Assembly: GCF_964340395.1 (NCBI RefSeq)
Contig: NC_135566.1
Coordinates: 14,038,501 to 14,102,500, forward strand
Direction: 5' to 3'
DNA length: 64,000 nt
Source of the DNA: Glandiceps talaboti
Lineage: Eukaryota > Hemichordata > Enteropneusta > Spengelidae
This document shows positions 1 through 64,000 of this stretch, in pieces. Below the pieces are notes generated by a model. That model was given only the letters and a program-made list of their open reading frames with translations. It ran no database searches and was not told the origin of the DNA. Each line of letters starts with the position of its first letter. The stretch's first letter is position 1. Both the position numbers and the translations under genes were made by a program.

Positions 1-682
1 TAGTTAGGGGTAGTGTTTGTTTGTTCATTGGTTTGTTGTCGTTTACTCATGTATGTATCTACCCATTTGTCGGTTTATTTTGTTTGTTAGTTTTTGTTTG
101 TTTGTTTATTTTTTTGTTTACTTGTTTGTATTTTGTTTGTTTGTATTTGTAAACAAAACTAACTGAACCTGAGCTCCCTGTGATTTTACTGTCCTGAAGC
201 AACATACTTTAAAAATATCGTTATATACCTTTATACACTCCTATACATCTAGACTACTACACTACCCCCCCCCCCCCCACCCACACACACACCTTGTTTC
301 AAGTAGAGTATATACTAATTCAACAACGTAGTGTATCGGAATAGTCATCAGGGAGTATACTAGTATTTTCACACTGCATGCAGAAGAATATCAAGGACTC
401 GTACAATTATACCTCCTCAAGCATAATGGTAATTTGGAATGTTTTCACTCATATTTCAAGCTTTGCATATCCAATAGCAATGAGCTGTTGTGACGTATAT
501 AGAGTATGAAACCCATATTTTTGGTTTCTAATGCACAAAACCAGGCTTGTGTGTGGTGCAACAACACTTACCATTCAACTATTATTTGCATGGCTAGGAA
601 AATGTACAGAAGATGTAACATCTATTGTGAACATGGAATATGCACCTTAGAACTGACAACAGGTTGATTGAACTTTACTTAC

Positions 683-3600
683 CGGAATGTCATCTGTCTT
701 CAAAATAACACTGGGTACATGCCTAGCAGAAAGCTGACTCCTGATGGTGCTCTTTACTCTCTTCACCACCACGTCATCAAATTCATATCCATTTTCCATC
801 TTTAAAAACATTATCACTCTTTCTTCACCGTCTTGATTTCTTTGTGGCACAACAAGACTATCTTGGATTTCTTTTAAACTTTCAACTGAAAAATAAATAG
901 TGAATATTGTGTTGTATTTATAGTCAATGCCAGATTTGCTCTTACACAAGTATAAAATCGTTCCATCGCATTCTGCAAGGTTGTATCAATCAGAGTCAAT
1001 GGTCAATCTGATTAAAATGCGATCTATGTGTAAATCTATGCTAACATCTACATCGGATTTTAATCAGACCGAGTGAACTTGAAACAGGTTATACATTTTT
1101 TACAAAATTTGATAATTCAGACAGTGGATGATCACAGGCGGCCATATTATGCAAATGTATGCAAATGTAGTAGAGTTTGTGTTATAGTTTTTCAAATCTG
1201 TAACACTAAGTGTTCTTGAGAATATCTTGAGAAATGAAAACAAGTTTACAGGGTCTGATAGGTGCCGGTAATGATGCACTTACCAATATTGTAGAGTTCT
1301 GCACTGCCAAATCTTACCCCATTAGGATTCAATGTGCCGTCACTGTTAAAATGAAGACAAATGGGCTGATCAGACTATTCAACTTTGATACCAATCTGTG
1401 TCACTAGTATGTCATCTGTAAGCATCTATGTGCCACTCTATATCAATAATTACTTGCATTGAACAGTTTGTTTTTAAATTCTTATCTATATGATACACAA
1501 AATCAGTAGCTGTATTACCAGGATAATCACATACTTTGATCACGATCACCCACTTTCTCTCCCTTTTTATGTCAGTTGCCAGCCTGTCCTTTTGTATATA
1601 TAAACAAGTCTGCGTCGAAGACATACTCCCAAACATTTCAAATTAGTAATTCATATTGTGAATTTTGTTAGGTCAAGTATGGCTGTAAATCAATCATTAT
1701 CGCAAAGGTCATGAAACAAAGCAATATGCATATGTGGACCTTGAAGATGAAGGTCAAGGTCAAAGGTCATGGTATTATTAGAATGCTTGTTGTTGATAAC
1801 ATGGGTGTAGACACATGAATTAAGCTTGCAGTGTTAATGGGCAAACTGTGAATTTTTAGGACAAAAATGGCTGCCATTTGACTGTATCATAGCCAAATTG
1901 AATTGGGTACCACACACTTATAGACATGGACAATTTAGTGATCAATAGCCCACTAAAAGTGAGAACATGCTGACATCATTTTCTAGTGACAATATCTAGG
2001 TTTACAATACCTTCTTCCAAGCATAACTACACCTCCAGTTTTAGAGTTGATAATACAGTAGTCACCATGAGACCACACTCCTAACAAGACAAATAATATC
2101 AAATAGTCAAACAAGTCTTCAATAACTGCCATCTTCTATCATACCATGCACAAGACAAGTTGGACAAAAAATATGGAATTTATACCCTGGGTGTGACCTA
2201 CATCAAGATAACATGTGCCTTAGACTGAAAGAGCAGCTGTTGTGGGTGCGGTCTAATCTCCCTTTCCCCAAATATTAGGACAGGCTGATAAGCCAGGACC
2301 AATGATGTCATTACAGTCTACATGTGCCTATGTCATAACAATTCATGTCAATGTCATAGCTAGGTTCAAAATCGCCATTAGTTTTCCACGTTTTTCATAG
2401 CTATTGCTTGTGGTTGTATATTATTTCCCCATATTTTCCTTCATGAAGGTGCATGCATGGTAGCAGGGCTTGATCTTCTGTTGCCCAGTGGGTAAATAAT
2501 TCTTTGGATTGTGAGAAGGTCGGTCTACCTAAAAAGCAGAAACAGGCAGCAGAAGTACCCGAGATGACATTAAAATGCAAACTGAGCTTTCCTGAGCAAT
2601 AATCTGATTCTTTAATTTACCTTTAAATTGACTGAAGTAAGCCTTCTTGTACTTGACACCGTTATCATCATTCCAAAAGTGAGTTGGCATGGATGGGAAT
2701 GGTTTGGTACACACCAGGTCTCCACTTTCATCATAGATGGCTTTACCTGATTTGTTACAACAAAATACAATTTGTAAACCCTAGTGAACATGATAATTCC
2801 TTTGAAGGATAATGATTATTTTATAACTTTTAAATCCTGTTGAAGCCGAAAATTTAAATCAAAACTTGGTTACACTGAAAGGGAGCTAGTTGCACATTTG
2901 TATGTGAAGCAGTTTATTAAATCTTAGGAATTTCAAAGAAAACTTTATTATACTGATTACATACATGTGAGTTGGTACTTCACAAAGGGTAGATGCTGAT
3001 AAATTATGTACACTGAAGCAGAGGCGATCCAGTGTAGCGCCCTCAACTATGAAATTACAAAAACTTTTGTTTTCACACACCTTCATCATCCCAGCTTTCC
3101 ATAGCCATACCAAGCAGTCTGCACTGTAATTCCCCTTTGTATACTGGTACCATCCATGACTGACCAGCAAAGCAACCAATGATGTCTGTACCCCCTGTCA
3201 AATAAAGGCAAATGAATATGGAGGATTAATTATACAATTCCTATCAAAACTCATATTGAAATATACTTGTTTGAGAAACAAAAGCATGACATTGAATTGA
3301 TACATAGTCCCATGCATGGTTTACTAGTGATGTCATTGATGAAGCTGGAAACATACTCCCACAATTTTATATTTATGACACATTTCACAAAAAATCTCCA
3401 AATTTGTGTTATGAATCAAAAAAAGACTTGAACAACATTAGACATCATAAAATATACAGAAATATTAATAAAGAGTCAGCAGAAATAATATATTCATGGT
3501 TGCGCAATGAATATTCATAACTCCTGAGTGCTTTCTCCCATCAGTGTAAAACATCTCTCATGAATATTCATTGTGTGACCATGAATATATTATTTCTGCT

Positions 3601-6600
3601 GAATCCCATAATGCAATAGCCCACAGCAAAGATATCCTACAAAGGCACACGATCAACTTGAAATCACAAGTTATTGTAGGTGATGTAAAATCATGAAATG
3701 ATTCTCTCCAGAACCCATAGTTTATGATAAATGCTTTTATTTCCTGGAGTGGTGTTCCCCTATAGTTTAAAATCTTACCTGTAATAGATCCTAGCAATAA
3801 ATCTTCTTTGATGTGTTTATAGACATACTCAAAACTGGTTGGTTTGAGTGGTGAACCAGTGGATAGAATACATTTCAAACTTTTTAAACTGTGGGTCTCA
3901 ACTAGGATAAAGTAGACATTAGGAAATAAGTAGATAAGTATGACTGAGTACAATGAACAAAATATAACCTTAGCAACAGTTGTCATAGACATAGGAAATA
4001 AGTAGATAAGTATGACTGAGTACAATGAACAAAATATAACCTTAGCAACAGTTGTCATAGACATAGGAAATAAGTAGATAAGTATGACTGAGTACAATGA
4101 ACAAAATATAACCCTAGCAACAGTTGTCATAGACATAGGAAATAAGTAGATAAGTATGACTGAGTACACAGAACAAAATATAACCCTAGCAACAGTTGTC
4201 ATAGACATAGGAAATAAGTAGATAAGTATGACTGAGTACAATGAACAAAATATAACCTTAGCAACAGTTGTCATAGACATAGGAAATAAGTAGATAAGTA
4301 TGACTGAGTACAATGAACAAAATATAACCCTAGCAACAGTTGTCATAGACATAGGAAATAAGTAGATAAGTATGACTGAGTACACAGAACAAAATATAAC
4401 CCTAGCAACAGTTGTCATAGACATAGGAAATAAGTAGATAAGTATGACTGAGTACAATGAACAAAATATAACCCTAGCAACAGTTGTCATAGACATAGGA
4501 AATAAGTAGATAAGTATGACTGAGTACACTGAACAAAATATAACCTTAGCAACAGTTGTCTAGAAATACAGCTGATCAGAACGTCGTTTTATCAGTGGTG
4601 GGTAATGAAAACTGGCTTACAAGGTGCTGAAAAGTCTTCCTCTTATACTATCAAACATAGCTACAAATACATTCATGTGATGCATTTATCCATTTGTTTA
4701 TATCTGTGAAAGTTAGTCATATTGTATATGGCAATATGAATGACTTTCACAGACATAAACAAACTGATAAGAACATGGTGAACTTACACCAGAGGCCCCC
4801 AATAGCGAGGAGTTTAATAATACATACGCAGACTAACAAAGTGACATGTATATGTCCCATATGATATATCACCTTTGTGTGTCAGGTTTGAAAGAAATCA
4901 GATATTGTATGTCTGCGAAATGACATATTATGGATGGACGCATGTACACATGTACACTTGGATTGGATGAAGACCACTGTATTAGTCCCGAGGAAGGGGG
5001 TGGGGGTGATAAGACTAAAAATGAAGTGGTTTGGAGTGTGACGTTTCTCATCATAGTTACCTGGATGTATTCCTTTATCTTCTAAGACAGATAACCATTT
5101 AGCTCCAGTACCCAACACTGTTATTCTGTATAATTAGATCATACATTATTACAATACACATATTCAGCTGAAGTCACCTGTGGTACAGTCAGTGACACAG
5201 CTACAATGTCACACAATCATTGCAAAAAACAAAACTGACTTTGAATCATTCTATTTTTCCCATTTCTAAACTTTTTCTTCTGATATTTTTAACATCTACA
5301 GGGTATTTCGATCATCATTTCTTCTGTTGACTGAGAATTGTACAGGCTAATAGTAAGAAATTTCATTCAATAAAACAGACTCCTTGGTACAAAATTATGC
5401 AAATAACTAAAGATGACACGTTACATGTACTTACAGTTTCAGTACACAAGTGCCAGAAAAATTTACAATCACAAGTAAAGTACTACAGTTGAGATTTACC
5501 CACAACTCTATGAAAATGTGCCATATATAAGAAAGAACCACAGAATCCTTCTGTTTTAGCCATGCTACAACAAATTGCAAAAATAAGTGTATACTTACCC
5601 AATTTTGTCAACCAGGTCCCATAAAATATTAGCAGTGGGAATCAGCGGTGAACCATCGTACAGAACAACAGCTGATCCAACCGCCATGGCAGTGATCATC
5701 CAATTCCACATCATCCAGCCAGTCTGTAACATTATAATATTAAATTGGCATAAGCAGAGTTTACAATCTCTTTCACTCAGGTGAACATACTCATTATTAG
5801 GTGCTAGTTGTGATCTGACAGGCCATACTTCACAAGCGAAGCAAGTGTAAGTGCAACAGATCAAACAGTAAGTCTTAGAGCACTCAGCACTCACATATTT
5901 CTGTTACGTTTGTCCAAACAGCAATATTATTGGAAAATATAACTGTGTTCATATTTCTAAAACTAAACAAGTGACAATTTTAACAATATATTATATGATA
6001 GTGATATTTTATCTGTATTGGTTATTGATAACTATGTGTAAAATATTACAATTCGATATACTTACTGTACTATAATACATAAGGACATCATCTCTGGTCA
6101 TGTTACCTTGTAAAATATGCTCTTCCAAATGTTTTAGTAGAGTACCCTGTCAAAAAGAATTCAAATACATGCATCTATATCAAGTATTTCAACGGGAAAA
6201 TCACTCCAGGAAATAGAGATATTTTCATAAACTATGGTTTCTTGAGAGCCATTTCATGATTTTTACATCACCTACAATTACTTGTGATTTCAGAAAAACA
6301 TCAAATTGATCTTATGCCTTTATAGGGTGAAAATGTTGGCTTGATAAGTGTTGAGAACCTGACCTGGGATTGAAAATTAGCTCTTTAACTCAAAATATCG
6401 GTGATTATTTTGAAGGACTGTTTACACCTGTACTTCTTGATATTGTGCATCCTGGAGTACAGTCAACTGCTAGACTCTCTCACAGTCCTCGGAGCATCGC
6501 TAAAAGAGCTGTTTTGTATGTATCCATATCAACCACCTACTTGTACTCGAATATCCTTGTACTGTTGGCCCTCATCAACTACATAGGGCTAATCATTTAT

Positions 6601-9600
6601 TGACATGTTACTGCAATGCTCCATGTTATTGCGATGCAGACAAAGCAGTAATACATCGACAAATGATTAGCCCTATAGTCGATGAGGGCCCACAGTACAA
6701 GGATATTCGAGTACAATTATGTGGTAGATATCAGTACATACCAAACAGCCCTTTTAGCGATGTTCCGGGGACTGTAAAAGAGTCTAAGTCTAACTGCCTG
6801 TTGTCTGTGTGTAGCATTTTATAGGTCACATGATAATCACATGATAACTTGCATATCAATGTAAATTTTATAAACTCACCCCAGCAGAGTGAACCATACA
6901 TTTTGGTGGTCCAGTTGTACCAGAAGAATACATAATATAAAGTGGATGACTAAAAGGAAGTTGTACAAACTCCAATGGCGGTGTTTTACCCTCTTCGGTT
7001 TGGCCACTCTCCAAAAAGTCATCCAGAAAAATACTGTAAAATTTCAATATTGCAAGAGACAAACATTTTTAATGAGATTATTATCTCTAAATACTTAAAA
7101 AGAAACAAATAAATTCATATTGTCTTTAGTGGAAACACTTGTAAATTTAGAGGGGCTTAAATGTTTAAGTTACCCGGATGCGTCATGGGGCTCTGTCATA
7201 GTGTAATGCCATATGTAGTTGCATCCGTGATAAACAAGTCTGTCATCATTTTCACTATTTTGGAATTCCTTTACACTGCTTTACACTACACTTCTTTCAC
7301 AATTTGCTGCACAGTGACAGAAATGCACTCTCAAAGATGGGTCTGAAATTAGCATATCTGACCACTATGTATGCGACATGGAAATCTGAATTTGAAAATG
7401 TGGCAAACTTTGTTATTAAATTTGGGGTCTACATGTACATACAAATAGTCTCCAAAATCATATCAGAGGATATGATAAAGTTTAATCAACAGATGTCAAC
7501 ACACACACATATATAGAAAAATAGGTCACATTGAACGTCAGGTTAGTGACAGTGTCACATTACATCAGTCTCAGTATCTGCTGAGTGCTGGGATTGTCTT
7601 AGTATAGCTAGGAAGATTTATGTGTGTCTGCTTGAACGTGCAAGTTAACTAGACAAAGTGTACAGCCTGAGGTTTTGACCGGATGGCATAACAAACGAGT
7701 ATGACTGAGATAGCGTGAACTCTCTCTCTATGTAATGTCTCATAAACAAATGTGAGATAGCCTGAACTAGTATGTAATGTTTCATAAACGAGTGTGAGAT
7801 AGCGTGAACTCTCTCTATGTAATGTTTCATAAACAAGTGTGAGATAGCGTGAACTCTCTATGTAATGTATCATAAACGAGTGAGATAGCGCGAACTCTCT
7901 CTATGTAATGTTTCATAAACAAGTGTGAGATAGCGTGAACTCTCTATGTAATGTATCATAAACGAGTGAGATAGCGCGAACTCTCTCTATGTAATGTTTC
8001 ATAAACAAGTGTGAGATAGCGTGAACTCTCTATGTAATGTATCATAAACGAGTGAGATAGCGTGAACTCTCTCTATGTAATGTTTCATAAACGAGTGTGA
8101 GATAGCACGAACTCTCTATGTAATGTTTCATAAACAAGTGTGAGATAGCGTGAACTCTCTATGTAATGTATCATAAACGAGTGAGATAGCGCGAACTCTC
8201 TCTATGTAATGTTTCATAAACAAGTATGAGATAGCACGAACTCTCTCTATGTAATGTCTCATAAATGACTGAGATAGCACGAACTCTCTCTATGTAATGT
8301 TTCATAAACAAGTATGAGATAGCACGAACTCTCTCTATGTAATGTATCATAAACGAGTGTGAGATAGTGTGAACTTTCTGACTATGTAATGTCTCATAAA
8401 CGAGTGTAAGCTTAGCGTGAACTCTATGTAATGTATCATAAACGAGTGTGAGATAGTGTGAACTTTCTGACTATGTAATGTCTCATAAACGAGTGTAAGC
8501 TTAGCGTGAACTCTATGTAATGTCTCATAAACGAGTGTAAGCTTAGCGTGAACTCTATGTAATGTCTCATAAACGAGTGTAAGCTTAGCGTGAACTCTAT
8601 GTAATGTCTCATAAATGAGTGTGAGATAGCATGAACTCACTCTCTCTCTATGTAATGACTCATAAACATAGTGTATGTGAACTCTATCTCTATGTAATGT
8701 CTCATAAATGAGTGTCAGACAGCATGAAGCTTAAAACTGTCTACGTAATCTCTCAGCTTCAAAAATTGAACAACAAAGTTGATACAAGACTGTTATAACT
8801 ATCTGTTATTCAATGGTAGTAATTACTTTTCAATAGTTCTCATTTTTGTCTCCAAGTCATCTTACTTTACTAGACTATTAGTCACGGTAGTATAATATTA
8901 TACCATGGAATGAGAAAATAAAGTCTTCTATCAGTTTTCCAGTTTGTTAATTTATACCAGTTACTGAAAATAAATCTAGAATCCATCAATATGTCAGCAA
9001 TTTTTCATGACTGCACATTTGTGAAGAACACAATGTTCTTCATTTTTATCATCTATATTTTTATGAATAATTCTCTGAAATTCAAATTTGATAAAAAATA
9101 ATTATTCTAAATGAATAGCCATGGGCTATTTTGCATAAGAGTGCATGCAGATACATGATCCTAAAACATCACAATGATTGATGGTATAACTGACCTACTT
9201 GATATTCTTGAAAACGTAATTCAAATAGCAATTCATCAAACACTTAGAGAACTGTATATTTCAAGTCATTGTGTCTTGTCATTTGTTCAACAAATGTTTT
9301 TATTTTTGATGACTTTTATGTATTATTTATCATATTTTACTATTTATTTTACTGCTGTTTATTTTATTTGTGTTATGTTCCGAGTCTGTTTCCATATCTG
9401 TTTGTGGCTGGCAGTTAAATTTCCCTTAAAGGACTCAATAAAATATTCTCTTCTCTTACAATCAGACAACCAATTCACTGAAAATTGTTACAATACCAAT
9501 AATATGACATTGTACATGTAAACAAGGTCAGTTTTATCCATAAGTAGTACAGTAACTGGTTGAAATCATAATCACGTTGGGGGCGCTGTTCTTGAGTGCA

Positions 9601-12600
9601 GACCCAAAAATAAAATTTACTTGCAATGGGTTTATTGTACCATGTTATGTGTATAGCTTCACAAACATGTTTACCAACAGGTGATTTACTACTGTTCAGG
9701 GTGTATTAGAGTAAGTTATTATATCTGACAAAACAGTTTCAAAAAAAGTTCCAGTTGTAGCTATAAATGAAGTCTAAAGGTTGATAGCGTTTTGCTACAA
9801 ATATTTTGAAAAAAAAAGACATACCTTTTGGGTATACCTGATATATCAATGGTATTCTTTTTATTGACATAGTCTGTCACAATAACCTTTTCTAGATCTG
9901 GTAATTCTTGCACCACTTGTTTCAATTTATCCAGGTGATCGTGAACTTTGCCATTGTAGACCACAGCATCTACAGAAAATATCACTTTTGGTTTGATTTG
10001 TGTAAATCTGTCAAGCACTCCCTAAAAGACAAAACAATACATACCATATATTATTTTCTTGCGTCGTTGTGGGTTTCTCCCATTTATGGGGGGTGGGGGG
10101 GAGAAAATGGGGGCAATTGGGAAATTTCTGATGGTCTGAAAGGGTGGTCATGTAATCTTTTGCTCATGATTTGATGGTATGAAATTATCTGCTAACAGAG
10201 AGGGGAAAATGTCATAAACTAAAGAGTTCCTTGAAGAATATACCCTCAGGTTTTGACCAGCTAACAATATGTGCACACCCGAGAATGAGCAAACCTGATC
10301 CTTAAAACTTGCAATGTAATGTCTCACCTTGAAGTCAATGACAAGTCTTTGGGTTAGGTCATTCTTTGACACTTTCAACATTGATGACTACTATTACTAA
10401 TACTACTGGTTCTGCGGAGCTTGAAATGTGATTCAAAGTATTTAAAATCATTATTTTTTTCATTATGCTTGAGGAGGGAGGTACCATTCCCCAATATTTT
10501 TCTTCATTCAGCTGGAAACTCATAAATATATGGGTTATTTAAACAAGAGTCGATAGGCTCATAGTGACAAGGCACCTTAGGTCACTCATATATTCCTTCA
10601 ATGGCTGATATAGGAAAGATATTGGAGAAAAACATCTAAATATTTGATATTTAAATACCCTGACTCCAAAATCAGGAGATGTTGAACTCCATATTGCACC
10701 AAGACTTGCTACTGCCAATGTTGCTGCCACGGCAACAATACAATTTGGAATGTATCCTATGAAAATAAATAAATATTCATACAAGATGAAGATATGATAT
10801 TACAATATTTGTACAGAAATATCGATCAATGCAGGTTGAAAGTCCAAATTTGACCTGTGCACCATAACATGAAGGATACCTTTCATGCCAAGTGTTCATG
10901 TGGTGCCTTGATTCAATGACAATATTTATTTTCACTTCACTAACCACCTAGAATGTCATATACAGTATAGCTAATATAATATGCCCCTACCCATTAATCA
11001 CCCATCCCTACCCCACCCCTACCTCCATCCAACCCCTACACACATACCCTCACCCCCAACCCTGCCCCTACACTCACACAAACATACCCAAAGGGTCTAT
11101 ACTACAATTCACTACTTCTACTTTTACACTGTGTAAACATCCAAAAAGGATTATCATCCCACAGGCATAACGCTGGTGACCTCATTTAGATCTCATTCCT
11201 GTTCATAGTGATAGAAAAAATAATAGAGAGAGTTTGAAAAATTTGGATGCCAGCAACGATGCAGTGCCCTCAACTATACTCTAGTTCATATATGATATGA
11301 GCTACGATAACATCCACTCTATCTATCGATAGAGTGGATGTATATTGTACCTCGACCTTATAGGAACTAGACTACATCAACTACAACTTGCATGAATAAC
11401 AGTAACTCTTTTTCATACTGTCAAAGAAACACTAAACAGTTTAATATAAATGAAAAAACATATTATATCATAATCACGATATGCATGTTTTTATTGATTT
11501 TGTTGATTATTTGGTGACATGGCATGCTGAGTTGGAAGGAATATATGCATTAAATGGAACACTAAATCAATAATGGAACAAAGCAATATAAATCAGTTTG
11601 AATTAAAAGGTTGAAACGTAAAAGACACTTACCCACTACACGATCTCCTTTCTGCACACCCATCTGTCTTAAAGCAGCCGCATAGGCTGCCACAATTTCT
11701 CTAAGTTCATGGAATGTTACTCTCTCTACTTCCCGTTTACCCTCACCTACAGATAAATTAAGGATACCAAAATTCTATCAACATACAATTAGGAAATAAT
11801 TCTGGCCTGTAAAGTTTCCTTTATGATCATCCTGGTTCTAAAAAATTTAGTTTTAAATCATCTTATGATTTATTGCAAAGAAAATCATTAAATATTTAGA
11901 TTTTCTTTTTTTTCCTACATAAACAGCAGGAATTTAAAACCTTATTTCGGTAATTTTAAAATTTTGAGTTCAGTTACTACATATCCAAATTTATTAGAAT
12001 CTACTGTAATTTTTTAGTACAGTTCAAATATTGGCCTATGTCAAAGGAGATGTTGTATATACAATGTATATATAAGAGAGTGCAAAGGACAAACACTGTA
12101 CATGTGGACTGTCACTGCACTCAAATGATTAGTAATAGTTCATAGCAGCACAGATGCTCACAATATAGCTCGACTACCAGTTTTATAAGGTGGTAGCTTA
12201 GCCTGTGAGATCAATGGAAATTAATTTGAAGTTGTAGTGGAAACATGATATTTTATTGAACAGTCAAAGTGTATGACAACACAAGATGTATTTTATTATC
12301 AAAGTGCAATGTCACAAGCAGAGTTTACAAGGTTTATGTTCACGTGAAAATACTTACAAAAAGGTTGATTTACTATTCTAGTATAATGTTAATGTAACAG
12401 TCAATGCATGCCTTCTATGACATTACAAGTTGTGGTCTGGCATTGTTAGAACTGTTGACTGTATAGTATAGAGTTCCTGTACTATTTTTGTTCTGGCATT
12501 GTCAGAACTGTTGATTGCAGAGTAGAGAGTTCCTGTACATTTTTTGATATGTATATCACAGTATAGCAAATTATGTCATCAGATCATTAATGAGTTTGAG

Positions 12601-15600
12601 TTCAGTCATTTGCAAGTGGTGGTTAAGTATACATCAGTAAGTAGAATACTGAGTGTACCTTTTAATATGCTGAAAAAGTTGATGGCCTAGTAGAGAGTTC
12701 CTGTACATTTTTTGATATGTATACTCAATGATACTATATGTATAGCAAATTATGTCATCAGATCATTTATGAGTTGTATCTTAATACTAGGTTTGAGTTC
12801 AAACAATTGCAAGTGGTGGTTAAGTATACATCAGTAAGTACAATACTGAGTGTACTTTTTAATACTCTGAAATAATAACACCCCAAAACCATATAAATTC
12901 AGGTTGTGCCCTTATAAGTCTTTACCTGCAGCATATACAGCTACTCTGTTGTCATCATACTGCAGCATGTTTTCAGCATAATTAAGTCGACTTCCAACAA
13001 ACCATTCAGGGACCGCAGAAATATTCTTACTTGTATCAACGACCTAGAAGTAGTCAATATGAGCCAAAATTATATGCAAATGACATATTGATTGCTATAG
13101 AGTGTTACTATACATGACAACAGCGAACCATTTACATAAAATGCCATAACGTAAATGCACGTTTCGCATTATAAAAACCTCTTCAAATCATATTCTAAGA
13201 GAATTTCAATTTGTAAAATAGCATTTTGTAGGCTCTTTAATACTGGCATATTCTATGTAAATAATCAACCATCTCGGGTCAACAATTGATTTACACTCAC
13301 ATATAAAGGGTCAAATCACATTCCTTCAGAGTTTCTTGTGCATCCAAATTATTGAACATTTTACTGTTCATTATGATCCAAAGGTGAAGTTGTTTAAGAA
13401 ATTTTATTTGTTGATATGGCTTTCCCGAGATGCCAGAAATTAATAACAAAGATTTGAGTGCTTCAATATATGCATAAGATTTCATCATTTTATTTTTAAA
13501 TGTCTTGATTTTTTTATAGTGTTGGGTTATAATAATAGTAATGTAATTGCCTTTGACATGTGCTGATATCCTAGGAATGCAGTTATTTAACAATACTCAA
13601 GGTCATACAGTGAATAATATTTATACTCAAACTTTACAATCCACTACCAAGGATAAAGTACCTTGAAAGAAAATAGTTAATGATGCCATCAATGCTATTT
13701 TGTTTTAATCTCAGTCTGCAGATAAACCTTGCCAGTTGAAGCCCCCTGAGGCAGCAAAAGACATGCGTAGTATGCACTGTTAGGCCCTGTACATTAGTAG
13801 TAAACAAAAGCTTAGATATGATGTCGCGTATCTATCACAGTGACGCGCTATTAGTATCGACGGTGCGATTTTGTGTCCCAATTGAGTTTTCTGGACGCGA
13901 TATTTTTGTTTTGACAGCGCAAATAGCGTGTGATTGCGGCCCAGAGTGATCCCTGCAGTCACAGAAAGACAAAATGAGTTATGAACAATATCTGTCATCC
14001 TTTTGACAATACAAAGTATTATATTATGAGAGTAAATTATGGTTGTATAGTATAATATAGTACAGTATTATTGGATAGATATTTGAAATAAACCCTGACA
14101 ACCAATGCAAGTATTGGATGTCTGAGGTCAGGGGATTAAAGTGGCCATATGGCTGAGAAATAAGTACGTATTTTGTTGTTTTTTCTACTTGACAAAATAA
14201 TGTGAAACGGCAAAGCCCAAGTCTGTGCTTTTAACCCTTTCAGGACTAGAAACTTTCCCGCCAAAATTTTTGAACAAAAATTCTTGTTTCTCTGTAATTT
14301 TTGGAAAAAGATCAACTTTATTTTAGACCAGAATTCAAGAAATATTACTTCCCAATGAAGAAATATTCTTAAATTTTAGAAAATGTTCTTACAATCAAGT
14401 TTCTATTTATTCCAATGTCGTCTCTAGGAATGAAAGGGTTAAACTAACTATGACTATATTGCAAAAACACTGTAAATTGTATTTGTTGTTGTACGTACTT
14501 GAAGTGATTTGTAAACAGACTGGTGCCCACAAATAATCACTTTTACAATGTAATTACAATAAAGCAATGAAACTATATAAGCATGGTGGCCTTTCAATAT
14601 ATATGGAAGCACCATATGTATATATAGACTGGAAATAATGTAGTAATTACTCATGTTTACACATTTATTTACAACGCACTTCCTACAATGTACAACAACA
14701 AACTTTTTAAATATTGCTTAATATTTGCAATTTATTGCGTTATAAACACAGACATAGACTTGGTCTATATTTTTCAACATTTTTTTTTTCAAGTAGAAAA
14801 TCACAGCAAAGTTGTTTTAAATTAATCATTAAAAATCTAAAATAAATAACCATTTCTCACCGATGCTGTCATGTTTGTTAAATACCTAGAAAATAAACAA
14901 AATTAGTCTACCACTCTCTGATCAGATAAAATAAGTTTGACAAAATTGTCTTTTTCATACCTGTTCATAGGGTTCCGAGTGGATAATATTGGTGAATTTC
15001 CACACAGCTTCCCAAAAGTCATCATAATTGTCCACAGACCATTGCCACAAGTCAGCATAGGTCTCTACAAATACAAATACAAAGAAAAAGTTTTTAAACG
15101 GAAATATTAAAAAGATAATTTTGAAAATATTTGTGTTGATTTCATTGTGAACAACTTTTTAAATCAATATACTATGTTTTCCTGAAATGACAACACTTTT
15201 TTCTGTCTTGTTTGTTTTTTATTTATTGAAAATCACAGCTTACTGTAAAGAAGTAAACTTGACAGTACATACATGTAATTGTGGTTGGTGAAAGCTGAAA
15301 GTTCAGAGAAATTCAAATTTCAGTTTCATCATCCATCATATGTGAAAGTGGTTAAAAATTATGTTTCTGAAGTAAAGCTTTAGTATCACAGTGTGACTGA
15401 ATGAGATAATATTAAAAAAACTTACAATGAAGCATTCTGCGATACAAATGACCACAACAAAATAATGTTTGCAATATCCCATCCCTTCTATAACACCTTT
15501 ACATCAAGTTTATTAAAAATGTGAACGGAAAAAAAAAAATTCATGTGGTGATGATTTTCCTAGTACATCATGCATCACCTTCTTCTGAATCAAATTCTCA

Positions 15601-15722
15601 TTGTACTTTATTATGTAGAATCCTATTTGTATTCACACATCTATAGTATATGTTCGTTTGACCTATCCAGCCATCCATCAATCCATCCACAGACAGACAG
15701 ACAGAAAGAAAGACAGAAAGAA

Positions 15723-15769
<47 letters not shown>

Positions 15770-16368
15770 GGGACAGACAGACCGACCAACCGACCGACAG
15801 ACAGGCATTTTCAAGTCCATGAAAAAAAAATGTTTATGTAATGGTATATAGACTACGTGTAACTCATGTATCAAAAGCACACATCTGTGGTCTGTTTACG
15901 TTGAAAATTTATGTCTAATCCCAGGGATAATCGTAACGCAGCTGTGGGTGTGTAGTGGGCGCGGCTGCTATTACGCTCGCTCATTGGCTAAGGCAATAAT
16001 CTTTGCTGACGTCGTTACGGTAATCAGAGTTAATTTGCAAATGTCAACAATCTGCTACATAAAATGATATTTCGTAAAACGGAATAAACTAAATTGTACT
16101 TGAACTTATGGAATTGCTTTGTATAAGGTGATGCAATGTTTACGAATTTGCTGAGTTGGCACTCATTGGATAATGTTACACATACCATTACTGCGATATG
16201 CACACATTCAATATTTACAACACTAACTTTAGTTTAAAATATCATAACATTACCCAATTTCGTGTTGTGCATGCTGTTTATTTTCTTCCGAAACTCGTCA
16301 GTCTTACAGGACTTCCTTGAATTGGGTCGCCACATAACAACGTCAACATTGTCTTGTGCTCTCTCCAT
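683..16368 (-). CDS. AACS: Acetoacetyl-CoA synthetase (16 of about 17 coding exons; 3' end outside window)
   Basis: A cytosolic adenylate-forming enzyme that joins acetoacetate to CoA using ATP, feeding ketone bodies into sterol and fatty-acid synthesis. Coding exons in transcript order: 16254-16368, 14961-15064, 12926-13043, 11633-11746, 10659-10756, 9825-10021, 6880-7033, 6066-6146, 5599-5723, 5061-5125, 3779-3901, 3081-3194, 2621-2746, 2011-2080, 1284-1342, 683-885. All have GT..AG ends and matching phases and give 622 codons. The start at 16368 has an in-frame TGA 15 bases upstream. Visible landmarks are SRLNYAEN (exon 3), [10 protein letters not shown] (exon 5), the ATP-binding loop [10 protein letters not shown] (exon 7), GWMMWNWM (exon 9), HGDYC (exon 14), [16 protein letters not shown] (exons 14-15) and SARHVPS (exon 16). 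The human protein has 672 residues, so about 45 are missing here, including the NGKK segment with the catalytic lysine. No such segment exists in bases 1-682. Exon edges were fixed by eye. Confidence 0.95.
1751..1769 (+). promoter_or_regulatory. Triple nuclear-receptor half-site with a perfect DR1
   Basis: Three AGGTCA half-sites sit at 1751-1756, 1757-1762 and 1764-1769. The last two are separated by one A, giving the direct-repeat-1 arrangement bound by HNF4, RXR and PPAR-type receptors. The middle half-site is preceded by TCA, as in ERR/SF1 sites. It lies in the AACS intron between exons 14 and 15. Similar AGGTCA runs also occur in dispersed repeats of marine invertebrates, so function is only inferred. 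Confidence 0.35.
3477..3601. mobile_element. Palindromic miniature element in AACS intron 11
   Basis: Two arms of about 42 bases, beginning CAGCAGAAATAATAT and ending with its reverse complement, flank a short unique centre. The arms differ at about three positions. The size, long terminal inverted repeats and lack of coding content fit a non-autonomous DNA transposon (MITE). I could not assign target-site duplications with confidence. Confidence 0.7.
3627..3767. repeat. Dispersed repeat, inverted partner of 6206-6326
   Basis: The segment around 3640-3767 (CACAAGTTATTGTAGGTGATG and so on) reappears in reverse complement at about 6206-6326, with roughly 75-80% identity by eye. Both copies are intronic in AACS and face each other, so the pre-mRNA could pair over about 120 bases. 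It runs to within about 12 bases of the donor end of exon 11. Confidence 0.6.
3919..4563. repeat. 72-bp minisatellite, about 9 copies, abutting AACS exon 11
   Basis: The 72-base unit starts TAGGAAATAAGTAGATAAG. It repeats about nine times with two alternating variants (CTTAGCAAC or CCCTAGCAAC; TACAATGAAC or TACACAGAAC), which suggests higher-order duplication. Because 72 is a multiple of three, it stays open in one minus-strand frame and gives a spurious 24-residue periodic polypeptide. Its exon-proximal copy forms the pyrimidine-rich tract before the acceptor of exon 11 (see findings). Confidence 0.93.
4691..4766. repeat. Hairpin-forming inverted repeat, arms about 33 bases
   Basis: The left arm (4691-4724, containing CTGTGAAAGTTAGTC) pairs with the right arm (4732-4766, containing GACTTTCACAGACAT) across a seven-base loop, with few mismatches. 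It is intronic in AACS and probably a small palindromic transposon remnant. Confidence 0.7.
6465..6796. mobile_element. Fold-back element, arms about 135 bases, in AACS intron 7
   Basis: The sequence from CAACTGCTAGACTCTC through CATCGCTAAAAG to GGGCTAATCATTTATTG is mirrored in reverse complement after a centre of about 50 bases, ending near GAGTCTAAGTCTAACTG. The arms are roughly 85-90% identical by eye. No open frame of note is present, so it is a non-autonomous fold-back/MITE insertion. Confidence 0.8.
6880..7033 (-). CDS. AACS: AACS exon 7: ATP-binding loop exon
   Basis: This 154-base exon (phase 2 in, phase 0 out) reads [11 protein letters not shown], then [20 protein letters not shown] and CMVHSAG. 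The Ser/Thr/Gly-rich loop [10 protein letters not shown] is the core motif of AMP-forming acyl-CoA synthetases and binds the ATP phosphates. The intron that follows in transcript order (6147-6879) holds a fold-back element; the intron before it (7034-9824) holds the large minisatellite. Confidence 0.93.
7690..8725. repeat. About 1 kb minisatellite, unit about 40-47 bases
   Basis: More than 20 imperfect units of GAGATAGCGTGAACTC, CTCTATGTAATG and TTTCATAAACGAGTGT, with length variants and local higher-order blocks; for instance, several units near 8400-8600 carry TAAGCTTAGCG instead of GAGATAGCG. It lies in the AACS intron between exons 6 and 7. The arrays stay open on the minus strand, but these frames are not genes. 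Confidence 0.95.
10493..10640. mobile_element. MITE-like element, family shared with 40664-40785
   Basis: It begins CCAATATTTTTCTTCATTCAG and ends near AAAGATATTGG, with a centre containing GTGACAAGGCACCTTAGG. The same terminal sequence and centre occur at 40664-40785. It is intronic in AACS (between exons 5 and 6). A flanking outer piece, TGCTTGAGGAGG, also recurs at about 410 and 40805. Confidence 0.6.
10981..11083 (-). other. G-quadruplex-prone tract (G-rich on AACS sense strand)
   Basis: The plus strand has about eleven runs of three to five C within 100 bases, so the minus strand, which is the AACS pre-mRNA sense, has many closely spaced G3-G5 runs with short loops. This is far above the four runs needed for a quadruplex. 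It lies in the intron between exons 4 and 5. Structure is inferred from composition only. Confidence 0.6.
11281..11370. mobile_element. 90-bp palindromic element
   Basis: It runs from CTAGTTC to GAACTAG, with a perfect 14-base core stem ACATCCACTCTATC around a four-base loop and an imperfect outer stem. The symmetry spans the entire 90 bases. It is intronic in AACS, about 200 bases from the G-rich tract. It is probably a very short MITE or its excision footprint. Confidence 0.65.
12440..12870. repeat. Tandem duplication, unit about 180 bases
   Basis: A unit containing AGAGAGTTCCTGTACA, TAGCAAATTATGTCATC, AGTGGTGGTTAAGTATAC and GTAAGTAGAATACTGAGTG occurs twice (about 12500-12690 and 12691-12870), with a partial extra copy near 12440. 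It lies just downstream of AACS exon 3 in the transcript. No coding signal. Confidence 0.8.
15690..15785. repeat. (CAGA)n tetranucleotide array
   Basis: About 95 bases of ACAG/AAAG tetranucleotides in AACS intron 1. The open frames across it are artefacts. Confidence 0.95.
15960..16020. promoter_or_regulatory. CpG-containing segment with CRE-like and inverted CCAAT motifs in AACS intron 1
   Basis: About 240 bases inside intron 1 from the end of coding exon 1, a short stretch with several CpGs carries ATTGG (15983-15987) and TGACGTCG (16007-16014), a near-perfect cAMP-response-element half plus flank. Composition contrasts with the AT-rich surroundings. It could be a proximal enhancer or an alternative promoter of AACS. 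Evidence is motif-level only. Confidence 0.3.
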
Positions 16369-16800
16369 GCTGTAGTTGTGTCAAGCGATGCGTTTATATT
16401 TGGGAAGAAAACCAAGTGCAGCTAGCAGACGCCTACACAGTCGAAGTTATATTTGTCGACAGTGGCCAAATAACGACCATCAGCCTCCGCGGTCAACAAA
16501 GTAGTTTACACATAATATAATATATATATGCATAAATCAACCCAAAATATTTGTCCTTCCCGTTGTTGAAGATATTTTTTGACATTTCCTATCTGATAAA
16601 GACTCACTTTATTCGTTTTCAGACATTTTACATAATACATAGTATATTGCGCATTGATTTGTAACCTTAATATTGGTATTGTGGCCTGTCGGACGATTTC
16701 ATTCATTTTGTGATCGCTATGCGCAGCGTAGTTTGCTCGTTTTGATTGGTTGATGAGATATCACACGATTGAATCATCCGCCCGAATGTTGGCGCTGTCA
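16369..16800 (-). promoter_or_regulatory. Probable AACS 5' UTR and promoter region
   Basis: This is the sequence upstream of the AACS start codon. It has scattered CpGs (for instance around 16470-16490 and 16715-16790) and a GATTGG motif at 16744-16749, which reads CCAAT on the gene strand. No TATA box is placed clearly. The transcription start cannot be fixed from sequence alone. Confidence 0.4.
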
Positions 16801-17462
16801 TGTTGCCAACTTTTCTCCCTGGGCCAAACCATTTGATTTCTTGCGGGGGAGGGGTGGACGATTTGGACCCAACATTTTTTTCCGTCATCGCCACGGCAGC
16901 AATTTTTCTTCCAAGAGCAAATAGAAAGCAAATTTTTTCAGGATTCTGGAAAGTGAATTTCCTCCTAAACGGAAGCATGCATGATGAATGTAGCTTATTT
17001 CAAAAGTGTAGAAAACAAAAATGGAAAGTAGCGGGTAAAATTTAAATCATAGAAATTGAGGGAGGCAGGGGGGGATGGAGGCAAGTAGGGTGAGTATGTG
17101 GTTGAAGTGGAGATAAAATACACAAAAAGCACAGAAGAAATGCAACAGAAGAATGCAACAAAATCTACTGGCACAAAATTCAACTACTCTACTAACTGAA
17201 ATAGCATATCTGGATCTAATAGATGTCTTCAGAGGCCAAGGATTCATGAATTCCAACATTCTCAGATGTGAAAACTCGTTTTAAAAAATAGTTTATTCGA
17301 ACACATAATACAAAATGTATTTCCAGAGGAATTACTAAAGGTTACAAAGCTCAGATGAAACAAAATAAAACAAAAATTAAGTATAAAGAAAATTAAGATT
17401 TATAAAGATTAAAAAACTGATTTCATTATATACATGATGAATTAAATGAGCTGTATGAGTAG

Positions 17463-17492
17463 GTGTTGCTGTTCTCATATCGGAACATATAT

Positions 17493-17535
<43 letters not shown>

Positions 17536-17925
17536 GAATTTGTATAGCGCCAAAATCCAATAATAATGTTGGGTTCTTATATAGCGCTTTCCCACACCGT
17601 GCTCAAAGCGCTTTACAATTATTACCCCTGGCTCGGATCAGAACGGCACAACGGCCCTTTAGTCTACCTCAACTCCCCAGGGAGCATACAATCCATTGCA
17701 GCCATTTCAGCGCATAGGATTAAATCCTTCACATTGCAACCTACATCCTACCAGGTCCCCAATTATACAGCTGGGTTGACTGAAGCACAGTCGTGGTTCA
17801 AATCTTGCCCAAGGACTTTAGCCACTCAGAAACAAATAGCAGGCAGCGACAGGGCTCGAACCTGCAACCTGTAGATTCCAAGCCGGTCATGCTAACCATT
17901 CACCCAAAATGACTCCAAATACGAC
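17463..17925 (-). mobile_element. tRNA-derived SINE with L2-like tail and (GATT)n end
   Basis: Read on the minus strand, the head carries an A-box-like TGGTTAGCATGACCGG (17883-17898) and a B box GGTTCGAGCCC (17852-17862) with tRNA-like spacing. After a central body, the 3' part contains AAAGCGCTTTGAGCAC and GAAAGCGCTATATAAG (17580-17620), which resembles the 3' tails of L2-clade LINEs. It ends in a (GATT)n array (17493-17534). This is the layout of SINEs mobilised by L2 reverse transcriptase. A second TATAGCGCC near 17545 suggests a nested or duplicated tail. Confidence 0.8.
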
Positions 17926-18370
17926 GTAAATGTATTGTTCTATGGCACCCACTGGAACAATTATAGTAGATCGTAGTAAAAGTTGGAAAACTCTTGCCAA
18001 CAGATGCGTCTTGATATCCTTCTTGAATTTATCGACAGTGGACATGACGATGACGTATACACCGCGCGCGACCCGGGTGAGGAACAAAGTTCCGGGTAAT
18101 GCAAGAGGGGTGCTGTTTGCGAGAATGCACGCTCACCGTATGAGTCACTTTGTATTACGACGACGGGGTAGTGAAGTAGACTTTTTGAACCACAGACAAG
18201 TAAGAAAGTGAACGAGTTGCGGGTTTACTGTTAACAGGATTGGAGTAGTCATTGAGTGTCTAAGTTGTAGGTATTCAGTAGTACTTTGTATCGAATCCAG
18301 TACATGTACAGGTAGCCAGTGAAGAGCAGAAAGAACCGTTGTGATGTGATCTGTTTTCAAAATTTACATA
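17926..18370 (-). pseudogene. Decayed 3' end of an L2/CR1-like LINE reverse transcriptase
   Basis: Minus-strand frames contain the family hallmark HITTVLSALHWLPV (about 18300-18345) and, nearer the 3' end and in other frames, a RAFS-like stretch and VDKFKKDIKTHLLARVF. This order matches the C-terminal region of non-LTR reverse transcriptases. Frame changes separate the blocks, so it is a fossil. It lies head-to-tail with the SINE, consistent with L2-type machinery having been active in this lineage. Confidence 0.75.
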
Positions 18371-19760
18371 TTATGCGACATTAATTCATTAAACCTTTTT
18401 ACATTTTATATCATTCGGTAAAATTTCAAAGGTACGAGCATCCCTGGACGAGCATACGGTTTAATCTTTTCAAGTTCAATTTATGTTTATATAAGCGTAT
18501 ACTACAACTTTATTTGATTTACAAATTAGACATGTTCTTTCCTCCAAAGATTCTTAGATCGGCAATCATGGATGTTATCCTAAATATGTCTGCAAAGGGT
18601 TCGTCAAGTTGAAACAATAACAACTCTGATGACTTTCACATATCAAGCTCACACAGTAACACATAAAAGATGACGAATATATAACCAGACTAACCAATTC
18701 TCACTCTTACATGAACCTGCCAAACAAAACTGAATGTCTTTCCAAAAAGAAAGATAAACACTACACAAAGTAAATCACTACGACGTTACCTATAATCCGG
18801 TTCTAACTTGTACACAACCTTAGGCTTGAGGTCATGACCTTGTTTAGATCATGGCCTCATTCTCAAATGAAGACTGCTAGTTGTTGAAATATTGGAAAAC
18901 TCTATTTTATTACACTGTTGATTGATGAAATTAAGTTTTGTTGAGAATTCTACAGTGAATGAAACTATTTCAACATACCTATCAGTTCTAGCCATTACCC
19001 TAAGAGTATGTTCACCAAATGTTGTTTCATTTGTGCTAGCCGTTTTTGAGAAAATGATGACACAGACAGACAGACAGACAGAGACTTTTCCTCCCTGAGT
19101 TTGTTTTAAAATCATGTCACCATTCAGTCACATAGAAGTGAAGTGCGTGTGTGTGGGGGGGGGGGGGGATGCTGTGTGTTGTGTGAAGAGTTGTTACATT
19201 TACTTTTTAATACACTAGGCAATTATCTTCATCTTTCTTAACAAAGTTTTCAGGAGAGCACAGATTAATTAATCCAAGTCTTCATAAACCACAACGAAAA
19301 GATGAGATCATCAAAATATGTTTATTAAAACTTGTATTAATATTGCTGCTGAATGGACAGATTCACATGATATGATTCTATCATGAATCAGTGACCCAGT
19401 GACCTACTTTAGTCTTGATCAGGACCATTGCCATGTATACACGACAGCAATATACTTCATTATTCAAATAACATAGGACCAAAACTCCTGCTGGCGTTTC
19501 ACCTGGAGTTTTTGCAAGCCGATCCCACCATTTTATTAGCCAATAAAAATATTCAATACAAAGAAGTGAGTTTTATCTCATTAATTCAGTGAAAATGTGT
19601 TTCACATATTGGTAAATAAAAAAAAAATTAAAATATCTTTACACTTTACTGTTTTGGTATTGTATTTTCTATCATACCCCCACCCCACTTATTTTAATTT
19701 CAGCACCTTTGAACATTGTTGTGTACTGGATTCAGACTCTTTATAAATGTTTTAATTGTT
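18371..19760. other. Intergenic stretch between the AACS promoter and the next gene's 3' end
   Basis: No coding exon, RNA gene or clear transposon is visible. It holds a short (CAGA)n run (19060-19082), a run of about 13 G (19155-19167), and two minus-strand AATAAA signals (19321-19326 and 19532-19537) that could serve the gene ending at 20202. Confidence 0.5.
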
Positions 19761-19779
19761 TGATTCAACGTTGGAAATT

Positions 19780-20135
19780 TTTCTGGTAGTTCACCATTTA
19801 AACAGGAAGTTTTCTGGTAGTTCATCATTCAATGTGGAAAGTTTTCTGGTAGTCCATTCAATGTAGAAAGTTTTCAGGCAGTTCACTCAATTTAGAAAGT
19901 TTTCTGGTAGTTCACCATTTAAAGCAGGAAGTTTTCTGGTAGTTCACCATTCAATGTGGAAAGTTTTCTGGTAGTTCATTCAATGTAGAAAGTTTTCTGG
20001 TAGTTCATTCAATGTAGAAAGTTTTCTGGCAGTTCACCAGTCAATGTAGAAAGTTTTCTGATAGTTCACTATTCAATGTTGGAAAGTTCTCTGGTAGTTC
20101 ACCATTCAATAAGAAAGTTTTCTGGTTGTTTACTT
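19780..20135. repeat. Minisatellite, unit about 30 bases, in the 3' flank of the 169-residue gene
   Basis: About eleven imperfect units of GAAAGTTTTCTGGTAGTTCA followed by CCATTCAATGT. It begins about 70 bases beyond the stop codon at 20202, so it is likely transcribed as part of the 3' UTR. Confidence 0.9.
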
Positions 20136-20201
20136 CTCAATTACTTACATCGGATGATTCTGTAATCTAGTGTCATTGTCATGTGACTTAACTTTCACAG
20201 T

Positions 20202-23675
<3,474 letters not shown>

Positions 23676-24099
23676 TTTGCTTCCAAAGACGGCGACCCTC
23701 GACTAAAACAAGTTCACGTGTTATTTAACTTATTGATTAAATGTCGTTCAGTCTGAACATAACGATAAATTCGTCTACATTAACATTGGAATGAACAATG
23801 ATTGAGCCACAGACTGTAAACTATGTTATAACTAACTAACCTGTGAAATAAAGTAAATAATTATATTTTTGCGATATACAACACGGGAACTCAAAAGAGA
23901 GGCGACGTCTGCTGCCTATGGATTGAGTGTCGATTGAGCAGTTTGTTTATTTTTCCTCTGCTGATGCATTGTGGGATTGAAAAATCAGGTGATCAGATGA
24001 TGCAGCCATAGTCACATGATTTACATAATCCGGTAGTGAGGTATTACAACCACAAAGACGAAAGTTTCCCTGTTCTTGCCTGATTTTCAATGTTTTGAG
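23676..24099. promoter_or_regulatory. Probable bidirectional promoter with RABGEF1 untranslated exon 1
   Basis: The minus-strand gene starts translation at 23675. On the plus strand a consensus donor GAG|GTGAGT ends at 24099, and the next usable acceptor on that strand is the one before the RABGEF1 start (27816). An untranslated RABGEF1 exon 1 ending at 24099 is therefore likely. The 424 bases between hold several CpGs (for instance AGAGGCGACGTCTGC near 23902) in otherwise AT-rich DNA and no TATA box. Head-to-head genes at this distance usually share a promoter. The start sites are not defined. Confidence 0.5.
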
Positions 24100-27000
24100 G
24101 TGAGTATTTATTCAGATTAATTATAGCTCTTTAAATATCAGATTAAGCTGACGAAATTTGAAACCAGTTGCAGTTTGAAGGCAAAACCGATAGAAAACCG
24201 GGACCGGTGTTGTGAGAGGCAACACAGCGGGTGGGTAATTCTGTTCGTTCACACACAGATAGTACACTAGTATATATGTTCAAGGCGTTCCATTTTTGAA
24301 ACCATTTGTGAAATTATGTGCCTTGATCGTTGTCGGTATTCGGTAACAGAAATGTGTAATCCCGTTGCTTGAAATAATGTCTTATTTGAATCATTTTATC
24401 ACATACATACGGTGGGCGGTGTCCCGTGATTTGAAAGTGTTTAGTATTACATTACAACCGACCAGTTACTAACACTGCAATCGAGTCGTACTCAAAACAC
24501 TTGGCGTATATGTATGTGTCTATAGAAACCATAAAATTTCAAACCACAAGGAAGGAACGAGTAAATTACTCTGTAAATGTGAACAATCGGTGGTTGAATA
24601 TTCGCTTGAAAAAAATCAGAAAATTATCTTCGAAGAACTCGCATACTTCTGGAGATTAATTTGTGAAGTATGTAGGTCGGTAGCCAGTCAACTCACTGCC
24701 AATAAACATGTATTGATTGAGTGTGCATTGCATCCCGTCGATTTTGGGTTTGTCAAATTTCGCCAATAAATTTTTACCCAGTCGGTTATGGCATTCATGT
24801 TATTTTATGAGTAATTACACATCCAAACCCATAATGTATGCAAAAAAAAATTAACAAAAGTATCAGAATGTGTGTGAAACTAAAATATTCTGGTCTAACC
24901 TCGAGAGTGAGGTCATAAAAGTATGACGTCAGAATCACATGAGGGTACACCCACGACATCACGTTGCAATATAGTGTATTAATTTGTGTGTTAAGAAATC
25001 TGACTATTGAATTTGTTGCCTCATTATCCATATAAAAATTGGATAATTACATCTGTTGATATTTATATGGGAGTGGCAGCCATGAATGGGTCGGAAATGC
25101 TATGGCCAATCCCTTGATAATATCGTTTCTATTTCTGACTCACTGAAAAATGACATCACCATATCACAGTGACAGATATATAAATAATTCTAGCTTTGTT
25201 ACAGATTCACTGTCTATCACATTGTAATAAATTATACAATTATTTTTGTTTATTGATTATGAAAAGGTAAACAAAAGTAATATTTGTATAGTACAACTAA
25301 ATATGAATTTATTTGAAGCCACAGTGTGTTTGTGAAATCTCTTGTATTTTATTGCCAGCTGTTTTCACCTTGTGAGAAAAATTGAGAAAATATTGCCTGT
25401 GTGTAATTCTTATAACTTGGTAGTTAATGAAATAGCTACATACATGTATATCATAATGTCAAATGCTCTGTTGGCACTGTCCTAACAGTGTCATTGACAC
25501 CGTAGATGAGTCATTTCAAAAACATGTTCACTTCAGAATTTGTGTGATTAATCTTGAGCAGCTGCAAGGTGTCCCAGAGTTGATGTGGGATAAAACTTAT
25601 ATACATACATGGAGGTACATATACGAAAATTATTGGTGTAGTCTTTAGAATGCATAATGTAGACTTGAGGTACTGTGCTGACTGTTGTCCCTCTCTTCGT
25701 GATGCCAAAAAATCATAATTTTTAGATGTATACAAAATCATTATCATTCTCGTCTTCTAAAGCAGCAGTATCATCGAAAATACAGGCCAGTCTCAGATGG
25801 CGAAAAAACCTATCTAGCTGAGACTAGTTTCACTTTGCAAAAAATCATACCCTGAGACTACTCTGTCACAGATGGCAAAAAAATCTGTCTGGATGGCAAA
25901 AACCAGTCTCTGATGTTAGGTTGTTACTGCTACAGAACATTGTACATCCATGTATAGAGTTACAGATTGTTCATGGCAAATTTGAAAAAAGACAAAATCA
26001 CAAGCACACCAATGAATAAAGTTAGGGATGTATAAGTGAACACTGTTAGAGAACTTCCATGGTTATAGCATGGAAGTATAAGTGATACTTCCACGGTTAG
26101 AGTGTTTATGTTCTTAGGAATTTAGATACATGTACTTGTTAGTGTTTGTATTGTAATCAGTGTTGCCTTCCATACCTTTTATTATTCCGTGTGTACAATG
26201 TACAATGTGATGTCACTTTGTGTAGTTATAGCAGTCTGTGCTTTGGCTTACATACCACAATCATGTACCAGTCCAAAAAAAAACCACATTTACTTTTACC
26301 ATATTTTCCCTTTTGTTGAGTACTACATGTACATGTACATAAGGCAGGAAATAAAACCTTCACTAAGAATAACTCCAGAAGGTTATCTTTAAAATAGTAC
26401 ACTATCGTGTTGTTTTCAACATCTTGTAGTCTAAGGTCAATTATAATTAGTATTTATAGACAAGTGTCTGTGGCTTCATTCATTTGATTTCAATATTCAT
26501 ACATCATCCTGCTATTTGCAGTATAAATGACTGTGCAGTGACATTTTTACTTGATTGAAAACAGATGGAAATCTTGTACATATTACTTGAGTGTAAACAC
26601 CCTCAAGCTATACCTGTGTTAAAGGGTCATGTTTCAATCCTTGGTCATAGCATTAGTGTTATCTTAATAAGGATTACATGGGATCATTCTTGTGTTCTGT
26701 ACCAATCTTTTTTTTATTGCTAAACAACTGCTTATCACACCTAGATTTTCACCCAAATTGTACCGTTTGGATAATGTTTACCCAATTATTAAACCCATGT
26801 TCTACACAGCTGTTGCATGTACATGTAGTTATGACCCAAATAATGAGGATGAACACATATAGGACAATATCAAGAGATCGTCATACCTCTATTAAAAAGA
26901 ATAGCCAGTTGTTATGCTGAAAAAATATAGCCACTCAGTGTAACTCACTGTACTCAGTCAGATATGAAAGTGAAACAAATATTATAAAATGAACGCCGTG

Positions 27001-27815
27001 GCTGCTGGTTTTCCCCCTTTACCAAGCTCCAGCAACAAACAAATGGACACCTGCATCAGTAATTTATTTCTATCATGGCTAATATTAGCAGCAATAACAA
27101 GTGTTTTTAGCACAGTTGTTATCATGTATGTGTTTTGTTATTTTCACCACTTCACCATGCATGTATTCAAAAATGCAAATCAAGGCTATTTTGAACAGAA
27201 AACAAAATTGCATAATTTTCCTTTCACAATTGTAGCAGCTGTTCCAATTTTGCAATATATATAGTTATGCCGGATTAATTTACAATATGCAAAGTCTGGC
27301 ACAGTCTCTCTCAGTTGTGAAAGCATTGATATTCCCTTTCAGATCAGACTTTTCAGAAAAAAAGGGTAATTTCAAGAACATGAAATTATTTCTCTATTGG
27401 TTAGAAATAGAACAATGTTTCAGTTGTTAATATTATACTACATGTACACTGCCAACATCATTTTTTTCACCCTGCCTTTTTGATGTTGCTTTTACATTTG
27501 ACATTTTGAAATTGAAGTAATATTTATGTTTGTATCTAATAACAAGACTTCAGAAAATAGGGTAGGTAGGTCGGAATTGTATGTTAGTTTATTATATTTT
27601 AGTTTTTGGAGAAATTGCTTCAATGTTAAAACAATATACTCTCGTTGGTCTGCGATAGTCATCAGAAGGGTCATATACATGTAACTGTATGGTATTATTA
27701 AAATTTCATGTACATTTTAGCAAATCAGTATATTAGGTCTTAGATTTCATTCTCTTCATATTATCGATTATCAAAATTCCTAACTTGTGATTTTCTCCTC
27801 TCACTATTCTGTGCA
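24100..27815 (+). other. RABGEF1 intron 1 (inferred)
   Basis: No exon, RNA gene or recognisable transposon is seen in these 3.7 kb. It contains short local duplications (near 25780-25920 around GATGGCAAAAAAATC and near 26045-26100 around ACTTCCATGGTTA) and scattered palindromic ACATGTACATGT strings. Confidence 0.45.
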
Positions 27816-27821
27816 GAAATT

Positions 27822-27848
27822 ATGAGTGACATAGAACACGGAAGATGA
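27822..27848 (+). CDS. Eight-codon upstream ORF overlapping the RABGEF1 start (ATGA)
   Basis: An ATG six bases after the acceptor of RABGEF1 exon 2 opens a frame of eight codons, MSDIEHGR, ending in TGA at 27846-27848. The main ATG is at 27845-27847, so stop and start overlap as ATGA. This geometry can allow termination-reinitiation and so limit Rabex-5 output. Whether the peptide is made is unknown. Confidence 0.4.
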
Positions 27849-30800
27849 CAAGTAAAAAGAAGAAGGCTTTCCACGTAGACGAGTCAGAACTGCTTTGCAA
27901 GAATGGCTGTGGTTTCTATGGCAACCAAGCCTGGCAAGGATTTTGCTCCAAGTGTTACCGGGAGGTCTACCAAAAGGCCAGAGAAGCCCAACTAGAGAGT
28001 GATAACCTAAAGGCTAAAAGGTATTTAATTTAAATGATGATAATCACGACGTACTATATGTGTGTGTGACACGGTGTGTGTGTGGGTTTGTATGTGGGTG
28101 TTGCTCAATATACCCTCTAATTATAGCCAAATGTTGTTGTGAGTCAAAATGATAAAAAGTGGCACTTCTTGTGAGTCACCACATACATTTGAAGTAAGAG
28201 ACCAAATTTTGGTATGTCAGTAGAAATTGTCACTGGTGCTTGAAATTGGCTTAGAGGGAAACTGTTGTTGGTGTTCATGTATGTGTAATTCTAAGAAAAA
28301 AAACTTTGATGTGGTGAACTTTTGTTGGAAACAAAAGTTTTGTGGCATGCTGCAGATTGGGAGTTGGCTCTCTGAAATTACAAAATAGCTTGGTGGCTTT
28401 GTTACTTTGAACAGGGAGAACTGTGACGCTTCTTCTAGTGACTCACACATAGTTTGTAAGATATGACATTGTGCCGCACGATATCAGCCAGCACACGCAC
28501 ACAGTTCCCAAGGATGTACATTTTAGTTAACATGTAGGGAGACATGTTGTGTGATCAACTCTAAAACAGTATTATTATTTTGGCATCAACATATTCAAGA
28601 CGTTGACACAGTGGTATCATGGTAGTTCAACTCAAGATGCATTAATCTTTGTTCCTAAATATTAAGACTACCTACATATTTGGGAAAATAATTATCCTTT
28701 CTTGACCTATCTTGAGATTCGAAAAGGGTTGAATGTCCTTATCCCTAAGAGAACACCAGAACAAAATAACATTTGTACCTGTACTGACCCAGTCGGATTA
28801 AAATCCGATGTAATGTACATGGCACAATTTCTTTTTGGCTGTTACATTTACTGTCATTGTCTGCACTCTGTGCTCAAACTCTTTCGAATAGAGTGCTCTG
28901 AAGTACTACACTCGTATGTTTTGGCACATTACACGTTCCAGTGTTCTCCACGAGGGGTTTTTGAGGGGCGCACCGCCCCTCTGTTTTCATGGACCGCCCC
29001 TCTGTTTGCGTTCAGCGCCCCTTTGTTTTGGTGTGAACGTCTTCAAGAGATTCTATTCAATGCCGTTAATGAAGGAAGTAAACAGCGACACTGCGTCTAT
29101 CATCATTTATGAACTTATTTATCGCCTTGATTATAACAATGGTAGCCGAAACAAAAACAGTAAATGTAGTACCGTCGTAAAGTAGAAGACGGTACGTTGG
29201 TAGTTTCTATGGCCGGGTATATCAAGCCGGTAATTTCCAAGCCTTCCCGTATACGTAATACAGTACGCATACGATGTACGATGTCACGGCAATTTTCGTA
29301 TTGTATCGATAAATACGAACAAAATCCTAAAATTTATACATGTTCTTTAGAAATAACTACTCCGGTACGGTTCCATGGTAACATTTATGTCCTAAAATAA
29401 TCACGTTTGGATGTGAATCGCGATCGTAGTACCACGAGGTAGCTCCGAAGTGGCAGCCATGTTTGTTACTGTACATTTGCACTGAACGTATTCGGTTATT
29501 CTTAGCCCAAATTCGTCACATTAAAAATGTACGTATTTCCGGCAAATTTGGATGAAAAATCATTTTCCATTCATGAAAATTAAAAGGATATCAAATTTTA
29601 GAGAAATAAAGGAAAATGAATTGTTTTCAATTAATTTTTATGAATGACATGCACATTTACAAGGTGAAACCAACAACTCAAAACTAAGTGATAGCTAGCC
29701 TAGAGGTGCATACATGTACATCAACAATGCCATGTGTTGTCACTCCTGTGTGTAAAACATGCTTGCCAACATTACTATAACATCGTTTGTGTAACTGTCA
29801 ACCTCCTTCCTGAAATTTTTACATTGTGAATTATGTGAAAGGTTTGGAAATTGGTGATTACAATACATTTTAGTTTGCTGAATGAATAAAATAGGAGTTT
29901 TTGATTTTGGAAACTTTTTTCACTTCCTAATATTATGATCTGGAAATATGCTAATGATATGCAAATAAATATGCAAATTAGGGCGCCCCTGTATTTTTCT
30001 AAATTGTGGAGAACCCTGCGTTCACATTCGTTGAGTGAATTCACTCAACACTCTTGCGTGGCTCGGAAAAGCCTATGGTATTGTGCAAATGTGTCAGATG
30101 TATGTAATGGGTGCTCACTAAAGAGCAAATGACAGTTAACATAAGAGCTAAACGTAAGAGTTAAAAAAAAGAAATCACTGCAAGTACACTACATGTAACC
30201 AGATTGGTATTAACATTACAGCTACGCTTGCTTCTTGTTGCTTGACCTGAAGTACTAGACAGTTCCTGTTTATTGAAAAAATGAAGGACATATAGATTTT
30301 CTCTTTCAAGGACCTCATTAAAGATATTATTCTTACATGTTTGATGGATATTATGGTATAGACCAAGTGATGCATTTCGTATATTTTACTTTCGATGTAG
30401 TTTCAGTAAAACATGTGCGCACTCACAAAAATCATCAAATTCCTCAGTACTTGGACAAGTGACATTTTGTGGAACTCAAGGTATATGTATGCATACTCGT
30501 ACAAATTACAGCACTGGGCTGGTTGTGACTATGTAGTATTGAAATGTGCATATTTGATGTTAACTCCTCCTGTCAGCTCAGAAAGATGAAGGCCGGGGTT
30601 TCAATTCCAGGTTCTTACATTAGTGTTATATTATCAATCACGTTGTAAATGGTCTAGTTGTAGAAATGCTACAAGTGCCAATATTATTACCTAACTATGA
30701 AGTTGCAGTGTTCCACTTAAAGGCCTATGTTTCAATCCCAGGTTCTTACATTAGTGTTATATTATCAATCACGTTGTAAATGGTCTAGTTGTAGAAATGA

Positions 30801-33800
30801 TACAAGTGCCAATATTATTACTTAAAACGTGATGAGATGTCGTCCTATGAAGTTGCAGTGGCCCACTTAAAGGCCTATGTTTCAATCCCAGGTTCTTACA
30901 TTAGTGTTATATTATCAATCACGTTGTAAATGGTCTAGTTGTAGAAATGATACAAGTGTCAATATTGTTACTTAAAACGTGATGAGATGTCGTCCTATGA
31001 AGTTGCAGCGTTCCACTTAAAGGCCTATGCTTCAATCCCGGGTTCTCACATTAGTGTTATATTATCAGTCATGTTGTGAATGATCTAGTTGTAGAAATGA
31101 TACAAGTGCCAATATTATTACCTAACTATGAAGTTGCAGTGTTCCTCTTAAAGTATTTCAATCCCAGGTTCTTGCATTATTGTTATCAGTGTTACCATAC
31201 GAATTGCATAAGATCGTTCTTTCGTTCTAGATTAACTTTTCTATAGATTTGTCGGACAAATGTTTTCTATTCACACTGGGCTTTTAAAATGAGGAATATA
31301 CATCGCTCATAGAATAGACAGTGAGCCATTGGATAGCGTGTTGTGAGCTGTAGGGTATAGTGTATGACTTCATTTTGCCATCAGCTGTTGAAAATTGCTG
31401 TAAATTATATGATATTAATATGATAAATCACTTTGTGATCATTGATATTTGTCTACTCTCCTCCAGACTTGCTGAAAGACAGACAGTACCAAGTGGTGCA
31501 AATGGAGAAACCACTCTCACTTTTAACAAGTTTGAAGAGAAAAGAAAGCAGCACCAAGCGCCAAAGACTAAGACAGTCAAAACATTCTTCAAGAAAGGTG
31601 CACCAAACAAGGGTAGGTAACACAGGTTATGAGTGATATCTGTAAAAAAAAAAAAAAATGACATCATGCAACCATTTTAGCTACCCTGGTACTAGTATTT
31701 GATCCAGAACATACAAACTGACATGGCAAATGCAAAAATATTTTGATGGACATGTTTAAAGTAGTGTATATGCCTCGATGACCAATTCTTTGATATCATT
31801 TTAATTTCTTGAATCTCTCCAATGTTTGCCATATGAAAGCTTTTTCCTGATCATTTATACTGTACATTGTAAGATATGCAGTGATCAGTGAAACAAAGAG
31901 ACAGGCAGGCAGACAGACAGACAGATTGCTAATAAGCCATTCAAATGATGTGTTTATTCACTCCTAACAGAAGGTCCACATCCATGGACTGGACAAAGAC
32001 AGCCTAGTATTGAATCTCAGAAAGCTGCCAGTGATTTCACCGAGTTTCTGAAAGCCTTAAAGAAACCTGCTGCCCAGGACATATCCAAACAATGCAGAGC
32101 TGTCATAGAAAAACTCCATGAACAATATGATTTACCAATAGAGGAACAGTCAGAATTAGTCCAAGATTTTTATCAGAACATGAGTGAAAGATTACAGGCA
32201 CATCCGTCTTTCAAAGGTAAGTGATATTCAAATTTGAAGATTTTGTTAGCTAAGAATGACAGTTATGTCCTGAAAACAAGTCTCCCAAGTTTGTCAATTC
32301 TCCCATTCAAGTGTCCAACACGAAACAAATTGAAAAGGTTCTTTTAAAGACCATGGCTGCATTGTTTTCAAATGTTTTGTATTTTATTTCAGTTTTGTTA
32401 ATTTTTCCTTTCAAGGATCCAACACAGAGCAATGGCAAGGTTTATGAGACCATTCTTTCGGGTTCGAGGCCTTTGTGTCATCATTTTGAAATGTTTAGCA
32501 TTGTATCCCAATTTTTGTCAATTATTACCTTCAAGGGTCCAACACAGAGCAATGAAACAGTTTTGGAGACCGTTTTGCATCATTTTGATTTTCAAATATA
32601 TTGAGTTATAGCCTAAGTTTTGTTTGATCCAGCACAGAACAGAGTGGAAAAGTTCTAGATGCCATTGTTGTGTCGCTTTCAACTATTTTATGTTATATCC
32701 CAAGTTTTGTCAATTCTTACTTCCAAGAGTCCTACAAAGAACAGAATGAAAAAGTTCTCGAGACTGTTTTGCATCATTTTCAAATATTTTGTGTTATATT
32801 CCAAGTTTTTGTTTTTTCTATTTTTCAGGATCCAACGCAGAACAGAATGAAAAGATGATGGAGAACATGGAAAAGTTCATCATGACAAGATTATACAAGA
32901 CTGTTTTCTGTCCTCCGTTCTGTGATGATGAACAAAAAGACCTTGCTATTCAGAACAGAATACGAAGGCTACACTGGATCAGTGCTGAAATGATCGATGC
33001 TGATATAGATGAGAAGAACCCAGAAGTTGTAGACTACATTGAAAAAGCTCAAACAGGTGAGCAGGAGATCAGCTTCTACAAAACTTGAACTGAAATAAAG
33101 CATTTTGACTTTGTACCACAATTGCTGTGACACTATAATTCACTGTAATCAGTGTGCTATGCCTTAGCTGAAAAGAATGTTAATGAATTGTTTACGTTAG
33201 AACATACATGTATTTGTAAATTAAAGCAATTGAAACAGTATACTTTTGTACTTTTTGCTTTGATTTCTGTCTTTATGTTACAGTATATTTATTTTATAAG
33301 CTTGAGAAGAAATTAGTGAGAAAAGAGAACTTCAGTTTTTGTGTTCTTCATTTCCAGATATCATGAAAACAAACTCATGCGCCTCATATTTTTATTTTCA
33401 GATATTATTGAAATGAACTCGAAACGAGCTCCGGTTGATAAGTTAGAATGTATTGTCCGATGTAGTAAAAATATCTTCAGTGTGCTGCGTGTATCTAAAG
33501 GACAACCTGCCAGTGCCGATGACTTCTTACCAGTTCTCATATACATTATACTGAAAGCCAACCCACCACAGTTGCATTCAAATATCCAGTATATCACCAG
33601 GTTTAGTAATCCTAATAAATTAATGCAAGGAGAGGCTGGTTATTATTTCACAAATCTGGTAAGTCTATATAACGTAAAATCCACCTCGAAAACAAACTGT
33701 TTCAATAATGCTATGTATACTAATCATGGAAGCACTAAGATTCATATGTAAGATCTCTTCTGCCACTTTTGATTAAGAAACAGACTTGTTTCGAACAAAT

Positions 33801-34997
33801 CACTTGTTCTCCTTCAGTGTCTAACTGGATCTGACAGAAATATGAAATTCCACCAATCTACAGGGATGCCATCACAGAAGGGTGGACAGTTAGATGTACA
33901 TAACTGACAAGTACAAATGTACTTTCACACATCTGAATTTACATATATTGAATGCTAACCTTTTCACACCTCTAGTTTACTCAACACCTCCAGCAAATTT
34001 GGATCATTCTGTCTGATCCAGTTAGACACTGAAGAAGGACAAGTGATTTGTTTGAAACATGTCTGTTTCTCAATCAAAAGTGGAAGAAGAGAACTCGTGT
34101 ATGAAACTGTTTAAACCTTTGTTGTTACCTTGTTCATGAAAATGCCAACCCTCAGATAAAAATCAAGAAATAAATGAGAGGTCACCATGCAAATGTTTGA
34201 ATAGAGGTCAAAAGGTTATCAATATTAAGACATTTTAGAATCCAATATGGCCACCAAATCCAATATGGCCACCAAATACTGTCACTGTTTAACTCTATGG
34301 GAAAATAAAAGATTGTCAGTGTCCTTGAAGCCAAGACTGTGAAACCCAAAATTTCTTTTATTATTTCAAAAGAACTAGGAACAAGCTTTCATATGGCAAA
34401 TTTTGGAGAGATTTAAGAACTTTGATTTTCAGAGAATTGTCTTCTGGTGTTGCTAGAACAGTTGATGGTATTTATATCACCAACACAATGCATAAGGCAG
34501 TATTTCTGTTATAGTATATGACACACATTTATTCCATGTAAACAGAATACCTTCATCAGTTTGCCATTATTTTCCTCTCATTTTTTTCCTGTTTGTTCTT
34601 ATTACAGTGTTGTGCAGTGACATTTATTGAAAACCTAGATGCCCAGTCACTTTCACTTACGCAAGAAGAGTACGACCGCTACATGTCTGGCGAAACCATG
34701 CCACCCGGTACAGAGTACGGGGAACCAGTATGCGAGGGTCTGAGACTCATGTATGCCAACTTAGCCACGTTAGATGAACTAAGAGTACGACAGGATAGAC
34801 TCCGAGAAAATGCTTTAAGTTTACAAAGAGAAATACAGGACTTTAGGGACAGTGTTGTCAGAGCCGTACAGGACGTCTTAACAAACAAACCGCTTATAAT
34901 AGAACCACCTAGGGGGCCTGCCAATATAGACCAAGATGACAGCAATGAAGCTAAAAAACTTCCACCACCTCTTCAGCCTGAAGTTGTTGCCAAATAA
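27845..34997 (+). CDS. RABGEF1: Rabex-5, Rab5 guanine nucleotide exchange factor
   Basis: It activates Rab5 on early endosomes and binds ubiquitin. Coding exons: 27845-28020, 31467-31612, 31971-32216, 32829-33056, 33402-33658, 34608-34997, with matching phases (2,1,1,2,0); 480 residues against 491 in human. The N-terminus has an A20-type zinc finger, [21 protein letters not shown] (about residues 17-37). Then come the conserved [10 protein letters not shown] stretch, a helical segment, and the VPS9 domain with [19 protein letters not shown] and NIQYITRF, which include the catalytic Asp, Pro, Tyr and Thr positions known for Rabex-5. A coiled-coil-like segment and the conserved ending LPPPLQPEV follow. 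The acidic ubiquitin-interacting helix that follows the zinc finger in vertebrates is hardly visible (see findings). Start choice: it is the first ATG giving the zinc-finger frame; an upstream ORF overlaps it. A small 5' untranslated exon probably ends at 24099. Confidence 0.95.
28784..30230. mobile_element. Composite repeat region, possible degraded DNA transposon
   Basis: The left edge (28784-28860, GGATTAAAATCCGATGTAAT then GGCTGTTACATTTACTGTC) is the reverse complement of the MITE at 40213-40355. Towards the right edge (29970-30230) related blocks occur in the opposite sense (GAGCAAATGACAGTTAAC; GGCGCCCCTGTATTTTTC against GTTTTTGAGGGGCGC at 28955). A tripled GCGCCCCTCTGTTTT block lies at 28966-29022. 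This fits a roughly 1.4 kb element with long degenerate inverted ends in RABGEF1 intron 2; no transposase frame is recognised. Confidence 0.4.
29160..29470. other. CpG-enriched segment inside RABGEF1 intron 2
   Basis: A stretch with many CpG and TACG strings, including the short hairpin GTACCGTC/GACGGTAC near 29169-29195. It differs in composition from the AT-rich flanks. It could be the interior of the composite element or an alternative promoter; no coding exon is evident. Confidence 0.3.
30590..31170. repeat. Tandem array, unit about 125-150 bases, 4-5 copies
   Basis: Units contain TTTCAATCCCAGGTTCTTAC, TATCAATCACGTTGTAAATG, GGTCTAGTTGTAGAAATG and ACAAGTGCCAATATTATTAC; some carry an extra AAAACGTGATGAGATGTCG block. 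It lies in RABGEF1 intron 2, about 300 bases before exon 3. Confidence 0.92.
32284..32828 (+). repeat. Five decayed copies of the RABGEF1 exon 5 splice boundary
   Basis: Intron 4 holds tandem units of about 90-118 bases, starting near 32284, 32393, 32511, 32616 and 32702. Each reads like the end of an intron (TTTTGTCAATTCTTACCTTC) followed by AAG and then a version of the first 40-50 bases of exon 5 (GGTCCAACACAGAGCAATG, then GAGACCGTTTTGCATCA). The sixth unit is the functional acceptor and exon at 32829. In most copies the acceptor AG is kept as AAG, but the reading frames are broken. Confidence 0.8.
33094..33099 (+). terminator. Intronic AATAAA just after RABGEF1 exon 5
   Basis: Reading through the exon 5 donor gives ten more codons and a stop at 33086-33088. 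AATAAA follows six bases later. It could direct intronic polyadenylation, yielding a product with the zinc finger but no VPS9 core. Such hexamers are common in AT-rich introns, so this is a possibility only. Confidence 0.2.
33753..34092. mobile_element. Fold-back element, arms about 90 bases, in RABGEF1 intron 6
   Basis: The left arm (CCACTTTTGATTAAGAAACAG through CAGTGTCTAACTGGATC) is matched in reverse complement by 34006-34092 (GATCCAGTTAGACACTG through CAATCAAAAGTGG), with a centre of about 160 bases. Arm identity looks close to 90% by eye. Confidence 0.8.
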
Positions 34998-35263
34998 GGA
35001 TATGGACATGGGAAATTAGATTATGCAATAGCTTTTAAAATTGAGCTGTTCTGCCTTTCTCATCTACATGTATATTTAACTGCAGTGTTGTGTCAAGTAA
35101 ATGACTGCTATTTCTTCTTGGGTTCAAAGTATACTGCTAATGAAAACCCAGAGCAGCCCTTTGTGGTATGAAAGCAGGGTCTGCCAATTATACTGAAACA
35201 TTGTTTTTAAACTCCCCCAACACAAACACACACACATACACCTCAACACTGTACACAAACTTG

Positions 35264-35353
<90 letters not shown>
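35264..35353. repeat. (CA)n microsatellite
   Basis: About 90 bases of CA with a single CT interruption, in the RABGEF1 3' flank or UTR. Confidence 0.98.
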
Positions 35354-35356
<3 letters not shown>

Positions 35357-36146
35357 CAGCCAGATTTCTAGTCTGAAAGGTTCAGCTGTTGTCTGCTTAT
35401 GCAACCACTTGCAACCCCATGTCTGGATGGCATTTGTGCTTATTTCTTTCGCCACCAAAGTCTTGTTGCCACCCAATCACAGCATAGTACCCAGTTTATG
35501 AGTGAGTGCATTATATAAGCAGAAGCAACGCCTGGAACTTTGAGACTACCAAATTTCTACATAAATGGAATCTTTCCAACAGTATACATGTATATAAAAT
35601 TTTGGATTTCAATCGAGCACAAACAGTGGTTCATATGTGTAGATGAGAAAATTCATTACAGCTTAGATTGCAAGTTAAGTATGCAATTATAGCAATCTGT
35701 CATATCTCCTAAATGTATACTTGTATCTCAATATTTTGAAGCTGTAATGTCACTTTCAACAATTTGTAACACGTAGGAGTCATTTATTTATTCTTGAAAC
35801 ATAGGAATGTGTATTTCTTTATGTAACGGAACTCATACAGGGTTATTTAGACATTGATGTATATTCAGCCAGAGTAAAAATACACCGAAAGACCTTAATG
35901 AAAATTAAAAAATACTGAGCTTGTATTGACAATAGTCTGTTGTCAGGTGATTCCACTGGGAATTTTGAAATAGGGAACCATGATGAATTTATTTTATAAA
36001 TTTAAAAAAAAAAAAAAAATACGAAATCATCATCCATATATTGCCACTTTAAAGTATTTGATATTTGATAACTCTGTAATCCAGATAGGAATTAGCTGCA
36101 TCAAATGCATTTACGTCGCACTTCTATCCACAAGTTTTAATTTTCC

Positions 36147-36152
36147 AATAAA
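36147..36152 (+). terminator. Candidate RABGEF1 polyadenylation signal
   Basis: AATAAA about 1.15 kb after the RABGEF1 stop codon. It is the best-placed canonical hexamer I found, though others occur further on (for instance near 38144 and 39001). Confidence 0.3.
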
Positions 36153-37336
36153 AGTACCTTCATTATTTTTCCAGTGGTGAGATCAGAGACTTGGACTCAG
36201 TAAACACAAGGTCTTTTTTTTCAGTTGATGTTGACAAACTTTCATAAAAAAGAGAGTCCAAAAGTTAATTTATTTATTTTCTGACTCGGACATTTCTGAT
36301 CGTAATTAACAACATGTATTACATTGTAGATATAAGGTGAAAAATATATTTTGACTCGCACTATATTGAAATACTTTCACATACTATTGTACAATATTTT
36401 ATAGCCAAAATGGTGACATTACAGCTTTGAATATGTTTTCCTGTTCAGATATCAGGGATTTTTAGACTTACCGTTACCAAAAATTAGCTTGATATTTCCT
36501 GGTTTGTGTGTGGTGTATGAATTACCATGAACCGTGAAGACTGTCCTTAGTATTAAATGTTAGCGCAGTTTCCAAAACTCCAAAATAGATATTTTAGGAA
36601 TTTCCTGATCCTAAAGGATTGGAATAGTTTGTTGTAGTTTAAGTTTCTTTCCTCCAAAGTACGTAATCTGCCCTTGTTTGGCAATATTGAAGAGTCTGAA
36701 AGTATTGAAGTACACACACAGTGAGTCAGTATCAGTATCTCTTTATTCTAACTTATTTGTAATATCTTCACAGAATATTTCGAACTCAAATATTTTGAAG
36801 GGAGTGGGCCACCTCCTCTTGAGTGGGCCAGTTATTTGTTGTAGAGTACACTCAAGTATACTTTAAAATGCCTTCTTTCCTAGATCTTAGTTACATCATT
36901 TATGTCTTTCTCGATATTCTAATTCCGAATTTTTTAAAAATCTGTAATATGTAGATTATTCCAGGTGAGATTCAAGTCTTCAAGATTTCAAATCTTACTA
37001 GCAAAAGGTGTGTGATTTTATAGAACAGAGTATCGTATTTGGTTATGATTCACTGTTCTAGTAAAAAAAACTTTGTCAGACATACACTATAGTGTCCAAA
37101 TACATCACATCTCAAATGTCTTGTTTTACTGGTATGTTTACAAGGACTTGCCGTTTTCTGAAGATTTCACATAAAATGTTATGATTCAGTATCATTTCTT
37201 TGCATAACACCCATATTCTCTGGGCCTGATGCAAATATTCAAGAAGTTTGGACTGTCGGAAAACATATTTATAGACATTTCAACACCTGGAAAACATATC
37301 TACATGAGTTTGAACTTAGTTGAACTTGAAAGTAGT

Positions 37337-37545
37337 TGTCAATTCTCGGTATCTGAAATAGCATATTACTGCCTAGGAGTGTCATGACAAATAACAAACA
37401 TTCGACATCTTGGTTGACATCACAACTGCCACTCCATGCACTTCACATGCATTACTATAGGTGCATGTGAGAATTAGTCAACCTTCTTGTTCTATTTTGA
37501 CCCTCTAGCATGAGGTAAAATGATATTGCAGGTACTCAGAATTGT
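37337..37545. mobile_element. MITE, inverted copy of the 21716-21911 element
   Basis: Reverse complement relation to 21716-21911, with CTTCTTGTTCTATTTTGACC internally and the ends CAATTCTCGGTATCT and GGTACTCAGAATTG. It shows that the family has at least two copies in 64 kb. Confidence 0.75.
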
Positions 37546-38832
37546 GAAAACTTGAGATGCCTGCATTGCATCTATGTTCTTAATGCAAATGGTGTACGTT
37601 CGTATTCCCATATAGTCTAGAGATGTATTTCATGGACACTTATCGCCTTTCGTGAGCGACACTAATTCATGAATATGACGACCTAATCTCATCAAAATAC
37701 TAATTAGTGATTACACATCTAGTGCTAGCAACCTCTGAATTCTTGGATCTTCATCGGAAAATATCTGCTTAGGAACACTAATAATGATGTTGGCAATGAG
37801 GAGGGTTACGAAATTTTACTGCAGTGAATAAATTCTTTGGTAGTAGTAACTATTTCATTACCATAGCAGGCTCTGAATACTTTGTATTTCTACTACAAAC
37901 CTTTGTTTTCATAATCAAGGTATTACAAGTTTATAGTCTTGTTTACCGAGACTCTCGCATCTGGGTGGTCTCGTAGAAGAGAGTCTGGGTACCGAGATAG
38001 TTTATAGTAAGGTACGTTTTGTTGTTCCACCCTCACGTGTGAGGGCGCACCGTCATGACGTACCGAAAAGATCAACTAGTTTAGAGCTTCACATATTGCA
38101 ATGTTTAGTTAGTTTCAACCAGTTCTGTGTTCAGTCCAAAGAAAATAAAATTTTGGAAACGCGAGAACTCACTTTATACATATTTCAAATTGTATGACTC
38201 CACTTAAGCTTTTCAAGTGGAATAATAATAAATATGAAAATGTGAAAATTGTCATTTACTGCTTTAAAATATGTACAAAAAAAACTTTCCAATGAACATG
38301 CCAAACATCATTGTAAATGTTCAGACAGATACTTTATGTCTTTACTGAAATTTCTGACTTTACCCTGCCAGTACGTGTATTTGATCAGGCCAAAGAAAAT
38401 TAATTGTGTGGTTCCGATACAGACTGGGTAGGTAGGGAATTTTATATTTTATTTTATTTTATTTTTTAATTTTTGGTCTGGTTCAGGTTGTTACGATGTA
38501 CATAGAGGTTAACAGAGATTTCTCATTATTGTCTTCACTCTTTCCTATGATATTAATGCAGAAGACATTGTTTGCTACATTGAATTCTGCCATGATGTTG
38601 TTTTGATCACAAGACAATATTGTCATCAAATCTCACTATTTCTGTCACAACTTTGCAAAATGTTGAAATATTTTTTTCAAATTACCTAGCAAAAAGTTTA
38701 GGGTTAGCAGTGTAAATTAGGTTACCGGAACCAAACAATTATTTTTTTTTTTTGGTCTTAGCTGACTGTATCTTATTTCAAATATTCATGACTAGAAACG
38801 GCTAGTGGTAAAATTTAGTGGTATGTAGCGAG

Positions 38833-38927
38833 TAGACTGTAAGATATGTCATGTCGCTCTGCCCTCATTGACCGCCTCTTTCTGGGAGGGGTTGAGGGCG
38901 CCCTGTCATGGCATACCTTACAGACTA
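38833..38927. mobile_element. 95-bp MITE, CTGTAAG family
   Basis: Inverted ends TAGACTGTAAGATATGTCATG and CATGGCATACCTTACAGACTA flank a body with CCCTCATTGACC and GAGGGCGCCCTG. Nearly symmetric copies occur at 44817-44909 and 52252-52345, and a diverged one at 21077. Confidence 0.85.
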
Positions 38928-39764
38928 TGTAGAGAGGTTGTTGACTTGTAAATGAAATTCTTTAGTGTGAAGAAAAACAACTATTTGTGTGGTGTGTGGA
39001 AAATAAAGTTTTTTTCTGTTTAAATTAAACATGTTGATATCAGCTTTGCTTTTTGTGTTTTTTGTTTTATTTTATTTGAAATTTTATTCTTCAGTTCTTT
39101 TCGTGCTCTCTTAGTGTACAGACCAAGCAGATGAACATTTTGGCAATTTTTTGTTCCAGATCTACTTTTTGCCTTCTTTTATTATGTTCTTTCCTATTTT
39201 TAAAAAGTATACTTTGAATAGTTTTATTTTATTTGTTGGTTCATAGTTTCTTGCCTTTAGTCTCAAATTTTTGTTTTGCTAGTTCAAATCCTGAATTGCA
39301 GTGACAAAACATACTAATTGCAATGACGCAGCTGTGAGTTTGAATTTTATAGGGACCTAATAAATCTGCCATCTTGAATGATGCATTGTGGGAAAATCTA
39401 AACTTTCCTATTCTTGAATAAGGGAACTTGTAAATCTGCCATCTTGAATGGTGCATTATGGGAAATGTACACTTTTCTATTCCCAAAATGCATCTGTCAG
39501 TTATTATTAAAACATAAAGAAATAATTTGTAACAATGTGTCACTCTGTAACTACAATAATATAGACTTTATTACCCAAACCCATGTAGGAGGGCGTTCCT
39601 GATTTATATCACTATTTATTTCTGCAACCACTGTTGTTTGCAATCTGGACTTGCTCAGTTTTGATTGCCAGTCTTGTATGTCTCTGGGCTAGTGACTTCA
39701 TTGACCTGCTACATAGCCAACTTCCTGCAGTCCTGTGTTGCACCAGCACTGACATTCAGGACTG

Positions 39765-39960
39765 TGTGCACGTCTGAAATTCAGGACTGCATGCACATCT
39801 GAAATTCAGGACTGCATGCACATCTGAAATTCAGGACTGCATGCACATCTGAAATTCAGGACTGCATGCACATCTGAAATTCAGGACTGCATGCACATCT
39901 GAAATTCAGGACTGCATGCACATCTGAAATTCAGGACTGCATGCACATGCACATCTGAAA
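39765..39960. repeat. 25-bp minisatellite, about 7 copies
   Basis: Units of AGGACTGCATGCACATC plus TGAAATTC, almost perfect in the centre, so recently expanded. Each unit holds the palindrome TGCATGCA. Confidence 0.95.
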
Positions 39961-40212
39961 TTTGTGACATCATTGACCTGAGTAGAAAGTTTAGCTACTT
40001 ACCAAAAGACCAGTCACTTCTGTGAATGTTAACAGAGCAGTATAAATTTCAGGTTGCACAACTTGTGTTGATGAACTGATACAAAATGGCGTCAAATCTC
40101 TCATGTGACACAGCACAACAAAATATTAAAAAGAGAAACAGACAAACTAAACATCAGTTTTCTCTCTAAAGCTTTGCAGAGATGTTTACAAACAGTGACC
40201 TTATATTTAAAC

Positions 40213-40355
40213 CTATAGGTATAACCAATCTGATTAATATCCAATGTAGTACACGAGTGCTCACAAAAGAACGAATGACAGTAAACGTAACAGCCAAAAA
40301 CAAAATTGTGACATGTACACTACATCGGATTTTAATCAGATTAAGGTATAACTGA
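40213..40355. mobile_element. MITE with about 27-base inverted ends
   Basis: The ends ACCAATCTGATTAATATCC and GGATTTTAATCAGATTAAGG are inverted copies, flanked on both sides by GGTATA-like sequence that may be a TATA target duplication. The left part of 28784-28860 and bits near 1050 (CATCGGATTTTAATCAG) belong to the same family. Confidence 0.75.
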
Positions 40356-40663
40356 TTCTCAAATATGGTGCACAATATGATTAATTTACATTGGTATCTT
40401 CAACGGAGACACAAACTTTGAAATTTAAAATGTGCAAATATTGTGAAACATGGTTATTTTTTCAACGTGTATGTTAATGTCATATATTACATATTAATAT
40501 GTCTTATTTTATTAGAGAATTATTCCTGAAATAAATTATACTGATAATGCAGATTTGATCGGTGTGTTTTTAATGCGTAAATATTTTATTATGTTGTGGG
40601 TTGTGTATTAGGGCTCTGGAATGATGTAGGGAATCCTTAGATGTTAGATGATTAGATGTTATA

Positions 40664-40785
40664 TTTCTCAATATTTTTCTTCATTCAGCCAAGGAAAATA
40701 TGGGTGACCTAAGGGGCCTTGTCACTACCAGTCGCTAGTAATTAGGTCATAAGTAATTTCTGACTGAATTAAGAAAAATATTGGT
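40664..40785. mobile_element. MITE related to 10493-10640
   Basis: Inverted ends CAATATTTTTCTTCATTCAG and CTGAATTAAGAAAAATATTG, with a centre GGTGACCTAAGGGGCCTTGTC matching the other copy. Confidence 0.75.
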
Positions 40786-41289
40786 GAATAATTTAATTGT
40801 ACCTCCTCAAGCATAATTCATGAAAAATCGAGAAAAATAATGGTGATTTGGAACGTTTTGACCCCTGACCCATGTCGACCACCACAGAACTAAGTGACAT
40901 GTACACATGGGTTGTTGTGATGTAGAACAACCAGGGTATATAATCCATATTTTCTGTTCAAAGACAATATCTTGGCTAGAGCATGGTATAATTGAAAATA
41001 TACACAGTCACCATAATATCTGATCTTTCTTGAATAAATTCCTGCAGTAATGATGGTTCATTTGTATGCTACATAAAATATTATTTGGCTCAGATTCCTT
41101 TTTTTTCATGCCCCCCCCCCCCCACATGAAATACATAATGCAGCTGCAAATAACAATAGAATCAGGTAGTAAAGACTATTCATTTGACATAGTCGATTGC
41201 ACAACACACCCACCACCTTCAACTCCCCGCCAACGTCTCGAAATAAACAAGTACTATTTTTTGAAAATCCATACCGTTGGGGGCGCTGT

Positions 41290-41830
41290 TTAAAAGACGT
41301 CCCCCATCTCGTTATCGGTCACTCCGATGGGGTGCACGTCCAACTCGGCCCATTTCCAACTCGGCCCACCGTCTGTCAACTCGGCCCACCAACTCGGCCC
41401 ACCGTCTGTCAACTCGGCCCACCAACTCGGCCCACTCTCTGTCAACTTGACTATAGATATTTAGTCCGCTATTCGTCAATTCGTAAATAGTCAAGATGTA
41501 CAACTCGACGTGATTGTAACTTCAAAACCGAAACACTTTGAAATAAATGATTGCGTTTATTACTAACGTATCGCCCACTTCGACACGACATGCACTCTAA
41601 AATGGGTTGATCTTTTTTATTAATCGTTGAAAATGACAGAAACATTTTCGTCATGACGTGCGTGGGCCGAGTTGGCATGTAAATGGGCCGAGTTGGCATG
41701 TAAATGTGCTGAGTTGGCATGTGAATGGGCCGAGTTGGCGATGGGACGAGTTGGCAATGGGCCGAGTTGGTCCTACCCCCTCCGATGGTGCGTAGGTCAG
41801 AGAGGATTGTTGCCATGTGACGTGTATGAA
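41290..41830. mobile_element. Fold-back element whose arms are inverted minisatellites
   Basis: The left arm (41335-41450) is an array of CAACTCGGCCCAcc units; the right arm (41660-41775) is an array of GGGCCGAGTTGG units, the reverse complement, with different spacers (CGTCTGT on the left, CATGTAAAT on the right). Outside the arrays, CTCCGATGG occurs at both ends (41323 and 41780), in the same orientation. The centre (41450-41660) has CpGs and no open frame of note. Structurally it resembles FB-type fold-back transposons. Confidence 0.7.
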
Positions 41831-42843
41831 GTCATCTTAAGTAAGTACGACAATCCCCAGTGGACGTGACCTCTGCCAGTGCTGGAGTTTAGAAGATCAC
41901 GACACTGTCAACCTTTGTGAAGTATAAGGTACTGTTTGACCGTAAGTTAATACAATATACACACCGTCTCCATGGAAAGCGGCTGCAAAACGCCCCCATC
42001 ACAAATCACATGATTCTAGCAATGACACTTACAAAATTTGTGGAACTGTTTATGTTATGTAATTTGCAACTAGAAACCCGTTACATCATAGACATCGTAT
42101 TCCACAGTGCATTCCGTGTATTCGGTTGCTACTGATGGCATGATCACTTGTCAGGGTGACAAAACGGGCCATGGGAGATGCCCCCCCCCCCTCCGGCCCC
42201 GGGAATAGGTCATTTGAACCCCATCATTTCGACCGCCAATTCCAGATAACCCTGGTCACTTCCATGCTATAAGCATGGAAAAATTGTATGCTATACAATT
42301 AAAAAAAAATTCCATACAGATTGATTCAAATGCCTGGCACACTGTCCTTGAAACTTATCATTTGCCAACAACAACAACACAACCACTCAACTTAGAATTG
42401 AACATTTTGTGTAACTTGACGCAACAAGGCTGAAGTGGGACCACTGGGAGCCCATGAATTGTGTTACAAATAAACAAATAAATAAATAAAAAATAAGCAT
42501 ACATAAACAAGCAAAATACACATGGGTAAATGTATAGCCTGGAATCCATGCAGATAGGAGTTTTGAATTGGAAATCAAAATTGAAAATCACCAATCACCT
42601 GTACTCTAAGCTAGGGTAAATGTAATAATATAATTTTCAACTCATGGATACCCTAACTATCTATCCATACATAGATGTATATATTGTATATACAGGCATG
42701 TATACTATTGAAATGATATATACTCTGATAAATAGAACTCGATCATCATCTATTTCATTGCATTTTTTTTACAGATCGTTCACTCAATCCAATGGTAACA
42801 TAGTTATATATGTACTTTACTCACCTAGTGTATCTTGGTGTAT

Positions 42844-42996
42844 TTACTTATGATATAGACACACACATACACACACCCACGTAGTAAATGCACACATACA
42901 CATGCACACACACATGTACATGTAGTACACACGCATGCACACACATACACACACATATATTAGTACAGTGACACATACACACATGCAACTACACAG

Positions 42997-43031
<35 letters not shown>
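42844..43031. repeat. (CA)-rich degenerate microsatellite
   Basis: About 190 bases of ACAC/CATA repeats, with a pure CA run at its right end, ending about 210 bases before the TANGO2 start exon. Confidence 0.95.
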
Positions 43032-43032
<1 letters not shown>

Positions 43033-43243
43033 TGCTCAGTGTTTTCTTTAATTTCTGCAGATGCAGAATCATAAACTCCTAAAAAGTTTTGATACGTCTG
43101 GAGTGATCAAAATTAAGCTACAGTAATAAATAATGTGTATATTTTTAAAAAGTCTATCTTATTTATATACAGGTGGTGTGGTATATATCTTTATATACAC
43201 GAAGCATAGAATCAGTCTGGAACTAAAATCTTAACAGACCATC

Positions 43244-43422
43244 ATGTGTCTTTTATTTCTGAAACTGGATCCTAATCCTCCCTCCGATGGTTACAAATTG
43301 ATTTTAGCGTCAAATAGAGATGAAACATTAGACCGTCCAACAAAACCAGCTGATTGGTGGGTAGATAACTCCAATATTCTGAGTGGTAAGTATAGTGCCT
43401 GCCATCTGTAGTTAAGTAGTGT

Positions 43423-43453
<31 letters not shown>

Positions 43454-46400
43454 GGTTACTTCTTAAAAAGTTTTACCACATCATAAAACTCATTACAACA
43501 TCTGAAATACACCAGGTGACATTATAATGATAATACATATTTGCATGTGTTTTTGAAAAGATAGACTAAGCATTAAAATTTTTTTTTTTTTTAAATGTCA
43601 GAACAATCTTCCAGAATTCAAAGGTTGAAATCTTTATACCTACATAGTATGTGCAATATTTGTTGTTGTTGGTGAAAATGATAACAAACTGGTTTTCATC
43701 GCAATGTGAGAAACATCAAAGTTTGCAGTGTGATGAGAATTTGCTGTGTGTTTAGCTAGTGGCATCAATCAGTCAGAGAATTTCTAGAGCTCCTGTATCC
43801 AATATGAAGTATATCTGTGTACAGCTCTGAACTTTAAAAGTTCAGAGCTGTACACTGATATATTGAAAACTTTCACGAATAAGTATGTTTTAGGCATTGA
43901 CTGTGGGTGTTTGTCGAAAGCTCCAGCGGCCATTTGTTCCAAAGACGCAGTGCAGCAAGTGAGATAGTACGGCCACCAAAAGAATTAAGTCTTTAATTGG
44001 ATTCAAACTGTAAATGTTTGTCCGTTGACCAAGTGTGCGGAGATTAGGCTTTTCATGGAGAGTGTCTGTGATACATGTATTAAGTAAGGTGGTGAAAGAC
44101 CATGCAATACTTTATAGGTGGTCAGGAGAACATTGTAATCAATTCTGTAGTGTACTGGCATGTCAAAATTGGCTTAGAAGACACACTGCATTGTATATAT
44201 ATCTTTACAATCTTATAGTTGAAACGTTGTTCTCATGTTGTTTGAGGGTCTTGAAATGTTGTTCTCTTCTTTGAGTCTATGAGTGTAAAAGGATGAATCA
44301 TACAGAAAGTAGCTAACATACTGTATTATTAATTTTGGATTCCTGATTTCTGTCATCATTTTTTCCAGGTTTGGATCAAACACAAGGCAAGGTAGGGGGA
44401 ACGTGGCTTGGGATAACACGGACTGGGAAATTTGCAACATTGTTGAATATTCTAAGTGATGTTGTAGATCCTAATGCCAAGGGAAGAGGTAAGACATTCG
44501 TGTCTCATTACTGTGATGTTAATATCGTGTACACAATTGTGTTTTATCTGACGATCAACAAGTTGTGCTGAGATAATTGGTTGCTTAATTTCGGTCGTTA
44601 GTATACAAACAGTGACTCTAGATGTAGACAAAGCAGCTGTTGGACGCATAGTGAATTTCATTATGCTCATCACGAACTCATTTTCCGAGTGAGTTATTTT
44701 CGGCCAATACTGTTACATGTTGTGGAAAATCCTTAAATCCCAGGTCCTTAAATGATTACTTCGGGATCCATAGGCAAATCAATGCAACAGGCAGTTTACT
44801 TGGTACATAAGTGGCTTAAACTGTAAGATATGTCGTGTCGTTCTGCTCTCACCAACTGGGATTTGACCGATGTCTGAGGGCGCCCCAGCACGGTGTATCT
44901 TACAGACTAACAATTCGCAGAGCTATTCTCAAAATGAGATTGAGCAACACATTATATCACCAAAGATACTGTTATGATTAGCTGAATAATATGAAGTAGA
45001 TTTTTTGATTCCATCAATTCAGTGTTGTAAGTTTGTTTTTACATGTTCTTTTTTTTCATTTCTTAGGTTCACTGATTTCCAATTTTTTGAAGGGTAACGA
45101 CGAAAGTCTATCATATTTACAACAAGTGTCTTCAGAGGGTGAATTATATAATGCATTTAATCTGTTAGTGTGTGATCTTACAAGGTAATGTCAGTGATAT
45201 TACGGATCTAGACAATATCAAATATCATGTCATCCTTATCAAACAAGATCATGTCATATTACATTGTGGATTGTCATTATCAACCAAGGTCATGTCATAT
45301 CAACATTGTAGATTGTCATTATCAAACAAGATCAAGGTTTGGAAATTGGGTCTGTGAACTTAATACACAATAACTTAATGCTGGCTGGTCAACGTTACAT
45401 CCAACCAGGTTTAGATTCTCATGGTAGGATTTAGCTTTAATTTCAACATAGAAATTCCTCATTTTTAACATCACCTGTTTTTCTTTCTGTCGCTGTAACA
45501 GGATGAATTCACAGTCGTCACTTGGTTACTATAGCAACAAGACTGGCAAGGATCCAGAATTATTAAGTCCAGGTAATATGCATATCAAAAAACAAAAGAA
45601 ACACTTTGAAAAGTAGGACTAGGGAGAAACTTAAGTTACAAAGAAAGAAGTAGGGTTGAAATACACTGTAGTTCACTGGCGTGTAGATCAGTTAGGTAAT
45701 TTGACACCTGAGTCATTTCCAAATTACACCATCAGAGGGCAGTATTCACTGTAATGTTTGTACAACATCATTAAATGGTCATTTTACGAAACTCTATCTT
45801 TCAGCTGAAAACATTGTTTGTCATATTACTGCAAAAATGATACTGTAAGTTTTTAATCGTAAATACTTTCACCATAACAGGAGATAATTTCACCTAAAAT
45901 GTAAACAATGATATTGTGCCACTTCCAGGAATTCATGGCCTATGCAATTCAACTATAGACAAACCATGGAAGAAATGTGTGATTGGTAAAGATAGATTTA
46001 CTGATATAGTGAATGGCGCCACCATAGGTGATAAAGAGAAATTAATGGATCACTTAGTTGAGCTTATGAGTGACCAAACTCCGTAAGTACCAGTAATCCT
46101 TTGTATGGATGACTTTGTGCATAACTATAGATGAGTTTCATCTCTGGAAGCGACTGCTATCGAAAAAAATGGAATAAAAGTGATACCGTTACTTAAAAAT
46201 TTATCTCATTTCTAATTCTACCAAACTAACAGCTATACTATGGCAGCTACTCATGATTTTTGCATAATGAAATATGCAAATTAACAGCTTTCTGCATAAT
46301 AAAGTATGCAAATTAACATTTCTGCATAATAACATATGCAAATTAACATATTTCTGCATAGCAAAATATGCAAATTAATGTCTTTCTGCATAATAAAGTA

Positions 46401-48119
46401 TGCAAATTAACATTTCTACTTTAAAAAAATATGCAAACTAACATCTTTCTACATAGTAAAATATGCAAATTAATATCTCTGCATAGTAAAGTATGCAACT
46501 GACAAAGTCTAACACTAGATGGCACTGTTTGTTGTGAAGAGCACTTCTCTTTGTATTTGTGTTAAAATGAGCACCTCTCTCTCAATCACCAGACACCCAG
46601 ACCAGGCCATAGGTCAAATGTGTGCTGGAAGTCTTGAGCCAAAACTTCAAGAGGATAGAAGTGCAATATATGTTCACTCCCCTGGTAGTAACTATGGCAC
46701 AAGGTGATTTAGTCATTTTATCCATCGAACTGACACCCCTGTGAATAATAGATTATCTGCTGTGAAAACAAAACTTTGGGATGAACCATTACATTATATG
46801 GGATATCAACCCAACAAAATGCAGAAAATTTCATAGGGAAATATCTTTAGAATTGATTTCATCCAACATAAGGAAAAGTTCACCCTAGAAGTCTTGTTTC
46901 ATGGCAGAAACCATTATTATCAAAGGGGGTTACCATATCGCTGAAACTTATCTTGGTCTATACACCAGGTACAGTGACACAAGGCCAAAGGAACAAAATG
47001 GCGCCTTACCTGATTTAGCAGTGCAAGGCCTTGGAAAAATCCTAGTCAGGTTACCAAATTATGGAACAAGGTAGTGTTATATCGAACTTGTACTCAGCTT
47101 TGACCTTTCAACTTTGTACCTGACTTTTATAGTTCTCAACTTTGACCTTTCAACTTTTTTCCTGACTTTTATAGTTCTCAACTTGACCTTTCACCCTTGT
47201 ACCTGACAGTTATAGTACCCAACTCTGACCTTTTTTCTATTTCATCAACGCGGATGTAGAAAACATTAAAATATTTTGGTAAAGAAGTGCATTAAAATAT
47301 TTTTTTTAATACAAAGTTAGAAAATAATTATAGCTTGTTTTATATCAGACAATTTTAAAGAAATTTAAAAAATTGTTTGAATTTAGTGGACTTCATAAAT
47401 TGATTATGTTTTCTGTCACCTGACTTGAATAAAGAGAGAACGTATATTCTGTGTTATATTGTTATATTGAAATTTCAGGTCGAACCAGTTTCTATGGTAA
47501 TAATTTTGAGCTGAAAATGATTAAAAGATCTATGAGAAATTTATCTGTAAAAGAGGCAAAACCCCAGAGTTTCTGTCACAATTTTAATGAGATTTAGGTA
47601 AAAGTGTACAACGTTTATGCACAGGAAGAGATATATGGAATTATCTTTGTCCTGAAAGTGCTAACTTAAGACTGGGCAGAATTCTATGATTGATTAAAAC
47701 AGACATTTTAATGACTGGGTGGGCGGATTCGTTTGGATTTGAAATTTTTTACCAGCTCCTCGGCCAGCTGTTGGGTAAAGAGATTTTCAGATTGAAACCC
47801 AATTGAAAGCCTTTAGACTAAAGTATACTGTGCCACACCGACAGACAAATCATGTGACAGTCATGTGACAGGGAAAGTTTTCATAATGAATGCGTCAGAA
47901 AAGTATGATTTGTTTACTGTGTCCAATATCCATCAAACTTTTTTGTAAACTTTGATAAATTCATGTAGCTGTTTATTTTTCAGGACACACACAATTATCT
48001 TGGTGGATGCATCTAACAAAGTTACTTATTTGGAAAAAACCCTGACTGAACCGATTGATGAGAAGAACTTTCAGTGGACAACAAATATGTACAATTTTGA
48101 TATACAAAATAACCAATGA
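43244..48119 (+). CDS. TANGO2: TANGO2 (NRDE domain protein)
   Basis: TANGO2 belongs to the NRDE family, which has an Ntn-hydrolase-like fold; it is linked to haem trafficking, mitochondrial lipid homeostasis and Golgi organisation. Exons: 43244-43385, 44369-44488, 45067-45184, 45502-45572, 45929-46082, then 46593-46703 and/or 46969-47070, then 47984-48119. All splice phases agree; the acceptor six bases before the ATG implies an upstream untranslated exon. With the first version of exon 6 the protein has 283 residues, with the second 280 (human 276). It begins MCLLFLKLDP, keeping the near-terminal Cys of the family, then has LILASNRDE (the NRDE name motif), GGTWLGITRTGKFATLLN, LYNAFNLLVCDL and YGTRTHTIILVD. 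It ends QNNQ then TGA at 48117-48119. Introns carry a LINE remnant, a MITE and several minisatellites. Confidence 0.95.
43421..43456. repeat. (GT)n followed by a G homopolymer
   Basis: A GT run passes directly into about 18-20 G, just inside TANGO2 intron 1. One of many long G or C tracts in this window. Confidence 0.97.
43811..43861. repeat. 51-bp near-perfect palindrome
   Basis: ATATCTGTGTACAGC on the left mirrors GCTGTACACTGATAT on the right, with a fully paired core CTCTGAACTTT/AAAGTTCAGAG. Almost no loop remains, so it could extrude as a cruciform. It sits about 45 bases from the LINE remnant. Confidence 0.85.
43905..44175 (-). pseudogene. LINE reverse-transcriptase C-terminal remnant
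   Basis: On the minus strand one reads YNVLLTTYKVLHGLSPPYL and, further on, GRTISLAALRLWNKWPLELS. These are the typical C-terminal blocks of L2/CR1-like non-LTR reverse transcriptases (…Y K.L.G..P.YL… and …A.RLWN.LP…). A gap and frame changes lie between them. It is an inactive fragment in TANGO2 intron 1. Confidence 0.8.
44817..44909. mobile_element. MITE copy, CTGTAAG family
   Basis: Inverted ends AAACTGTAAGATATGTCGTG and CACGGTGTATCTTACAGACT and the shared GAGGGCGCCCC body. TANGO2 intron 2. Confidence 0.85.
45226..45335. repeat. Short tandem duplication in TANGO2 intron 3
   Basis: About two units of TTATCAAACAAGATCATGTC plus ATA...CATTGTGGATTGTCA, beginning 40 bases after the exon 3 donor. 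Confidence 0.8.
46250..46500. repeat. Minisatellite, unit about 31 bases, carrying ATGCAAAT
   Basis: About eight units of TCTGCATAATAAAGTATGC plus AAATTAACATT. Most contain the octamer ATGCAAAT, the POU-factor site. It ends about 90 bases before TANGO2 exon 6a. Confidence 0.92.
46593..46703 (+). CDS. TANGO2: TANGO2 exon 6, version a
   Basis: This 111-base exon (phase 2 in, phase 2 out) begins HPDQAIGQMCAG and ends SAIYVHSPGSNYGTR. It follows a good pyrimidine tract, CTCTCTCTCAATCACCAG, and has a weak donor, GTGATT. It corresponds to the human segment that ends in PGYGTR and is the full-length match of the two versions. Confidence 0.88.
46969..47070 (+). CDS. TANGO2: TANGO2 exon 6, version b (alternative)
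   Basis: This 102-base exon has the same phases as version a. It begins YSDTRPKEQNGALPDLAV and ends KILVRLPNYGTR. Acceptor CTATACACCAG, donor GTAGTG. It encodes the same part of the fold as version a and is followed by the same downstream exon, so the two look like mutually exclusive alternatives. The frame is intact and the key NYGTR ending is kept, which argues against a dead duplicate. Confidence 0.75.
47084..47235. repeat. Minisatellite, unit about 45 bases, after TANGO2 exon 6b
   Basis: Three to four imperfect units of CTCAACTTTGACCTTTC, AACTTTGTACCTGAC and TTTTATAGTT. It begins 14 bases after the exon 6b donor. Confidence 0.88.
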
Positions 48120-48127
48120 AAGTTTCT

Positions 48128-48368
48128 GATTGGTTAGACTACATGACATAGAAAGGAGAGCTTGTCTGATTGGATGGTTTAGGGATGACATCATAGACAG
48201 GAGAGCTTTTTTGATTGGATGGTTTAGGGATGACATCATAGACAGGAGAGCTTGTCTGATTGGATAGCAGGAATGACATCATAGCCAGGGAGACTTGTCT
48301 GATTGGATAACAGGAATGACATCATAGGCTGTGAGATTTGTCTGATGTGATTGGCTAGCAGGGATGAC
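48128..48368. repeat. Minisatellite, unit about 40-47 bases, in the TANGO2 3' UTR
   Basis: About five units of GACAGGAGAGCTTGTCTG, ATTGGATGG and GATGACATCATA, starting within 10-15 bases of the stop codon, so very likely transcribed in the 3' UTR. Confidence 0.92.
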
Positions 48369-48739
48369 ATACAACTGCCGACATCAGACCGTGGACAATC
48401 GAAACCTTTTACAAACAGGGGAAGTATGATTTCGATTAATAGTACTTGACACAGTATGTTGGAAGTACAGAGACTTGTATTACATTCCATCATTTGATAG
48501 AACAGTTTTATGGCCCCCTTTACATAATAGTCAACATTCACAAACAAATTTCCAGTTCCCCATGCATTTCATGTACACATAAAGATGCCATAAAACTGTT
48601 CTTATCAAACCATGGTGTGTAATACAAGTCTCCACTGTTTCAACATACTGAGCCAAGTGTTATTAATCCAATTCATTTGTTTACTTTTTCTGTTTGCAAC
48701 ACGTTCCATTCTTTCATGGTCTGATGTCGGCAGTTGTAC
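48369..48739. mobile_element. Fold-back element A1 in TANGO2 3' flank
   Basis: The ends ACAACTGCCGACATCAGACC and GGTCTGATGTCGGCAGTTGT are perfect inverted copies, and the similarity continues through arms of about 150 bases (GAACAGTTTTATGGC against GCCATAAAACTGTTC). A related element lies at 55190-55515. It follows the 3' UTR minisatellite directly. Confidence 0.9.
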
Positions 48740-48941
48740 ATGATCCAGCAAGATGATTGATGAAAATAATTTCTCAAAAAGTCAAGTGTACAAGAAAGAT
48801 TCTACAAGTATTCTTTAATCAAAATATTACAACAATTCTATGCCAAACCATTTTATCCTCAACAACCACTAGCAATTTACCAGACTTTGTCACACAGCAA
48901 TCATTTTCAGTCACATTTTTTAAAATTCTGAACATAAATTG

Positions 48942-48947
48942 AATAAA
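48942..48947 (+). terminator. Candidate TANGO2 polyadenylation signal
   Basis: AATAAA about 820 bases after the TANGO2 stop; another is at 49053-49058. If either is used, the fold-back element A1 is within the 3' UTR. Confidence 0.35.
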
Positions 48948-49290
48948 ACAACCTCAATTGATGAATGATGTGAGGTCAGGTGTTATGAACAAATGTTACC
49001 CTAATGGACTCTATACAAGATACAATATTTGTACATTTTGGTGTATATACAGAATAAAACACCTGGTAATCATATACATTTTGTAATTGTGAAAAGTGTA
49101 TACATGTATGTTTTGGTGTGTAAAATTTGTCCTTAGTTTTATACAGATACATGTCGATGAAAAGTACTTTTAAAAAGACTGGTACCCACTAGCAAATCTG
49201 AAAAGTTCCCTTCTACTCTCTATGAGTATGAATAGCAGCATTATTGGTACTACAGTTAGCTATTTGTACAGTACCTCTGCAAATTGAAAT

Positions 49291-49304
49291 GGCGCCCTCT
49301 AGTG
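49291..49304 (-). promoter_or_regulatory. CTCF-like motif between convergent genes
   Basis: Read on the minus strand this is CACTAGAGGGCGCC, an excellent match to the core of the bilaterian CTCF consensus. It lies between the 3' ends of TANGO2 and TMEM132, where an insulator would make sense. Weaker AGAGGGCGCTG relatives occur at 21253, 21678 and 57597. Confidence 0.4.
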
Positions 49305-51004
49305 TCAAGTGTACCCTGACCTGCTTCATATTGAAAGGGCATCCTATGGTGGCAGGTGGGGGTGCGTGACTTCCTGAGTTAGTTCTTGTTCTCACAAAAA
49401 TGTGGTTTGACAGATAAACAAAGTAACATCAGCACCATAAACGGGCTGTTTTAATCTTGGCCTAGTCTAGTTCCTATACGGTATCATTACCATTTACACC
49501 TCCACTTGCAGTATATTCAAAGTCGTTACTCTAGAAGTCCTGAGATGCAAGAGATGCAATTTAAAATTCATCTACAGCCACCCACACAGTTATTAACATC
49601 ATGTCTTTGTTAATCAATCTCAGAATTCTAACCAATAACACAGTCTCTCGTAAAGTTGGTGTTTATTGAGGTAGTTAAGTAATGTCCAAGTATGGTATAT
49701 TTCCCAGTTCAGGATGTTTCTTTACACACTGCTTAGGTCACTGTAACAGTTGGGGTTCACTGATTGGATGAATAACGTTTTGTGCTGATTGGGGGACATT
49801 GACCAGGCGTGGTTTAGTTAGAAACTTAGCCTGACATTGGTTTATAATATGTTAAGAGTGAACCAAAAGAACCTCTTTTTTTTCAAGGGGGGGGGGGGGG
49901 GGGGGGGGTTCCATGCAATCTCAAATCAACACACACAAAAGATAGATTGCAAAACATAAGTGTTCACGATAACAGCAAACATATACTTATCACACTAACA
50001 ACAACCAACTACAACACTGTGTACTTTTACAGTCAACACAAATATTCACTCAGAAAACTGACAGAACACAAAGAGCTGACTTTGACAAACTGTAATTTAT
50101 TTGACAACAAAAAAAGCTCTCTCCATGTCATGTTGGAATATTCATTTACAATAGACACAGACAAGACGAAAAAAATTTACCGTCTTCTTCAACAGCGAGG
50201 TTTTTGGCTTTAACCCTCTCCATCAACAGGTTAAATAGGTATCGAAGAATACTTGTATATATTACAAAAGGAGGCATGAGGGGAATCGAGAAGAAGAAAA
50301 AACCAGCGGACCGATAAAGGTACAAAAAAGACTGGTGGGTCAGATCGGTCTTGGCACAGAGACAATGAGAGGAGTTGAACAGCCTATGTACACATTAAAT
50401 AGCACAATATATAAATACAATGAAAGTCACTTTTTTTTGTCTAAGTATAGCATGTAGCAGCTATGTTGCTTCATTTTACATCTTTCGTCTTGCTCCAACT
50501 GTACAGATTTGTATGTATGGACTCGCACAGCCAGAGGGATAGGTGGATTCTAGTTCCAGACCTTTCCTGGAATATTATCATCTTCTTTTTTGTCATGGAT
50601 ACAAGGGAATACATCTAGAAGATGATGCTTTATTTTCATCACACATAAAAAAGAAACTATGCCCCCCCCCCCAATATCAGTACATTTTAAAACCATTTTG
50701 GTATCATTCTATTTTCTGAAATGATTGACAAATAAAATTACATAAAATTGAACTTGCGAACCTAATTCCCCCCAAATCCTTCTCATTTCAAACCTTTCTC
50801 TTCCTACAATTTAGTTTCATTCAAATTTTTGAGACATTTTTGAGACGACCGACAAATTCTGAACATAGACGTTGCTTTTAGCAGAAGAAGAATTGCCTTC
50901 AACACTTTTGGCACATTATAGTAACAGTACAGAAAAGAAACATACCAGAGGTAATGCTTATACGCAAAGTAGGAATCATCAGAAAGTCATGCTCCCCTTT
51001 GTAA

Positions 51005-51416
51005 CTAGCCTGTTTATGGTGCCTTCAATCTCGCATTCGTTCAAACTCTCATATTAAAGTAAGTTTGACACTAAAATTGCAAAATGCTGTTAATACAGTT
51101 TGAAAATCTCAATGCAGAATTGCCCAATCAGCTTCTTGTCACCATGGTGTATTCAAATGTATGCAGATAACACCCATGAAAATGAAGTATATGCAGGTGA
51201 ACGCACATCTCAACTGCACATGTTCATTTGCATACACGTCATTTACATGTGTTATCTGCATACATTTGAATACACCATGGTGACAACAAGCTGATTGGGC
51301 AATTCTGAGTTGAGATGTTCAAACCTAATTAGCAGTATTTTGCAGTTCTAGTAACAAACCTAGGTATGAGAGAGAATGAACAGAATAAACCGTGATTGCC
51401 ATAAACAGGCTACATT
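51005..51416. mobile_element. Fold-back element B, arms about 190 bases
   Basis: An inner pair of about 65 bases, from CAGAATTGCCCAATCAGC to GATAACACCCATG, is almost perfect against 51240-51308. Outside this, less perfect pairing (AGCCTGTTTATGG, GCAAAATGCTG, GAAAATCTCAA) extends to 51416. The better inner match suggests either gene conversion of the arms or a nested insertion. Confidence 0.88.
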
Positions 51417-52251
51417 GAAAGAGGAACTGTTTTGAATCGAATTGATGGAAAATTTACAACAGACATAAAAGTGCAAACATAGTGAAGTATTACATTCAAT
51501 GATTTTCTAACTAAAAGGTTCAGTGGATTTCATTCCTATTTTACTTCATATACTTTGGACGTATTTATTTTGGCACATGCAAAAAACATTTAGCAGAAAG
51601 ATGATTCATCATACTGTGTCTCAAATTTCTTTTGGTGGATAAAAATTTTTGAACGCAGTGTACGTGTACTTTTGGGGTAGCCATGTTATTTCATACATTC
51701 ATGTTTTGAATCACAACCAACAGAATCAATCTGTGTGTACTATCTGTATTATTATGGACTTCACCAATGGACGTGAATCAAACTTTCAGGTACTGCAATT
51801 TTTGCAGAAATTGTTTAACCAACTATGCTCTACTTCAAAATTGGAGCCAAAATACATACATTCACAGTAATTACAACTCCGAAAAAACATGTGACTCCGC
51901 TTGGGAAAGTGTCCCAGTTTTGTTGTTGGTGGTTTTTTTTGGGGGGTGCAATATTTTACTAAAAATATGAGCTTTGTTAGTGATATTCGAGCGAGACAAC
52001 AGACACATTGAGAGGGAGATTTTTCTGGAACAGCTGATAGACATAAAGTCACATTTTAAACCAAATTTTCAAAACATATAACTGGTATATTGAATACATG
52101 CTGATTATGAGCATAATATATCACACTTATTTGTCAATGAGTTTGCAAATTTTTCTTTGGTCACATTTTTTGTTTTGTGAATTCTCTCTCAAAATAGTGT
52201 CTGAACTATTAGGAGTCATGAAGTTCATGAACAGAGTTGGGTTATGGATGT

Positions 52252-52345
52252 CTGACAGGTATGTCGTGTTAGGGCGCCCTCATGCATTGGCCAACCTCTT
52301 TCAAGTCAAGACTGTTGAGGGCAGCATAACACGACATCGTACAGT
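52252..52345. mobile_element. MITE copy, CTGTAAG family, inverted body
   Basis: Ends CTGACAGGTATGTCGTGTTA and TAACACGACATCGTACAGTC. The GGGCGCCCTC block is next to the left end here, opposite to the other copies. Confidence 0.75.
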
Positions 52346-52839
52346 CTATAATTTTAACCAAGTACATTTTTCCTTACAAATGGTGTATACATCTATATAA
52401 AACAATGTTTTCAACATTTATATTCACGATATAATGGTAGTTTCTGTAAATTCTGTGAAATTTTACATCGATACAAAAGAGTTTTGGTGGGTTTATTAAA
52501 CAAACAGTATTTTGTCTTTGGATTGTCATGGTAAGGTAACTTTAAATTGTTCAAAATTTGTCCCAATCACACACATTACACACACACGAGAGACAAACAA
52601 ATGGCAAATGTAATAACTCTTTTTTGTTTTGCTTCAACATGAAACTTCTATAGAACATCACCGTATATGATTGGTTGGGCTGTCAATGATTTCACAATTA
52701 ACTACATTAAGCACTTTGCGATATTGTTGCCACATGAAAACGCATGCATACACATACACACACCAATGTATGAACATAACAAACACACTCGCATACAATC
52801 ACAGATACACAAGTAGGCATACATCACATCGCACACATA

Positions 52840-52854
52840 CACACATACATACAT

Positions 52855-52891
<37 letters not shown>

Positions 52892-52925
52892 TACATACAT
52901 ACATACATACATACATACACACACA
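52840..52925. repeat. (CATA)n/(CA)n microsatellite
   Basis: CATA tetranucleotides interrupted by a CA run, like the array at 22826. Confidence 0.97.
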
Positions 52926-53232
52926 CTTTTAACCTATACACTACATGAAAACATAAGCATTATATTTACAAGTAACATTTTCATAATCTGATGATCAAAT
53001 CATACTGACTATGACACTAACTGGAGCATTCCAGAATTTCAAAAAGTGTGATAAAAATTAGCATATTGTGAAGTTTCACACCTGTACATGCAATACAGTT
53101 GGTGAATGATTCTGTAAACTGTACACCAATCCTCTTGGAGGATCACACCATACAAACGGACAACTTTGAGATTTTCTCTTCTCAAAAAGATATACCCTCT
53201 GACTGTGGGTCAATATTATTTAATTTTCATTA

Positions 53233-53238
53233 TTTATT
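53233..53238 (-). terminator. Candidate TMEM132 polyadenylation signal (proximal)
   Basis: AATAAA on the minus strand only 36 bases after the TMEM132 stop. It would give a very short 3' UTR; a further candidate is at 52492-52497. Confidence 0.25.
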
Positions 53239-53273
53239 TGATTTCTTCTAATATTCTCTAAAGGCAAGGGTAA

Positions 53274-56200
53274 TCACGCTCTACTCTCCTTCAATTGTTC
53301 TAAGTGCGGCGCAAGTTCTTCCGTCGCACTCGTATGTGAAAAATCTACACTTGATTTTGTGTCGTTCTCACTTGTTTGTACTTCCTCCCCATTGTCTCCA
53401 CTTTTAGTGTCTGTATTTTCACTATTTTCAACAACTTCCTCCTCCTCCTCCTCCTCCTCCTCCTCACCCTCACTATGTCCAGGGTTGATTGTGATTCGAA
53501 TCTCTTGCGATCCTGATTTGCTATGGTAACCGCTTTCGCTGTTGTTCCCATTGAAGCCATTTTCAAGATCATGGTGGTCGTCACCACCACCATCACCATC
53601 AACAAGTTCATTATTACCCTGTTCCCCACTAGGGATATTTCTCCCATCATACTTTTCACTATCGCTACCATGTTCCCCATCTTCCCCCTCCCTATCAGCC
53701 TGGGCATCTCTCACAGAGGATGCTATGTCTAAGGGTATTGTCTCATGTATACTGCCATTGACAGGCACACAATCTGGCGGCTTTCCCAGCCACACCCAAT
53801 CATGTGCATTTGCAACTGTTCTTCCATCGTTGGGAAGTCTTTTACTTTTGTAACGAGCGGCAAATAAAATACAGTTTACTAGAAACACAATGATAGCTAT
53901 GCAGAAGATTCCAAGCAAGGCATACATGCCGATTTCTAACTCGGACAGCTTGGTAGTTTCTTGCGGAAGGGTCCGTTCATCTGCTGGCTCATAATCTGAT
54001 TCATTCCCCTCATCTTCTTCTCCATTTGATATTTCCACTGGAATGTTATTTGACACAGGACCATCATACATAGCAGCTTTCTCTTTCTCCTCATCCTCCT
54101 CACCGTCCGCATAACCATCTTGTACAGAATAAGGCTCTGTATGCAGAATTCCCGGATCGAAGCCGTTCCTGGTTTTGTTCATGATCGTGTACCTTCCATT
54201 GGCGGTGAATTCCACGTTCACATACAGAATAGTGGCTTTGAGCTCCTTGGCGGGTTTGTTTGGTTTGTTTGGTTTCTGGCAAGCTTCCGGCAATTTCAAC
54301 TTCAGCAAGACTCCGGTGGTTCCTTCGGCAAGTGCAATAAGTCCTGGTGGATGATCCAAGGGACTGGGTGCAACAATATTATCAAAGCTAGTCATCTCGA
54401 TACTGTATTCCATCATGTCGGCATTCAATAGAGACATTGTCTTACCGTCGTCAAAGGACAGGGTGATATCAATGAACCCTTTCTGTAATAAAAAATACGA
54501 CAAAATGATCAGCGGTTTTTTGGGGGCAATTTTTCGAGAAAATAAATGTTTTTATTCACAAGATAACAAGTAATTGCTAAATGTCCTCTCGGTATGATGT
54601 ACAAACTTAGTTATTTGATGGTCATTACTTCTAATAGTAAATTCAGTTTTTACCTCCACACTTGAAATTTGTTGCCGAAAAACCAAAATAAAACTAACCA
54701 AAATTTACCAGGCACTTTATAAATGAGTAAATAGTAACATTGGTAAATTACCAACATGTAAAAATAACTTTAAATTTGCACTTATTATGTTAACAACAAA
54801 GTGGAAAACAATACCTGATTTTCTGCGAAGAGCGCCCTCTGTGCCACAGCTTTGGCTACTATTACGTCTTTCTGTGCTGGGTAATTTTTAGTTGACAAGG
54901 CCAGTCCTGTGACTAGATTGACTTGTAAGTCAATAACAGACACTTTGTCACTGGCCACAGTCAGTTCTTTGATACCAAGGATATCATTAGTATTTGGTGC
55001 CAAAACCTGAAAAAAGTACGAAATTATAACGTTACACATTAGACTGCCATAAATATTTACAAACAATGAAATATTTTTACAATATCCCATTACATCTCCA
55101 AAGTGCTAATTCCCTTCAAACTTTCTAATATCAAGTATTTGGACAGCTTGTAGATAAAAATCTTTAAATTTCCTAGGATTTGTGGCTGCCTGAAAAATAC
55201 ACCTGCCACATATCAGACCTTGAACAAACAGAACCTGTTACAAACAGGGAAAGTAAACAATTGAATTGGCACAGAGCATGTTGGAACAGTATAGGGCTGG
55301 TCTTACATTTCATGGTTTGATAAGAACAGTTTTATGGCCTCTTTATGTGTACATGAAATGCCAGGGGAACTTCAAATTTGTTTGTAAATGTGAACTATTA
55401 TGTAAAATAAGTGAACTGTTATGTAAAGAGGTCATACAACTGTTCTCATAAAATGATGAAATGTAATATAAGCCTCTGTACTTCCAACATGCTGTGCCAA
55501 GTTGAATAGCCCCCCCCCCCCCCCCTGTGTCAGTACAATTATAACGAAATACGGATAACGAACTGAATTATTTGTGCCTATGAGGTTTGACTGTATTCAC
55601 ATTATACAACTAATTTGGATCACAATATTAAAATAACAGTTTTGTCTCTTATTTAGCTTACCTCTACGTTTGTGGTTCCTGGGAAGAGGCCAATCACTTG
55701 GTGGCCATGGATACCAGCTATCTTCTTATCAGCGACCTTCATTTGACCTTGAATGAGATGAGTTACTCTCTGCATCAGAGAGTCACTGAACAGGTACTTT
55801 CGGTGTCCTGTGTTTTCATCAGGGGCGTTGAAACGTGTGTATACGTCCACCATAGCGTCCTGATGACGCAGGTGACATCGGTTACGTTCGTGTTCACGCC
55901 CAGTGTCTTCTTTCAGTAAAGATGTCGGGTTGCTGTAGTCAGTGTTCCTGGGATATCTAATAATGCAATCAAGAAGACAGAGAAATGAAACAAACAACAA
56001 ACACACAAAAGGTCAAAGTTCACAAACGATGGATCTCACTGCTCCACACTGTTGAGCAAGTAATTAATAAAATTTTCTTACAGATTATATTTGTCATTTC
56101 AGTGAGATGTATACTTTTGATTTTCAACATGACAATAGATACATCTTTAGACTTTGATATTTTTTAGACTGTCGTTATTTTGCATTCACATTTGTGTGAT

Positions 56201-56282
56201 AAAGGCTTGGTTGTGTTACGAAACTCAATAACACATCGATTTGATATTGTGGACTGTTACAAACTATGAGCCCTCTCCTATT

Positions 56283-56331
<49 letters not shown>

Positions 56332-58037
56332 GGCACAAACGTAAGTCCTCTTGCACTTCCCATTCACAAATCTCCTCATCCAACTCCCAATTACAGACAG
56401 AGACAGACCAAACAACAAGTGCATATAACAGCATGGAAGAGAGAGAGAAAGTGTCATTCAGTTAGTTAGGTAGTTCAACACACAGAACTGCAGTACAACA
56501 ACATTATAAACATCTATACCTTTCCATCCACACTGTCTCAGGAACTTTCCAACTCTTGATAAGACTCAGTTTATCATCAGTTAGAGTTATAGTCAGTGGT
56601 AATTCTGGTATCCACACATTAAAAGTGACAGCCTTAGTGAAACCATCATAATGAACCATAATGTTGATATCTACAGCGCCATCTACCTCTGTACCATCTA
56701 GGTAAACCATTGTGCAATCCTCAGCTACCTGCAGCCAGAACAAAAACATAAATATTTTATTAAAATTTATTAAATTTAAGAATGTGCACAAACAATTTTT
56801 ACTCCCTCAAGTGCCATCTGTAGTTGTGAACAAAACCATTTGACTGAATTCAAGCCTACTACCAAAACTGTCGTTTCTTTGTCTGTAAGGGCAACAAATA
56901 ATTGTTTGGTTTGGGTATAACTTGCCCAAACCTAGTTTTTGACTGCCGATCCTCAACTTTTTTTTACGTAATTTGAAAAAAAAATTGAAAATTTGAATTT
57001 TTTTTTGAAAGAGTTGAGTGAGAAGTAGGGAGATTTGATGACATGATCAAATCAACATGGCAGAAGTTGTCTGCATATCATATGCAAACACATATCAATG
57101 AGAAATGTCTGTCGATATCTGTGTACATTATAACATCCTGAACCAGACCCCCCAAAAATAAAAAAATAAAAATAAAATAAAGAGTGGTCTATACTAATAT
57201 CGGTTGAACTAAGTACCTTCAGTATGGTTGGGTTAACTGACACACAGTGCGCTCTGTTGGTGACATCTTCGACACCACTACCGTAACCAACGGCAAATAC
57301 ACTCAATGGGTACGTCACCACTCTACCATTCAACAAGGCCGAGTTGACTAGATCTTTATACTGAAATAAACAAACAAAATAAAAATCAACTTCCATTATA
57401 ATTTCAATACACACTTTCCTTTAATATATTGCTAAATATGAAATAAATGATTCTATTTCATAATCAACACTTATTTTTCGACCAGAAGCTACCATTTTAA
57501 GGCTCAGTGGCATGGATTTGGGTCAGGCCTTACATCACATATAAACACAGGGCATGGTTGTCTGTACTTTCCTGTTTCAATACACATCTTCAAACAATAG
57601 AGGGCGCTGTACAACAGTAAAGTGAGATATTTTCACTACCAGAAAATTGTGTGATTTTTCTGTCTTTAGCTAGTTCTCAAAGACTAATTTTTAGTAATTA
57701 CTAGACTGGTACATGTACATTATGTTCATGTACCAAAAAAAGGCGCTTTAGTTACTAGTTCTTTTTCAATGAAATAAGTGAAAATAAGACTTTAGTGCAA
57801 ATTTACAGATTTTCAGTAGTTCCTTAACTCCAAAAGGTCAAACTTACTTTTCTGAGAGGCACCAATGCTTCAATCATTCCTGTGTTGACTGCAAATTCTG
57901 ACGTTGTCCTCACATTGCGTAATTCCGTTCCTATTTCATAGTCTATTCGCCAACTGATGTGTACAGAGTCAGGACTATCAGCAGTGGAATTATTCACCTC
58001 AAACTCAAACATACAAATTGTTGCCAAATTTTCAGAC
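53274..58037 (-). CDS. TMEM132: TMEM132 family transmembrane protein (3' part; 5' exons outside window)
   Basis: Single-pass cell-surface proteins with immunoglobulin-like and cohesin-like extracellular domains, thought to link adhesion to the actin cytoskeleton. Exons in transcript order: 57848-58037, 57217-57360, 56520-56728, 55662-55956, 54815-55006, 53274-54482; phases agree (start phase 2, then 0,0,2,0,0). They give 745 residues plus stop. Family landmarks are NSALLNGRVVTYPLSVFAV, the block CTMVYLDGTEVDG...VTFNVWIPELPLTI, SWKVPE, AGIHGHQVIGLFPGTT, the block NDILGIKELTV...DLQVNLVTGLAL, the membrane helix after LELEIGMYALLGIFC (53865-53940) and the cytoplasmic HDWVWLGKP (53785-53810). The tail of about 190 residues is very acidic with a run of Glu (53442-53475). 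The N-terminal signal peptide and first domains are not found in 58038-64000. I do not assign a vertebrate paralogue; invertebrates usually have one gene. Confidence 0.94.
55190..55515. mobile_element. Fold-back element A2, related to 48369-48739
   Basis: It shares TTTGATAAGAACAGTTTTATG, CATGTACAC-type blocks and ACCTGCCACATATCAGACC with A1. The arms fold on each other as in A1; the right end is cut by a C homopolymer (55508-55526). TMEM132 intron. Confidence 0.8.
56287..56330. repeat. (CA)n microsatellite
   Basis: A pure CA run in a TMEM132 intron. Confidence 0.98.
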
Positions 58038-59046
58038 CTGTAGAAAAAAAAAGAGGAAAATATATCAGAACTCTTATAGTTTCTTCAAACGATAATTTTT
58101 GTGTTTTTGTAAAAAATTCTTGACGTCCTGTTAAATTATTGCTATCACCATATACACAGCAATTTAGCATACTTTTTTTTTTTTTTTTTTTTTAAATATA
58201 GAATGGCTGCAAAGTAATAGCCAGAGATTTGTGGTTAGCTTACACCTTCCGCTCCAAATACAACATCATTGGTTTATATTACCGCTTCAACAGATTAAAA
58301 TGTAGTCTAGTTTCCTATACGTGCTACGATGACCACTACAATCATCTCCATGGTGATTGTAGAGAAAGTCAACAGGTACAGGATCTAAGTTAATTAAAAC
58401 TCAGCTCTCGGTGATAATTTCAAATTTACAACCAGATTGCAGTGCTGAAAAACTCATTATTCTTGGCATTTACGAAGGAATGCTAAAGTAGAAAGCTAAG
58501 ACACTGGGATATTAGTCAAGTGTTATCGATGTGTGTCGAATCTCAAAACTCTCTGGTGAACTCAAAATGATTCAATACCACCTTATAGCATTTTAAGGCT
58601 ACTGGGATAACAATATCAGGAGAAAACAGTGCGTGTAAAAAACTTGCCTGCACTATTGCATGATTACAGGGTACCATTAGGGTCCCATCAAACAATAAAC
58701 AGACCTTAAACTGATACAGGCTGCAATATTAAACTAGGATTCTCCAGGGATCGTCATGACATTCCAACATTACCAACTACTTTATACTTGTTTGTGTGTA
58801 CAAAAAACAATAGTACCTTTCAGTGTTCATTTTATTAGAATCTATGAAATCTACTAACATTTTGTTATCAAGTTCTACTACTAAATTAGTTTTTTATCTT
58901 TCAAGTTCATTCACATAATTTGACATTCTCAAATAAATGGTCTGTATCTACTCAGAGAGAATATTAGGATCTCTTGTCATAGAAGAGATTTGAAGTCAGA
59001 TTTTAACTTTATATAAAAAATTTATCATGGTGTCCGACAAAATGTG

Positions 59047-59238
59047 CTTGAAAAATCAATGTGAAACAACATAAGCCAAGGCCTTGTTTGTAACTTAATA
59101 AATTGCAAAAGACTGAAAAAGGTGTAAAATGTTTGTTATTGAACAAATTTTTCTTACATTTTTTTTTAAAGCTCTTTTGCAATGTGTCTCGTAACTAACA
59201 CAGACTTGGCATATGTTGTTTCACATTGATTTTTCAAG
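59047..59238. mobile_element. Fold-back MITE, arms about 70 bases
   Basis: Ends CTTGAAAAATCAATGTGAAA and TTTCACATTGATTTTTCAAG are perfect inverted copies; the pairing weakens inwards but resumes at ATTGCAAAAGA. Centre about 50 bases. Confidence 0.88.
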
Positions 59239-61253
59239 ATAAATGACACATGATAAAAATATTTTATAAATTCAGAATCCAAAATAAACACCCAAACCTG
59301 CTCATCGAAAAGGACACTTTAATGTTAAATTTTAATAATTTTGTTTTTGAAATATATATTTAAAATAGTGTATCATACTTAATGTACTAGACACACCAAT
59401 ACAGTAACTCTTTACTTGTTTCACATGAAACAATTTTTATTTCAATATTTCTCATTTTGCAAATATATTATTTATATCAGCTCAATTAACATATAATTTA
59501 CATATTCATGATCTCATTTACATCTCAGTTATCTGCCTAATTATCTTTTTAAGCATAAAGTAAAATTATCTCACAATTACAGACGTCAAAATCTCTCCAA
59601 ACAAAAATATCTCAGTAACGTAAATCTGAGAACAGCAAATAGAATCCTAGTTGTGGTTAGAACCGTACATGTAATCGATTTCATTTCATGCGGACACAGA
59701 GACCATATGATACTACCACAAGCATATTCTATCCAAGCGCACACGCTTCTTAAAATCCATTGGGAATATTTGTTTGGGATATTCTCAGGCTTGGTTCCAA
59801 ATATTTACCGGTATGATAGTAAAGTATCCTGTGCCTTCCAGATATATTGGCTCTAGGCTTAATCCAAATACTTTTTCACATTTTTTTCTGAATGTTTTTC
59901 TATCAAATAATTCAGTCCAAATTTTGATACACATGATGTTGATTTGGTAACACTAAGAGCCTTCAATCGAAGTAGGTACAAAATGAACTGAATTTTTTTC
60001 CCCAAAAAATGCACAAAAGGAGGAAATTTTTGGTGTGTATTTTTTGACCGACAAGTGCAGGCCTCTGAAGGGTTAACATATACCATACCTTCCATTCATG
60101 TGGAAGAACTTCCACAGTCTGAATCATATGCGTCACATATTTTTCACTGAATGTTGAATTCCCAATATTTTCTTTTCACTGAACCAGTGGAATGTACGAT
60201 TGATTGGTTGACATTTTGCTTTGATAACAAAGCAAACCTTTGCAATTTCTGGATTTTTTTAAAATCTATTTATTTATGTTTGTCATCACAATTTTCAAAT
60301 TTTCTGTGCTTGATTTGTTACTTTGTGTTTCAGAATGAGTCGTCAACATTTCGTTACCAAATTTTACAATTCTGTATCAGATATTTTTCACATATTTGAC
60401 CAGTAATAACTTCTTTATTTCTGAATGAAAACAAATCAAAATTGAACTCTGTCCTATTTCATGGTATATATATGTAACTTGTCATTTTAGTTTCCGACAA
60501 AATTTAACAATACTTTCTTTTCAGTGTCAAGATCCAGATTTTCCTAAAAATTGAACTGTTTTGGTTGCTGTTAGCATTGTAATATCTTAGAACTTTCGAA
60601 ACCTCATCACTGCACAACACTAAATCTGAACAGTTTCAAGACCTCGCACTACACCACAAACTTAGGGGGCCTGGTATGCAAAAATAACAAGTAAGCTAAG
60701 GAATGTAGCCCTTGTGGAATCTCACATCTGCATCTGTTGCTGTAGCTTTGTCATCACCTGGGTTGAGTAACAGGAGATACTAGCAGAACTGCAAATGATA
60801 TCATCGTATCTGGAATGCATAGATTTCCCTTGTCAATAGCTAAATCCTGCAAGACCTACCAACCACAAATAACATCGTCAACAGCTGAAATTTCTTTTCA
60901 AATAAAACACAGTTGCATCTTTTTCCGTATCCGAGTACCCCACCCGATTGGTAATTATAAAATGTGTGTTGTTATAGTTCATTTTGTGTCAAACATCTGG
61001 AATAGTTAGTCGTTGAAATAATAATAATAATCTATACAGAAAAGTTGATCAAGAACCTTGATAAGTCTGGTGGAAAAATTTGATGATTTTGGGGGCAAAA
61101 ATGGCATACCTGCCAATCAACAAGATATTGAAATATTTCTCATTGTAAACATAAACTTCCCGACCGCCCAATTCCTAGCTATCTCCTTATAATTTATCTC
61201 CCGTATTTAGTGGCTAGGAAAGAATGACCCAAGAACATGTACACATCCCCCCC

Positions 61254-61254
61254 C

Positions 61255-61345
<91 letters not shown>
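61254..61345. repeat. (CA)n microsatellite
   Basis: About 90 bases of CA with two single-base interruptions, preceded by a short C run. Confidence 0.98.
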
Positions 61346-61346
<1 letters not shown>

Positions 61347-62948
61347 TTGAACTGTACAATATGCAAGGTAATTACACAGTTTCATTCCCTAACAGCATAT
61401 ACTGTACAACTCCGACATCCATTGGTAATTCCAGGCAATACACATATGGTATTATCCCAAGTATCGCAATTCCAAATCTACTTCCACGGACAGTTTACTC
61501 AAAAGTTGGAAACTGACACGGCAACCATGGGAAGCATTTGGCACAGTTGCATACCACACTTCCCATCCTTCCCAAAACAATTCACTTCCAGTTCTAAACA
61601 CAGGTTTCAAAATCTCTACTACAATAACAAACAATAACAAACTGAAAGAATTTTTTTGTCATCCATTTCTCGGGCTGTGACTCTTGAGTGAGTTTCAATA
61701 ATTGTATACTATAAGCTGAAGCATTTGCAAACTCTAATTTCATGATGTGGAAGTGTTATTAGACTCCCCGCCGTTGAGCGATATACCAGCCGTGGCATTT
61801 AGCATTAGGAACTGCTGTGTTGAGACTTTGTTGGGGCGGCATACACATAGCAGTAGACATTTCAACCCAGTGTGTATAGACTTATTCATATCTAACTACT
61901 ACCAACATCACAGCGGTCTCCGCAAGAATACTGTTGCCACAACAACCAAGCACGACAGATATGTTTCTGTATCATCTGCGGCACAGGGTTGTCTATTTCT
62001 CAACATGTTAGAACATCTTAAACACATTACATATAGCGCAAGGTCAAACTTCCCCAGATTTCTTAAAGACCAAGTTCCCCATTATAATGTACATGTAGGC
62101 GAAAAAAATAGCTGCCAGGCAGAGTTATGGATAAAGTTTGTCCAGAGCAAAAGATTGATCCTGTATGTAATCCTTACATCGCCAATGATAAGATAACACA
62201 AATACGAGAACATGGGACTGCATCATGGGCCTTTATAGTTGGTAATGACTTGGACACAATTTTTTCATATTCAGAGACTCCATTTGGACAATAAACATCA
62301 GTTTGACCCCACCACCCCCACCCCAAAATCACCACCAATTTTCACATGGTCACTGACACATATACGATTTAAATCCTGCAACTATCTGTTATTGGTAAAG
62401 CTATTTCACTTAACCATCAACTAACAACATTAATCTGTGTTCTATACTCATTTGCTGACTATATTTCTGAATTCAAAATAATTTTTCATTCAGTTCAGCA
62501 ATCAGAAAGTGACATACTCCGATGAAAATAAACTGACCTGTCCCAATATAGACAGTTAAATGTATTTCATGTCTGTGTCTGAATGCACCACGTTGGGTAT
62601 GAAGTTATGTACTGTGGTCTTTACTTCTACACTGGCAGCTAGTTAAACTGTGGACGGCTGGTTTGTTTTCAAGTGTTTGTCATGTATAACACAGTGGACT
62701 TCAATTTCGAATGAATCTACTGTCACAATTGTGGGTGTACACGTACAATAGTACACGACATTTAAATCTAAAGCCTGGGTCACATGTTCTCTCAATAGAG
62801 TGGAGCACGGCAAATTGAAAGAGCTACTTAATTCAGTGGAAACTGATCCTGGCTTTAGTGGGAATATATAGTGCCTTCAAGTTCAAACATTAGCTACGGT
62901 ACTGAAAGGCTGAAACCAATACAGATTGTTTATGTTTTGTGCTGCACT

Positions 62949-63248
62949 TGTCAACGCTCTACTGGTTGACTTTCAAGGACAGTTTTTTACAAATTACCAT
63001 CAAAAATGTTGCAACAATTTTTAGTTGAAAATAATGAAATGTTTTAAATTTAATTTTTAAGGTAGCCAAAATACATTCAAGATACATGCAAGACAATCAA
63101 ATTGCCCCTGTCAACAGCCGTACCAGTTGATTCTCAAGGTCTTTACAAATTACTACCAAAAATGTTGATCATCAAAAATTTGTGAAAATAGTTATCTGTT
63201 TTGTATTTAAGGCAGTCAAAGTATGTTCAAGATACATGCAATCAGGGC
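62949..63248. repeat. Diverged tandem duplication, unit about 160 bases
   Basis: Both units contain a TTGACTTTCAAGG or TTGATTCTCAAGG start, then ACAAATTACCATCAAAAATG, then TTCAAGATACATGCAA. About 75% identical by eye. No coding signal. Confidence 0.75.
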
Positions 63249-64000
63249 GATTCTAGCATGGGAACATTGAAAACAATAACAATGCAGTTTGTTGAATATA
63301 CTTCATAATTTGATCGAAATGTCTAGTGGAATTCAACAAGGCATGAAATGCTTGGTCTCCATTAGAACTATATTGACAAGTGCACTATATATGCGATAAC
63401 ACTAGTGTATATATGCATGCTACTTTCATTGCAAAATAATGACATCAGCATGCCAGAGGAAGCTGTCCAACTGCAGTTAGGTCACTTGGAAGAGGTGACC
63501 TGAAACTGTCGGACCATATTACAGGCAATGTGCTGTTTATTGAAATTTTCTTCCCAGTCTCTGGTTTTGAAGTCGGCCTCTTGTTTGCTGTACAGTATTA
63601 TCACAACACCGCATCTGACGTGGTTATACAAAACTGATGAATCATTTTGACAATTTGAAAACATTCACAATGATTCTACCCCCTGGCACTTCACTCTCTA
63701 CTTATCGTCGCCGCCGCCGACTGCTTGTCCTTCTAACCCTACCTCTACCTCGACTCCACACACACTCCTACTCTCTTCCTTTGCAAAAAAAAAACAAAAA
63801 ACCTTCCTGTGTGTCTGGTCAACAAGACATTCAGTTCACCTGTGGCTATTGACAACAACCAATCATATTGAGTTATGCATTATTTTGATTACTGTGATTG
63901 GTTGATAAGCACATCTTCACCGCAAACGATCTACCTGATTGGTGAATTACGAAAGTGAAGTTTATGACTCTACCAAATTTACAGGTTAACAAAATTTTAT

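Follow-up and report, generated by a model that had tools for sequence, protein, structure and literature searches.

The TANGO2 gene of Glandiceps talaboti carries two versions of one internal exon, A and B, and we propose, with a probability of roughly 0.7, that these are a tandem duplicate of the exon covering c.606-710 in human, that one or the other is spliced into the transcript, and that the resulting protein forms differ in the acyl derivative which they bind or cleave. As far as the sequence itself is concerned, the pair is real, and it is most likely that it derives from tandem exon duplication and that both copies are under selection. We propose a series of steps in which a single exon, the equivalent of the human one, would have been duplicated in tandem to give A and B, and in which the splicing machinery would most likely pick either A or B, yielding two TANGO2 proteins of 283 and 280 residues. 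The proposed catalytic core and the targeting motif would be common to both proteins, which would differ in the alpha-6 helix and the strand that follows it. The ligand and the chemistry of the disease gene TANGO2 are debated, with heme trafficking, binding of acyl-CoA and a cysteine Ntn-hydrolase as the contending views, and the interest of the pair lies in its location, in the pocket helix of such a protein. If the proposal is true, the two isoforms constitute a natural swap experiment, the comparison of which would reveal the selectivity of the pocket and would implicate the alpha-6 helix as a tuner of ligand choice.

The window, that is the whole 64-kb stretch of DNA that was analysed, contains a TANGO2 gene on the + strand at 43244-48119, with eight coding exons. 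Exon 1 (43244..43385), which holds the start codon, Cys2 and the LIL and NRDE motifs, and exon 2 (44369..44488) were placed by translation and by their match to the family profile PF05742; exons 3 (45067..45184) and 4 (45502..45572) were placed by translation and alignment to human. Exon 5 (45929..46082) encodes Asn157 and Lys166, matches PF05742, and ends in CC immediately before the alternative exons A (46593..46703) and B (46969..47070). The last coding exon (47984..48119) contains the stop codon and is aligned to human, its match to PF05742 on its own being weak (15.3 bits, E 0.022). Upstream of TANGO2 lie exons of a VPS9-domain gene (32750-33751, + strand; PF02204, E 1.6e-28; DUF5601, E 8e-06), and downstream lie exons of a TMEM132-family gene (53274-56806, - strand; PF15706, PF16070). 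In the 590-Mb assembly, among the best candidates, which were scored, a TANGO2 profile matched only three exons of the 43244-48119 locus, and exon A and exon B each matched one place, namely itself. The same genome searches, again with the best candidates scored, found no other TANGO2 copy, nor any retrocopy from which the spliced form could be read.

The original prediction gave the coordinates and lengths of the two exons exactly: A has 111 bases and B has 102, each preceded by AG and followed by GT. Its further claims, that both enter and leave in phase 2, that both are open and end in NYGTR, and that the CC at the end of exon 5 gives Pro with either exon, are borne out by the translation, which reads P-HPDQAIGQMCAGSLEPKLQEDRSAIYVHSPGSNYGTR for A and P-YSDTRPKEQNGALPDLAVQGLGKILVRLPNYGTR for B. 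The last five codons of A and B differ at two synonymous positions and at no amino acid. On both strands of the window, a sequence coding for YG[ST]R and cut at AG or CG before GT occurs at 2 places, the ends of exons A and B, and no third stop-free phase-2/2 exon of 90-129 bases with an AG/GT ending was found in the five of the seven introns that follow the first two. Of 100,000 surrogates generated from the intron by a first-order Markov model, 90 contained the YG[ST]R motif and 2 contained a stop-free phase-2/2 exon ending in it. The two exons share 12 of 35 residues with each other, A shares 12 of 35 with human and B shares 10 of 35. The resemblance of A and B in DNA is weak and strongest at the ending, and the case for their homology therefore rests more on position, phase and family match.

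The splice sites of the two exons have features of their own. The five constitutive donors read GTAA, from which GTGATT of A and GTAGTG of B both differ, and the acceptor tract of B is interrupted by purines. Donors that differ in this way are common among regulated exons. A second in-frame acceptor lies 6 bases into exon B and would move its start to 46975; these tandem in-frame acceptors, CAG GTACAG (46966-46974), would yield two forms that are two residues apart. The surrounding introns contain short repeats. Intron 5 has a tandem array at 46256-46498 of about 7.8 copies with period 32 and the consensus ATTTCTGCATAATAAAATATGCAAATTAAC, for which no second place in the genome was found by a DNA search that skipped simple repeats. 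A short array with a 42-base unit lies just after exon B (47093-47233), and another, with a unit of 43-45 bases, lies in the presumed TANGO2 3' UTR (48147-48346).

A and B had been said to correspond to a single human segment, and published human variants agree with this. Reported variants place one human junction after c.605 (c.605+1, with the transcript not named in the passage; excerpts of PMC8515723) and one before c.711 (c.711-3, with retention of intron 8 written p.R237ins; excerpts of PMC6752277). Arithmetic on these variant names shows that the junctions cut the codons of Ala202 and Arg237 at phase 2, like those of A and B, and that the human exon c.606-710 has 105 bases, against 111 in A and 102 in B. 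Since the human junctions and the family columns coincide with those of both exons, A and B are best regarded as versions of one ancestral exon.

Profile searches support this assignment from the side of the protein family. Against PF05742 the predicted protein reaches 257.6 bits if it contains A alone and 247.9 if it contains B alone, the curated cut-off being 22.6 bits and positions 1-256 of the 257 in the profile being covered; including both exons gives 256.5 bits and omitting both gives 218.1. A form with either exon alone thus stands above the cut-off as a full-length member of the family, and the loss of both costs 30-40 bits. When placed before the last exon (15.3 bits by itself), A adds 25.7 bits and B adds 19.0 bits. 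Our own whole-protein profile gives 222.7 bits with both exons, 220.6 with A, 215.9 with B and 189.4 with neither. Judged by these scores, A alone or B alone completes the predicted TANGO2 domain, the omission of both damages it, and the scores offer no argument against the inclusion of A and B together. A segment profile built from 15 bacterial proteins and human was run against all six-frame stop-to-stop stretches of at least 15 residues in the 64-kb window; A came out on top with E 0.023 and B followed with E 0.036, the next stretch being at 1.3. Based on the bacteria without human, it gave E 0.031 for A, 0.45 for B and 1.1 for the next, and based on human only it put B in second place (E 0.27) and A in sixth (E 4.4), behind an unrelated stretch and not separated from chance. 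Of 148 genomes searched 31 matched, and 30 of these supplied the 30 bacterial relatives; 15 of the relatives entered the segment profile and the other 15, with a shorter segment, were left out. When bacterial and archaeal genomes were scanned with a pattern, 73 stretches came up, of which 1 was a relative. YGTR is present in 17 of the 30 relatives and YGT in 25, and from these sequences the YGTR ending is judged to be old. Many of the closer bacterial relatives end like LSSIFIxSPxYGTR, to which exon A is more similar than B. Against human, the only animal relative compared, the last 33 residues of B align gap-free, and the insertions sit in A.

Three other readings of the pair have to be weighed. 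That the resemblance is due to chance, and that one of the two is not an exon, is very improbable, even though A and B are only modestly similar in DNA (8 of 1000 shuffled versions of B score as high) and the human-only profile leaves both exons unseparated from chance, because A and B match the same family columns in the right phase within the interval expected for the human exon. It is unlikely that one copy is a fading duplicate which is rarely or never spliced in. The less typical B would be the more likely candidate, as it scores lower than A in Pfam and in the 15-bacteria-based segment and whole-protein profiles, has the donor GTAGTG and has purines in its acceptor tract. However, the human-only profile ranks B over A, and A is the copy with insertions, whereas B is gap-free over its last 33 residues. 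Moreover, the duplication looks old because A and B share only those 12 of 35 residues, and yet B keeps its open frame, its AG and GT, its phase 2/2 and its YGTR, a combination of which the intron surrogates produced 2 in 100,000.

Inclusion of both exons, to give a TANGO2 in which the helix-strand segment occurs twice, is quite unlikely. The frame would be kept in all forms (283 residues with A, 280 with B, 317 with both), and the double form reaches 256.5 bits in Pfam and the highest score of all, 222.7 bits, in our own profile. That profile, however, sees the double form as two matches that overlap at profile positions 204-220, and two YGTR strands would probably compete for one site in the compact alpha-beta-beta-alpha fold. 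Excerpts of PMC5740500 argue that tandem use is unlikely for highly similar exons within secondary structure, although A and B lack such high similarity. For the main reading, we regard the alternative use of A and B as likely and their exclusive use as plausible.

As to how exclusivity might be achieved, enforcement by frame, by steric limits or by a conflict of splice classes finds no support in the lengths and sites, although mutually exclusive exons do not need such mechanical enforcement. Neither the frame (111 and 102 being multiples of three) nor a short intron (265 bases) would enforce it, and no U2/U12 conflict is evident, the introns being GT-AG throughout on inspection of the sites for U12 features by eye. 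In some mutually exclusive exon systems, a docking site and selectors form RNA pairings that compete with each other. On the + strand, a weak candidate docking site lies at 46126..46140 in intron 5 and gives the best ungapped pairing with each of the two later introns. It is accompanied by two weak candidate selectors, one at 46942..46953, 16-27 bases upstream of B and complementary to 46129-46140, and one at 47536..47549, in the intron after B and complementary to 46126-46139. The pairing of the former is equalled in quality by 1 of 40 surrogates (23 of 300 in a larger run) and that of the latter by 17 of 40. The joint score of the shared docking site at 46126-46140, a site chosen post hoc, is reached by 6 of 300 surrogates. 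Whole-intron RNA duplexes are ordinary, with 23, 6 and 41 of 60 surrogates doing as well, and ungapped helices between introns were as good in 1, 18, 17 and 4 of 40 surrogates. Among human clusters of mutually exclusive exons, U2/U12 conflict accounts for 0.79%, steric limits for 9% and lengths that are not multiples of three for 60%, and 484 of 629 clusters are attributed to other regulation (excerpts of PMC5740500).

The position of the segment in the protein bears on what the two forms might do. In its crystal structure, human TANGO2 has a cysteine Ntn-hydrolase-like fold, in which the bent helix alpha-6 (Pro207-Tyr224) is tied to a deeper putative substrate cavity, Tyr216, Tyr224 and Tyr234 belong to the residues that come within 5 A of fatty acids placed by docking, and Cys2, Arg26, Asp27, Asn75, Asn157 and Lys166 are named as catalytic or as counterparts of catalytic residues (excerpts of PMC13044924). 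In the alignment, these last six residues are conserved in Glandiceps talaboti and all lie in constitutive exons; Cys2, NRDE and the other proposed cysteine Ntn-hydrolase residues are identical to human. The LIL element is mitochondrial and NRDE is required for acyl-CoA binding (excerpts of PMC11867700), and both are encoded by constitutive exon 1. The A/B segment corresponds to human residues 202-237, that is alpha-6 and the stretch up to YGTR. At the human positions 209, 216 and 224, which are Ile, Tyr and Tyr, the alignment gives Ile, Leu and Arg in A and Pro, Leu and Leu in B, with the counterpart of 216 in A being Leu or Ser depending on the alignment, which is uncertain inside alpha-6. 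Because the deep acyl pocket that has been proposed is lined by alpha-6 and the next strand, a difference in acyl ligand between the two forms is probable. The original prediction had suggested a difference in ligand or in compartment; the former agrees with where the segment lies in the human structure as published, and the latter finds no support, as the LIL element sits in constitutive exon 1. Exon choice would thus more plausibly alter ligand preference than compartment, since the swap would alter the pocket wall and spare the proposed chemistry and targeting. In its fullest form, which we offer only tentatively, one gene would encode two Ntn-hydrolase-like proteins with an exchangeable pocket helix (the counterpart of Tyr224 being Arg or Leu and that of Ile209 being Ile or Pro), their distinct acyl-ligand preferences being set by regulated exclusive splicing, perhaps through docking of intron 5 with one or the other of two later intron sites.

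The mitochondrial contig of the assembly was also considered. Because its three COX1 matches lie 15,435 bases apart, this contig of 51,222 bases is probably a head-to-tail assembly of the circular genome, and over one length of 15,435 bases its G+C content is 53%. Among 3417 codons in nine genes, the limits of which were set by eye, AAA occurs 2 times, AGA 0 times and AGG 2 times, and ATA stands in COX1 at sites that are isoleucine in other animals. In Balanoglossus, ATA encodes Ile, AAA and AGG are unused, and AGA encodes Ser (excerpts of PMC3121625, Table 3). These features of the code probably point to a hemichordate. The Balanoglossus gene order (excerpts of PMC3121625 and PMC2697986) differs in that here, with genes named by eye, CYTB lies between ATP6 and COX3.

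Alternative C-terminal exons of TANGO2 had been thought unreported, and none were found in the TANGO2 literature, as represented mostly by titles and abstract openings. Likewise, no TANGO2 exon duplication appeared in the titles and abstract openings of the exon-duplication and hemichordate matches listed, and the names TANGO2 and C22orf25 are absent from the main texts of PMC5740500 and PMC9741552. Human TANGO2 has six splice isoforms (excerpts of PMC10042531), or at least six (excerpts of PMC11867700), of which the mainly cytosolic isoform 5 is missing the 60 conserved N-terminal residues that isoforms 1 and 2 have (excerpts of PMC11867700). These have alternative splicing in common with A and B, but the excerpts do not describe a swap of homologous C-terminal exons. 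The human exon c.606-710 (protein structures 8sv7, 9bwa and 9n1s) resembles A and B in its junctions, its phase 2, the segment encoded and its YGTR end, and the remainder of human TANGO2 has the same proposed catalytic residues as the Glandiceps talaboti protein; whereas one version of the exon is present in the human passages and sequence used, Glandiceps talaboti has two. A and B are adjacent, encode the same family segment and share the same phases, as tandem-duplicated exons do. Compared with the tandem-duplicated and mutually exclusive exons of the human surveys (PMC5740500, PMC9741552), they are alike in being neighbouring internal exons of equal phases that encode one segment of a folded domain, and unlike in that their exclusive use is a prediction, their joint inclusion would keep the frame and their similarity is low. 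Tandem-duplicated exons are a known kind, of which A and B would be a new candidate member.
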